A stretch of 64,000 nucleotides of DNA. It comes from Trichosporon coremiiforme (taxonomy: Eukaryota; Basidiomycota; Tremellomycetes; Trichosporonales; Trichosporonaceae). The notes below the pieces were generated by a model. It made no database searches, was not told the DNA's origin, and saw nothing but the letters and a program-made list of their open reading frames with translations. The stretch spans positions 681,008-745,007 of the forward strand of contig BCJJ01000005.1 of the NCBI GenBank assembly GCA_039545355.1, written 5' to 3'. A program made the translations under genes and the position numbers. Positions 1 through 64,000 of this stretch are shown in pieces; position 1 is the first letter of the stretch, and every line of letters begins with the position of its first letter.

Positions 1-2846
1 AGCGCAGGGCCGCCAGACCATGAGCGCTTCACGATCGGGTGCTCGTTGATGGTCTGGATGGTTGGTCGCGAATCGGGGTTAGAGCTGAGGCAGTTCGTGA
101 TCAGGTCGACGAGCGCAGACGACAGCGGGGACAGGTCGAGCCAGGTGAAATTGTTCTCACGCAGCGCGTGCCAGCCAGCGCCGCCGTCGGGCAGATAGAT
201 GTTCATGGCGCTCTCGAGGATGACGAGACCGAAGCTGAAGATGTCCGCGGCCATGACGAAGACACCGCGGAGCATCTCGGGTGGCATGTAGACACGGTCG
301 CCCTCGCGCTCAAGCTTCTCCTCCCGGCCGTCGCCGATCGAGCCACCGAGCCCAGAGCCGGCAATTATCTCCGCGGGCGAGACACGCGGCCACCGCGCAG
401 CGAGACCAAAATCGGCAATCTTCAGGCTGCGATCGGCGCCCACGAGAATGTTGTCGGGCTTGATGTCAAAGTGGATCACACCGTTGGAGTGCAGGTGGTT
501 CAGTCCGTCGGCCAGATCACGGACCATCTTCCACACGCGGCCCTCGTCGAGGCGCTCATTCTCATGACCGTAGACCTGGAGGAAGGCAGCGAGAGAGCCA
601 ACGCAAGCCTCAGTCTGAATGTAGAGCTGGCGGTTCTGCTCCCAAGCGTCCTCAAACTTGATGACATGGTCGTTGGGATTCTTGGAGAGCAGGCGGAGAA
701 TGTCGACCTCCTCGAGGTGGCGGAGGCGATCCTTGATGCCGTCAAACACACCCCGAGTCTTCTTCACCGCGAAGACGCCGTCGCCGTAGCGCTCCTTAAC
801 CTGCAGCACGGACGAGAAGGCGCCCTTGCCGAGAGGGTTCATGACAACAAAGCGGGACTCGAAGATGTCCTCCTCGACCGGGAGAATCGGAGAAGCAACC
901 GGGTGGGACTGGCGGTGTCGCATCCGTCGAGCACGGTCGGCGCGGTCCTTAGTCGAGCCCGTGAACTCGGGGAGCGACAGACGGGGGATGACCGCGGCAT
1001 CGCGGGGGACTGAAGCCGGTAAGAATCGCGCGGGAGAGGGTGACATCTCGTTCGCTAAAGTCAGCACGCATCGAGACTTGCAAAACTCACGAGCCAAGCT
1101 GCCCCGGCCACCGGTACCCTTTGTAGGCGTCGAGTCCTCCTCGCTGCTGAGGCCCTCAGTTGCGTCACTTACGCGGCGCAGCAGGCCGAGAGATGCACGC
1201 TTCTCCTTGAGAGAAGTAGGCTTCTTCGACGAGCCGAGACGATTGGACGGGCTTGACTGATCGGTGTCTGTCGCATCGCCGGGCGACGAAGTCATGGTAA
1301 CGACGAGGGCGGGCGGCTTGCGGGTGGACGGAGGCGGCATCATGCTCGAGCCCATGCCCATGTCCGCAGGCGCCGGCATGGCAGGAAGCGAGTTGGACAG
1401 GGACATGCGACCGGCGGAACCATGGGTGTGGGAGAAGCTGTGACGCTTGACAGGCGTGTCAGGCATAGATGGCTTCTCTTCCAGGGGCTGGAAACCAAAA
1501 CTAGAAACACCGTCACACAAGAAGTCAAACCGGTCGTGCTCGCCGGATCCCCTGCTCTCAATGGGCTGGCCACCAAACACATTGCGGCCGCCGAGGGAAC
1601 GGGCTCGCTTAACAGACGAACCGATCAGCAGACTCTGCGATTTGGCCATCGTGCTGGGCCGGATCACAGACGGAGGAGGCATTTTCTGTTCGTCGAAGGA
1701 AGCGGATCCGAACGAGTCTCGAGGCCTGAACTTCTGCTTCAGGCTGAAGCCGGAGGACGCGGCCTCGAAGACCTCGGGGTTGGGCTTGACGTCCTCAAAG
1801 CGTGGAGTCGAAGTGGTGGGAGGGGTGGTGCTGGAGCCAGAGGTGGACAGAGACGAGATGGACGTGTTTGAGTGGCTAAGCTCAGGAGGAGGAAGGCCGC
1901 CGGAGAGGGACAAGGAGAGACCAGACTTGTGACCGATGGAGCGAGAGATGGACTGCTCGCCGCGGTCGGTGATGGAGGAGCGGCGATGTCGGCCGGTGTT
2001 ACCGAGCGACGATCGTACTTTGCGGGCGTGGATGAAGGCGGCACCGAAGGGCGAGTCATTCATCTTGTCGACCTGGAGGTCACCGAGAGAGACAGGCTTC
2101 TTCTGGGGAAGACCGTTGCGGTCCTTGGATCCTCGACGGAGGGCGTTGGTGATATTGAGACGGGGTATTCTTGAGCGTGATCCCATAGACCACGATGAAG
2201 AGTTATTGTTGGTCTCTGACTGCGATGGGCGGAGAGTAAACAAAGCAGGCTGAGGGGGCGCAACCGGTGTCATCAGGGCCGGTTCATCATCGTCGATCAG
2301 GAGAGAGGGGCTGTCGGGGCTCTCCTGCATGTGTCGTCGTGGGCGGGGTGAAAACAGATCCTCGCCACTCTGTCCGCGGGCGGCCGCCAGACTGCGGCTG
2401 TGGCCGGGGACATGGCGGATGGGGCTGTCATCATCGTGTAGCCGGAGCTTCTCGACTGCCGTGCCCATTCCACATGCAGGAGTCGGACTCTCGGCAACGG
2501 GTGAGGAAGACCTCTGTGGGTCCGAGTCGTGTCCCGAGCGGTTCGGGGTCCACCCAGAAAGAGGCGCGAGCGGGGGTCGGGGGGACGAGATAAGGAAGTC
2601 GTAGTCATTGTTTCGCGGTGATGGAGAGGGTGAGAGTTTGTGCTTTCCCTTGGTAGAGAAGGGAGAGCGGAAAGACGAGCTGGGCGGCGCATGGAATGGG
2701 TTGAGGCTCTCGGCGGAGCCTATCCCCTTCGAGCCCGCGGCCAGCGTGGGCATGTTGTACTGGTTGTGGTTCTCTGCCGTGACATACCACGTCGTAGGGC
2801 GCTGCCGCCTGGGGCGGACGACAGTCGTGACGCTCTCGCCGGACAT
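1..2846 (-). CDS. WEE1: Wee1-family mitotic inhibitor kinase (3' end cut by window)
   Basis: Exons complement(1091..2846) and complement(1..1054), joined over a 36-nt intron (1055-1090) with GTGAGT and a TGCTGAC branch. About 936 residues are visible. Residues 1-600 are a Ser/Pro-rich disordered region. The kinase domain follows: glycine loop LGKGAFSSV, the VAIK-type lysine in FAVKK, the catalytic loop HFDIKPDN (Asp-Ile-Lys as in Wee1, not the usual RDLK), the DFG motif in IADFGLAAR, and PEML for the APE segment. The last codons visible lie near the end of the kinase domain. Wee1 kinases phosphorylate the inhibitory tyrosine of Cdk1 and delay mitotic entry in the nucleus. The loop after DFG carries a Gly/Glu-rich insertion. 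The start ATG at 2846 is the first in frame after a long CT-rich leader. Swe1 is the synonymous yeast name. Confidence 0.92.
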   Translation of the reverse strand, partial: MSGESVTTVVRPRRQRPTTWYVTAENHNQYNMPTLAAGSKGIGSAESLNPFHAPPSSSFRSPFSTKGKHKLSPSPSPRNNDYDFLISSPRPPLAPLSGWTPNRSGHDSDPQRSSSPVAESPTPACGMGTAVEKLRLHDDDSPIRHVPGHSRSLAAARGQSGEDLFSPRPRRHMQESPDSPSLLIDDDEPALMTPVAPPQPALFTLRPSQSETNNNSSSWSMGSRSRIPRLNITNALRRGSKDRNGLPQKKPVSLGDLQVDKMNDSPFGAAFIHARKVRSSLGNTGRHRRSSITDRGEQSISRSIGHKSGLSLSLSGGLPPPELSHSNTSISSLSTSGSSTTPPTTSTPRFEDVKPNPEVFEAASSGFSLKQKFRPRDSFGSASFDEQKMPPPSVIRPSTMAKSQSLLIGSSVKRARSLGGRNVFGGQPIESRGSGEHDRFDFLCDGVSSFGFQPLEEKPSMPDTPVKRHSFSHTHGSAGRMSLSNSLPAMPAPADMGMGSSMMPPPSTRKPPALVVTMTSSPGDATDTDQSSPSNRLGSSKKPTSLKEKRASLGLLRRVSDATEGLSSEEDSTPTKGTGGRGSLAREFCKSRCVLTLANEMSPSPARFLPASVPRDAAVIPRLSLPEFTGSTKDRADRARRMRHRQSHPVASPILPVEEDIFESRFVVMNPLGKGAFSSVLQVKERYGDGVFAVKKTRGVFDGIKDRLRHLEEVDILRLLSKNPNDHVIKFEDAWEQNRQLYIQTEACVGSLAAFLQVYGHENERLDEGRVWKMVRDLADGLNHLHSNGVIHFDIKPDNILVGADRSLKIADFGLAARWPRVSPAEIIAGSGLGGSIGDGREEKLEREGDRVYMPPEMLRGVFVMAADIFSFGLVILESAMNIYLPDGGAGWHALRENNFTWLDLSPLSSALVDLITNCLSSNPDSRPTIQTINEHPIVKRSWSGGPA

Positions 2847-5728
2847 TTTCGCCGTAGGCTGATGCAAGTGTGTGTATTTGTGTTGGTGTGTTGTTTGGAA
2901 AAATTACAAGGGCGCGCGCTGGATGTGTCGCTATGCAGTCTGCTGAGCCGTCCAGCGGTCACACGGACGGATTGATTGAGGGTGGATGGATAGAGTAACA
3001 AGTGGTGTTGGTAGTGGCGAACGAAACCTGGGCGGCCCTCGCAGTCTTTGTGAGAAGGACGCGTTAGGAAGACTGATGGGGATCGCGGAGTCGGTTTCAC
3101 GTAGGCCGTAGTCGATACAGTGGTGGGCACAGGCGTCCTGGTGGTTGGGGCGGGGACGGGTGGGCGGTGCGGAGTCGGGCAGAGCAGGGTAGACGGGGTC
3201 GGGATGGATGGGTGGTGTCTAGCAAAAGATGAGGATGGATGTTGGAAGATGGAGTAATGGAGGATGAGGATGACGGATGACGGATGTGGGGGCAGGCGTA
3301 GGGAAGGCAGAAGGGGGGAGGGGTCTAGGAGTATGGGAGGCGGCGTGAGCGTGATCTGATCCTGCACCAGTGTTTGGACGTATTTGACTGAATTACGTAA
3401 CAAAATCAAGATCAAAATCACACACGTCTGAATTTGCGCGCCCTGAGGCCAGAGGGATAACCCCGCACGTGGAACGCTTGCGCCACCTGTGAAGTGCAAA
3501 GCGTAGCGCGTCTTGCGTGCAGTCGGCCAGCGTGTGATTTCTCTTTTGCAGAGCTGCAGACCTGAAGGGTAGGGCGCAGAGTGAATCAATGCGCAATGTG
3601 CCATGAACAGCAGGGGGTGACGGCGGGGACAGTGTGAAGCAATTCCCCACAAAGGCCTGCAGCATTCCACCTTTATTTTCGACCCTCGTTGCCAGTCTCA
3701 TGGCATCATGGCTCCGTTCACCCAGGTCGGCCAGGACCCACTGATCCACCTTGGGATCCTGCACAACCTGGGCAGTGCAACAAGTCTTGTGCTCGCTGCT
3801 CAACTGACCTTGTCTCATCCCAACACAACTCGCATCCACTGTCCCTCATGATCATCGCAGAGCGCCAGCGAATGCAAGTTCGCTGAACGTGAGACGCGGC
3901 GGGGGGATGGCCAGCATTGTCCCGGCTGCTGCTTGAGCATCAGTGGGCAACGCATGTGTCTGCGGGTCTGCAGAGTCGAGAGTAGCATGCCAGGGAGACT
4001 GGTGAATCTTCGGCCCTCGGCCCTTGAGCGCCCTGTTGCCATTTGCCCTGTGGCCCGCTGGGCGTCCTGAGCTTTGCCTGAAGTGAAAAGTAAAGTGCGG
4101 CCGCCAGCGCCAGGAGCAAAAGCAAAAGCAAAAGCATTCGCGACGTCTGCACCCGCTTCCCTCCCGCAGCACTCTCGACTCCACCTGGCCATCCATGATG
4201 CAACCAGCCAACAGCGGGACAGATCGTGCGGCTAGCTATGCGGCTGTTGCGTCGATCTAACTGTTGCTACAGTTTTGGGCACGCTTGATCTCGAGCCAAG
4301 ACACGCGCGGCGCGTTAGCACAGTTGGCGTTATAGCGTGTTTCTGGCCTGTCCCCACCTAAGTGTCATGGCTCAAAGAGCTGAGATGTCCACCGGAACAA
4401 GCTCGAGCGGGGATCAGATGGACGATCGCTCGCACCGAGCACAGTCGTGCGGGCTGCTGACCCCGTGCGCCGGTGTGAGCGTGAGACCGCTCTGTTGCCG
4501 GTGTGTCTGTGCTACTCCGTGGCATCTGTGCTACAGTTACCGAAGCCGGTAGATCTATCGATCTAGCGGTGGATCATGTCCGAAGCTCTACGAACTGTGT
4601 CATGTAGACACTAGTGGGGCAAAATCAGATCCGGTGAATCGCCCCACTGCTGCCACTCACGTCGTGCGCCTGGCCATGGTATGCTGTCTGACTCTTGTCT
4701 CTGAGGACTTATTGTCCGCAAAGCGTGAGCGCAACGACGCGCCTGCTTTCGCGATGACGCCACGGCACGAGAACGCCAATACGCCCGTACGGCGGTGGCA
4801 TGAGCCTCGCATACGCCCTCTGAGCCACGAGAGCCACAATCATGTTCCCACGTCCCTTGCCTGTGCCTTCTCTCATGACTCATAAGGAAGCTCGTAAGAG
4901 GGTCGGGAGGAGGATCCAGCACCGTGCCTCATGTCGTGCCGGCGCATTCCGGAGCAACCAGCGAGGAGTTGGCCGCCCCCTGTCAGAACAACTGGCCAGA
5001 AACGCCCTTGGGTCCCAACTCTAATGCTTCCCTTGTTCCCCGCCCGCCACAAGGACTTTGCAAGGACTCGAGGACTGCGAGCCGCTTCTGGCGCTGGGCG
5101 GACCGGTTGCACGAGGCGCCAGAACAATATGGACCCAGGGAATGAGCCTACCTGGCTGTCGGTCCGTGCGTCGTTACTCTTCGCGACCCGAAGGAGCAGT
5201 GGGTGATTCGCTCGGAATGGTTAGCTGCAGAAGGACTGTCACGCCGAATGTCCCGTAGCTTGTGGGCTATGATCTCCTGGCCGGTCTTCGGCGGGATTTG
5301 GATACTGAACTTGGTTGCGCCTACTTCGCGGATGATCAATCACTAGTTCAGCCCCGTTACTGTCTACCATCATCTCCAGCAGGTAATTAGGCGCTCTCCA
5401 AGAGCTAGACATGGCCAGTTCTCGTCTCAACGGGTGAACTGCCCAACTCCATTGCCCTCGTCTGATGCTGGAAGGAGTCCTGTTGGCTGAAATTGGCTGA
5501 CACGCGGAAGTGTCCCGGCTCTGGCTTGTCAGGGATGTTTTGGTCGTTTTGCTGGAAACCGAACCTTCCATCAATCTTCGGTCGGTACGAGATGAATTAG
5601 GTTGGCTGTTGTAGCCGTATGTCACTAACTCCTGTGCTCTCGGGTGCTGTTGGCTGACTCTGGCCGGAAGACTTTCGTAAGCGTGCCCAGAAGACAGGAT
5701 GGCGCGTGGCGTGTGCCTGCCATCCACA

Positions 5729-5761
<33 letters not shown>

Positions 5762-6927
5762 GCCTTCAGCTTTTACGTGAACCTTCCACTATGTGTTGGG
5801 TGCTACGTTGCAGGGATGTTTGTGTGCACGCATGCTATCCTGTGTGGGGGCGTGTATGTTGATCAGCTCGGCGCCCGCTGTATGCGCTGTTAACCTGTCG
5901 TTCGTGGCAGATTAACGTGAAGGGGCGAGGGAGTGAGAAGCAACCTGTGCGTCGTGACAGCGCCCGCAGTGGTTAGTCCCCCGATCTCGATCGTTCAGTC
6001 ATGCTACAGCGGCGTCTGGCGTACGCCCAATCTGCTTTGGGTCTCTGAGACCTGCAAAAAGGCAGAGCAAATACCGAAGCGCGGCTGCTAGGCTGGCGGT
6101 ATCGGCCGTTTGAGCCACATTCGCCGGCACGGGCGGCACGGTAGTCGTTGTCGCTCGTCGGATCGACGCTATCCGGGGGGCAGTGGCCCTGTCGATCGTG
6201 ACGCCGCAGCCCACCTGGTGCTACGCCTTCTACAAAGCTGAGTCAGTTTGGAGCAGGGCAGCTCGTAGCCTCTTCCGAAAGGAACGGAACTTGCGACCCG
6301 AACCTCCCGGTCATTCATCTACGGGCCGAAGAGAAGATCTCCTAGCGGCCCGTCCATTGCAGTCACGCGTATCAGCGGGAACCAGTTCGCCCTAGCAGCC
6401 TGGTCATCGATTCCGAGCGATGTGTTCGGCCGACAGGATACCACGTATCAGGTAAACGCAATAACGTCGGCACCAGATACGGCCATTCTGACACGGCCCG
6501 CTGATACGGCTAGCTCGAACCTGAAGCGCACCTCTATTCCTGCCTCTTCGCACATCGAAACGCGGCTACTGTCATCACTGCACTGCCCAATACCGCATGC
6601 AGGTCATACGACAAGGAAGACGCATGACACGTATACAATGACCTCGTGCATAATGGTATGGTTTACTCTGCTTGTTTATTGACTACGTACTTCTTACTAC
6701 CCTAGATACTTAGATGATTGATATAACTTGAATAGAACGATACAACACAGATGCGACCTTGTGGCGATGATACAAGCTGTGCTTGGAGCAAGCCCGCCCT
6801 CGAAGGGAAGATGAAACGTTGGGGTTATATGTGGTTGGATGTGAAAGCACACAGCACAGCTTGCTGTTGAAACGACACTGCGCACGCCGAGGTGCTCCAC
6901 CGACCTTCTGCTGTCCCTATCGGCCCG
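2847..6927. other. Gene-free stretch of 4.1 kb
   Basis: The first 500 bases or so, read on the minus strand, are pyrimidine-rich and look like the promoter and 5' leader of the Wee1 gene. Beyond that I see no frame with family-like content. The longest open frames are Arg/Ser/Pro-rich shadows of GC-rich DNA. The stretch holds a three-copy GCAAAA run near 4115-4135 and an AC microsatellite at 5731-5761. A spliced gene of short exons or a non-coding RNA cannot be excluded. Confidence 0.5.
5731..5761. repeat. (AC)n microsatellite
   Basis: About fifteen uninterrupted AC units in the gene-free stretch upstream of the antizyme 3' end. It creates a Cys/Val open frame on the minus strand, which is an artefact. 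Confidence 0.95.
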
Positions 6928-7867
6928 TTACAGCTCGATGCTAACGAGGGCCCACCTACGCGGGTCCCATTCCCACTCTCCAACCGGCGCGCCGGGACGC
7001 ACAGGCGCTCCACCGACGTACATGAGTGCGTGGAGGAGATCGTCGAGGGATGCAGGCTCGCGCTCGTCCCTGTCGAGGATAAGCATGAGGTGCTCCGCTT
7101 GCAGTGTGTCGGCGAGGTCTAGGAGGGCGGTGAGATTCTCCCTGATGTCGGGTACACCACCGGCTGCCTGTTGCGGCACGGGGTGAGGACGGTGCGGGTC
7201 GTGGGGGCGAAGGACGTCCGAGAAGTGTGGTGCGAGGTGGTCCACGCGCGGCGGACTCGGCGGCGACGGCGGGAGATGCACAAACGCGATGCGGCCCTGC
7301 GGGCTGTCGCACACGAATCCCTGAAGCGCATGCGACGGCGGCGTCACGATCTCCAGCATGTGCGAGCAGTCCGCAACTGCGCTCGCGGCTGTAGGGAAGA
7401 CACTCGCGATAAGCGGAAGGACGGGCTCGCAGCGGCTCGAGCCGCTCGACGTGCGCGCCAGGGGCTGCTCGACGAACGAGCTCACTGGTGAGGGTGGGAG
7501 GGCAACGGGGCGCGCGGGGATGCGCACGGCCGTCGGCGGCGAGACGGAACTGGGCGGCGTCGGTGGATCGTAGGTTTGTGTGTGTTGCTGTGCTTGTTGT
7601 GCTGTGGCTTTCGGATCAAGCGGGCTCCCCCCGCTTGCCTCAAACCCACTGCCTTTGACCGGTAACCTGCGAGGCGCAGAGGCCCTGGGCAGCGCCCAGG
7701 GCCTCGTCGGTGTAGAGGTAGGTGGTGCCGCCGGGGCCGCCGGCGCGGGCGAGGGCGAGGGCGGACTGCTGAACCGCCGGCGCGGCGCTGAAGAGCCACG
7801 CACCCTCGAGATCGGGGCGGCCCGACGGCTCCGGATTGAAGGACAGGTTGGCGTTGCGCACGTTCAT
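6928..7867 (-). CDS. OAZ1: Ornithine decarboxylase antizyme, needs +1 frameshift
   Basis: Two overlapping frames. Frame 0 runs from the ATG at 7867 for 75 codons to a TGA at 7642-7640. The +1 frame continues from 7641 to the stop at 6928 (237 residues), giving a fusion of 312 residues. The C-terminal part matches the antizyme fold: IRENLTALLDLADTLQAEHL, then a Leu-rich helix and MYVGGAPVRPGAP, then WALVSIEL at the end. These correspond in order to the LLEFAE, FLGFEIVRPGHP and final beta-strand positions of animal antizymes. Antizyme binds ornithine decarboxylase monomers, delivers them to the proteasome and blocks polyamine uptake. Polyamines raise the frameshift rate, closing a feedback loop. 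No intron of usable size (the only GT..AG pair is 18 nt) would join the frames, so programmed frameshifting is the best reading. The promoter is shared head-to-head with the BI-1 gene at 8287. Confidence 0.85.
7639..7645 (-). promoter_or_regulatory. Antizyme +1 frameshift site (GUU UGA G)
   Basis: The last frame-0 codons are TGG GTT, then the stop TGA. Skipping one base at the stop puts the ribosome into GAG GCA AGC of the long frame. A slow UGA in the A site is the known antizyme arrangement (UCC UGA in animals and fission yeast). Here the P-site codon is GUU. No convincing 3' pseudoknot was worked out by eye. Confidence 0.75.
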
Positions 7868-8286
7868 GGGAGCCAGAGCTCGTTGAGCGGAGGTGTAGTG
7901 CCCGAGGCGTAGGTTTATGATGGAGAAGGACGATGAGACGACCGCAACACTGAGTGGTCAGTGGCGGCGGCGTACGACGTGCTGCGGCGTGCTTCGGTCA
8001 CCGCTGGTCACGTGAAACGACCCCTCGCCTCCGTCAGCCCCTGGCCGTTGGCCGTCCTGAGCGGTGCCCCCCTATGGTGAGAGTTCGAGAACCGTAAAGT
8101 CGGCCGCGGAGGCAGATCACCCCGCACGTGACGGCCGAGGCAAGGCTGGCGTCGGCTGGCACGCTGGCGTCATTTGCCACCCAACGCTCCCAAAGGACGC
8201 TTCCGTCAACGTGAAGCCAACTCTGGGTCTCGGTCACGTTGAATCTTCACACTCCCTCATCTCTCACCCCTACACCACACATCACC

Positions 8287-9165
8287 ATGTCATCCGCACT
8301 CCCAGCCGACCAGGAGCCGCTGCTCGGTCCCTCAAGCTCGAAGAAAGGCGCCGCTCGCCAGTCTGAGGACCTCGTTATCGGCTCGAGCTCGGCGGCGCGC
8401 AATGCGTGGATGGACCAGCCGCCCGACGACGACATCCCCGACGACTTCAAGGTCGGCGTCACTGTCGCCGACTGTGACGAGGCGATCCGCCGCGCCTTCC
8501 TCCGCAAGGTGTACGCGATCCTGCTCTGCCAGGTCGGCTTGACCGCCATCACCGCGGCCGTGCTCATGATCCCGGACGCCGCCGACTTTGTCCACCAGCA
8601 TTCATGGATCATTTGGACCGCTATGATCGGCACGTTCGTCTCTCTCGGCCTAACCTACTGGAAGCGCCACTCATTCCCGGCCAACATGTTCTGCCTCGCG
8701 CTGTTCACCCTGTGCGAGAGCGTCATGATCGGATCCGCGGTCTCCTACTATGACACGCTCGTCGTGCTCCAGGCGCTTCTCATCACGAGCGGCGTCTTCG
8801 TCGGCCTCACCCTCTTCACCTTCCAGACCAAGTACGACTTCTCCTCGTTCGGCCCCTTCCTCTTCGCCGGTCTCTGGGGCCTCATCACCGCTGGCTTCGT
8901 CGGATTCTTCCTCCCCTTCAGCCACGGATTCGACGTTGGCATCGCGTGCGCCGGTGTCCTCATCTTCTCGGGTTACATTCTCTACGACACGCAGCAGATC
9001 ATGAAGCGCCTCAGCGTTGACGAGGCTATCCTCGGCTCGCTCACTCTGTACCTCGACTTCATCAACCTCTTCCTTTACGTTTTGCGTCTTGTGAGTATCT
9101 GGCAGCCAGGTCATCGAGCTCTTCAGCTAATGTCGCAGCTTAACTCGCAGAACGACAACAACTAA
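8287..9165 (+). CDS. BAX inhibitor-1 (TMBIM) family membrane protein
   Basis: Exons 8287-9090 and 9139-9165; the intron is 48 nt with GTGAGT and a GCTAAT branch. The product has 276 residues. A soluble N-terminus of about 65 residues is followed by seven hydrophobic segments. The family end signature is present: SGYILYDTQQIMKR and LGSLTLYLDFINLFLYVLRL, including the conserved acidic residues of the last helices. TMBIM/BI-1 proteins sit in ER or Golgi membranes, act as Ca2+ leak channels and protect from stress-induced death. The ATG at 8287 has a good context (ATCACCATG). The intron length is a multiple of three with no stop, so retention would insert 16 residues without breaking the frame. 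Confidence 0.93.
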   Translation: MSSALPADQEPLLGPSSSKKGAARQSEDLVIGSSSAARNAWMDQPPDDDIPDDFKVGVTVADCDEAIRRAFLRKVYAILLCQVGLTAITAAVLMIPDAADFVHQHSWIIWTAMIGTFVSLGLTYWKRHSFPANMFCLALFTLCESVMIGSAVSYYDTLVVLQALLITSGVFVGLTLFTFQTKYDFSSFGPFLFAGLWGLITAGFVGFFLPFSHGFDVGIACAGVLIFSGYILYDTQQIMKRLSVDEAILGSLTLYLDFINLFLYVLRLVSIWQPGHRALQLMSQLNSQNDNN

Positions 9166-9365
9166 GCGCGGAAGCTGAGTGCGTTTGGCACCGCAAAACT
9201 ATTACTCACATTCATTGTATCCATTTGTCTGAATGTAGAAGATGACCCGACAGTTCTCGCTACCGACATCACAGGGGCACTGTCATACATGTCTATGTGC
9301 AGCCGGACATGCCGGTCCGACTGACCCCTAAGCTATACAAAGTCAATGTTACTAACCGGAAAGAA

Positions 9366-11646
9366 CTATTCACTGTCTGCAAGACTGGAGACTGGCTGAG
9401 GATATTCTGCGGATGTGCTGGTGGCGTTCTGCGCAGGCTCGTCGAACCGTTGCTTCTTCGGCTTGGGGTCTTCGGCGGGCTCTGGCTCAGCTGGGCGCTT
9501 CTGCTGCTGCTTCTCGGAGTCGACCTCGTGCGCCTGGGTCCGGTGTGGCTCAGTCACTGCGGTGCATTCAGGTCCCTTTGGATGAACCGGAAGCTCAGGA
9601 GGTTCAGCACTTGCAGGAAGCGGTCGGTGGTCCGTTTCAGCGTTCTGGCAAGAGCTATCCTGTCGTTCGGCTTGGTCGGTCCCCTCGAAAAGCTTCTGCG
9701 GAGCTGCATCGATGGGTATGACGCTGCGGCCGCGCTCCTTCTTGCCACGCGAGACGGGGCGACCACCATCCTCGCCCGTGAACTTGCCGTCCGGGAGTTC
9801 CTTCGCAGTCTCCAAGAATACATTGCGGAGGAGAGGCTGCAGTTCGGAGGGCGAGATCGTAGCGAGAGGGTCGAGCTGAGCAGTGGCCGCTGCATCAGGT
9901 GTTTCTCGCGCGTTCGCCACAGAATGACCTGATGCTGCCGAATCAGGAGTGCCGAGATATGCGGCTGGGACCCTCCCGAAACGACCAGGACCTCTAATGC
10001 TGTCGTCATCGGACCTCGGGCTGCTGGACACAGCTATGTGGGAAGCACCACCGACGCCCGCGCGAAGGACGATCCCGAGGCGTTGCGATGATGAGGAGTG
10101 ATAGTCATTTGATGGAGTATCGGGGAGGCTGATGACGTTATCATGATCAGGTGGCAATGGCAAAGGTCCTGCCCTCGAAAACAGAGCTGACGCTCTATAT
10201 CCTGCTCCGTTCGAGGGCGACATGGAGTTCCCAGGCAACGCAGAGCCTGACACCACGCGTTTCGTCTGTCGTTGTTCAGCCCCAGTTCTATCGAACATCA
10301 CTGAGACGAACGAGTCGCGACGATGGCTGTAGGCAGAGGCTCGCCGCGCTTCCTCCGTCACAGCCGCATAGATTTTTGAGCTGCTCTCATGGAAGTCTCG
10401 AGTATGGGATTGTCGGCCCCCATGTTGGATCAGCCCCGATAGGTAATCGATTCGCTGAGACGTCGCTTGATGTGATCGATGAAGTTGCTCCCTGAGAGTC
10501 TTAATCGCGGATGCCATCTGCCTCATCTGGGAATGTAGCGCTCCTTGACCGTCGACGAAGGCGCTGACCGCAGCGTTTTGGGATGCCATTGATCCGCCAA
10601 TGCGGTCAATTTTCGCGGAGAGGCCTTGAAGTATGATTGCGCTTGAGGCCGAACTGTCGGCTTCGGCCCGAGACCCAGACAGCTGCTGTTCCAATGGAAG
10701 CGGCTGGTGTCACCTGTTGCTCTGTCAGGTCAACTTACCCTTCCTTTCCTGCGCTCCAGAACGCGGACAGCGAGGGGGTCGAAGCCGAGAATGGGCACCT
10801 CTGGGTTGTGCAGCTCGAAAAGCTTGCCTGCCACGACGCACTGAGTGATCCAGCTGGTCACGGCAATAGGGGACTGCCAATGTTCTGGAAGGTCTGCCTC
10901 CACCGGGGTGGCCAAGTCACTGCGCTCGTCGCTCAAAGGTAGCAGAACGACGTCCGGCACACTTTCGGTTGGAGGAGTGATAAAGCGGCCGCCAAGCGCC
11001 TACTGTCAGCTCCAACTCTAGCCCTGAAACTCACCTCTACTCCTGAATACCATTTGGAGAGTGACTTCGGGTACCATTGCGAAGGGATGACACCAAAGAC
11101 AACACCGAGGAAGACCAAAGGCAGGTCGTCCCTCTCCTCCGCTTCCTCACCTTGCTCAGTCACGACGGGGGATGGGAGGACATTCTGAGACGGGTGTTCA
11201 AAGGTGCTCGGTACGAACGGTCTGCTGGAGCTGGCGCCATTGACGCTCTCGCCGTTAACTACCGGGTGCCGAGCTCGACTGGAGGTCGAGCCGAGTAGGA
11301 CTGAGATGTGGCCATTGGCCCTGTTGACACTGAGTCTGGGATTTCCGCTGGGCATATCGTCGCTGTTAGAATCGATGATGTCCATGTCGCTGTCGTGGCC
11401 AGCCACGAGAGAGTTTGGGGCGTGTAAGGTAGGTATTCGCGATGAGGAAAGACCGGCGCTGGATTCGCCGTTACGTTCTTGGCCGAGTTCGCTCCACCGA
11501 TTGAGCAGCATTTTGCTGCTGCTGTTGTTATTGTTGCAGTTGCCACCTCGATCATTTTCTCTTTTGACGCGGACCGGATTCGGTGACCAGCTATCGAGTA
11601 CAGTTGGTCGTTGAAAGCGCGCGATGTGAGGCGAAGGAAAGTTCAT
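9366..11646 (-). CDS. BRCT-like domain protein, paralogue A
   Basis: Three exons: complement(11035..11646), complement(10739..10999), complement(9366..10703). Both introns are 35 nt. The product has 736 residues. Residues about 175-280 look like a BRCT fold: a first strand VFLGVVFGVIP, a glycine turn EALGGRF, a strand DVVLLPL, and the hallmark helix VTSWITQCVVAGKLFE with the BRCT Trp-x-x-x-Cys. After it comes a predicted coiled coil (SAKIDRIGG to RIDYLSG) and a long disordered Ser/Pro/Glu tail ending in a basic cluster (KRPAEPEPAEDPKPKKQRF) that could be a nuclear import signal. BRCT domains bind phosphopeptides in DNA-damage and cell-cycle proteins. I do not recognise the specific family. 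Paralogue B lies directly upstream in the same orientation with the same domain order. Confidence 0.72.
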
Positions 11647-12516
11647 TACGATGTAGTAGGGCGCTCACACGCGATGTGTGAGTCCACAATAGCCGTGTTA
11701 TGAAATACAGGTGGAGGAAAGTGAAAGGGGTAAAAGGGTGTAAGTGATCCGTTTGTCTGAGGGGAGCTTGACTCGGGCAGCAAAAGTCGCCAGAGTAGCG
11801 AGAGGAAGCAGCGTCAAGAACGGAGGGGAGGCCACGAATAATTGAGTGTTGTCTAGATCTGGACAAGGGTCTGTTGTGATGCAGAGGGCTTGTGGGCACA
11901 GTTGCCGACGTCGCTAGGCGGAGGCATGGTAGGTGGGTGGCGAGGACTGCGGCCCAGGCTATGGCAATCCGGCGAATCGAAGAAACGGGCTGTGAAGGAT
12001 TGGGGCCAGGGTGGGGCCTTCCGCGTAGAGCACGGACCGTCCTCAAACGTCGGTCACTTGTTGTTGTGGTCGGGCTAGTGGAGGCAGCACACTCGAACTG
12101 GCGGCCGAGAAATGGGTGGTCGTATATAGGGTGGTCACAGTATGGTAAGTGCGGAAAACGATTTCGGCGGCGTTATATAAATACGCACCTTCACTTTGAT
12201 CTTGTCTTAATCAATGCACAGATGCAAACCCTTCACAGCGCACCCTAAGTTTGTCAGGCCCGAGAACCCCGAAGCTCATCGCTCTCTCGCGGTGTGCAGT
12301 GATCCAAAAGCTTCGGGATGTTTTTTTAGTACTCCGCACGTTGTATGCGGTGAAGAGCAGCGACATGCGGACAATCCGAGAGATCGAGCCATCTCGGACC
12401 TGACCGACAAACGGCTCTGCGGGACAGAAGCCCTCGCCCGCCCACACGTCGGATTCCGGCCCTAGCAAGCTGAAGCTGAGCGTGTGGTCTGCACAATATC
12501 CACAGTGCATGGGCTG
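11647..12516. other. Spacer between the two BRCT-like genes
   Basis: It holds the 3' end region of paralogue B and the promoter and leader of paralogue A. A TATA-like run, GTTATATAAATA, lies at about 12170-12182. No coding sequence is supported. Confidence 0.5.
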
Positions 12517-13789
12517 CTAACCAAAGATACGATACCAATACGGACGAGACTTGATCTTCTTGGCCTGTGGAGCGAGTTCATCTGACTCTGGAGCTCGCCT
12601 TTTCGATGGCCGCGGTGGAAAGAGGAGTTGGCGAATACTGCGCATGGTTGTCCCAGTGTCGTTTACCGGCTGTGAAGTCGACAAGGTGCGGTCACTGCTT
12701 CCTTTCTGAACGAACAGGGCTGAGATATCGGCGATCAGGGCTGCACTCTTGCCCTCAAGAGACGTCGTCCTCGGGTCGGTAAAAGTCAAAGACCGAGACT
12801 CCCTATCCTCATATGCCTTGGTCAGATGAGAGTGCTCGGCCGTATCAGGTGTTCGCGGCAACAAGGAGAGTCGGTTAAACGCGTCTCTGTCATTCTCGAC
12901 CTTATTGGCAGGGCCGGCGTTGGCACGCCAAGCCCAGTTATCGGTATCGATTGCTTGAATTCGTTCAAGCTCCACCCTGAGGAACCCTTTCAGGTTTTCT
13001 GTTATCTCCTCAGCCAAAGCCGCCGGCGAAGTTCTTCTGTCGAGCTTCACTTGCTGAGCTTGGAGCTGTTCATGCAAAGCGGCAACCTCCGCTGCGTGCC
13101 TATCTTGCGCTTGCAAAAGTATCTCCTCCAGGTCCGCCGCTGAGTGCCTGTGGCCGATGGCAGTTGTCGAGGTCGTGACGGCCGGACCAGACGCCGTCAT
13201 GATCGACGGATCCAGTCCCAACAGTATGGGCCGCTCATAACCGACACGGCGCCCAAGCAGATGACAGGACACAACCCAAGGTGTGACGACAAACTTCAAG
13301 TTATTCCAGCCGACTGGAAGTGGGGCCATGAGCGAACCGCCTGGAATACATTGCTCGTACATGAGCGGCAGGAGCAGGAGTTCCGGCGGAGGCCTGGCTG
13401 GCCCCCCTGGCCTTCGAACCTTACCGCCACCAAGCTGCGAGTCAGTACGGTGTCGATGTAACAACGATTGACATGGGACTCACTACGATCATACGTTGGG
13501 CTTCCATCAGGACTTCGGGTTCCCATTGATCAGGCAAAACTCCGAACACCAGTCCCTTAAACGGTCTATCCTTGTGGCGCGCTGGTGGAGGGCTGGACGA
13601 AGCTGGAGGGGTTGGAAACGAAGATGCAGCTGGGCAGCGAGGTGGAGACGGCGTCGGGGTTCCAGGAGGAAGACCATTTTCATGCCTGGAGGAGCCCGGA
13701 GAGATCAGGGGCAGGCTCGACGATCTGGCGGATTCACTTGCAGAGTCGTCTGAATACGAGTCGAACTCGGCAGCGGCCCTCGCCGGCAT
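12517..13789 (-). CDS. BRCT-like domain protein, paralogue B
   Basis: Exons complement(13484..13789) and complement(12517..13434), with a 49-nt intron. The product has 407 residues. The region at about 75-180 aligns with paralogue A block by block: GLVFGVLPDQW against LGVVFGVIPSQW, VLGGGKV against EALGGRF, ELLLLPLMYEQ against DVVLLPLSDER, FVVTPWVVSCHLLGRRV against IAVTSWITQCVVAGKLF, and PILLGLDP against PILGFDP. The exon 1/2 junction falls at the equivalent place in both genes, which supports duplication. A coiled coil (AADLEEILLQAQDRHAAEVA onward) and a C-terminal basic cluster (PSKRRAPE, QAKKIKSR) follow, as in A but shorter. Nuclear localisation and phosphopeptide binding are inferences from the fold. 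Confidence 0.72.
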
Positions 13790-14239
13790 GTCGAGGGCCT
13801 CGGCTCGGAGCGTCGGGTGTGGATGAGTTATGATGAATGTTTATGTGTCAACGAGGTGAAGAAATAGGGGAAGGCATGACTGTGCATGTGTGTCTTCCTC
13901 CTCCTCGGTGTGTCACATCCCCCACTGGGGGATGTTGCGCCCCTCGGGTGCTACATCGATGTCGCCACCATGCCACTCAACAGTCATCCTGGACCAGTGC
14001 ATGGCAGCGGCGGGTGGAGCCGAGTCTTAAAACACGGAAACGGAGGAAGGGTACAGATAAGGTTACGTAATATATTTGCACGCGGCTAGCACCACATTTC
14101 GCCACATTCGTCAGAATCCAAATTGACATATTCCCGCTAACCTCCGACGACTGTGCGTCGAACTCGCCTGCCTGGAGTTCTGGTGAACAAGTCGTGCGCT
14201 TGAGCTTGTCGTCCATCAACCGTCAAATAATCATCAAAA
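13790..14239. other. Divergent intergenic region, BRCT-like B / eL37
   Basis: About 450 bases holding the two promoters. No open frame with family content was seen. Confidence 0.5.
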
Positions 14240-15130
14240 ATGGTACGTCGTCGCGGCGAGGAGGACGAGATCGTGTGAGACGAGTTGCTGACGCTCCGCA
14301 GGGTAAGGTCTGTACTTGAAGTTTGGTCTTGGAACCACGTCCACAAGGGATATGTAGCTGACGGAAGGTCCTTTTGACCTGGTCTGGCTCCCGTCTTTAT
14401 ACAGGGTACTCCCTCTTTGTGAGTAGTAGCAACTGTTTGAGCGAGAAGAGCACAGGCTGACTGTCTACAGCGGTAAGCGTCACACCAAGTCGCACACCCT
14501 CTGCCGTCGTTGCGGCAACCGCTCGTTCCACAAGCAGAAGCACAGTAAGTTTCAGCGGAGACTAGGGCCGAGAGCCGAGAAGGAATGCAGGGGAACACAG
14601 GCATGGAATACGCGGGCTTGGACACGACGGAAAACGACAACAGAGGCAAGGAAGGCTCTGCAAGCGGTCTGGCTGGATACGGAAACGGAGATCCGACGCG
14701 TTTAACTGCGGATCTTGCTGCAAGTTTTTCACCAGCAACACTTGCTGGCGCCCTCGCCTCGTTTCAAGCAACTTCTTCGCGCAGAGCAGCATCGATGCCG
14801 ATCGCCCGATGCCTGCACTCTTGCGTCGTTGGCGCGAAATCCCTCCGCTTCCAATCTGCCCCGGCCCGCCATGCGTCCCTAATTTGTCCAACGCTGCTCT
14901 CGGCTCTAATCACGAGCCCCCCGGATCAAAACTAACCCCCAGCCTGTGCTCAGTGCGGTTACCCTGCTGCCAAGCTCCGTTCGTTCAACTGGGGCCTCAA
15001 GGCCAAGCGCAGAAAGACCACCGGCACCGGCCGCGCCGCCCACCTCAAGTCGGTCAACCGTCGCTTCAAGAACGGCTTCCGTGAGGGCCAGTCCGCCACC
15101 AAGAAGGCTGCCCCCGCCGCCTCTGCCTAA
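14240..15130 (+). CDS. RPL37: 60S ribosomal protein eL37
   Basis: Five exons: 14240-14242, 14302-14307, 14405-14418, 14471-14544, 14943-15130. The product has 94 residues beginning [19 protein letters not shown]. The zinc-binding cysteines are the pair CRRC and the pair CAQC around [10 protein letters not shown], and the C-terminal part [20 protein letters not shown] is typical. eL37 binds 5.8S/25S rRNA in the large subunit. The first three coding exons hold only 3, 6 and 14 bases, and the first is just the ATG. The last intron (14545-14942, 398 nt) is much longer than its neighbours. Such introns of ribosomal protein genes can carry snoRNAs, but I found no clear C/D or H/ACA boxes. Confidence 0.95.
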
Positions 15131-15663
15131 ATTCGTCGTTGATTCATGATGGTGTGATAGGGCTGCAGGCTTGCAGATGTATTTTTCATCAGCACAATTA
15201 TAGACATTATACTATCCTCGCTGCAGCTGCACTTTCTCTTGTGCTTTTCATCGCACAAACTAACCGCATGTGCCTCGTGCTCTCCAGTCCTCTGCTGCCC
15301 AGATACCAGACTTCTGCGCTTCCTGCGGCGCTTGCACCGACGCGTTTCGCCACCAGAGACGGCGAAAAATTTGCTGTGGAGAGGGGCTCGACGGTTGCAG
15401 CGGCCCCCTCGATCAGGCACACTCGCTCTAGCTTGCGCTAGTCTCTGATCGGAAGACCTGCAAGTCTGCATGTCGATAGTGGCCAGCTCGTCCACTCTAT
15501 GTTAGAGCCTCTGCACACCGTGCTCCCGTTCCAGATAACATGCTGGGTTAGTTGAAGCGAAGAACCAAGTTGCAACTGATAATGCGGCTGCTCATATTGT
15601 ACGGGGGGTGGGCTATACATGCATACCCTAGAGAGAAAGAAACTACCAAAGAGCACACAACGC
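15131..15663. other. Convergent 3' region of eL37 and uL18
   Basis: About 530 bases between the stop codons of two converging ribosomal protein genes, presumably 3' UTRs and poly(A) sites. No gene seen. Confidence 0.5.
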
Positions 15664-16755
15664 TTACTGCTGGTACTCGGCGATCTTCTTCTCGATGTTG
15701 GCGCGGCGCTCCTCGCGGGTGAGGGCCTTGGCCTTGTACTTCTTGGACTCCTCGACCCACTTCGAGTCCTTCTCGGTGGGCTTGAAGGCGGGGTCCTCAC
15801 GGATCTTCTCGTAGGCGTCACGGTACATGTCCTCGATGTCCTCAGAGCCAACCTCGTCGGCGAGGTAGGTGGCGAACTGCTTCTTGAAGCGCTCGTCGTC
15901 CTCCTCCTCGAGCTCCTCCATGTACTCGGCGACGTGGCCACCGTAGATGTACTTCTGGAGAACCTCGGCGTCGAGGGTCTTGGTCTCGGGGTCGAAGCCG
16001 GGGAAGCGCTTCTCGTTGTGGGGAACGTAGAGACCACCGTCAGAGGCACCCTTCATGGCACCGAAGACACGGTTACCGGTCGAGGTGCGGCGGAGACCGA
16101 CGTCAAGGAAAACCTTGAAGGGGCGGGGCTCATCCTCACCGAGCTCCTCAACGAGCTCGAGCTCACCAGAGGGCTCGGTGAAGCCCTCGTACTTGTCGGC
16201 GAGGCCGACCTTGGTGAGCGCACGGCGGGCGACAAGGAGACCAGTGGCGTAGGCAGCGGTCCAGTTGGTAAGACCGTGCTTGATGCCGTAGCGGGGGAGC
16301 TCCTTCGACGAAGCCTGGACGAGAACGACGTCACCCTGGAGCTTGGCGTAGGTAACCTGGCAGATAACCTGGCGGTTGGTGATGCTGTGACAGTCAGTAC
16401 GGGGTCCATCCGAAATTGTCGTTGGCGGGAGACACCTGGTCGAACGACTCTTCGTCCAAACTTCCACCAGTCCTCCCGTCCAAATTGACTGCTCTGCGCC
16501 TGCCAACGCTGCAGAACGCGATCCGAGGCGCAGCAGCGCAGAGAACTGTGTACTAACCGAACAACAAGACGGTACTTGGGCGAGGCGAACTTGTTCTTGG
16601 CCTGGGTGGTCAGGGCACGGCGCGCCTGGTAGTCGGTCTTGCCCTCGCGACGACGACGGGGCTTAACCTGGTAACGGCTGAAGTACGCGCTGTTCTTGAC
16701 AAAATTATCAGCGAATTTCTGTAGAGACTAGCTTACCAGTCTTGCTGAAAGGCAT
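15664..16755 (-). CDS. RPL5: 60S ribosomal protein uL18 (RPL5)
   Basis: Exons complement(16737..16755), complement(16558..16699), complement(15664..16384). The product has 293 residues. Recognisable blocks: [67 protein letters not shown] and [11 protein letters not shown]. uL18 carries 5S rRNA into the 60S subunit together with uL5. Intron 2 (16385-16557) is canonical. Intron 1 (16700-16736) has a normal GTAAGC donor and a CTGAT branch. Keeping the conserved frame MPFSKT-V-KNSAYF, however, needs a 3' splice site after TG instead of AG. The AG acceptors nearby give a stop or the wrong frame. A base-call error at that position is the alternative explanation. Confidence 0.93.
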
Positions 16756-19103
16756 CTTGGTCTCCTGAGATGTTAGTGGAAGATGCCATGAAGTGATTGT
16801 CGGCGCAGATCACTAGCGCGCTTTCGAGTGCCACACGCTCTCCGCAGTCTATCTACGTCTGTCGGAGTGTTTGCAAGTGTCTTCTTGAGCGTCGCTGTCG
16901 TCGTCGACGAGCATACCGGTACTCACCTTGTCCTTTTGATGGTTGGGAAGAGAACTTCACTGCACGCAAATCTCGTAGACACCCAGCAGCCAGCCAGCCT
17001 ACCGAGGACGGAAGCAAATATTAGGCACGGCACGGCCAGAAATTTGGATGCATTTTGCGTTATGCCGCTGTTCTCCGGAATTTAAGCAACCGTTGTGGCG
17101 CTATAACGACTTTTTGTGCGTCTTTGCTAGTGCAGAAGTTAGATAACCACGTGACTGGGACTGTTGAACTTGGACAGCGAGAGGGGATGGTCGCTGACTC
17201 TCCTATCGAATTTTGGACATCCTTCGCACTTATCTCAACCACCGGGCTTTGAGGATACCCATAATCGAGTATTGATGTACATTCTGACATTGGCAGGTGC
17301 TACGAAGGCAAAACGAAAAGCTTCAGAAGAGGTGGGCTGCAGATTGGCAAGCCGTAGAGGGGCGCTTCGAGCTCGCTCAGCTCTCGCGATGGCTCTCCCG
17401 AATCATCGCTGGCTCGATGGACCATGCGGCCGGGACGCCCCGGCCTCCCAGGCTCCCTTAATTACGGCGGCTGTGCCGGTTCATGCCGATGCCCCCTAGG
17501 TGGACGGGATCTCTCGACGTTAGCTGAGGCGTGGCGTCGGCAGTGAGCGTAACTCTGTGCGGAGACCGGGGCAGTCTGGGCCGCCGAGATGACTCCGGGT
17601 GTGCTTGTGTTTTTGGGTGCATCGAAGCTGAGGTCTTGTGGTAGTCTTTGGAAGAGGAGTCCGGAACCGAGCCGCACGAACGTCGGCAGGTCTGCGCGGA
17701 CTTCAACTCTCTGAACGGTCTTCCTGCCAGAGGCGGGATGCGAACCGGTTGTCGGTGAGCATAGCAGCAGGCTCGGGTGGTTCGGTCCCAAACAAACGCT
17801 CTCGCATTCTGTTACTCGCGAGATTGTCGGTCACAACGCCTCATTAAAGGCTTCCCGATGCTTTTCAAGTGAGATGACAAGGTTGAATCAGGGGAAGAAG
17901 AAATTGCGATCGAAAAGAGTGGCATGGTACCGGTGTGATCGCGGGGCAGGAAGGGGACACGATGCGTGAAGGTGTTGAGCCGCTGCGCGGCATTTGGCCC
18001 ATTCACGCACCGCCCGCCTCGGCCGCTGACGCCACAACCGCCGTGCCCCAAGCCTTCGTCCGCATCCCCGACCCTCTCGATGCTCGCGCCATCAATGAGC
18101 TTCGCCTAGCTCAAACGCTGGATCAGCCAATGCTCCTTCCTTGAGAAAGGCTATGGGCGTCCCCGATGACTCGTCCCTCATCGCTTAAGGCGCGGTTGTC
18201 CTGCTACCAACCCTCACGAGACCCACCTCGCACCTACCTGCAGTAGGTCAGCCTAACGCCGTACCTGCTTGTGAACCTTCATTCCAAAGCTCCACTCATG
18301 AACCAGTGCCGGCAGTCTTGCCGGTCATGACGTCAAGTCTCGGCACCTCCAGTATCGCTCATCTCCGCTCGTTAGCTGATGGCACATGTGCCCCGCATGC
18401 CCCGCATTCCTTGCGCGCCTCATCATCAAGTGCTTGGCAGAGGCGGAGGGCCTGTTCGAGGGGAGCAACTCTGGACATCGTATGACCAGTTCAGCTCGTC
18501 AGTTCGTCGCAGTACATCGCTGCATCGTGCCGGAGCACCACCTCACTCCCACGCCTTCTCCGAGCTTCGTAGCGACCTTAGGTGAGCCTCCGAACCCATG
18601 GGCACCCGTGGTTTTGAGCCTCCTGCCCTGCGGGTCTCCTTCCCAGAGCTCCGAGGTCGAGGAAGGCAGAGGCTGCGATAAGCAGTATGACTGCGCAACC
18701 CCCTGCGCAGCCGCGGAACGTGCGGCGTCTTCTGGGACCGCTTCCCGTGGGTACCAGAGTGTATCGTCATGCATCATCGGCAGGGGAAAGGAACATCCTG
18801 CAGCTTCCAAGGTTCGATCGCGGCACGCGAGGTGTGCGAGGATGCGAGGGCAGCCGACGATGAAGCTTCGTATTGAAGCTTGGCATTCAGATATGGGGCC
18901 GGCGCGCGACGCGTTTGATACGCGGTCATGCGTCTCACCCCGCCCTCTGGCCCTCCGCTCCGGTGGTCATGATGGGGCCGAGCACACGTCCCGTCCTCTC
19001 CGTTCGCACAGGCACGCCGCCGTCTGCACGACGGACTGAGCTTCGCTCTTTCCGCCCGGATCCAAGGGGATCTTCGTCACCTTGTTTGTGCCGTGCGGAG
19101 GAC
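16756..19103. other. Gene-free stretch of 2.3 kb
   Basis: It contains the uL18 promoter and the distal promoter of the secreted-protein gene at 19170. Open frames in all directions are low-complexity shadows. A B-box-like string near 17735 on the minus strand lacks the matching arms of a tRNA. I see no supported gene. Confidence 0.45.
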
Positions 19104-19110
19104 ATATAAG
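19104..19110 (+). promoter_or_regulatory. TATA-like box of secreted-protein gene
   Basis: ATATAAG lies about 60 bases upstream of the ATG at 19170, a plausible distance for a core promoter with a short leader. Confidence 0.4.
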
Positions 19111-19169
19111 CTGGATCGGTGCATGCCAAACCTACCCCGCAGCACACTCACACAGAGACACACGCAGCA

Positions 19170-20051
19170 ATGCTCAAACTGCCCCTCCTCCTCCTTGCCG
19201 GCTTTGTCTGCGCTGAGTCGCTCGAACCCGTCCCGGCGTCCGGCACGCTGGCCGGCACCCCCGGCGCTACGAGCGACGTTCCGGACAACCCTCCCGAGTC
19301 CCCGGTGACGCAGCGGTGGCATTTCCTGACTCCGAGCGTCGACTACGTCGAACTGAACAATCGGGATTGGGAGACTTCGAACCTCGCCGCTTTCTCCGCG
19401 TACTATTCAGCCGCTCTTTTCCGCTTCATCGGCACCGGCATCAACATCACCGGCGGCACTAGCGGAGATGTCGCAAAGCTCGACCTCCTCGTGAACAACA
19501 CTGAGCCCGAAGTGTATGGTGCCAAGGGTGAGAAGATCATACTCCAGAACAATCGCGTCGCCGGCGTGATCACTGGTCTCCCCTATGGGTGGTGGGAGCT
19601 CGGCTTCCGCGGAAACAACAGTACCACCTTCTATCACGCGTCTGCCATCGGGCAACTCGGGGTCAGCCGTGGCGTGTCGAAAAAGCTCAGTGAGGCGGAA
19701 GGAGTCACGTTCGAGAGTCAGTGGGAGAACGGTCGCACCAACTCGACCGGCGCCTCTGTCACGTTCTGTCCCCCTCGCTACACCGGCCTTCTCGAGATCA
19801 CGGCCAACCAGCCCCCTGTACCCTTCGGCGCTTTCCGAGTCACCATCGACCCGCACCCCAGTATCGGGCCCTCCATGCAGGACTACTTCCCTCACCTGCA
19901 ACCCACAGACATCCAGTTCGCGATCGCCCATGGAAACGTCCCTATCTACTCGACGGTACTGGACCCTATGCGCGAGTCCTGCGTCAAGATCCAGTACATC
20001 GGCGACGGCACGAAGCCATTCGTTGCACACAATATCGTTTACCACACGTGA
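19170..20051 (+). CDS. Secreted N-glycosylated protein, unknown function
   Basis: A single exon of 293 residues from the ATG at 19170. The first 15 residues (MLKLPLLLLAGFVCA) form a clear signal peptide. Several Asn-x-Ser/Thr sequons follow (NIT, NNT, NNST, NST), fitting passage through the secretory pathway. The middle has beta-strand-like segments: FSAYYSAALFRFIGTGINIT, then VAKLDLLVNN, then GWWELGFRGN. These recall the jelly-roll surface domains common in basidiomycete secreted proteins (strand, FxFxGT, then a G-W-W/H-x-L strand). This is a resemblance only. No catalytic motif, membrane anchor or GPI signal is visible. A longer form starting further upstream is unlikely because the signal peptide would become internal. 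Confidence 0.75.
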   Translation: MLKLPLLLLAGFVCAESLEPVPASGTLAGTPGATSDVPDNPPESPVTQRWHFLTPSVDYVELNNRDWETSNLAAFSAYYSAALFRFIGTGINITGGTSGDVAKLDLLVNNTEPEVYGAKGEKIILQNNRVAGVITGLPYGWWELGFRGNNSTTFYHASAIGQLGVSRGVSKKLSEAEGVTFESQWENGRTNSTGASVTFCPPRYTGLLEITANQPPVPFGAFRVTIDPHPSIGPSMQDYFPHLQPTDIQFAIAHGNVPIYSTVLDPMRESCVKIQYIGDGTKPFVAHNIVYHT

Positions 20052-20264
20052 GCACCGGAAGTGATGTGCACTGATAAAACAGAAGCTTCATGCGTTAGCC
20101 TGTGTCAATTTGGACCAAGACAATGTGAACAATGAAGTGCTTGTAGGAATAATGCAGACTTGGATTAAGCATATGCTGCCAATATTTTTTGAAGAGGTTT
20201 GATGTTGTAGGGCGACAAAGCTGATGGCCAGCCAACACCCGATAACGCCTGATAAAGGTTTAAT

Positions 20265-21252
20265 GAATGAGTGGCAAGAAGCCTCGCATGCGCATCTTCT
20301 TAGTGGGAGCCGCTTTGGACTGGTTTCCACAAGCACGTTTCTTCGTGCCTGGGTCGCTGTCGTTATCGCTGTCATCGTCACTGTCGTCGTCGTCGTCCAA
20401 CGCGAATTTGCGTCGCTTGACCTTGGGACCGGGCCGCGCCAATGTAGGCCGGTTGCTTGCGGGAGGAGAGTTCCTCGGCGCGCATGCTGTCCGTGGCGTG
20501 TGACAGTCATGCCTTGAACGGCGTTGACCCGCTTGTTTTTCCACTGCGATCAGAATCCGCGCGCTTCTCTCGTCTCACGACATTGCTGTCAGAGGAGTCA
20601 GCGCAGCCAGCGCCGTGTCGATCGCGTCGCGCGCGCCGTGCACTCAGCATTGGTGGAGTAGATGCCGGCCACGACGAGATCAAGGACCTGGTGGCAACCC
20701 CTCCTACCCACGGTTTTCGAACCACGAGGTCCGGGCGACGTTCTCGGGGTGGTGGTACGGGTGCGCCGCAGGCACGCCGTCGACCTTGAAGATTTGGCGC
20801 TTCAAGCAATTGACTCGCGGCGGGCGGTGCGCTGAGTCTTGGAGTCGATAAAGCGGTGAAGTTCCGCGGGAAGCATGCCATCGAGGTCCGGGTGGATGAG
20901 GTCGTCGAAGAGATCGACCATCGGCGGGTACTTGAGGTTGGCACCGCCCCTGCCGGTGAGGACGTAGTCCTCGAGAGCGACGGCGATGTGCTCAGCCTCC
21001 TCGATGCGGGGTGCGACAGACAACTCCTGAACACCATTGACCGCGGACAAGGTGTCAGACTGGCATCGTCAGTTCCTGCGGGTGTTGAGGAGAGGAGAGA
21101 CTTACGGCCTCGGGTCCCCGCGGAGAGGGGAAGGGAAGACCTTGACGGCGGGCGGCGGCGATGTCGCTCCTCTTCCGATCCTTGGCCGAAGCAAGACGGT
21201 GGACCTGCTTTTCAGCATCTGGGTGTGCCGGTTTGGAGGGCAGATACGGCAC
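20265..21252 (-). pseudogene. Unresolved locus, possibly broken gene
   Basis: Pieces on the minus strand look coding but do not join cleanly. One is 21110-21252, reading KPAHPDAEKQVHRLASAKDR and on to GPEA. It is spliced over a 46-nt intron (GTAAGT, AACTGAC branch) to 20802-21063, reading VQELSVAPRIEEAEHIAVAL, LTGRGGANLKYPP and ELHRFIDSK. That frame ends at a TGA at 20802. The sequence just after it, in another frame, reads KRQIFKVDGVPAAHPYHHPE with no intron to reach it. Further down, 20265-20450 encodes an acidic-basic tail (KVKRRKFALDDDDDSDDDSD). No convincing start codon exon was found. Either the gene has unusual splicing or it carries a frameshift. I do not recognise the family. Confidence 0.35.
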
Positions 21253-21944
21253 AGGCGACCCCCTCCCCAGTCGGAGGGGACGCCATATCCGCCGGCGCCG
21301 CCGTCAGAAGGCGCATGCCGCGCAAGACCTGCTGGTGCATGTAAAGGGAGAAGTGCAGTGGCGTAAGCGAGCACGCACACTGCCTTCCTCGCCATCCTCT
21401 ACGTGCACTTACTTTCACTCCAAAGTCTCAGCGCTGCAATCACGTCCGCGGTGTATCAAGTTGCTGTCATAAGTAACGCGAGAGAAAAGAGAGAGTGATG
21501 ATAGATGAGGAACTCTCAGGTCATTCAGAGTCATTGAGCGCAAAATTTGAAGCTGAACGACGCTGATCCAGTTTGCGCAGATCATCTCCGCTGCTCCAAC
21601 CGTGATTGCGTCAGTCGCGCGGAAGGCACTCAAGTGCGGGGAACGAGGATCTGCTGCATCGTTCAATTTGCGGTGTTTGCTTGCAGATATTGAGCGTTTG
21701 TGGGGTGTGTGAGTCGCCTTCATTTAATAAAGCCATCGTCACCATCAGATCGCGAGGGATCGTAATCAACGCCAATGGCGGTGGCGAGGATAGGAGTGAG
21801 CAGCAGGATCAGCGTCATCGAAGCACCTTCTCTAAGTGCTGAGACATCCAGTGTCAACATCACGTGACGGCTGAACACCGTGGGAGGGCTGCAGCTCCGT
21901 GCCTGCGCAGAGATATTTTGTTGTGAGATAAGACGGCTATCGCC
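21253..21944. other. Intergenic region upstream of MRD1
   Basis: About 690 bases. It should hold the MRD1 promoter and, on the other strand, whatever 5' part the unresolved locus has. A 102-codon frame on the minus strand at 21415-21723 is not convincing as protein. Confidence 0.4.
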
Positions 21945-24282
21945 ATGTCTCTGTCCGCATCTCAAGCGACAATGTGAGTAGCTTGCCTTTGGGTCAGCTG
22001 GGCTAACTCCAGGTCACGACTGATCTTCCAGAACTTGCCGCCGAACATTACGCCCGAGGCGTTCAAGTCAAAGCTCACTGAGCCGAAGACGCTCCGGTCC
22101 GTGGTAGTCACCGACACCAAGGTCGTTGCCAAGCGTCGCTTCGCTTTTGTCGGTTTCCGTACGGATGAGGATGCCGCCAAGGTCAAGGAATGGTTCAATG
22201 GGAGCTTTGTCTTTGGCGGAGGCAAGGTCAAGGTCGAGTTTGTCAGCGAGGAACCGCTGGCCCCGAAAGCCAAGCGACAGAAGACCGACAAGCACGACAA
22301 GAGGGAGCAGGATGAGGACAAGGAGGAAGCCGGTCCGTCAAAGCAGTACAAGGAGTTCATGGAGGTCATGAAGGGTGCTGATGGCGTTACGGCTGAGAGC
22401 AGCTCCGCTGCTCAGGCCAAAGCCAGCAAGAAGGGCAAGGAGAGGGCCACGCCGGAGCCGGAAGAGACTCCCGTTGATGACGACGATGACGACGACGATG
22501 CTGCGTGGTTGGCCAAGAGAAAGGCTGCTCTCGACGGAGACGAGGAGGTGAGTTAACAGTGCTCTCACAGGTAGCTAATATCAGGAGTCCGATGAGCCCA
22601 AGGTCGACCCCGAGGACGCGATGATTCTGAACACTGGACGACTGTTTGTTCGTAACCTCGCCTTCGTCGCCACGGCGGACGACATCAAGATGCACTTCGA
22701 AAAGATCGGCCCCATTGTCGACGTCCACATGCCCGTCTCTCACTCCACCGGTGAGCCGCTCGGCACGGCGTTTGTGCTGTTCCGCGATCCGAACGACGCT
22801 CTGTCTGCTCGCAGGTCGCTCGACAAGACGACGTTCCAGGGACGGTTGCTGCACGTTCTCCCGGGACGAGCACGACCAGGCCAGGAGAATGCTTCCGGAG
22901 TGGCGGGCATTATCGACGGCAAGGTTCTTGGCAAGGCGACTGAGGCGCGGGGAGAGGTCAAGCAGCGGCAAGACGAGAAGCGCAAGGCGGACAGCGCTCG
23001 CGGCGTGAACTGGGCGACGCTCTACATGAACGCCGACGCCGTGGCTGCATCCGTCGCCAAGCGGATGGGTGTCTCCAAGTCGGAGCTGCTCGACGGCTCA
23101 GACGACATGAGCCCCGCCGTCAAGCTCGCCCTCGCCGAGACACAGGTCATCGCCGAGACCAAGACCTACTTTGAGAACGAGGGCATCGTCCTGGATTCAC
23201 TGCAGCCCCGCGTGCCGCGCTCCCAGACGACGATTCTTGTCAAGAACATTCCTTTTGGCACCACGATCACCCAGCTCCAGGACCTGTTCGCCCCGCACGG
23301 TGACCTCAAGCGCGTCCTCCTCCCGCCGGCCGGTACGATCGGTGTCGTTGAGTTTGTGAACAACATGGACGCCGGCCGTGCGTTCAAGGCGCTCGCCTAC
23401 CGCCGTCTCGGAAACTCGGTCCTTTACCTCGAGAAGGGTCCCGTCGGCATGTTCAAGGACCCGAACGCGATCTCGACGCCGGCGGCCAAAGCGGCCGAGG
23501 AGCGGGCGAAGCTCACGGAGAAGGTCGCCGAGGCCGAGGCGACGCTGCGCGACAAGCCGGACGAGTCGGACGAGGCGGGAGCTACGCTCTTCCTCAAGAA
23601 TCTCGCGTGGGCTACAACGAACGAGACCCTTGCTTCCGTGCTCTCGTCTCTGCCTGGCTACTCGTTCTCGCGCGTGCAGACCAAGCCCGACCCGAAGCGC
23701 CCCGGTGCGCGTCTGTCCATGGGCTACGGTTTCGTCGGCTTCAAGACGAAGAAGGAGGCACAGGCGGCTCTTGCGGGCCTGGAGGGCTTCAAGATCGACG
23801 GGCACGCGATCGAGGCCAAGTTTGCCCAGCGCGGCCAGGACGAGGTGGAGAAGGAGCACAAGACGAAGTCCGAGGAGGGCAAGACGAAGGGCACCAAACT
23901 GCTCGTCAAGAACTTGCCGTTCGAGGCGACGAAGAAGGATGTTCGCGCCCTCTTCAGCGCATACGGCACGCTCAAGAGCCTGCGTGTGCCGCGCAAGTCG
24001 ACCATGTCCGCCACTGGCGCCCAGTCTACTCGTGGTTTCGCGTTCCTCGAGTTCACGACGCATGCCGAGGCGCAGCGCGCGATGGACGCGCTCAAGCACA
24101 CGCATTTGCTTGGCCGCCACCTCGTCACCGAGTGGGCCAAGGACGAGGACAGCATCGACGTCGATGCGCTCCGCGAAAAGGTGTCGCGCGACAGCAAGAA
24201 GGGCGAGCTTGGCGGGCGCAAGCGCAAGCTCGATCTCACGGGCCGGGGCGGCATCGACGAGAACGACGGTCTGGATCTGTAG
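21945..24282 (+). CDS. MRD1: Multiple RRM protein Mrd1 (pre-rRNA processing)
   Basis: Exons 21945-21973, 22013-22547, 22585-24282, with introns of 39 and 37 nt. The product has 753 residues. Five RRM domains are visible: about 10-90 (RLIFQNLPPNITPEAFK), 205-290 (RLFVRNLAFVATADDIK), 403-480 (TILVKNIPFGTTITQLQ), 520-605 (TLFLKNLAWATTNETLA, with YGFVGF) and 625-715 (KLLVKNLPFEATKKDVR, with GFAFLEF). A Lys/Asp/Glu-rich linker lies between RRM1 and RRM2. Five RRMs in this spacing is the Mrd1 layout (the human homologue RBM19 has six). Mrd1 binds the 35S pre-rRNA and U3 region in the nucleolus and is needed for 18S rRNA release. Exon 1 codes only ten residues. Confidence 0.93.
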
Positions 24283-24512
24283 AACTATGTATGCATTTAT
24301 TTTGTCTCAAGTCGATGTGCATGCCATTCCAGGAGTATGCACTACATCTACGGGCCAACGCTCCGATCCGGTGCTCCATGTTTTCGTTTCAGGTCCCAGA
24401 TCGCGGACCTAAATGTCGGGCACAGGGATGACGGCAGGACGCGTCGGGTGACAGCGCGACAGCAGGCTCGAATTCGATCGCCCGTGCTTGTGCTTTGCAA
24501 CACTCTACCACC

Positions 24513-25906
24513 ATGCAGGCCCGGACGACACGCGCGTGCACCGCTCTCTTCAGCGTTGCGGTCATTGCCGCGCTGCTGCTCGCCGGTCATGCTAGGGCCG
24601 ACGAGAAGGTGAGCTACAGCCTCGTTTACGAGCTAACAGCAGCTCCTGCTCGTCGATGACCACCACCACTCGGCCGGCATGAAGAAGTTCTTCGACGCGC
24701 TCTTCCCCTTCAAGAGCCCCGCGTGGAACTCGGGTATGTCACTTGAAGCTTAGTCGAGTGAAGGCGCAGCTGATCCCAGTTCTCGCGACCTTCTACATCT
24801 CGTCCGTCCCCAACTTCATCCTCATGGCCGTCCCTGCCGATCTCGACCCTGCATCACTGAACACCATGATTGCGTTCGCGACTGGCGGTCTCCTCGGCGA
24901 CGTCTTCCTGCACCTCGTCCCGCACGCCTTCTTCGGCGAGGGTGAGCACGGCGACCGCACTGTTGTTGTCGACGAGAAGCGCAACATTGTTATCGGCGGG
25001 GCCATCTTTGCTGGTTTCGCTGCCTTCTTCGTCCTGGACAAGACGATGCGTGTTTTGAACGCCCAGGCGGGTAATGAGGGAGGTCACCACCACCACGGTC
25101 ACGGTCACAGCCACGGTGCGGTCGAGGGCAGCTCGACGGCGGTCAAGAAGACGGAGGGCGAGCTGCGCAAGCGCAAGGTCAAGGGCGAGGACGGCATCGA
25201 GGTCGAGGTCGTCACCGAGAAGGAGGAGAAGGAGGTCAACCCCTCGCTCAAGCTCTCGGCGTACCTGAACCTGTTTGGCGACTTTACTCACAATATCACG
25301 GACGGCCTTGCCATGGCCGCGTCGTTCTACTCGAGCCCGCAGCTCGGTGCAGTCACCACCATCGCGACCTTCTGCCACGAGATCCCCCATGAGGTGAGCT
25401 AAGTCAGACTTAACCTGTAAGCTAACAGCAGGTCGCCGACTACTCGATCCTGATCAAGTCTGGCTTCACCAAGTACCAGGCGATGGGCTCGCAGTTCTTC
25501 ACCGCCGTTGGCGCGTTTGTTGGCACCTTCCTCGGCATCTGGATCGCGGAGACAACGGGTGCTGGTAATGCTGATGCCCCTATCGCCCCTGGCCAGGGCA
25601 TCTTCGGCACTAGCGTAGGCCCCGGCGAGCTCGTCATCCCCATGACGGCCGGCGGGTTCCTTTACATCGCAAGCGTCAGCGTGATCCCCGACCTGCTCGA
25701 GGAGTCGCGGAGCATGAAGCAGGCGTTCAAGGAGGTGAGTGGCAGAGTGGGCTCTCTGCTAGAATGGTCATTTGCGCAAGCTAACTTTATTCAGTACGGA
25801 GCGATGGCGTTCGGACTGTTCTGCATGGTGAGTAGCTTGCTGTCTCGGCTCAGTCGCGCGAGCAGCCTTACTGACGTCACAGGCTGTCATCGCTTGGAAC
25901 GAGTAG
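24513..25906 (+). CDS. ZIP-family zinc transporter (Yke4/SLC39A7 type)
   Basis: Six exons: 24513-24608, 24640-24733, 24780-25393, 25432-25734, 25795-25827, 25883-25906. The product has about 387 residues. There is an N-terminal signal or anchor (VAVIAALLLAGHARA) and a luminal DDHHH stretch. Membrane helices follow with GGLLGDVFLHLVPHAF, a His-rich loop (HHHHGHGHSHG) and the helix IV/V metal-site motifs HNITDG and HEIPHE; the latter spans the exon 3/4 junction. The order matches the KE4 branch that moves zinc across ER or Golgi membranes to the cytosol. Exon 3 was started at 24780 because this gives WNSVLATFYISSVPNF, matching the family. Two introns end in CAGCAG, so one residue may vary at each. 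The promoter space after MRD1 is only 230 bases. Confidence 0.92.
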
Positions 25907-26540
25907 TCGTCCACACCCACCACCACATCTTGAACACATGCATTGGGGGAAACCGTAGACCAAGTTTGAAAATACATGCATTTAGAGGCTCCGGTGCTCT
26001 TGTCTTGTTTTGACAATGACCGTTGTGCTGGAGTCAACAGTTGCTAGGGACATGACGTTTGGGTGGGAAGCGGGGGTGAGTGCCGGATTGGGTGAAATTT
26101 CCTTATGAGGTAACAGGGGCGGGTGGATCAGGTGAATGCCGTTGTAATGAAGAATGATTCAGGCGATACAAAGATATCATTCGAGGACGAGTGCCCAAAA
26201 TGCGCTGGCCCCAGCCCCGCTGGGCCCGTCGACCAGAGCTTTCCTGTCGCCTCTTTAGCTTTGGGCCGCAAGCCTTTGCGGTGAACACATGCATGCCTGG
26301 CGAGCGACTGGCGACTGCGGCGCCGAGTATATCCTGATTCCTGATGTTGTATCACCGACCGTGGCCTCTTTGCCTGTTCCTGCTGCACCGCGTCTTTGTC
26401 CCGCCTGCACCTGCCTCAGAGCTCAGCTGCCAGGCCCCACACCGGTCAACCCTCCCTCACCCACTACCGAACATCAACCCGTTCGACTGCCTTGACTTTT
26501 CTCCTTTGCCCAATATACCACACCCACCACCCCGACAACC
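25907..26540. other. Intergenic region ZIP transporter / CBM48 gene
   Basis: About 630 bases holding the 3' end of the ZIP gene and a CT-rich leader before the ATG at 26541. No gene seen. Confidence 0.5.
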
Positions 26541-29500
26541 ATGAACGACTACCACATAAGGACGTTTACATGGGGTGCCGGCCCGCAGAAGGTGAGTCGC
26601 CCTCTTGCGCCTTTTACCCAGTGTGGATGGCTGGCATCGACTGCATACGGCGCTACCGACTAGCCGCACACAACCACGGTGCAACACTCGGAACGGCTGT
26701 TTGCATCTGCGACGCCGAACATACGGCGACGTACTCTCGGATCCAGGCGACGAGGCGACCCCGTCGTGCATGGTGCCTGGTCGCTTGCACCCAGGTCGTT
26801 GGCCGCATTGCGTAAACAACTCGGCTACCAGTAACCTAAACACACGACCTCGAAAAAAGCCCAACGACGTCACCGAGCGATAGCTGACAGGCAGGTCTTC
26901 GTTGCCGGAGGCTTCAACAACTGGTCCGAGACCGCGACCCCGCTCGAGATGCAGGACGACGGCACGTTCCTCGTCGACGTCAAGCTCCCGTGGGGCGAGC
27001 GCCAGGCGTACAAGTACGTCCTCGACGGCGAGTGGATGGTCCGCGAGGATGAGGACAAGGAGTGGGGTGAGTTGCAGCAAGCAGCGAGCATCGCGGGCCG
27101 AAGCGCTGGAACCGAGGCAGAGCTGACGGATCGCAGACCCCTCTGGAAATGTGAACAACGTGAGTAGCACCGACTTGAAACGACCGCCGATCGCGACACG
27201 CTGTCACGAGTGACCCGGTGACACACCAGCGAAGTTTGGGACACCCGGGCGCACGTCCTGCCCCGACCGGATGGCTCGTGTGCGACGCGAGTCTTGGCGA
27301 TCCGACGCCCGAGACACGGATCAGCTGACAGACAGGTTTACCAGGCCCCGCCCAAGCCGACTGGCACGGCCGCCGCCAGCGAGGCACCTAAGGGAACGGC
27401 GCAGCCCGTGGCCAACGACCGGTCACTCGACACCGCCGCCGCCGCTACTGCGCCGACAGGCAGGACTGCCGCCCCTGTTTCGACTGGAGCGACTGCTCAG
27501 CCTGCTGTTTCCGAGACGCAGTCCACGGGACTTTCGACGGGCGACAAGGCCGCCATCGGCGCCGGTGCCGCTCTCGCCGGAGGAGCAGGTGCGGTTGCCG
27601 CGGCCACTTCGACGACGAGCGAGGCCAAGAAGAAGAAGAACAAGAAGAAGAATGAGAAGAAGAAGGCCAAGAAAAAGGCCGAGCGCGCCGCCGCCCAGGC
27701 TGCTGGTGGAGCTGCCCCGGCCGAGGACGACGACGACGATGACGACGACGAGGAGGCCGGATCCACTTTCACTGGCACCACGACGCCGGCGACTACCTCC
27801 GCTTTCGCGACCCCAGCTCTGGACACCTCAAATCAGCTCGGACACGATGTGCCTGTGACTACCCAGTCGACTACTCAGGGTGTCGACCCTTCAGCCCGTA
27901 CCCTTGACTCGGAGCTTCAGTCCGTCAAGGAGACCGAGTCGACCGCTCCCGTCGCGCTCATCAAGGACGAGACTCCTCCTGTTGCGCTGATCGAGGATGA
28001 GCCTCGCCCTGTCGCGCTCATCACGGACGAGACCCCTGCTCCTGCCGGTCTTATCACTGACGAGACCGCTCCCGCCGCGACGTCGTCTGCGCTGACTACC
28101 GACTCGACCCGTGCTGCCCCGGCCGCCGACTCGACCGCGACTGCCGCGCCGATTACCGACTCGGCCGTCCCCACCGAGGCCGTCAAGCGGCCCAGCACCG
28201 CCCAGGTCGACCAGCCGGGTCAGGTCCTCGTCGCCGAGTACGACGCCAGGGATTCGTCGCGCAACTTCGATCATGGCGCTGCCGTCGGCACTGCCGCTGT
28301 TGGCGCTGCTGCCGCCGGTGCTGCCGGCGCCACCTACGCTGCCCACCAGTCCTCGCAGTCCGAGGACCAGGCTCGCGCCCAGGCTGCCGCCAGCAACCCC
28401 TCTGTCGATGCGTTCCGCGAGGCGTCGCACGAGGACGACGTCGCGTCTGCCCAGACCTACGTCAAACGCGAGCAGGAGGGTCCCGTCACGACGACGACGA
28501 CCGTGACCGAAATCGTCTACGACCACGGCGACAGCTACGGGGACAGCACCGAAACGCTCGTCGAGAAGCGCGAGCCCTCCGCCGCCCATGGGCAGACCGA
28601 GGTCTCGACCGCCGTCGATGGAGCCAACATCACCGCCGCTGACGGAACCCATCTTGGCCAGCAGGTGACGGTCAACCGTGTTGCCGACACGCAGATGGTT
28701 GGCGACGCCGGCGAGCAGGTCGGTCGCACGGCCGATGTCTCCCAGGTCACTGCCACCCAGCTTCAGGCTCAGGACGGCACCCCCATCGCCCAGCAGGTCG
28801 AGGGCACCAATGTCGAGGCCGTCCAGCCCACGACTGAGTCTACTCACCCCGAGCACGAGACCATTTCGCACAGGGCCGCCGGCGCCGTTGCTGGTGCCGC
28901 CGCTGGCGTTGCTGCTCTCGGCGGTGCCGCCTTCGCCGCCGTTAAGAACGCTACGGGCGTCGACATCGCCCCTGAAGCTGCCCCTGTAAGTTCCTCGCTG
29001 CTCGGTTGCTTGTGCGAAAGCTGACTTCAGGTCTCAATCGAGGAGGCCAAGCGCCGCGGTATCGACGTCGAGCACCTCCCCCAGGTCGAGGGACCGAGCG
29101 ACGCCATCTCCCCCGTCGGCACCCACCCGCCCGAGGGCGCGGTCAACCAGCTCCAGGAGATGGTCGACGGGCTTAAGAACCCCAAGGCTGTTCCTCCCAC
29201 CGACGGTGCCGCCATTGTTGCCGGTGCACAAACCGTCCCCACCTCTGCCGCTGCCACCGCTCCCATCGACGCTTCGCGCTCGCAGGGTGCCGTTCCCGCT
29301 GGCGACATCGCGACCCCAACCTCGGAGACCGGGCTCCAGGGCGCCGCCGTTGCTGCTCCCGTCGCCGGTATCGCTGCCGCCGTCGGTGCCACCACCATCC
29401 CCACCGGCTCGCAGCAGCAGGTTCCCTACACTGACGGCTCGCTCTCGCCTGAGACCTCGGTCAAGCGCGACACTCCTTCTGCTGGCGCTGTCGGCACTGG

Positions 29501-31883
29501 CACTCAGGCCCAGTCCGTGCAGGGCGCTGACCCTACTCAGACCGTCCACGGTCTTGGCGGCCAGTCGACCTCGTCCTCGAAGAGCCCCTCCACGATCGTC
29601 CACGGCGCCGGCGCTGGCTACACTGGTGACGAGACTATCTCGCGCTCTGTGCCCGGCCAGACTGGTTCGACTGGCACCGCTGCCGCTGTCGGTACCTCGG
29701 CGCCCGCCACTGGTACTACTACCCAGCACGCCCAGGCCGCTCACCACCCCGACCCTACGTTCTCGAAGACAACCTACGACCCGAACTCGCCGTCGCACAC
29801 CCGCACTGAGATCATTGGTGCTGCTGCTGCCGGCGCCGCCGCTACCGGTGCCGCTGCCGCTGGCGCCGCCGCTGCCGGCTCTGGCAAGTATGCCGAGGCT
29901 ACGCGCAGCAACGATGGCACCAGCCAAGACCAGCGCAGGAAGTACGACCTCGAGGACGATATCACTGGCAAGACTTCTGGCCGGGACCTGTCCTTCAAGC
30001 CTGCGACGACCAGTTACGACCAGAACCAGCACAGCTCGATCCCGAACATGGAAGGCCAGAGCAAGTCTTCGGGCACCTCTGGCGTCAAGGCCGGCGACGC
30101 GCCGAACGGCGGCTCGGGCTTCAACGGCGCTTCGCGTCAGCAGTCGTCGAACGTTTCGGACAGCCAGCCCCCGGTTGGCGTCAACAACAAGGACCGCTCA
30201 CCGCACGAGGGTGAGGACCTCGAGCCCCGCCCGCCGACGGGCACCTACGGCAACCCGACCAACCAACCGCAGGTCAAGGCCGAGGTTTTCCGCGCGCAGG
30301 ACACGGACGTCCCCAGCCAACGTCAGGCCGCCGCGGCCAACAACCGCACCGTCCCTGCGCCGACGATCAAGCCCCTCAACGGCCCCGTCACGATTTCCTC
30401 GACCGGCCACGGCACCGGCGGCACGGCCCAGCTCTTCTCGAGCCAGGACCGCAACGTCATGGCGCATCAGCGTGCGCTCGAAGAGGCCGAGTCCAAGGGC
30501 GAGACCTCCAAGAACTTCTCGGCCAACGACGCCATGGCCGGCCTCGCTGAGCCACTGAGCAACACGGCGACCCAGAAGGCCCACGCTCCCGCCGCGGCCA
30601 AGGTCGGCCACTCCAGTACCGGCTTCGACGAGTACGCCGGCGTTACCGAGGCGCAGCAGCAGCAGCAGCACTCGGGTTCGCACACTGGTGTCGGCGCCAT
30701 GGGCACAACCCACAGCGGCCAATCGCAGCCTTCGCAGTCCTCTGGCCAGCAGCAGTACCCCGGCTCGACCACCGTTGGCACCGCCGCCCCGATCTCGCAG
30801 CAGACGTCGCACCAGATGCAGAGCAGCACGGTCGACAGCGCGGGTAACATCCGCTCGCCCGCTGGCGAGATCGTCGGCTCGACGACCAACAACGCCGGCG
30901 GAGAGGTCGGCACTGACGCTCCTCAGCGTGCCGCTGTTTCTAGCGACGTCGCTGCTGGTGCCGTTGCCGGTGGCCTTGCCGGCGCCGTTGGTCTGGCCGC
31001 TAAGAACGTTGCCGACGGCGTCAAGACTTCTGCTGCCGGTGTTCAGTCCGGTGTCCACTCTGGCGTCTCGGGCATCCAGTCTGGCGTCGCTGGTGTTCAG
31101 TCTGGCTCCACTGCCGGTCTCATTGGCGCTCGCGACAGCGTCACCTCTGGCATTGCCGGCGTCAACTCGTCTCTCCAGCAGGGCCGCGACAGCGTTGCCG
31201 CCAGCACTACCGGTGTTAAGAGTGGCATCGTCGGTGCCACCCCTGACGCGCGCACTCAGCTCGGTACCGACAGCCGCCAGACGCCTGCTCCCCCCGCGCC
31301 GTCTACGGGTACCACCGCTGCGTCTAACACGACCCAGGGTGGCTTAGCCCCGCCGCACCACCACCACCACCACCACGACATGGAGAAGCGCTCCGGCAGC
31401 TTCTCGAAGCGCTTCTCGTCGCTCGGCTTCGGCAAGCGCTCCCCCGTCGCCCACGAGGGTAAGGACGAGTCGTACTCTGCCTCGCAGCGGCCATCGTCTA
31501 ACGTGCCTGCCGCGGCTACGCAGGTGCAGCACAACCCGGCAACCGGCGCTACTGCCGTGCAGAAGACGGCCGTCGACTCGCAGGCCAACGTCGCTCAGCA
31601 CACGACCGTCGCCCAGCCTGCGGCCAGCAACGCCGGCACTGTCGGTCGCACCGGCGTCACGGAGAGCGCCGCCGGCAGCGAGTTCGGTACCGTCGGCAAG
31701 CAGCACGGCAGCGCCATCACGAGCTCGACGGCTACGCAGGTGCCGTCGCAGACCGCTGCTGCCGGCGGCAGCGACTTCCTTAACAAGGACCCGGCCGCCA
31801 CCCAGCAGCAGCACCCGCAGGTCAAGAAGAAGAAGAGCGGCTTCTTCTCCAAGCTCAAGCAGGCCTTCTCCCACAAGGGATAG
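26541..31883 (+). CDS. CBM48 (AMPK-type glycogen-binding) protein with giant disordered tail
   Basis: Five exons: 26541-26591, 26895-27066, 27137-27159, 27336-28985, 29031-31883. The product has 1582 residues. Residues 1-85 form an AMPK1-type CBM: FTWGAGPQKVFVAGGFNNW, then YKYVLDGEWM, then DPSGNVNN and VYQAPPKP. Trp and Lys sit at the sugar-contact positions. The other 1490 residues are Ala/Thr/Gly/Ser-rich and disordered. They include a Lys block (KKKKNKKKNEKKKAKKKAE), an Asp run, four copies of an (A/G)LI-DE motif at about 286-326, Gly/Val/Ser repeats near 1280-1330, a His7 run, and a basic end KKKKSGFFSKLKQAFSHKG. The layout resembles the yeast Crp1/Mdg1 group (CBM at the N-terminus, disordered tail). 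The function is not established; a scaffold linked to glycogen or membranes is an inference. Exon 3 is a 23-base micro-exon. Confidence 0.85.
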
Positions 31884-32118
31884 GCGAGCTGCCCCACCTC
31901 TAGAGTGACCCGATTAAACCTTTCTGCCCCACCACCACGAGACACCCAGGTGGTTGAAACTCTTTTTTCTCTTTTTGCTCACTTCTTGAAACCACACAAA
32001 CATCTCTTTGGCCGCGATAATCAGATACCGTACCTACCCGCACCCACTAATATAGCCATACAGCGCCCCGGATCGGGCTGGTACAGAATATGAATGGAAT
32101 AAACATTGCGCCGAGCAC

Positions 32119-32146
32119 GGGCACGAAGCGTGCGCGCTTCGTGCCC
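32119..32146. repeat. Perfect inverted repeat (hairpin), 12-bp arms
   Basis: GGGCACGAAGCG and its exact reverse complement are separated by TGCG. It lies 240 bases after the CBM48 stop codon, close to where its 3' UTR should end. It could fold in the RNA, or be a dyad binding site. Confidence 0.85.
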
Positions 32147-32200
32147 GAGCAAGAACTGGTGGAAAGCAGATGTTGGGAGGTCGGGACTGGAATTGGCCCC

Positions 32201-32382
32201 GAGGTCGGAGGAGACCTTCGCTAGTTTGGATGTTTCCCACGGTCGCTCGTGCCACTGACCCGCCGTGGGCACACGCTGAGGAGCGCGATGCTGCACACAA
32301 GACGTATGTCTGGTTGATGGTCGAGACCCCAGCGTGTATCGAGGTCGGAGGAAGCCTTCGCTAGATTGCACGTTTCCCACGG
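32201..32382. repeat. 42-bp direct repeat, two copies 140 bp apart
   Basis: The copies at 32201-32242 and 32341-32382 both begin GAGGTCGGAGGA, contain CCTTCGCTAG and end GTTTCCCACGG, with about six differences. No terminal repeats or transposase are nearby. Confidence 0.8.
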
Positions 32383-35300
32383 TGTCCTCCACACTGTACG
32401 GCCGTGCTACCGCCCCCACCAGGTGGGCATCCCCAACCTCATCCGTCTGCCGAGATGCCGCTCCGGCGACTGTCTGAAGAACTGACGGAAGTCACCGCTC
32501 GCGCCGCACATGAAATGATGAGGGCAGCCTTGCGGCGCTGACACAGTTACAGAGGTACAGGCGTACGGAGATCTGCCGACCCAAGTCAGTGCCCGACAAC
32601 GCAGCCCAGGTACAGCCTGTGTTCACAGGTACACCCGGATCGGGAGGACGCTCGAGCTCTTCGGTTCCTCGGCACCAGCCTGGCGAGGTTGCGGGCCAAG
32701 GCTGCGCCGCTGGCCTGCACTTGTCCGCCGCAGATCACCGTGCGCTCCAGCCCGTGCTCACTGCCCACCATCACTGGCTGTCAACCCGTCGGCGCCAGCC
32801 CGCGATTCAGTACACGAGACAACAGACTCCGGCCGACTGCCTCCGCTATTCGGCTGTTCGGCTGCCACTGACGCCGCCTTGCTCATTGTCTGCTCGCGTG
32901 CGCGCCAGGACGTTTTCGATAAGTGCGGCGTCTGGGGAATGCGCCGCCCCTGGCGCCGGTGCCATGGCGCCGCGAACCTGGTGGCACACCAGGGGTTGAA
33001 GGGCTGAATACGGACCGGACTGGGGGATCTTCAGGCCCCGATCCTGCGCCGAGTGCCGGCATGCGCAATCGGTGTGGTCTCGGTAAGCGGCGCAAGATTC
33101 TTCAGCTGCGGGCAAGGCTTGCGTCAGTATTTGCATGGAGGTCGCTGCATTGGGGAGACAATGGGTGGGAGAGAGGACAGGGGGACTTGAGAAATTTGCA
33201 GATGTGGCGTTGCGTGTAACGGACGAGGCGTTTTCCGCCCCGGCCCTGGTCGTCTTCTTCTGCTTCTGCACGCATTCTCTGGACGTCTGTGCAGGAACGA
33301 TGTCAAACGTCTTGGACGTCTGCGCCCACATTCATGGCACGCTGGCGCACGAGCACATGCGTGAGCCGGCGCCGAGACTCGTTCGTTCCTGTTCCAGCCC
33401 CTTGGCTCCGTGGAGAATCCGTCCTGCACGTCTGCCGACCTACCCCCAACCGCGCGGCGAGCGAGCGGTGACCAGGACAGGCAGCAGAGGTGCCGCCGGC
33501 GCGCCGAGGGAATAGGGCGAATGGAAACGCCTGAAAACGATGTGTCTAAGGTGGCTGTCAGGCGAAATTTGCTTCCTGGAATTACGCCGTAGGGTTCCCC
33601 GACGCCACAGGATGAGCTCGCCAGGGACGCCGTCCACCTGCACCCAACTTCCAGCAGACCGTTTCCTCCCTCCTGCTCTCTCCACCGTTGTAACAGCGCT
33701 TGTGTCTTTATTCGGGGAACACTTCCGGGGCCCTCCACGCTCACAATAGCAGCAGATTCGGCCGAATGCCGTCTTCGGGCTTGTCAGTACGGCAAAGTCC
33801 GGTATTCCTCCCTGCGCAGATCTGCCCTCTGTTTCTCGGTGATCGCATTCCCTGTTGCCCAGCGTGTTGATTGCTCATCTGCAACAGGCGTATGCTGCAT
33901 GAAAGAGGGCAAAGGACGGTACGACGTTCTCTGGAACGGCGTGACCGAGCCAAAGTCCTGCGAGGCAGACCAAACTCACGCCATCGCGAGCCAAATTCGC
34001 CCCCCTCAATGGGGTCAAACGCGCTTGGAGCGGGCGTGACCGAGGGTATTAGCAATGCATCCGTCATCGCTGCGTTCTAGCAGCTGTGCTAGCTCTGAGA
34101 CGGGGTCAGGTGGGGTCAGGCGGGAGCGGAGCCTGGGGCGCGAGAATGGATTGAATCAGATCAGCGAATAAACCTAAACCTTGTCCGCTCCTTATGCAAT
34201 TCAGTCCTTCCTTCGGTGTCACGCGCGCATCGCCTCTGGCATGAAAGATTTCTGTTCTGTCTTTTGCGCGATTTTGTGCGTCTTCGGACACGAAGAGTGC
34301 CGATGACAATGCAGAGCTCAAAGGAGGCAGATGAAAAGACGGATACTAACCCGCAAAGCGCAGTAGGTCTCGGGCTCCGGACCGTGGTCCGCGTCAGATC
34401 TACCGGTCGGGGAGCTGCTCGGTGACCATGAGGTCGGTAGGGAACGCACGGCGGAAGGACGACTTTGGGCCATTTCTGCGTCTCACATGCGGGCGGGGAA
34501 CCATGTGCAGTTCGTGCTCCTCCATGCCAAGCCAGCATTGGGCTCCACACGCCGTGGCTCTGCTCCTGTGCGGGCTCTGCGGGTTTGCTTGCCCTGCACT
34601 GCATGGAGGACTGATCGATTTCGAATCCTTCTCCACAGGCTCCAAGATCCAAGATTAACGAGAGTACGCAGACCTGTGCACAGATGGTGTAAGGCTGATT
34701 CGGAATCACGCTCCAGCATAGTCATCAGCGGGTCCAGCTAGCCAGTTGGTCATGAAGGTGACGAGGACGAGGGCAGGACGCCAGCGAGGGACGGGAAGGC
34801 ACGGTTCAGTCATATCCTTGGCGCCGGCTCTGCCATCGTCCTTTGGAACCCCCGGTGGCTCTCCCCTTGCCCTGTCCAGTCCCTGGGAACGAGTTCAAGC
34901 TTTTCTGCAACCAAGTCGGTCGTGCATTTCTTTTCAGTGCGCGTCCGCTCCCAGCACTCTCCTTAGCTCCTCCCCGTGCAAACTCTGTGTTGATTCCGAC
35001 GATGGCGTCCTGCGCTAAACACGCTTGTTCGGGCACCGGCAAACAACTAGTCCCAAGTCACCAGTGGCAGACAGATAGCGTGCTGACGTTGGACAGTGCT
35101 GACGTTGGCATTACTGGATAGGGGAAGACAAGCATGGCGTGCAGAGAAAGTACGTGATGAGCGAGTAGTGGGTCTCGAGACGAGCATCACGAGAAGCATG
35201 CAGAACAGGAGCGTAACCGCAGCTGCGCGGAGACAACCATAGGAGGATACGGAGAGATCTTGGAAATGCTGACCTGCCGCCGGTGAAACTGAGCACCACT

Positions 35301-36336
35301 TGTTCACTTGTTGAAGAGGCAGAGACAGCCGGGGGCTGGGGGCTTTCACAGGGCTTTAGCGGGCCGCTGACTCCTGGCTGGTCATTGCTCGGACTGAGCC
35401 GAGGCTGAAGCTCGCCTGAAGGTGACCTGAGCCCAGTCCTGGTCGACTCAGGATGGCGAGGGAGGGAGGATCTGGTATCGCTCCTGATCCTGAGCCGTCT
35501 GCAGGGCCCTGGAAGCCAGCGCTCCAGATCCCGCAGACGAGCGACAGCGCAGAGCAGAGGTCGCCGTAGCTGAATGCACTCCCGCACGCCCAGCACTGAA
35601 CGCGGGAACAGGTTTAGGACACGATCCTACCCAAGGAGACCGTCGCCATGGCCGAGCACCACCAGCGCGTTGCACCATGCGCTCAGCCCCACCGTATCCA
35701 CCGCGACCACTATCGTCTTCCTCTTCGTCACCCAATCTTTTTTGTCATCTCCCAACCACATACCCTCCGTGAATCCGGCGCATCGACCTCTTCTTCCCCT
35801 TCGATCTCCTCCGCCTCCCCCATCTCGCACCCACCCCCTACAGCTTTCGGGTCGCCGACGCTGTTTCACCAGCCCATCCCACAACTCGGCCATCTCGTAA
35901 TCGCCCCTCATCACACATATCATCCGGTCCTGCACATCCCCGCCATCCCCCTTTCCCACCATTACGACGTTGTGCCTTACCCGCACCAGCTGGCCAACAG
36001 GAGTGTTCTGCAACGACAGGCTAATGCGCATCCGGCGAGCGTAGACGACCCTCTACCTGCTTTCTGCGCGCACCGCTGTGTTCTTCTCGAAGCTCTGCAC
36101 ACTTCTTCAAGACTCCGTCCCACAAAAGCTCACCCTCCCGCGCACCCTTCCGTCTGCAGCTAATTTACCACTCTCGACATACCCACAGATCCAGAGTTCA
36201 TAACCGCGCGCCGACCCATAGCACACATACGACCCGACACCTCGGCATACCAGTAAACTGTCTCACACCCTAAACAACAATCCGCACGTCGACCACATAG
36301 CACGCGACAGCAACGACAGCTGTCCAGCTGCATAGC

Positions 36337-39300
36337 ATGGATGGCGAACGAGCGTCGACGAGACGAGGTCGTCCGCCGCCGCCGATAGCGCTTGCGCCCT
36401 TGCCGACGCGGCTCGGCGGCGCCGGCCAGCCACCATCCATCGTTGAGCACGACCCGGCAGATGTCCCACACCACACCCTCAGCCCACTAAGCCGTTCCCA
36501 CGACAACACACCACGCCCCATTCGACCAAACGACGATGACGACGATGCAGACGACATCTTTGCGTTCGCACGACCACCGACGTCCGACGCCCCGCCGATA
36601 CACCAGTACCCGCCGGGCCTGCAGCGACATGACGACGGTGAAGATGGAGTCTTTGCGTTCGCGCCGCCAGCCTCGCCGTGGCGTGCCGCCTCGCTTCTTT
36701 CGTCGCGAAACGGCAGCAGCGCGGGTGGCAGCAGCGGGCAGCAACGCCCGTCGACCGCCCGTCCCTCGACGCGCTCCATGGCCTCATTGCAGTATCCCCT
36801 AGGTCTGCAGCGCCTCGACAGTATCGACGCCGGAATGTTTGCCTTCTCATCGCCAACAACCTCGGAGGCGCTTCACTCCACGACCCCAGGGGACGAAGCA
36901 GTGTCGTCCTGCAACTCGCACCGCCCGCTGCGACCGACGCGCGACGAGAACGAGAACACGGACAGCGTCTTTGCCTTCTCCAACCCGTCACCGCCGAAGG
37001 AGCAGCAGTTGCCCATTCACCCCAGCCACGAGTCTGTCCCCGCAGCATATGCCAACCCGTACGCCCCTCCAGAGTCATCAGCGGCCAACCCCTGGGCGCA
37101 CGCCGGTCAGCAGCAGGCTCGCGCCCCCAATGCCGTTCCGGAAGAAGGCACCTTCGCGTTCGCGACGCCCGAGGAGGCGTACATCCCGAGCGATCGCCTC
37201 ACCGTCGGACAGCCGGTGCCGCTGCCTGGAAATTCCCAGTCGACCTTTGGCAACAATGCCGACATCCTCAGCAAGCGGAATACAGCCGTCGACGTTGAGC
37301 TCGGGCAACCCCTTGGGTCGCCAACGACGACGGCGTATCAGCACTCCACGGTGCGAGAGCCGCTACTCGAGCCGAACCTGAACCGCTCCGCCTTCAGAGA
37401 CTGGCGCTACGATGCGCCGCCCGAGGAGAGCGGCTTGCGTCGGCGCCATGTCTACCCGCCGCCACCAGCCGACAACAGCAGCGTGAAGCCCGTCGATGCG
37501 CAGGCGAGCGTCGACAAGTTAGACCAGCTGGACCGGCGTAATGATTCTAGGCCAGTGTTGCTGGCGCGTCCGAAAACGGCCTACACCGAGTTCACGGAGC
37601 GCACGGAGCAGACGGTCCCTCACGGCGTCACGACCTGGGGCGACGGCATAGGCGGCGAACTGAACACGAGTGTCAGCCCGCGCTCGTCATTCGACGAGGA
37701 CAGCCCATACCCCGAAGTGCGCGCGGCCGTATCGAACCTGGACGACCCGGAGATGCCGGCTCTCACGTTCCGCGTACTCTTCATCGGTATCCTCATGACA
37801 GTCATCCGCGCCGCGCTCAACACGTTCTTCCGCCTGCGACCGCCCGCGCCGTACACCGCGCCGACGCTCGTGTGTTTCTTCGCGTACCCTTTCGGCCAGT
37901 TGCTCGCGTGGATTCTGCCTATCGGAGAGTGGAAGCTGCCGCACTGGCTCGGCGGATTCAAGTTTGACTTGAATCCGTGCTCGTTCAACATCAAGGAGCA
38001 CTCTCTCATCGTCGCCATGAGCGACATCGGCGGCAACGTGTGTGGAGTCGTCATCTCGATCGCGACGATGCAGCGCAACTACGGTATCAGCCACAGCTCG
38101 ATGTTCACGATCCTGATGTGCATCTTGACACAGGCGACGGGCTCGGCGTTCTCGTACGTGCTGCAGAAGAGCGCGGTCCAGTCGGCGTCTCTCCTGTGGC
38201 CCGAGCTGCTCGGCACGACGACGCTGCTGAACACGCTGCATGCGGACAGCTCGGACGGCAAGGGCATCAGCCGCAAGAAGTTCTTCGGGCTCTCGGCCGT
38301 CGGCATGTTCCTGTACACACCGATCCCGGCGCGGTTGTTCTCGGCGATGGCGTTCCCGGATTGGCCGACGTGGATCGCGCCGCACAACATTACCGTGAAC
38401 CAGGTCTTCGGCGTCGTGACCGGTATGGGCCTCTTCCCCCTTACGCTCGACTACACGCAGGTCATGAAAATGGCGACGCCGTTCTACGTCCCGTGGCTGA
38501 CCGCGCTGAACCTGCTGCTCGGCTGGGCGCTGTTCTACTGCATGGTGTCGCCCGCGCTGTACTACACGAACAAGTGGTTCACGGGCCACATGCCTCTGTC
38601 GAGCTCGCGCATCGCCGACCGCTTCGGGATGCCGTACAACGTGACCCGCGTGCTGCAGGGCGACAGGCTGAACGAGGAGGCGTACCACTCCTATTCTCCG
38701 ATCTACTTCGCCGCATCGTACCACGCGACGCACCTCATGGCATTCGGCGTCACGACGAGCGTCCTGACGCACTTTGCGGTGCACCACGGTGCGCACTTCT
38801 GGCGCTGCCTGCGCAAGAAGGGCGACGAGGAGCCGCCCGACGTGCACGCTAAGATGATGCGCGCGTACAAGGCTATCCCAGGGTGGTGGTTCAGCGCATT
38901 GCTGTTCGTGTGCTTTGTGTGCGGAATCGTTGGCGTCGAGATATACAACACCGAATTGCCCGTGTGGGGCGTCGTTCTCGGTCTCATCCTCGGAGCGCTG
39001 TTCGCGATCCCGTCCACATTCATGGCAGGAGTCACGACCTTCACCCCGCCCACGAACGTAATATACGAGCTCGTCGCCGGCTTCCTATGGCCTGGCCGTC
39101 CCATCCCACTGCTCCTGTTCAAGGCGCTCGGCATACAGACGGTCCTCGCCACCGTCAACTTCACGCGCGGCCTCAAGCTGGGTCACTACATGAAGGTACC
39201 TCCGCGGGACATCTTCATTGTGCAGGTCATCGGGCTCATCGTGTGTGTTCTCGTGAACGCGGGCATGTTCGCGTGGGTACCAGCCTGCGACCAGTGCACG

Positions 39301-39855
39301 TTCACGACGGCGGACTACTCCGCCAGCGTGATCTGGGGCGTCATCGGGCCCCGCCGCCTCTTCGCCACGGGAGCACCTTACGTCAACCAGCTCTGGGTCC
39401 TGCTTGTCGGCGCCCTTCTCCCCGTGATTCTGTTCTATGCGCGGCGGCGCGCCACCGTCCTAACCCACCTTCCCGGTATCAGCGCGTCCTGCCTCGCGTC
39501 GGTCCTCAACGCCCTCGGCGCAATCAACATCCCACTCATGCTCTCCAGTGCCTACTTCTGGCCCACGATCAGCTTCATGCACGTCGCGACCTTCTCTGCC
39601 TTGGTCTTTGGCGCGAACTACTACACGAGGAGAAGGCACACAGGCTGGTGGATCAAGTACAATTACGTGCTCGGCGCGGGTCTCGGCGTCGGCTGCGTGC
39701 TCGCCCAGATCCTGTGCTACCTCATCTTCGACGTCAAGGTGATCGACCTGAGATGGTGGGGGAACAATGTGTGGCAGAACACGGCAGATTACAATGGGAC
39801 CGCCATCAGCAGGACGGCGCCGAAGGGCGGTTTCGGGCCCAGTGTCTTCCCCTAG
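36337..39855 (+). CDS. OPT-family oligopeptide transporter
   Basis: A single exon of 1172 residues. Residues 1-470 are disordered and cytosolic. From about 476 on, a dozen or more hydrophobic helices follow. The OPT signature region is NPCSFNIKEHSLIVAMSD at about 545 (family: NPGPFNIKEH). Further family blocks are TQATGSAFSYVLQ, SSSRIADRFG, GLKLGHYMKVPPRD and WALFYCMVSP. OPT proteins import tetra- and pentapeptides, glutathione or metal chelates at the plasma membrane with protons. The N-terminal region holds five copies of a Phe-Ala-Phe motif, at residues 75, 106, 168, 212 and 273. Most family members have a much shorter N-terminus. The ATG at 36337 is the first in frame and starts the acidic/Ser-rich part. 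Confidence 0.93.
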   Translation: MDGERASTRRGRPPPPIALAPLPTRLGGAGQPPSIVEHDPADVPHHTLSPLSRSHDNTPRPIRPNDDDDDADDIFAFARPPTSDAPPIHQYPPGLQRHDDGEDGVFAFAPPASPWRAASLLSSRNGSSAGGSSGQQRPSTARPSTRSMASLQYPLGLQRLDSIDAGMFAFSSPTTSEALHSTTPGDEAVSSCNSHRPLRPTRDENENTDSVFAFSNPSPPKEQQLPIHPSHESVPAAYANPYAPPESSAANPWAHAGQQQARAPNAVPEEGTFAFATPEEAYIPSDRLTVGQPVPLPGNSQSTFGNNADILSKRNTAVDVELGQPLGSPTTTAYQHSTVREPLLEPNLNRSAFRDWRYDAPPEESGLRRRHVYPPPPADNSSVKPVDAQASVDKLDQLDRRNDSRPVLLARPKTAYTEFTERTEQTVPHGVTTWGDGIGGELNTSVSPRSSFDEDSPYPEVRAAVSNLDDPEMPALTFRVLFIGILMTVIRAALNTFFRLRPPAPYTAPTLVCFFAYPFGQLLAWILPIGEWKLPHWLGGFKFDLNPCSFNIKEHSLIVAMSDIGGNVCGVVISIATMQRNYGISHSSMFTILMCILTQATGSAFSYVLQKSAVQSASLLWPELLGTTTLLNTLHADSSDGKGISRKKFFGLSAVGMFLYTPIPARLFSAMAFPDWPTWIAPHNITVNQVFGVVTGMGLFPLTLDYTQVMKMATPFYVPWLTALNLLLGWALFYCMVSPALYYTNKWFTGHMPLSSSRIADRFGMPYNVTRVLQGDRLNEEAYHSYSPIYFAASYHATHLMAFGVTTSVLTHFAVHHGAHFWRCLRKKGDEEPPDVHAKMMRAYKAIPGWWFSALLFVCFVCGIVGVEIYNTELPVWGVVLGLILGALFAIPSTFMAGVTTFTPPTNVIYELVAGFLWPGRPIPLLLFKALGIQTVLATVNFTRGLKLGHYMKVPPRDIFIVQVIGLIVCVLVNAGMFAWVPACDQCTFTTADYSASVIWGVIGPRRLFATGAPYVNQLWVLLVGALLPVILFYARRRATVLTHLPGISASCLASVLNALGAINIPLMLSSAYFWPTISFMHVATFSALVFGANYYTRRRHTGWWIKYNYVLGAGLGVGCVLAQILCYLIFDVKVIDLRWWGNNVWQNTADYNGTAISRTAPKGGFGPSVFP

Positions 39856-40660
39856 CTGCCTCGCCTCGCACCGCCATCTCAGACATCTCGATCTATCCTC
39901 AACCCAGACATCCTTCTCAGTCTCAACTATTCCGCATCTTGACATTACTGTTTTCATCTTGGGCTCTCGGTCTTGTGTATAGCTCTACCGCATCAATGTA
40001 CCACTATGCATTCTCATTCCCATGAACAAACGGCTCTAGCGTGTGTCTAGTCCACAATCGGGTTACGTGTCTGATGCGAAACGTGCAACGTCGCGGGGTG
40101 CACCGCAGGGTGTGCTGCATCTGCCAGAAGTGAGAGTCCCGGCCAGGGACCGGGAGTTGGGGACGGTTGTCAACTCTACTGTTGACCGTTGGATGAGGAG
40201 CCGATAGGCAATGTGGGATTCAACGCGGAGTCCAGCGCCGGGTTGGTTGCGGGCGGAGGCGAGAAAGCCGGCGGGGGAGGCATGGGAAGGTTCGGCACGG
40301 CGAAAGAGGGACGCTTCCACGCACTGACCACAGGACTAGGGGCAAAGCGCACGGACTTTCCGCTGGAGTGTGACGTATTGGCTGCGCAGGTGGTTGCTTG
40401 CGCTGGCGTAACTGGTGCGGTTACGATCGGCGACTGAGGAGATGTGTTTCGTTGATCGGGGGTATAAAATTATCCGCAACCTCCATGGACGTTTCTGCAG
40501 AAGCCGGAGCCGGTTGCAGATGTGTGTTGGCGATGGAAGGCATGGGTTCACTGGGATAAGTGACGGCTGGTGTCTGCACAGGGCCTGTGTCCATGGGCTA
40601 CTCATCAGGCACTCCGCATTCATCGGTGTATGCGTCCCCGCTTTCATGATCAGAGGCACC
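39856..40660. other. Convergent 3' region OPT / Zn2Cys6 gene
   Basis: About 800 bases between two stop codons of converging genes. Short Pro/Ser-rich open frames are present on both strands but none is supported. Confidence 0.45.
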
Positions 40661-42851
40661 CTACTGCGCTGCGGGGCCCTGGATGCCTGCGTTGCTGACG
40701 GCGGGGGCAAGGCCGAGGAAGTCGAACGCATCGCGCATGTCGAGCGGCCAGTCAGTCGTGAGAAGATCGAGGGGAAGGTCGAACAAGTTGCCCGGGATGA
40801 TCTGCTCTTCCTGCTTCTGCGGCTCCTCGGTTGTGCGCACGCTGCTGTCACCGCCGGACCCGACACCTGGCGTGTTCGGGTACTGCCAGGCGCTGGGCGG
40901 CAGAGCCGTGTGCCAAACTTGCGCACGGTGGCTGCGACCGACTGCTGCGGCGGTCATGTACTGGTCGATGCGCTTGACGTGGTCACGCAGCTTCTCGGCG
41001 ATGCCAGGTGTAAAGCTCATTGTGGACTCGAGTGATGAAAGCAGGTCGGCCAATGCCAGCAGCACGTTCCGCACCTGCAGGTACGTCCAGTGGCTCAGCG
41101 GCGTCTGGATGACGGAGCCAAGCAGGTGACCTACGCCCGCGAGATGGTGCAGAATGGGCGAACTGATGGCCTGGATGTACGCAGTTGGCACAGTCGAGAG
41201 CGCGTCGAGAAGCTCGCCAGCAATTGCGCAGCGCTTCTCGACACTGGCGTCCTCTAATCCTGTCATCACCATCTTCACCGTCTGCATGGTCACGATGATG
41301 TCCGCAGCCTGGAACCCAAAGCGATCCTCGTAGACGTTGCCGGTCATCGCCTTCGCGCCCTTGAATTCGACGGGAAGCTGGTTGTAGTCTTCCTGAATCG
41401 TGTCAAGCACCTCCTTGCTGCTGGGGAAGGACGAGTTCAGTCGCGTCAAGGAGAACAGACGCCGATTAACCTGAGAGTCGGTCGGTTCAAGTTTGCGCTG
41501 CCGGAGCAGGCCAAGCGCGTGCTCCAGAATGCGGTACAGGTCCTTTGTGAAGTTCCAGCCACGGAGGAAGGACACGCCGGCCGGTTCAGCAATGCCGGTC
41601 TCGGTGATCTCCGAGTCGTCCCACACCTCCGCGGGGTAGAGCACATTCGCCTGCGTCTCGCGGTGACGCACGATACCGCCCCACGTGCACGCCGCGTAGA
41701 CGTCGATGGAGTAGACACCCCAGAACACGCGGCGACGCTCCTGGATCTCAGTCTCAGGGAGGTTCGGCGGCCAGCGACTCTCGTTGTGGAAGCCGTCGGC
41801 CGCGCACATCGTCAGGTAATCGCCTAGATGAACGGAGAGCTGCCTGACTTGACCGTACTGCAGACTGAGAAGAGCCAGGATCGCCTTGGCACGCTTGTAG
41901 TCGAATTCGGTGGCGACTGAGAGGTCTGCAGGAAAGGCCGACAGCGAAGCGTCGAAGAAGGCCTCGGATGGCGGCGCGTCCGGGGGAAGGGGAGTACCGA
42001 CGCCATCACGCATGCGCGCCGACGTGATCGCACAAACGGCCATGACGAAGGCGAAGAAAGCGCGGTCGCGCTCATAGTGGCGGGCACGGATGCGCGCAGA
42101 GAACGTGGGCCAATGGAAGTACGGCAGGATCGGATACACGACGCGGTAGAAGGTCGACGCAAGCATGTCCACGAGGTCTGGCGTGCCGACTGCCTGGTAC
42201 TCCCATTCTCGGGGCTCACCGCCGAGGGCCCCGTTCTGGCTCCCCGGACCGTGGGGAGTTGGTTGTCCAGAAACCGGATGGCCACTCTGCGAAGATGGCT
42301 TGGCGCCGCCTTTCGGCACAGGCTGTCGTCAGTCATGGGACTCGTTAGGGGATGAACATCGGCAGATCTGGGCGAGGTCCAGTATGGATCCTCGGGGGGA
42401 AGGTGGCCACCACCGCTCGGACGACGATCCTTTCTTTCCCCCGAAAGTTCGGTGGAGCCCCCGGTATGCAACACTCACACCTCTCCGCTTCACAGGGCGG
42501 TTATACGTGCATTCCGACCCGAATGCGGCACAGGGCGCGCACATCGATGGGTCGTTGGAGGGTGAGCACTGGTCATGTCAGTTCATGTCATGGAAAGTTT
42601 GGAAGCGGGCCCCGCAGCCGTTGCTTTGCTCCGCTGGAACCAGTTCAGGCGTTCAAGCGTTCAGCAGCGTTATCAGGGTGCCTTCCGGGAGCGAGCAGAC
42701 TGACTTTGACGCCACCACGATGGCAGCGATCGCAAGCTCTCTTAGTAGTGTCAGCGTTGTTCACCCGAGTGCGGATCGGCATTGTTCCCTGCGCCATATT
42801 ACGCTTCAACGGAGAGACCAATCGGGGAGATTGCCGCGCGCGCGAAGACAT
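40661..42851 (-). CDS. Zn2Cys6 fungal transcription factor
   Basis: Exons complement(42705..42851), complement(42479..42568), complement(40661..42322). The product has 632 residues. The binuclear zinc cluster uses Cys 40, 43, 50, 59, 62 and 69, with spacing C-x2-C-x6-C-x8-C-x2-C-x6-C, and is followed by a basic linker VKRRG. The cluster is split by a 136-nt intron just before the third Cys. The rest matches the fungal-specific regulatory domain: YPILPYFHWPTFSAR, LALLSLQYGQVRQ and RRRVFWGVYSIDVYAACTWG. Such proteins bind CGG half-sites and switch carbon, nitrogen or transport genes. It converges on the OPT gene, but a regulatory link is only a guess. A GT microsatellite lies about 120 bases upstream of the start. 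Confidence 0.9.
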
Positions 42852-42969
42852 GGCCCTTGGGAACCAAACAAATTGGGTTTGCTCACCGTTATGCGACGCC
42901 GCTTGAGGGGTTCGGATGGACCTGGTGCGGAATTGGACGACGGCGACGAGGACGGCATGGACGTTGTCG

Positions 42970-42970
<1 letters not shown>

Positions 42971-43017
<47 letters not shown>
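42971..43017. repeat. (TG)n microsatellite
   Basis: About 23 uninterrupted TG units in the divergent promoter region between the Zn2Cys6 factor and the enoyl-CoA hydratase/isomerase gene. Confidence 0.95.
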
Positions 43018-43018
<1 letters not shown>

Positions 43019-43601
43019 GTTGAGAGAGATTGATCCTCGTCAGCTCTGTATTTGCATGGTGGTCGTCATCAGACTAAGCGTCGCGACCGTGGACGGGAGC
43101 AGATGAAGGGAACTAGTGACTAAAGTGACTCAGTCAATGTTAGTCGACCATGCGGCGCACATTGGCGATAGCACGTTGGCACATTGCGAAGCACGTCGCA
43201 GCCCTTCTGCCGCCTTCCTGGCTTCCCCGAGCAGACCGAGCTAACGGCCGGTCGGCTCCCGTGGAACACTTGCCCGCACTCCGATAATCGGTTGCAGCTG
43301 ATTTTGGCACGCGTACGTTGCGTGGCTCTCTCTCACGTGACCAAAATTGTCATCGGCGGCCTGCCAGCCGGACCGATAGCGTCGGCATGGTCCAACTGTG
43401 GGCCCCGGCGACTAGCTTGCAGGTTAACCGGTCCTCAACGACACTCCGTTCCACGGACATCACCGTCGGTGGCTGCCGTCCCTCTCAACGACCTCGCTTG
43501 CTACTTAACGTCACCTCCTTCCTCGTCATTTCCCCCACATCTGCCAACCAATCCACTGCCTCTTCCCAAGCCACTCAATACCACAGAACCCAAGCGCCAC
43601 C
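43018..43601. other. Promoter region of the enoyl-CoA isomerase gene
   Basis: About 580 bases ending in a CT-rich leader with CACCATG at the start codon. No coding sequence seen. Confidence 0.45.
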
Positions 43602-44492
43602 ATGTCTGGCAAGCCCAACATGACCCTCACCCGCCCGACCGAGACGGTGTGGCAGATCAACCTCCAGGCTCCCCCCGACAACCGCCTCACCATCGAGTTC
43701 CTCACCGAGCTCTCAGCGACGCTTGACCAGGTCGAGGCCGAGTGGCGCAAGTCAGGCGGCGGTGAGGACGACAAGGGCAAGAACAACGGCGCCGGCGCGC
43801 TCGTCCTCACGTCGTCGCTGCCCAAGTTCTTCTCGAACGGCCTCTCGCCCACTGTCCTTGGCGTCCCTGGCTTCTTCGAGTCCGTCTTTGACCCCGTCAT
43901 GTACCGCCTCCTGACCTTCCCCTTGGTTACGATCGCCGCGGTCAACGGTCACGCCTTCGCCGGCGGCATGATCCTCGCCTTCTGCTGCGACTACCGCGTC
44001 ATCAGCAGCGGAAAGGCCATGGTGTCGTGAGTCCTCCTTCGCTTCATTCGGCGCGGCTCCAATGGCTGACAGCAGGATGAACGAAATCTTCCTCGGCCTT
44101 CCCATGCCCAACTCGTTCGCGACCTGGCTCCGCATGCGCCTGCCGTACCAGGCGCTCCGTGAGACCATGCTCGGCAAGCGCTGGTTCCAGAAGGAGCTCC
44201 TTGCCGTTGGCATGGTCGACGAGATTGCTGAGCCCGACCAGGTCGTTGCCAAGGCGATCGAGATCGGAACCCGCGAGGGCGCCAAGGTCGGCGGCGGTTC
44301 TTGGGGTGCCATCAAGGTGAGCTCAGACCTGCCAACTCGGCTGATAAACAGGACGGCATGTACCACGAAGTCATCGACGCTTCGCGCAGCCAGCGCCAGA
44401 TCTGGCGTCCCTTCATGGAGGCTGACGCCTTCTGGGCCCGCATGGAGCGCGAGGGTGTTGCCGCCAAGTTCGCCGAGAAGGCGAAGCTTTAA
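43602..44492 (+). CDS. Peroxisomal enoyl-CoA hydratase/isomerase family (ECI-like)
   Basis: Exons 43602-44026, 44076-44316, 44352-44492. The product has 268 residues. It is a crotonase fold: LVLTSSLPKFFSNGLSP (first oxyanion-hole strand), then AAVNGHAFAGGMILAFCCDY (second oxyanion NH and helix), then MNEIFLGLPMP. The C-terminus EKAKL ends in AKL, a peroxisomal targeting signal type 1. The length and the NGHAFAGG block fit delta3,delta2-enoyl-CoA isomerases, which move double bonds so that unsaturated fatty acids enter beta-oxidation. Hydratase activity is the alternative. Intron 1 ends CAGCAG, so either acceptor is possible (one residue). Confidence 0.88.
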
Positions 44493-44624
44493 GAGTGAAG
44501 GATCCAGCGGAGCTTGCAGCGGAGTAAAAGAGCGGGCACAGCAAGCTCGGCACCGATAAGTTGCCCGCACAATGTGTAAAATCGATAAGAGATAGCAGTA
44601 TGAATTGTCTACAGCAGTCTAGTC

Positions 44625-45234
44625 CTAAGCACCGGTGTAGTAGTGGCGCTGGGTCAGCATCCACGCGACTCCGCTCGCTGTTTGTCAGTTCATTTCCGTC
44701 TTGACTGAACTCACAGCCAATGACGAGAGGTCCGATCGAAGCGCGGTTCGGCTTGACGGTGCCGAAGACGAGCCACTCGGAGACGAAGTGGAAGGTCGCA
44801 ACACCAAAGGCGACAATGCCGAGGTCGTACAGTCCCTTGTTGGAGATGTCGTACGCGGCGAGCAGACGGATCGCAGCAGCCATCGCGGTCCAGGCACCGA
44901 AGAGACGACCGGCGAGGGGCGTCACTGTCGTCAGCTCCCTGCAGCCCGCGGATAGCTTCCTCTTTTTGTCTCCTCAATTATTCATTGCAGAGCGCAGAGG
45001 AATAGAGGCAAAATCGAACTCACTCTGCTCCTCCTTGCCGGAGTAGATCTCCTTGCTCTGCTTCAGCGTGACATAGTTCTGTGCGACGTTGTAGATCGAC
45101 GCGACGCTGGTGATGAGCAGCCAGTAGGGCAGAATGCCGCCGCCGGCCGGGGGCTGGGGAAGGTCTGTCGTCAGTTGTCTTCAGTGATAATAGCCGCCAG
45201 AATCCTGAGTGTACGTACACGACGTAAGAGACAT
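44625..45234 (-). CDS. ERG28: Ergosterol biosynthesis scaffold Erg28
   Basis: Exons complement(45219..45234), complement(45024..45164), complement(44715..44924), complement(44625..44677). The product has 139 residues. Blocks: ILPYWLLITSVASIYNVAQN, then PLAGRLFGAWTAMAAAIRL, then GVATFHFVSEWLVFGT, then GPLVIG and VAWMLTQRHYYTG. Their order and length match yeast Erg28 (148 residues), including the end WMYKQREYYTG. Four hydrophobic helices are visible. Erg28 tethers the C-4 demethylation enzymes Erg25, Erg26 and Erg27 in the ER. The first exon has only 16 bases. It is convergent with the enoyl-CoA isomerase and divergent from CTU2, whose start is 225 bases away. Confidence 0.92.
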
Positions 45235-45458
45235 GGTGGGACAAGGAAGGTGGATCGATATCAAAATCAGGAACCACGATCGTGGTTCGATATCTGCCAA
45301 CTCAACCGGCGCGCTCCGTCCTTGTCCCTGGCTGGCGGCGCCAGGCGTGCGGGGCCGTTTTGTTGACGCCTTCCTCGATTCTCCGTCCACTGAAATTTCG
45401 GAACCTCCACTACTCCTCGTCCCCTTGACTCACTATCACCTCAAGGACGCCCGCCATC

Positions 45459-47206
45459 ATGTCCTGCGCACAGCCAGACGAGATGATGCCTCGTAAGCTG
45501 CCCAAACTCTGCACAGCTGACTCCAGGCCGGCGACGTATCCGGCAAAGAGATAAGAAGCTCTGTCACCGCTGCGAGGAGCACAGGAGCCAGTATATCTCG
45601 CGCTCATTGCCGTTCTGCGAGTGAGTATTGCCTTCCTTCCCTTCTTCCCTCTACCCCTTTCGTCTTCCTCCTGCTTTTGCGCCAGTCTTCTCATCTCGAC
45701 AATTTCCTCACGAGTCATGGCAGCTACAAAGAATGTGCAAATAAGCTGACGCCAGGGCGTGCTTCCGTAAAGGACTCTCGGTCCGATGCTCGCGGGATCT
45801 GCACCTGGCCCTTACCCCCGGCATTCGAGGTGCTAACGTTCGCCCGCGGCGGCAATCGGCCAACCCGCTCGTCGCTCTCTCAGGTGGCGCGGGCAGCACA
45901 GCGATGACCAACATGCTGCACGAGCGCGGCTACTGGGCGACGTCGGAGGGCGAGGTCCGCGACAAGACGAAGGGTGAGAAGGAGATCGTCTGGTCCACTG
46001 CTTGGGCTGTGCACGTTGACTTCTCTGTCGTTACTGGGCTTGCCTCGCAGACGGACAGGTTGAGGGAGTTGGCGGAGGAGATGGGCATGAAGTTCATCGC
46101 TCTCAAGGTGGAGGACGCCTTCGACCCAACTCTTGGACGGAGGATACGGGCCGCGGCTGGTCTGCCCGCTGAGGATGGCGCGGGAGAGGGGGTGGCGCTC
46201 AGTGTGAACCTGGCTGAATCTGGTGAGTTTACAGAAGCCGAAGTGCTTGTGCCGAGCTCACGACAGGATTGAATCTACACTCGGCGTCTGAACAGGAGCC
46301 GCTGGGTGCACTCCGCTCCCTTCTCGAAGGGCTGCCGGCACCGAGTAGGCCAACTCTACTCGGACACATTCTCGACGGTCTCCTTACACTCACGGCATTC
46401 ACGCTTCCGAACGTCGGAGTCCTGCTCGAGGGCGAGACCTCAACACGGCAGGCGGAGCGTGTGATCAGTGCAACGGCAGGAGGACGAGGCTGGGCTCTTC
46501 CCCTCGAACTCGCCACTCGCCTTCCTCTTAACACTTCCACTTTTTCCTCTGAATCCTCCGGAACGACTGCGACGCAGGTAGTCCGCATCAAGCCCATGAA
46601 GGACATCACCGTGAAGGAGGCTGCGATCTACTGCCGCACCTCTGGCCTAGAGACCGTGAATGAGCGCAAGTGGGACGGCACCGTCGGCGAGCCGCGGCGC
46701 GATGCGCGGGGAAAGGGCGCTTTTGCGTCCATCGAGGCGCTGACAGAACGTACGTAGCTGCGGCGATGGCCACTAGAAGCTGACCGACAGGCTTCATCGC
46801 AACGCTGAACGTCTCACATCCCTCGACGGTGAACACGATCAACCGCACTGGTAACAAGCTGCAGTTCGCCGGCACCCCCGAGACAGAGGGAACGCGCTGC
46901 CCGCTGTGCGAGATGCCCGTCGATGACTCCGCAACGGAGTGGAAAGCGCGGGCGTCTCTCACTTCACTGCCGGGACGAGGACCTGAGAGGAAGGAAGAGC
47001 AACGGCGGGAGACGGAGCTGAAGTCGCTCTTGTGCTACTCGTGCTTGACGGCTTTCACACCGCTGACAGCCGCGAAGCGCGACCGGCTCGCTGCCGACGT
47101 CCCTCTGCCGCTGTGGGTTGGACCGCAGGTCGCGCGGCGGAGAGGCGTGTCTGAGGACGAGATGCGACGGCAGATTGACCAGTTCATCATTGCGGACGAC
47201 GAGTGA
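45459..47206 (+). CDS. NCS2: Cytoplasmic tRNA 2-thiolation protein 2 (Ctu2/Ncs2)
   Basis: Exons 45459-45492, 45527-45620, 45756-46222, 46267-46749, 46791-47206. The product has 497 residues. An N-terminal zinc-knuckle-like pair CHRC and CEACF is followed by the degenerate PP-loop LVALSGGAGSTAM. RIKPMKDITVKEAAIYCRTS and the C-terminal CPLCEMPVD and LLCYSCLTAF cysteine pairs follow. With Ncs6/Ctu1 it makes the s2 group of mcm5s2U34 in tRNA-Lys, Glu and Gln in the cytosol, taking sulfur from Urm1. The PP-loop is SGG-x-GS rather than the full SGGxDS of Ctu1, as expected for the non-catalytic partner. Confidence 0.92.
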
Positions 47207-47812
47207 CCGACTTCCCTCCGCGCACCCATTCCGAGTGTTCTGGCCCACCGCCGGCCCATCACCTTTAAACTCTGATCTGATAGACCAGTGATAGACGACG
47301 CTGTATGCATACGACTGTTTGCACGAAACAGGGGGCGAGGTTCCAGGGGACTGGGACCAGCTAGGCCCGCTCCGCGCTTCGCGGGGCAGGTTAGGCGTGG
47401 GCGCCTAACCTCGCCACCCAGGCACGGCCCAGGGTCTTGGGTCTGCCAGGATGCCCGCTGCCCGCCTAGCTGCAAAGGTTCTGGCCCAGGCAGGCGTAGC
47501 TGCAAGATACGCTACGCTGCTGATTTCTTTGTTTGTGCACAATTCGAGGTGCCTCCAGCCACGGAGTCATCGCAACACCCGCTTGCCCAGTCGCTACTCT
47601 TTTGCCTCCACTCGGCTTAAGCACAACAACAGCCGGCCCTCTTCACATTGCATTCCAGCTCCGTGACTCCCCCTGCATAACGCCGCCAACGACAGAGTAC
47701 ACAAACAACAACAAACTCCTTCCCCACCGCAGCGCTCGACAAAGCGCACAGCACTGCCCTCAACACTGCGCTCGACAAGCGCTCCCCACCCAGCGGACGC
47801 AGCGCCCCCACC
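47207..47812. other. Intergenic region CTU2 / alpha-actinin
   Basis: About 600 bases with a CT/CA-rich leader before the ATG at 47813. No gene seen. Confidence 0.5.
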
Positions 47813-50447
47813 ATGCCTATCGCGACCCAGTCCCAGCCCGCGTCGGGGTCCATGGGCCCGCCGCCGATCCCGGTACCCATGCCTCCCCCGCCGTCACCGA
47901 GGAAGAACCTCGTTTCCGGCTTAGAGCGCTCGCACTCGCGCGCCGGACACATGCGGCACGGCAGTACTAGCAGTATCGGGCACTCGAGGGGACAGTCCTT
48001 CTCCTCGCTCTCTAGCATCGGCAGCCTGACCAACCTCAACAACTTGGCCGGCGGGAGCTTACCCTCCCCCCTGGGACAGATGGGACAGATGGGACAGATG
48101 GGCCCACCGGGCTTACCCGTCATGCCGCCCGCGCCGCCGTTGGGCAGCGAGATCGCCTGGACTGAGATCCAGAGCAGGTGAGTTCACTTCGCCGTGAGGC
48201 AAGAACTGATAAACAGGACGTTTTGCAAGTGGTGCGTAGGTAAATTCATCCTCCGAAGACAGAGAAGGACGGGGCCGAGAAGGAAGGACGTGTTCTAACG
48301 CCAAGGCTCAACACGAAACTCGAGAACCACGGGCTCGAGCCCATGACTTCGCTCGACAAGGACTTTTCCGACGGCGTCAAGCTGATCCAAGTGAGTCTAC
48401 CCCACTCCCGCAGGCAGTGTCCACAACCCTGCCTTTCGAGCCCGCAAACCTTTTCTCATTCCCGCTCTGCACCAGCTTGCCAGGCACACCTCAGCTAACA
48501 TCAGCTCCTCGAGATCATGTCCGACTCGAGCCTGGGAAGGTACAACAAGCGCCCGATCATGCGCGTGCAAAAGGCGGAAAATGCGGCCAAGGCGCTCGCG
48601 TTCATCCGCGAGCGCGGCGTCAAGCTGACCAACATCGGCCCGGAGGATATCGTCGACGGAAATCTGAAGCTGATCTTGGGTATGATCTGGACGATCATTC
48701 TGCGCTTCACGATCTCGGGCATCTATGAAGAGGGCTTATCGGCCAAGGACGGTCTGCTCCTGTGGTGCCAGCGGAAGACGACGCCGTACTCCGAGGTCAA
48801 CGTGCAGAACTTCAAGAACTCCTGGAAGGACGGCCTGGCTTTGTAAGTGCTCCACACGGAATGCGTGACATTTGACTGTTTACTGACAATTCAGCTGCGC
48901 AATCATCCACCGCCACCGCCCAGAACTCATCGACTATGAGAACCTGAACAAGGCTGACGCGCGGGGCAACACGGCGCTCGCGTTCAAGGTCGCCGAGGAG
49001 AGTCTTGGTATCCCGGTGAGTTGGCGTTACGATGGCACCACTGACCGCAGCGCCTTCTCGAGATCTCGGACCTGTGCGACGTTGACGTCCCCGACGAACG
49101 CTCCGTGATGACGTACGTCGCCGAGTTCTTCCACAAGTTCTCGTCCGAGGACAAGGCAGAGACGGGCGCGCGCCGCGTCGAGCTCTTCGCCGAGGTGATG
49201 AAATCGATCTGGGTTGCGCGAAACGACTTCGAGCGGCGCATGTCTGCGCTTCTGACCGCCATGAACCAGATGCGCGCCGTGTGGGCGAGCGCGACACCGG
49301 CATCGTCGTACCCCGAGGCGATCGGACAGAAGGATGCTTTCGCAGAGTACAAGCGCACGAGCAAGCGGACATGGGTGCGAGAGCGCCAGGAGCTGTCCCA
49401 GCTCTACTCGAACATCCAGACCAAGCTACGCACCTACTCGCTCCGGTCATGGGAGCCGCGCAAGGGACTGCGGCTGGAGGATCTCGAGGCGGTGTGGAAG
49501 CAGCTCATGGCGGCCGAGGTCGCACGGAGTCGGTCCATCAACGCACGAATTAGAGACATCAAAGAGGCGCTGCGACGAGAGTTCGCTCGTGTTGCGGATG
49601 GCTTCGTTGCACGGCTGCAGCGGACAGAGCAGGTCATCGGCTCTCTTAGTGGCCAGCTGCAGGACCAGAAGGAGGTGCTGCTGCGGCTGGCGGGGGAGTT
49701 GCCGGCTCTGCGGGCTTATCTGACAGGAGAGATCGATGCGGCGAACCAGCGCTGCCTCGAGGCGAAGGTGGACGAGAACGACTACACGGTGTTCACGTAC
49801 GACGACCTCGAGTTCGAGCTCGAGACGACCGAGGACGGGCTGCGGAAGAAGCTGGCGTTCATCGACAACCAGATCGTGTCTGCGCAGCACACGAACATCA
49901 CGCCAGCCAAGCTCGAGGAGTTCGAGAGCACCTTCAAGCACTTCGATAAAGACGATACGAACGCGCTGACAGTGTACGAGATGCACTCTGCACTGGCGTC
50001 GCTCGGCATCGTGTACCCCGACGAGGAGGTTGAGGCGATCTACTACCAGCTCGAATCGCAATTCGGCGCGCTCACATACGAGGCGTGGCTCGCGCTCCTC
50101 GTCGAGATCACGAAGGACGACGTGTCGAGCGCGGACCAGCTGCGCGAGGCGTTCCGCGACCTCGCCGGCGACAAGGGGTACGTCACGGAGCAGGACCTCA
50201 AATTTGCCAATCTTGGCCAAGAGACGGTCCAGTTCCTCACGAGCGTCATGCCCGCCGTCGACGAGGAGGGGCCCGAGCCGCAACAGCAGGAGGCGGTTCG
50301 CAAGCCCAAGTTTGATTGTAAGTTTACTCCGGACAGCCCATTGCCGAGAACGGCTGGGGGCGATGAGGGTGCATGGTGGACCGTAACTAACGCCCAGACC
50401 ACGGATTCCTGGAACAGTCGTTCGCGCGGCGCGGGCTGGTGCCATGA
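47813..50447 (+). CDS. Alpha-actinin (actin cross-linker, Ain1-like)
   Basis: Seven exons: 47813-48177, 48217-48231, 48306-48390, 48505-48842, 48895-49015, 49051-50317, 50398-50447. The product has 746 residues. Residues 1-110 are Pro/Ser/Met-rich with a [10 protein letters not shown] run. CH1 lies at about 114-222 ([28 protein letters not shown]). CH2 lies at about 236-345 ([33 protein letters not shown] in type). A spectrin-like helical rod with [20 protein letters not shown] comes next. EF-hands start at about 600 ([20 protein letters not shown]), and the end is [15 protein letters not shown]. It dimerises through the rod and bundles F-actin at the cytokinetic ring. Exon 2 is a 15-base micro-exon. 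Cofilin is the next gene on the same strand. Confidence 0.93.
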
Positions 50448-51052
50448 GCGCAAGCGGTGCGTCGAGCAAAGCGCAGCGAGGTCCGAGGTTGTATGTGCAT
50501 TGATGTCATCCATGTTGCAACGATGCGAGGGGCACTGGGCGTGAAATGTTGGACGGGCGCTAGGTCATTCTCAAACGAGGCGAGGAGGGGCGAAAGCTTG
50601 CTCATGCATTGGTGAGACCTAGTTTACGAGATCAGGAAATCAGTCGCGTCCGCCCTCCCTGCGAAAGATGAAGTGGGGGGCGGAAGCAAAAGAATGAGGT
50701 GTTGTGGGTCAGGGTGATACGGATGTCGAGGTCGGCATTGGTGATGAGCTCAGAACCAGGCCAGCCAGGCTCGCCAGGGGACAGGTCGGACAGGGGAAGG
50801 GGACTCTGGGCGATGACCCAGGCGGAGCACAAGCGCCACGCCAGCAGCGTTGGACAGGCTCATGCCAGCCTGGTGCGCCTGTCTGGCCTGTCCGCTCACT
50901 GTAGCCTCTCGCTCAGACGCACACCAGACACACGCCAGCACTGCCGCTACTCAACCACCGCTAACTACTTTGTCTCCATCCATCACCTTTCCTTCTCCCA
51001 TCCACACCCCCCTCCCACCGCCTTCCCCTCCCCTCCCTCCGAATAAACAATC
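50448..51052. other. Intergenic region alpha-actinin / cofilin
   Basis: About 600 bases; the last 120 form a CT-rich leader for cofilin. No gene seen. Confidence 0.5.
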
Positions 51053-52285
51053 ATGGTGAGTCCGACGCCATGCTTTGCGTGCACTGCAGACGAAGGCGTG
51101 ATGATGCGCACTCCCCGAAACAAGATGAGAACAACCGCTAACAGCCCAGTCGTCCGGTGTCCAGCCCGTATGTTTGGTCCCTACCCTACACCAAAGGAGA
51201 TGTACTGACGCAGACCAACCCGATACTGCAAACCACGCTTCCCACCCTGCTGAACACGTCTCGCACTGCTAAACGCTCTCGAATCCTGCAACAATGACGT
51301 TTTCATCTCACGCGCTCGCTCACTGACCGCACGACGCTCGCACACAACGTCGCTCTGTCCTCGGCCGCCCCGTGCGCCTGTCAACCCACCCCGCACGCTC
51401 TTCTATCACACCCACTCCCCGGCCGCCCCTACTTGCCACCACGCACAAACACGACCCCAACGACACTATCGGATTCCAACCAACAGGTCCAGGAGTGTCT
51501 CGAGAAGTACCAGGAGCTGAAGCAGGGCAAGAAGCTCGTCTACATCATCTACGGCATCTCGGACGACAAGAAGAGCATTGTCGTCCTCAAGACGTCCGAG
51601 TCGCGTGACTTTGAGGAGTTCGTCGCCGACCTCCCCGAGAAGGAATGCAGGTGGGCTGTTTACGACTTTGAGTACGAGCTCCCTGGCGAGGGTATCCGCA
51701 ACAAGCTCGTCTTCGTGCAGTGGTGAGTACGGCGAGCGTACTGCCGAGCACAACGAGGCAGTGGGCGAGGAGTGCGGTTCGTTTGCGCCGGCCAGCCGGG
51801 TACAGTGACGTCGCACGACCGCGCGAGTCTTCACAAGGCTGCGCGATGCTGCGCAGCCGCTTCTTGTCGGCTCCGATAATGCTGCAGCCGCGCGGCCCCT
51901 GCCAAGGACAACTGCGCTGCTTCCATCGCAGCTGTCTTGCCAGCGAAGCCTCGTGAAGCAGGCGGCAATCGCCTCAGCTGTCTTCCTGAGACGTAGAGCT
52001 AACTCTCAGGTCCCCCGACGAGGCCAACGTCCGCAACAAGATGATCTACGCCTCGTCCAAGGACGCGCTCCACCGCCGCCTCGAAGGCATCCACACCGAC
52101 CTCCAGGCTACCGACTATTCGGAGATCACCAAGGAAGCCAGTAAGTTGAACGTCGACCGAGCAAGCTCGATCGCAACCTCGTCTTTCCCCTGTCTTCGTC
52201 CTCCTTCGGCACTTGACCGCTGAGAAATTGTATGGATCGAACACAGCTGATACACCCAGTCTTCGAGAAGGCCACCCGCAGATAA
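51053..52285 (+). CDS. COF1: Cofilin (ADF/cofilin actin-severing protein)
   Basis: Exons 51053-51055, 51150-51167, 51487-51722, 52010-52140, 52260-52285. The product has 137 residues. It begins [19 protein letters not shown], has the core [34 protein letters not shown] and the actin-binding helix [20 protein letters not shown], and ends FEKATRR. Ser2/Ser3 sit at the regulated N-terminus. Cofilin binds ADP-actin, severs filaments and drives patch turnover. The first exon codes only the ATG and the second only six residues, as in other fungal cofilin genes. Intron 2 (319 nt) and intron 3 (287 nt) are long for this genome. Confidence 0.95.
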
Positions 52286-52633
52286 ATTTAGCCACCACCC
52301 ACACCCAACCCTAACAAGCAGTAGCCAGATGTCCTAGACCGCTTGCTGCGGGCGAGAGCATGCAACAAGTTGATCTGGAGCGCGGCGAGGACCCACGAGC
52401 GTGCGAGGCAAGGTCATCGCATCGCGAGCCAAGCGAGTGGCGCGACTATCTATATGTGCATGCGCTGCGAGTGTCCGAACGAGCAGAACTGCCAGACTGA
52501 CGAGGAGGGATGGAAAGTGAGTGCGCCAGTCCCAGGCGAGGCACCTGCGGTTCGCAGCAGTGCTACCGAGTCTGGACAAAGCAGACTAACTGATGCGACA
52601 CTGACGGACTAATGATCTGAGGGACGGCGCAGC
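52286..52633. other. Convergent spacer cofilin / micro-exon array
   Basis: About 350 bases between the cofilin stop and the putative stop of the minus-strand array gene. No gene seen. Confidence 0.45.
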
Positions 52634-55503
52634 TCAGCGTGCTGTGCCTTGTGAGCCTGTGCCCGACATGCTTCGTGTAGAGTCTGCCTCGTGGATAGTG
52701 CATTGCAAGCTACAGATTATAATCTGCTTCATCGCCCCGAGTTGAGGAGGGAGAGCGATAACTGTCGTTAGCTTCGAGCACTTAACGCAGCTCACAGATC
52801 AAGACTTTGAGCTTTGAGAGCCAGAGGTCAACTGTACATGACGAGGGCTTTCAGCTTACTTCCTCTTGGGGTCTGGGGCAGTCAGCTAAGGCAACGTTCA
52901 GCGAAACTCACAGAGACTGAGGAGGGGGGACTGGCGTCAGCTACGATGGCAGCGATAGCCAGCTCACCGTGTCGACTACAGGGAGGGACTGGGGTCAGCT
53001 TACAACGAACGCTTGGGAGCTTACAGATGCACGTGGGCTGGTTATGTCAGCTATGCCATGGGTCGGGTAGCTCACGCGTACCGAGGGAGTCTGGTGTCAG
53101 CTACTGGAGACGTGCACTAGCTCACCATCTCGACAATGATGTTGGAGCCGAGGACTGTGGTCAGCTCATGGAATAATGGCTTAGCGTACTCGGCCGAGGG
53201 GACTGGGAGTGTCAGCTCTAGCTGCGAGAAGCGTGAAGCTCACACATATGCAAGTCAAGGGACTGGTGTCAGCTGCCAGCATGTCCTGGAGCACAGCTCA
53301 CGCTACTGACTACTGCAATCGTCCAATATTAGCTGGCTGCGGATGTCAGCTCCGAGGGATTCCAGGAGCTCACGCATATGCAAACTGAGGATGTGGGACT
53401 GGTGTGAGCTAGTGTCATTCTTGGAAGTCAAGCTCACACTGCTGACTGGAGCCGATGTGCACGGAGGTGCTGGGGTCAGCTGCAGACGCTCCATGGTTAG
53501 CTTACGAATCTGATGGCTGCGGGGATCAGCTGCAAGGAAGCATCAGCAACGCACTGTAGAGGATATGGAGGGACTGATATAAGCTAGGAACTGTGCAACG
53601 AAGCTTACGAGGTGACTGTAGACGTTGTGCTCCGGATCTGGGGCTAGCTGCGGCGCACACTCTGTAAGTTCAGGAATCTGTTGGCTGAGAGAGTCAGCTA
53701 CAGAGCGAAACATGAAGCTCACTCTGGAGGACATGGAGAAGCTGAAGTTAGCTATGAGCTGCAGCCACAAAACTTACAAGGCGACTGTTCACGAAGAACG
53801 AGGTACTGAGGTCAGCTTCCGGGAGAAGGTTATAGCTTACTCGGCCTAGGAGGCCTTCTGGTATTGTCAGCTGTGGCGACGACCTAGGAGCTCACGCTGG
53901 TCTGAGTTTGTGGCACTGGATTCAGCTAATGTGAGACGCGCGTCAAGCTCACTGTGGTGACTGTGAAGATGGAGGAGCGCTGAAGGTTAACCATGGACAT
54001 CAATCGCCGAGCTCACTGGATCCAGCGGAAGTCTGGTCCCGTCAGCTCTAGCACACGTCCTAAGAGTTCACAGACGTTGAGGTGTGGAACTTGTGTCAGC
54101 TAGTTGCCACATGTATGGAGAGCTCAATGTGGTGCCGTGGATACTGAGGAGAGCTGGGATTAGCTCTGGGCGGCGGCCTGTGAAACTTACTCGGCCCAAA
54201 GAATCGTCTGATACCGTCATATTGGTGCACAGCCTATCAGCTCACAAAAGTTGAGGATGCACTGGAGTCAGCTAACTGTCACACTTGCAGGGAAGCTCAC
54301 TGTAGTGACTGGTAGGTAGAGGAGAGCTTGGGTTAGCTCTGCGTGACGGGCACCACAGCTTACTCGATCCAGGCGGCAGCCTGACACGGTCAGCTGTGGC
54401 ACTGGCCCTGAAAGCCCACGCAAGGATCTTAACAAAGAACCGTTATCAGCTGTACCCCTTCTCCATGGGTCGTGAAGCCTACCGTTGTTTATGTACTCGT
54501 GGAGGGAAGCTGAGATCAGCTACGCTTGAACTCAGTGGTAGCTTCCTGGAATCATCAGGTATCAGTTCTCTGTCACCGCGAGAGGCAAACTTCCTTATCC
54601 ACTGGGAATTGTTGGTATTACTGGGGTCGGCTCTCAAGAAGGTATGCGTAGCTTATTCGTCCTAGAGGACTGAGGTGGTGTCAGCTTTCCGGTGAACAAG
54701 TTGACTCACGTTTGTTCCCTGTGGCACTGCATTGTGGCGGCTCTGCCAGAAGTGACCTGAAAGGAGGTCAGCTTCCAGCGCTTGCTCGCATTTTACTCGC
54801 TGAGGAGCGACTGTTGTCAACTGTCGGCAATTCCTCCATGAAATAGCTTACCCGCTAGAAGCAGCCTCGAGGATGACTGTAGTCTGCTGTCAGGTGAGCC
54901 GTTGCGCAAATGACAGTTGCTGAACTACAAACTACATCCAGCTCTACGGCGCCATCCTGGACTCGTGTCAGCCTGAGCCGACAGTAGCCCCCTCAGATCT
55001 CGTATCGCAGTATGGGATGGGTGGAGTAACGCAGTCCTCCACGTTGCACACTGCCCCGGGTGCCTCCTCTCCTACCGCCACAATGGGTCAGAGGCTTGCG
55101 CCCCTGGCCAGAATGGCAAGACTGTCTGTGAAAAGGATGGGGTAATGCAAGCCCCCACGGCGCAAGGGCTAGGAAAGCATGTGCGAAGAGTTTTAAGGTC
55201 AGGGCCCGCTGCGAAGTACCGCAGACCTCAAGTCGTGAGTGTGTTTGTTCCCGGTTTGGTGCACAGTCGGGATTGGGGCTGACTGAGACTCGACGATGGT
55301 GTGAATCAGCTGGACATGTGGATTAACAACAGCTTACGTTCCCAGTCGAGTTGTTGAGAGCGGGTGGCCAACGGTATTGGTGACTGTTGTTAGCTTGGGA
55401 CAAAAGGTTGCAAGTTATGTAGCTCACCATCTGGCTGAAACCACCAGTGTCGGCTGTTATCAGCTTTCTAACTATCGTGGGTAGCGCGAGAGCTCACGGT
55501 CAT
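52634..55503 (-). CDS. Candidate gene built of micro-exons and 35-48-nt introns
   Basis: On the minus strand, GTGAGCT/GTAAGCT donors are followed 20-30 nt later by AGCTGAC or GCTAAC and, within about 10 nt, by CAG. The best-resolved exons are (high to low): 54364-54380, 54301-54326, 54246-54261, 54191-54207, 54128-54153, 54072-54089, 54017-54032, 53953-53979, 53896-53915, 53841-53857, 53778-53805, 53723-53741, 53661-53677, 53609-53637, 53555-53573, 53506-53516, 53438-53469, 53374-53398, 53302-53309, 53244-53262, 53190-53202, 53126-53154, 53076-53090, 53025-53037, 52968-52988, 52912-52930, 52860-52872, 52796-52811, 52634-52761. Spliced, they give 224 codons without a stop. A possible start is the ATG at 55503 (MTPTLVVSARCHQY over three exons). 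The part at 54381-55337 is not resolved. Three acceptors were chosen to keep the frame, one implied intron is only 23 nt, and a few donors are mutated. The exons are pyrimidine-rich, which lowers stop frequency. A non-coding spliced RNA is a real alternative. No family recognised. Confidence 0.4.
52850..54400 (-). repeat. Diverged tandem repeat, about 172-bp period, three intron cassettes per unit
   Basis: The mid-size exon of each unit (26-32 nt, often with CTCCTC near its start and CAGTCACC near its end) begins on the plus strand at 54301, 54128, 53953, 53778, 53609 and 53438, then 53126 and 52968. The steps are 173, 175, 175, 169, 171 and then about 156. A short exon ending in a GGCCGA-like string (for example 54364, 54191, 53841, 53190) and one resembling TCCCACATCCTCA alternate with it. 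Nine or ten units can be followed. The introns are alike only at their splice signals. Confidence 0.7.
54401..55337 (-). other. Degraded upstream part of the micro-exon array
   Basis: The same signals continue but less regularly. Clear intron-like pieces lie at 54670-54709 (GTGAGT to CTCAG, AGCTGAC), 54757-54796 and 54811-54851. In between, donors have lost the GT (ATAAGCT near 54651). From about 54900 to 55330 the pattern fades. A coding path through this part was not found. Confidence 0.45.
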
Positions 55504-56241
55504 GCTGGGGAGCGCCGTTCTGACTTCGCTCTTGGAGGCAGTGGCAGATTTGCGAGCACTTTCGTCAGCTCACGCGCAGTAATTCCGCAGCTAACACAAT
55601 CTGTGTCATACCTCTCAAGTGTATGGTAGACGCGCCGGAGAGTGGCCGTTGAAGGGTAAGCTTGCAGCTGGCTCTGCGGTGTCAGCAACGAGCGTCCCAT
55701 TCACACGAGGAAGAAAGCAAGCGGTGGACTGGACAGTCAGCTTCGTCCTCACGATTTCTCCAGTTTTGCTTATTGAGTCGATCGAAATTCCAGAGGCTGA
55801 AGGAGGCACACTGCGAATTGATAACAAAATCTAGCGAGAGGAATGGCAAAAGGGATGGTGAAGGGATACGAGGGATCAGTGTAATGACAAGTGATCACAG
55901 AACAGCGAGGAAGACGCGGGAGCGGGCGCAAGCGTGCTTTGCTCAAGGAGGCGATCGGCACAGTCGTTACCACCGCCTGCGCCCCTGCTGCGTCCTGGCT
56001 TGAGTCTCACCACTATTCTGCTCACCTGGATCTCACCAGGCTGCCCATTCAGTTTGAGCTGTCCACTCGCGGCTCCAATCGAGAACTTTCGGGTTCATGC
56101 CATAGTTTTTACAGAATTACCAAGTGATTGTGACACATGCCCTACTTCTCACCTCCTCTTCTTACCCTCCTTCTCCATTGATCCAGACGGGTGGAGAGGC
56201 TGAGTGACACCACAGCGGCATCTCCCCTCCGTATACCTTCA
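55504..56241. other. Region upstream of the array
   Basis: About 740 bases. Intron-like strings occur to about 55750 on the minus strand, so the array transcript may start further upstream than 55503. The remainder is the 3' flank of the chromate transporter gene. No other gene seen. Confidence 0.35.
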
Positions 56242-57914
56242 CTACTTCGACTGCTGCACGCCATACCATGCAAGGCCGGCCACACCTCCGCCGAGTACGC
56301 TCGCCCAAGCGGGGGAGCTGAAACGACAGCTCGCGAGGAACGATCCTGAAGCGACGACGGCCCAGAATGGGTCCGCCGTAAGCGGTCCAGACAGGGAGGT
56401 GCTCTTGTCACCCTCACCGGAGGAGTAGATGTACCCGACCAGAAACAGCTGCCAGACAGCAGTGAACACCAGTCCGGACGCGGCGGCATTCAGACCCCTG
56501 ATGATGGCGCGGACAACAGTCAGATCCTTCCAGTTCACGTAGATAGGTAGGAGGGCCAGCTTCAGCAGAATGCCAGTTGCGAAGATACCGATGTAGCCCA
56601 GGAACGCGCCGAGAACAGGCTGCCCCACGGGTGTTAGAGCGATAACGCCGAGAGCGACGGCAAAGTTGAAGTTCGGGCCTGGGAAGGCTTGCCTGTGGAG
56701 TCAGTCAGTCTTTCCGAACACACTAACTGGTTGAAGGACACTTACAGGATGGAGAAGACGAGAAGGAAGTCACGGTCGCTGACGAACCCGGGCGCAACGA
56801 CGTAGTCCCTCAGCAGCGGGATTACGACCGGCCCGCCGCCGAAGATGATGACGGACGGAATGAGAACGGCGCAGAAGAAATCGAACGCGCGGGACACGTA
56901 CTTCCCCGCGTGCTTCAGGCCGCCTCGCACGCCGAGAGGTACGGCGAGGAAGAGCACGAAGCCGAGCAGGAGCGCACATGCGACGGAGGTCGGGATCACC
57001 TTGAACTTGAGTGTCTCCTGAGTTGGCTCCGGCGTTGGCTCGCGTGCCTCCTCCTCGCTCGGCGAGGCGCGGGGGCGCAGTGACGTTGAGCTGACGTTGC
57101 CGATGCCGTTCGAGACGGAGCGTGTTGACCCGGGACGCTCGTGTACTGGCTCAGGAAGGGGTACAGCGGAGACCTCGGGCACGACGGGGATGTCGGCGTC
57201 GGACGGCTTGCGGATCGAGGCGCGTTCGCGGAGTGAGGCGTTGTCAGCGGCGGAAGCGGCGGGCGAGCGGCGTTCGGGAATTGGCTCGAGGGGGATGTCA
57301 CCGTGCTGTTGCGGGTGGTGTTCGTGCTTCTTCACGAGTTTCTTAGCGGGTGCGATGAACCACTGCCTGCGGAAGTCCCAGAGCAGCGTCGTCAAGCCAC
57401 CCGCAACGATGAGGACGGGATACATCCACGGCGCGTGGTAGCAGATACCGAACGAAGCCGAGAGCCAGAGGATGACGAGCGTGACCTTGTCTGTCGCCGC
57501 GGCATGACCCAGCTGTACGGCCGCGAGCGCGATGAGGCCGACAGCTGCAGCGTTCAAGCCCGTCAGGAGTGCCATCACAATGGCAGGGATCTGGTCCGGG
57601 ATCCGCCCCACGCCGTAGCCCAGAACGCTCATCCCGACCGCGCCGGGCAGAGACCAGAGGAAGAACGCGAGCAAGCCCGCAAGCACGCCGTGACACACGA
57701 CCGCGATCGAGAACGCGAGCTGCGTGCTCCCCGGCCCGGGGAGGGCGTTACCGAGCGCAAACAGGTCAAGGAACACGGTCTCGTCTACCCATTTCAGCGT
57801 CTGCACGAAGCGCTTCCGCAGTATGATGACGTGCACGCCGGGACCGCCGAAGGACACGAAGCCCAGGTCCCAGTAGTGCTTGAACACCTCCTTGAGGTGG
57901 TACCCAACGCCCAT
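56242..57914 (-). CDS. CHR-family chromate ion transporter
   Basis: Exons complement(56746..57914) and complement(56242..56692). The product has 539 residues. It has the two-domain layout of long CHR proteins. The first half has DLGFVSFGGPGVHVIILRKR and NALPGPGSTQLAFSIAV. The second half repeats the pattern with IIFGGGPVVIPLLRDYVV and QAFPGPNFNFAVALGVIAL. A charged cytosolic linker of about 120 residues separates them. Bacterial relatives export chromate, and fungal ones may move chromate or sulfate at the plasma membrane; the direction here is unknown. The paired GGP and PGP motifs are the family signature. The single 53-nt intron lies between FSIL and QAFPGP. Confidence 0.92.
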
Positions 57915-58949
57915 GGTGTCTCGGTCGAGTTCGTGCGAGTCGAATCGGTCTTGTGACCACCAAGGTCATGCTAGCGATGGCGACGATGAATGGGGTGCGA
58001 GCTATTTGAGCGTCTGATAAGAGCGGCGAACGACACACGTGCGTGAGAACATCTGCGGGAGAGAGATCCAAACGCGGCCTTTCTTATGGTCGCGCTGCTC
58101 AAAGCCCGGGCGCCAAGACATTGCCATCCCCGTCGTGCCTCGTCACAAAACTGGAGGTACGGTTAGTCGCGAACGTTTCATCATATGGTGTGCTTCCATT
58201 CGCTCGCACGGAGCACCAGCGACCCGCTGCGGCATTTTACGTCGGTGAATTTCACGCGGTCGTCCACTGTCCAGCGCTTATCTCGCGTCCTCAGCGCCCG
58301 CTGTGACGGCTGCACAAACAAACCAACCTCCGTCACGCATCACACTGCCCATGTGCTTGGAAGCATGCATGCCCTACTCGATGCTCGACTCAATCTCGGA
58401 TCCGTACTAGATTTGCGTCACCGTCATCCAATGCGACTATCTATGAGGCTGAGTTGGTGGTACGGCACCGAGGAACATGAGCCGTCCCACGTTCAAGCCG
58501 ATGTGACGTCTGATAGCTCTCTACGAGCACTACGAGAAGAGAGAGCCTGACGCAACTGCCTGTCTAGCCTCTGTTCTCATCGCTTGCTAAACAATGTTTA
58601 GTTTGTTAGCCGGGGTGTTCATCTCTGCTGTGCGTGCGGTGGTGGGACACAGAATATGAGACGGGCGGCCTGCTTGAGCATCCACATCGTACACACCGCC
58701 GAACGCAGTGCGGGGCACCTGGCCACGAACGCATGTACGGGCTCGACCCTGAGCATAGGGGCAATAGTTCCGCGAGAGTCGGCGTTAACGATGCAGGAGA
58801 GGTGCCACATTGATGAAATGCGGAAAAACCGATTTCGGTGGCAACCACGTGGCAACCCGGGGTTGCGGGCCAGTGCTGGGCAGGCAGCTGCTGCAGGTGA
58901 ATCTTGACTTGGCTGTCGAAGTCGTCTTCCCATCCATCAACTACCAAAA
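57915..58949. other. Divergent region chromate transporter / eS19
   Basis: About 1 kb holding both promoters. No supported coding sequence. Confidence 0.45.
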
Positions 58950-59938
58950 AGTGAGCTCAAGCGCCGGCTACGACGACGCCACGACGACCGACAAGGACGA
59001 CATGAAGCTGACCTAGCAGTGCCCGGTGTTCGCGACGTCAGCGCGGAGGACTTCATCAAGGCCTACTCCAGCCACCTTAAGCGTTCGGGCAAGCTCGACA
59101 TCCCCACCTGGGTTGACGTCGTCAAGACCGGTCCCCAGAAGGAGCTCGCGCCCTACGACCCCGACTGGTTCTACGTCCGTGCCGGTGAGTACGACGAAAA
59201 CAGCAGCAGGAAGGCAAGAGATCGGATTGGAATGGCAGGAACTGGGACCAACAAAAGATGGACCTAGGATTTTATCGAAAGTTTTTAGCGGCTCGACACA
59301 CGACTACGATGATGGGATGAGAACGAGCAGGATCTGAATGGAGACGAGGCGACGCACAATAGTGATTCAACGACGCTGGAGCGCGCGGGAAAAGAATGTT
59401 GGATGTGCTGGATTGAGACGGAAGTTCGGTCAAGCTTGGACGAAGATTGATTGTTGAGCGAAATTTGGTCATGCGCTGTCAACACGACCTACCGACCTGA
59501 ACGCAACGAGTGACGCCGCTTCTTCTCGACTCCGCCCCAGATTGTTGATTTGTGCCTGCCATCGCCTCCGAAGGAATGCTTTCCTGCTGCGTATCCTTGC
59601 TGTACACAGCTAACCCTCCAGCGGCCGTTGCCCGTCACATCTACCTCCGCAAGCACGTTGGTGTTGGTGCCCTCGCCAAGCTCCACGGCACCAAGCACCG
59701 CCGTGGTGTCAAGCCCGGCCACCACCGCGACTCGGCCACCGGTGTCGAGCGCAACGTCGTCCAGGCCCTCGAGAAGATCGGTGTTCTCGAGGCCCACCCC
59801 GACGGTGGACGCAAGATCTCGCAGGACGGTATGCGTGACCTTGACCGTATCGCCACCGCCGTCCTCGAGGCTCAGCGCGAGGAGGAGGAGGAGGAGTCCG
59901 AGGAGGAGTCTGAGGAGGAGGCCGAGGACGACGAGTAG
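58950..59938 (+). CDS. RPS19: 40S ribosomal protein eS19, start codon split by an intron
   Basis: Coding parts 58950 (A), 59020-59184 (from TG) and 59622-59938. The product has 160 residues. It begins [20 protein letters not shown] and continues [71 protein letters not shown] and DLDRIA, a close match to yeast eS19. eS19 is needed for 18S rRNA 3' maturation and sits at the small-subunit head. The A of the ATG is the last base of exon 1, and the TG follows a 69-nt intron (GTGAGC, AGCTGACC branch). No other ATG gives MPGVRDV. The C-terminus has an acidic extension of about 19 Glu/Ser/Asp residues beyond the usual end. Intron 2 is 437 nt. Confidence 0.93.
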
Positions 59939-60446
59939 ATGCCTGTCTAAGTCATAGCGGGTACTTGGTCATGGATTCACTACATACACTGTCATTTGGG
60001 AGCGCGAATTTGGGACTAACGGGACCTACTGCGGGGGGTTGCGATCGGAGAAGAGATTCTGCAAGAGTTCTGCGCGTTGCGTCGCGTATCGTTATCAGTT
60101 GCAAACTCCTTATCTTGAGCGAAAGCCAGTTGTGATGGGCGCGTAGAGTGCGTCATTCAGTTCCATCATTGCCAGTGCGCACGAGCGATTGCAGGAGCGT
60201 CGGCCGGCATCGTCGGTTAGGACCCGCACATGCCGGTCCGCACCTCCCGCATCGCTGGTACTTGCTGACACTGCACTATTGACGTGCATCTTCGCTTTCT
60301 GCATTGCTCCATATCCCACGTTCGTTCCAGAAGCACAGCGGGCTTCCACTGACACACATCACCCTTCGTTGGGTGGATTGGCACACAAACTCCTTACATC
60401 AACACACCGCAGTGCGATACCACGAGGCAGCTACGCGGGACTCAAG
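59939..60446. other. Intergenic region eS19 / HIT protein
   Basis: About 500 bases with no supported gene. It contains the HIT gene promoter. Confidence 0.5.
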
Positions 60447-61111
60447 ATGAAGTTCCTGTCCTGCTTCGGCGAGAAACAGAAGACGGCTCTCGACGAAGAC
60501 GCGCTGCTCGAGGGCCAGAAGCCCGGCTGCGTGTTCTGCGGCGTGACTAGGGAGAAGGGGTTCGACATCATCGAGGTGGTGCGTGTCTCTGGAACAAGGT
60601 CTGCCTTGTGGCCAGGAGGCAGCCAGGCTTGGGGGTCCAGCTGACGCGCAGGACGACGAACTCATCGTGTTCCGTGATCGCTGGCCGCGAGCTGCCGAAC
60701 ATCTCCTGATCATCCCGCGAAAACACGTCATCAGCGTCGTGCCGGAGCTCACGGCGCGAGATATCCCCATGAGTGAGTAATTTCGTTCACCCAAGAGCTC
60801 CCCCAAACCATGCTGTTCCGAGCCGGCACTGACGTGCAGTTGACCGCATGGAAGCTCGCGGCCGTGCGCTCTGTCCCCAGCCCGGCGTCAAGACCGGCTT
60901 CCACATCCCGCCTTTCTCGAGCATTCACCATTTGCACATGCACGTACTCGTCCCGCCATGGCGTCCCCTCGGTAAGGTGCAGTATCCTGTCCGAGAGGGC
61001 GAGGGCGGGGGTAAGAAGTGGACTTGGTTCGTCACGCCCCTACAGGTCGTGAGCATCCTCGAGAATGGGGGACGGGTAGGGCTCGGGGCGCAGGTTGGCA
61101 AGAAGCCGTAG
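60447..61111 (+). CDS. HIT-family nucleotide hydrolase (HINT3-like)
   Basis: Exons 60447-60578, 60652-60772, 60840-61111. The product has 174 residues. A CVFCGV pair near the N-terminus (possible zinc ligands) precedes AEHLLIIPRKHVISVVPEL. The catalytic HIT motif is HHLHMHV, with His 115, 117 and 119. The layout (C-x-x-C, then a HIT domain with a short extension GKKWTWFVTPLQVVSILENG) resembles HINT3-type adenosine phosphoramidases. They cleave AMP from aminoacyl-AMP or AMP-amine compounds. Aprataxin is less likely because no C2H2 finger follows. It is convergent with DNAJC8, 263 bases between stops. Confidence 0.87.
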
Positions 61112-61374
61112 TAGCCCTCTTTCGTTCTGAACGGCTTGCGTGCCAGCCGCCGATGCCCGCCCACACAACACACACTCCCTCATTTTTCTCTCTGTTCAGA
61201 CACACATCGGTTTATAATGCAACAGTAGTTTACACGTAGTGATACATCTCGAGACGTGGTGTATAATGAAGGACGGAAACTGTAGCTGTGGCTGAGCTGC
61301 TGGTCTAAAGGAAGAAAGAGAAGGGTCAATACACGGGTCACTGTCAATTGCCGGCTGCGCTAGCGTCGGGAGCG

Positions 61375-62499
61375 CTATCCCAGAACGTGCAGGTTCTTCT
61401 TGGCCTTCTTGGCCTTGCGCGCCGTCGTCTGCTTGTTGAAGTCGCGCCAACCATCGACACGCGCCTCGCGGTTCTCTGTGGAGTTCGATCATGGGTAAGA
61501 GTGATGGCAAGAGTGAGAAGGTTAGGATATCGAAGGGGGGAATATGGGTGTCAGCAAAGGTTCTCTCACAACAACAAAAGGTAGGGCGGGCAGTAGCAGC
61601 GACCGCCGGCGCAGACGCAGATGAACCCGGGGCAGTCACGTTGGGCGTTGCGCCGTTTGCGCGCCGGCTCTGGACTCCTTGCGCTCCGGGTGGGCTGGTT
61701 CCTGTTGTATCTGGTCAGGATACGCCCCAATGGGTCGGCCTGGGCAGGCTGAATGGAGACACTCACCCTCCCATTTCTTCGCGTCCTCCTGTTTCCGCTT
61801 GCGCTTCGCAATCTCGGCATCCTTGCGCGCTTGCTCCTCACGCTCGTTCACGTTGACGAGGTTTTGGCGTCTGTCATGTCAGCTGAAGCACGGTGGGGCT
61901 GAGCTCACTGTCGCTTGTCCATCGCATCCTCAATCAGGATCTCCTTCGCCTTCGCGCGCAACCGCATCTGGTACGGCGGGGACAGGTTCGCAAGGCGCGG
62001 GTCGCTGTCCTCGATGCTCGGCGTGTAACCTGCACCGATGATCCTGACGTCAGCTCGACGCACCAGTCAGCACTCACAACTTGATCACTTGCGATCGCGC
62101 GAGTTTCATGATGGAGTTAATCTTAGAGCTCTGCGCCTCGTCCGACAATTGACTCTCAGCTTTTTTAAGAAGATCGAACGCCTGCCATGTCAGCTAAACA
62201 TCGCAAGGTGGGAAGCTCACCTCTGGTCCCTGCTCATGCTTGAATTTGTCGGGATGAATCATCAGCGATTTCTTACGATATTGCTTCTTCACTTCTGACT
62301 CTGTAGCAAAGGCAGGCAGGTCGAGGATGTCATAGGGACTGTTAGGTCAGCACGCGTCGAGTTATTGAACCTACTTGAGCTTGAACGCCTTAAGGATGCG
62401 CTCGACCTGGAGAGGTCAGCCTGTGCAAAACCATTACAGCTCAAACAAAATGTGTCTCACCTCCGCTTTCCTAGGAGCATCGCGATCGGTAGTCGACAT
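61375..62499 (-). CDS. SPF31: DnaJ subfamily C member 8-like protein (Spf31)
   Basis: Seven exons: complement of 62461-62499, 62375-62406, 62221-62338, 62078-62181, 61909-62043, 61767-61870 and 61375-61475. The product has 210 residues. The J domain starts FKLNPYDILDLPAFATESEV and has HPD at 52-54. After it come DAMDKRQRQNLVNVNEREEQ and the Lys-rich end NREARVDGWRDFNKQTTARK, both typical of DNAJC8. Fission yeast Spf31 and human DNAJC8 are spliceosome-associated Hsp70 co-chaperones in the nucleus. Intron 6 is 291 nt. The start lies 235 bases from the divergent TFIIF gene. Confidence 0.9.
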
Positions 62500-62734
62500 G
62501 GTGATCTGCTGGATGAGATGGCGGGTGGAGACCTTGAGATGAAGTGAGCGCGATCAACATTCGGCGGTTCAGTGGCAAAGGCACCGCTGTGTGCGGGAGC
62601 AAAACCACGTGACTTACTAGACATGTAGTCCTGTTCCCGCTCGCCACCCAACGACAGAGCCTTCACTGGTCTTGGTCAGATCGGCCGTCATTGTTCATGT
62701 GCGTGTTGTGATCTGTACTCTTCTCCAGCTCATC
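62500..62734. promoter_or_regulatory. Short bidirectional promoter, DNAJC8 / TFIIF alpha
   Basis: Only 235 bases separate the start codons of two divergent nuclear-function genes, so the core promoters must share this space. No TATA box was recognised. Confidence 0.6.
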
Positions 62735-64000
62735 ATGGCCGGCGATGCGTTCTTCCTCAAGAAGAAATCTCGCCCACGCCAACTCGGCGCCGCCAAGCCC
62801 GGCGCCGGCGTCGGTCCGTCGCGCCCCGTCCGCCCACGACCTGCGACGCGCCCGCCTTCGAAGCTAGTCGGTCTCGCGGCAGCCAAGGCCAAACAAGAGG
62901 AGGAAGCCAAGGCTGTCAAGGACGAGAACATGGTCGAGATTCAGATCGTGTCCGCGGAGCCGGGATCCGGGCTGCGCTACAACCTGATGAAGATGAACAT
63001 GCTCCGCGATGTCGACCCGTCCCAGATTGCGTCCCCGATGCTGCTCAACCGCAAGCAGCCTGGACCGAAAGCACCCCCACAGTTCGCACACGACGCCGAG
63101 GGCAAGATCATCGGCCGTTACGTCTATGACGAGAACGGAAAACCCGTCCTCGATGACGAGGGCAAGCCGAAGATTGACATTAAGCAGGAGATGGACATGT
63201 CGCTTGTCGGCACTGCGCCGGGCCAGACGAACAAGCGTCGCGGAAAGCGCAACACCAAAGAGGTGTTCCATCAAGACCTCGACGTCATCAAGCTTCGACG
63301 AGAGGAAGCGAACCCTTGGGTCTTAGAGGCAAAGAACTCCACCGAGGGCTCGGAGCTGCCGGAGTTCTGGGTCGGACGGATGCAGGAGCCGTCTACGCTT
63401 CCGACAGTCTTGCTGGTGAACGAGGGCGAAGGTGCGACATTCACGATGGTGCCTTTGGGGCGAACCTATCGATTCGATCCGCAGCGGCGGTTCAAGATGC
63501 TGGATCCGGATCAAGCTAACCGATACGTTGGTTCTTGTTGCCTTGCCGATATGCTAACCCTTTCAGTTCGAGCTACAGGATAAACACCATGTCCACGACC
63601 GTTGGGGACTGCGCACCGATGACACTGGCAACCTCAAGGTTGACGAGCAAAACTTCATCAATAACAGTAACCGCGTCAAGCGCTTCGAGGCCAAGGTCGA
63701 GGAGGGTCTCAGTCTGCCAGGCGAGGAGATGAAGCCTTCCCTGCGGGCAAAGAGCCAACCGAAGGCGGCCAAGGGCTACTACGATTCTTCATACTTCGAC
63801 GACTACAAGGCGGAGAACCGCCAGATGGGTCGTGCCTTGGAAGGTGGCTTCGACGAGGAGCTCGACTACGACGTGAACGAAGACTTCCAGGACGACGAGG
63901 ACTCGAACACGTTCTACGTCAACCGCGAGGAAGAGGAGGAGAAGAAGCTTCAGGAGGAGCGCCAGAAGGAGGAGTACAAGCTCGCGAATCGCAACGTCGG
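62735..64000 (+). CDS. TFG1: TFIIF alpha subunit (RAP74/Tfg1), 3' end cut by window
   Basis: Exons 62735-63526 and 63567 to the window end; 408 residues are visible. After a basic N-terminus (AFFLKKKSRPRQLG) come LRYNLMKMNMLRDVD, then DVIKLRREEANPWVLEAKNS, then EFWVGRMQEP, GATFTMVPLGRTYRFDP and RRFKMLDPDQANRYFELQDK. This is the order of the TFIIF-alpha dimerisation domain (human LKEFRPEDQPWLL and following). GGFDEELDYDVNEDFQDDED is the acidic segment of RAP74. TFIIF joins RNA polymerase II in the preinitiation complex. The intron (40 nt) has an uncommon GTTGGT donor but a clear GCTAAC branch and TTTCAG acceptor. Confidence 0.88.

Follow-up and report, generated by a model that had tools for sequence, protein, structure and literature searches.

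The window analysed here is a 64,000-nucleotide stretch (C5:681008-745007 of the 42.0-Mb, 134-contig assembly of Trichosporon coremiiforme), and it contains on its minus strand a long row of predicted mini-introns separated by very short exons (Table 1). The row lies between a convergent cofilin gene, whose Cofilin_ADF domain is encoded by exons at 51298-51723 and 51990-52220 and whose 3' UTR was assigned by eye, and a chromate transporter gene that is read in the same direction as the array. The introns are packed most densely in 52.76-54.42 kb and are sparser upstream, with exon ends being uncertain wherever two AGs follow a branch site. The outermost segments of the locus probably represent a 5' end, in which transcription would start, and a terminal exon. 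Elsewhere in the window CA/TG dinucleotide repeats are found at 5725-5760 and 42971-43017.

Table 1. Features of the array locus and its neighbours, in window coordinates; identities and E values refer to the copy of the region on contig C17
Feature	Position	Strand	Remark
Upstream neighbour in same direction, chromate transporter PF02417	56742..57914	-	outside array gene
Probable promoter / 5' end	55844..56143	-	62% identical in C17 copy (321 aligned columns, E 6e-17)
Short conserved stretch at first introns	55679..55745	-	69% identical in C17 copy (67 aligned columns, E 9e-6)
Sparser upstream part, 8 introns (cut-off 13)	54670..55704	-	intron model
Upstream-part introns 1-8	55704-55674, 55595-55559, 55497-55454, 55427-55384, 55337-55289, 54935-54887, 54851-54821, 54709-54670	-	introns 1, 5 and 6 score <19
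Dense part, 27 introns (cut-off 13)	52762..54419	-	intron model, far above shuffles
Dense-part introns 1-9	54419-54381, 54363-54327, 54300-54262, 54245-54208, 54190-54154, 54071-54033, 54016-53980, 53952-53916, 53895-53858	-	
Dense-part introns 10-18	53840-53806, 53777-53742, 53722-53685, 53608-53574, 53554-53517, 53505-53470, 53437-53399, 53373-53337, 53301-53263	-	
Dense-part introns 19-27	53243-53203, 53189-53155, 53125-53091, 53075-53038, 53024-52989, 52967-52931, 52911-52873, 52859-52812, 52795-52762	-	
Probable terminal exon	52557..52658	-	72% identical in C17 copy (102 aligned columns, E 1.6e-11)
Convergent cofilin neighbour, gene end and 3' UTR	52244..52401	+	86% over 161 columns in C17 copy; outside array gene

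Introns were predicted with a model that combines donor, branch and acceptor matrices with their spacings and was trained on 56 strict introns outside the array; part of this set came from eight loci fetched by motif, and the model thus leans towards GTRAGCT. On the minus strand of 52,400-55,900 it placed 37, 35, 32 and 30 non-overlapping introns at cut-offs of 10, 13, 16 and 19, respectively, compared with means of 7.4, 3.7, 1.7 and ~0.6 in dinucleotide shuffles of the same segment. At cut-off 19 the minus strand of 52.42-55.88 kb contains 30 strong introns of 31-44 nt, while the plus strand has four and shuffles average ~0.5; the strong introns are separated by 29 spacers with a median length of 26 nt, 20 of which do not exceed 32 nt. 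Ordinary 3-kb strand blocks, drawn from the window and the C17 flanks, hold a mean of 1.12 introns and a maximum of six at this cut-off (n=52). The excess of sense over antisense and shuffled counts bears out the claim of the initial annotation that a non-random array of mini-introns and micro-exons occupies this strand. A model retrained at a low cut-off was discarded, having learned the reverse-strand palindrome and called 34 plus-strand ‘introns' in the array, and the fixed strict-intron model was used instead.

The signals of the array are those of introns throughout the genome, as motif counts and model scores both confirm. The intron core GTRAGCT..AGCTRAC..CAG has 3943 matches in the genome (1,944 and 1,999), compared with eight (2 and 6) for a reversed control, and thus the array speaks the genome's own intron language. 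Donor, branch and acceptor occur at the genome's own spacing, by which the predicted introns would be of the U2 spliceosomal type. It could be argued that the locus is never spliced but is an array of DNA or RNA hairpins, or the relic of a tandem repeat, that appears intron-like because AGCT is palindromic. Indeed AGCT pairs are regularly spaced within the introns, there are two weak direct repeats, one of 46 nt (74% identity, 651 nt apart) and one of 44 nt (75% identity, 523 nt apart), and antisense intron counts are above shuffles at most array loci, an excess that we attribute to AGCT being its own reverse complement. Such a structure, however, would explain neither the strong strand bias nor the presence of acceptors in their place and of signals identical to those of introns genome-wide; second copies, moreover, retain an array although its sequence is no longer similar (see below), and no significant period was detected in six arrays tested (P 0.16-0.81). 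We thus consider an unspliced array very unlikely. A three-intron unit of ~170 nt, plausible by eye, failed the period test (P 0.37).

The initial annotation had reported that splicing leaves a 224-codon frame, and had suggested a protein gene of a new kind. Frames of such length are, however, given by chance. When splice sites in 52,640-54,440 were chosen freely, independently of the choices behind the 224 codons, the longest frame was 312 codons, compared with a mean of 235 in shuffles that keep the splice signals, and 14 of 100 shuffles reached 312. A splice chain chosen regardless of frame contains 6, 3 and 9 stops in its three frames. Across 11 segments of 10 loci the longest frames were not above shuffles, the fraction of shuffles that reached the observed length being 0.12-0.94 with free splicing and 0.08-0.71 with the fixed chain, where the lowest value, 0.08, belongs to both 52,640-55,700 and L020. 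Codon log-odds, computed for spacers shorter than 80 nt, were negative for 12 arrays whichever frame was read, whereas two held-out control genes gave positive values in their true frame. Coding-like 120-nt windows made up 0% of the array under study as against 97% and 76% of the two held-out genes, and 0-6% across 11 arrays, the highest value being that of L025 (6%, with 1% in its shuffles). The longest open stretches of two frames had no Pfam match at E 1, and no listed open reading frame above 120 amino acids lies in 52.4-55.9 kb. A fast-evolving protein gene with some 30 micro-exons might still be read into the open stretches of the fixed chain, which extend to 117 codons in 52,640-54,440 and 177 codons in 52,640-55,700 (a length reached by 8% of shuffles), and which are longer with free splicing. 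With its stops, frames at the level of chance, codon usage unlike that of genes and lack of domain matches, the locus makes such a gene highly improbable, and the lack of a coding signal is what a long non-coding RNA (lncRNA) gene would show.

The region of the window is duplicated on C17, where the long flanks align at 81-84% and the array interval does not. Both the size of the assembly and this duplication fit the natural hybrids of the Trichosporonaceae, for which PMC7026411 lists genome sizes of 42.35 (T. coremiiforme), 40.8 (C. mucoides) and 40.3 Mb (T. ovoides). Within the interval, the cofilin 3' end apart, only the three short segments given in Table 1 align, indicating that the ends of the gene have persisted while its interior has been turned over. 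The C17 interval carries an array on the same strand, with 14 introns compared with one antisense and 0.1 in shuffles at cut-off 19, a count that leaves out a transposon-bearing span. The initial annotation had held that its proposal would fall if relatives had lost the architecture; when the comparison was made with this second copy in the same genome the architecture was found to be kept.

The array is not unique, but is one of 16 clusters. When the genome was searched for pairs of adjacent strict introns separated by a short spacer, the pattern gave 226 matches and its control none; a stricter version has 73, again with none in the control, of which 48 fall within the 16 clusters when both subgenomes are counted, and 32 neighbouring pairs of these matches lie at most 5 kb apart where 0.64 would be expected at random. 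Seven of the clusters consist of two matches only, and the sequence of ten was retrieved; the array loci examined closely contain up to ~50 introns each. These results pertain to one genome and two copies of each locus, most loci having been found through the motif pattern. In all five loci tested a second copy with an array on the same strand was present, the numbers of introns at cut-off 19 being 30 and 14 (window/C17), 39 and 10 (L009/C25), 36 and 46 (L025/C22), 29 and 8 (L015/C15) and 38 and 26 (L034/C6). Every one of these arrays has 0-6 antisense introns and a shuffle mean of at most 1.3, the weak copy being C15 with eight sense and two antisense introns. The introns of an array do not resemble each other, as the copies of an introner-like element would, since in seven arrays the identity of intron interiors at lags 1-8 departs from that of shuffles by no more than 0.05; for array exons lag identity is likewise near shuffle level, at most 0.08 above it.

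Several loci have features of their own. At L031 (C112:13501-16823, positions 1999-2359) a run of introns includes six consecutive spacers of zero length, in which CAG is followed directly by GT. This zero-length pattern has six strict matches in the genome, four of which are at this locus (C112:15.5 kb), and a 121-aa open reading frame without a Pfam match above cut-off ends at the first donor; the locus may belong to a coding gene. L033 and L034 (C12:421-446 kb) are two dense arrays on opposite strands, ~16 kb apart, and a tRNA match adjoins the array at L033:1123-1205.

Donor alignments were compared for four of the five copy pairs, L025/C22, window/C17, L034/C6 and L009/C25. In L025/C22 exons and intron interiors both have an identity of 0.51, whereas donors reach 0.70, branches 0.77 and acceptors 0.73; in four control alignments between unrelated arrays identity was 0.40-0.44 for exons and 0.43-0.48 for donors. 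Aligned donors number 23 of 52 in this pair, compared with 2-9 in the unrelated-array controls. For the 3' part of the window and C17 arrays, where the number of aligned donors is 7 of 14 (4 and 2 in controls) and donor identity is 0.73 (0.57 and 0.50 in controls) with branch and acceptor near control values, the data are suggestive of splice-signal retention. L034/C6 shows no excess of aligned donors (8, versus 10, 7, 13 and 13 between unrelated arrays), and in L009/C25 only 3 of 41 donors align, and thus conservation intron by intron is clear in L025/C22 alone. What persists in the tested pairs is the density and the strand of the array; individual introns persist clearly in one.

The initial annotation had also considered a host for intron-derived RNAs. 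Intron interiors are, however, kept no better than exons, clearly so in one pair, and no Rfam family reached its gathering score in the window, where one sub-threshold match (19.1 bits versus a cut-off of 40) lies on the plus strand. The locus thus shows no sign of hosting a known RNA family, but may conceivably host other intron-derived RNAs.

Many array introns contain AGCT at the branch site and a second AGCT ~19-23 nt upstream, mostly within the donor GTRAGCT. As most arrays were found by a pattern that contains these motifs, motif counts in them are biased; in five arrays reached by synteny, and thus not chosen for the AGCT motif, the AGCT...AGCTRAC pair occurs in 71 of 104 introns compared with 14 of 62 ordinary introns (P 1e-8). 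Enrichment is not significant in C15 (4/8) and L020 (8/26). AGCT is usually missing from the donor in L025 and in L029, its copy, and an internal AGCT, mostly CAGCT, is found instead at the same distance before the branch in 26 of 31 and 27 of 35 introns, respectively, where about one would be expected in each; the two copies (C8 and C22) share introns of ~47 nt in which this CAGCT is at a fixed distance before the branch. As a general element the internal AGCT was rejected, its counts having been inflated by false upstream GTs: a cleaner set retained it in 4 of 99 introns of other arrays (0.6 expected) and in 4 of 48 ordinary introns (0.7 expected). The donor GTRAGCT and the branch AGCTRAC are largely complementary, and a small hairpin could form between them; among 150 sampled introns, some of them with false donors, 87 had all four bases of the branch-site AGCT paired upstream in the minimum-energy fold. 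Donor position +6 covaries with the base preceding the branch CT in arrays (P 7e-4; P 0.10 in ordinary introns), and a test for own-reverse-complement sequences in the cleaner introns gave 11 against 7.2 (P 0.08). The two AGCTs may represent either an RNA stem or a protein site.

The full donor-plus-branch consensus is commoner in several arrays (window, 19/30; C17, 10/14; C25, 5/10) than in ordinary introns (11/62). It could be argued that rows of such strong introns constitute a spliceosome sponge, which when transcribed would occupy U1 and U2, compete with the weaker introns of genes and so tune splicing, selection being confined to how many and how strong the introns are and leaving the sequence itself free. 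This proposal is consistent with the consensus counts, with exon sequence that is not conserved and with the many loci. It should be emphasized, however, that, with thousands of introns in genes to compete with, some dozens of loci may not suffice without very strong transcription, and that the consensus is not enriched in L029 (8/46) and is borderline in C15 (4/8, P 0.06). A sponge is a bolder reading than an effect on transcript stability or export, and in our judgement a rather unlikely one.

It is also conceivable that crowded introns stall spliceosomes and, by analogy with Cryptococcus, feed spliceosome-coupled small RNAs, perhaps against transposons that land in arrays. Components of RNA interference are encoded in the genome, with seven Piwi matches, two of which contain stops, at four loci and 16 RdRP matches on five contigs. 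Inside the C17 array lies a transposase gene (L012:6400-8400), whose 364-aa product matches DDE_3 above cut-off and a Tc3-type helix-turn-helix just below it. The L010 and L018 arrays contain or adjoin DNA related to this transposon, and next to the L016 array lies a 95% match to a 258-nt stretch from the C17 interval; this stretch has 12 genome matches of at least 95 nt, itself included, of which two are at known array loci. The trigger in Cryptococcus, however, is reportedly poorly spliced introns, while the introns of several arrays are nearer the consensus than ordinary introns, and are thus strong rather than weak, which argues against a stalled-spliceosome trigger. Furthermore, a genome search with 52,300-56,000 found no match besides the stretch itself and the 3' flank of the C17 copy, and thus the stretch is no store of transposon pieces. 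A source of small RNAs therefore seems quite unlikely.

The explanation that we favour, and regard as probable, is that the locus is a spliced lncRNA gene and belongs to a class of genes on which selection acts through splicing and not through the product. A spliced non-coding RNA was among the suggestions of the initial annotation and fits best; its non-coding part is supported by the tests above, while its splicing is predicted from sequence and its transcription is inferred. The gene would extend on the minus strand from ~56.1 to 52.5 kb, and its precursor would consist mostly of mini-introns that are removed singly, by intron definition, to leave a short RNA. In this gene, as in the other clusters defined by the strict pattern, selection would maintain a row of strong splice signals on one strand, often with the repeated AGCT upstream of the branch, while exon and intron-interior sequence would be free to drift and introns would be gained and lost. 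That both copies keep rows of splice signals while the intervening sequence has drifted suggests that splicing itself matters. The function would then reside in the act of splicing, most simply by yielding a stable and exportable transcript in an intron-dependent lineage, or alternatively by loading or titrating spliceosomes. According to PMC5851062, expression in Cryptococcus usually falls when introns are removed, and introns are presumed to aid export; by analogy this may offer a simple explanation of why introns would accumulate in a non-coding transcript. We put forward more tentatively, as a speculation with a modest chance of being correct, a ‘splicing-only' class of genes, in which selection acts on how many introns there are and how strong they are, and on no RNA or protein product, AGCU...AGCURAC marks, as a stem or dimeric site, a distinct subclass of introns, and the transcript loads, titrates or senses the spliceosome. 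If spliced as predicted, lncRNA genes of this kind would be natural experiments on minimal intron spacing and on intron recognition with almost no exon, in which the effect of splicing can be separated from the value of the product. Their diverged copies permit the comparison of splice signals where other sequence has drifted to noise, and they illustrate that gene finders that require a frame are blind to such genes.

The array shares features with several known systems. The micro-exon genes of schistosomes contain long runs of micro-exons, as does the array, but they are coding, whereas no coding signal was found here. Introners are similar intron copies spread among genes, and fungal stwintrons are internally symmetrical; the multiplication of introns and the symmetry between intron ends recall both, but the array introns, unlike introners, differ from each other internally and sit head to tail. 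The zero-length spacers at C112:15.5 kb are reminiscent of recursive splicing, while the array in the window has spacers. In the titles and opening lines of abstracts found by searches of the open-licence PMC literature no description of such arrays was found. Micro-exons alone are not unheard of, since PMC3990503 describes Cryptococcus exons as short as 1 bp. The same source gives 42 introns for TCO4, an example of an intron-rich fungal protein gene, a number per gene comparable with that of the array, but TCO4 codes for a histidine kinase whereas the array is without coding signal. A further likeness is to the spliced miscRNAs and lncRNAs that PMC3990503 describes in Cryptococcus neoformans, also a Tremellomycete, which are without obvious coding capacity and have ordinary small introns; of its 1,197 miscRNAs 765 are spliced. 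In contrast to these transcripts, which contain 1,434 introns in all, ~30-35 introns are predicted here within a single locus.
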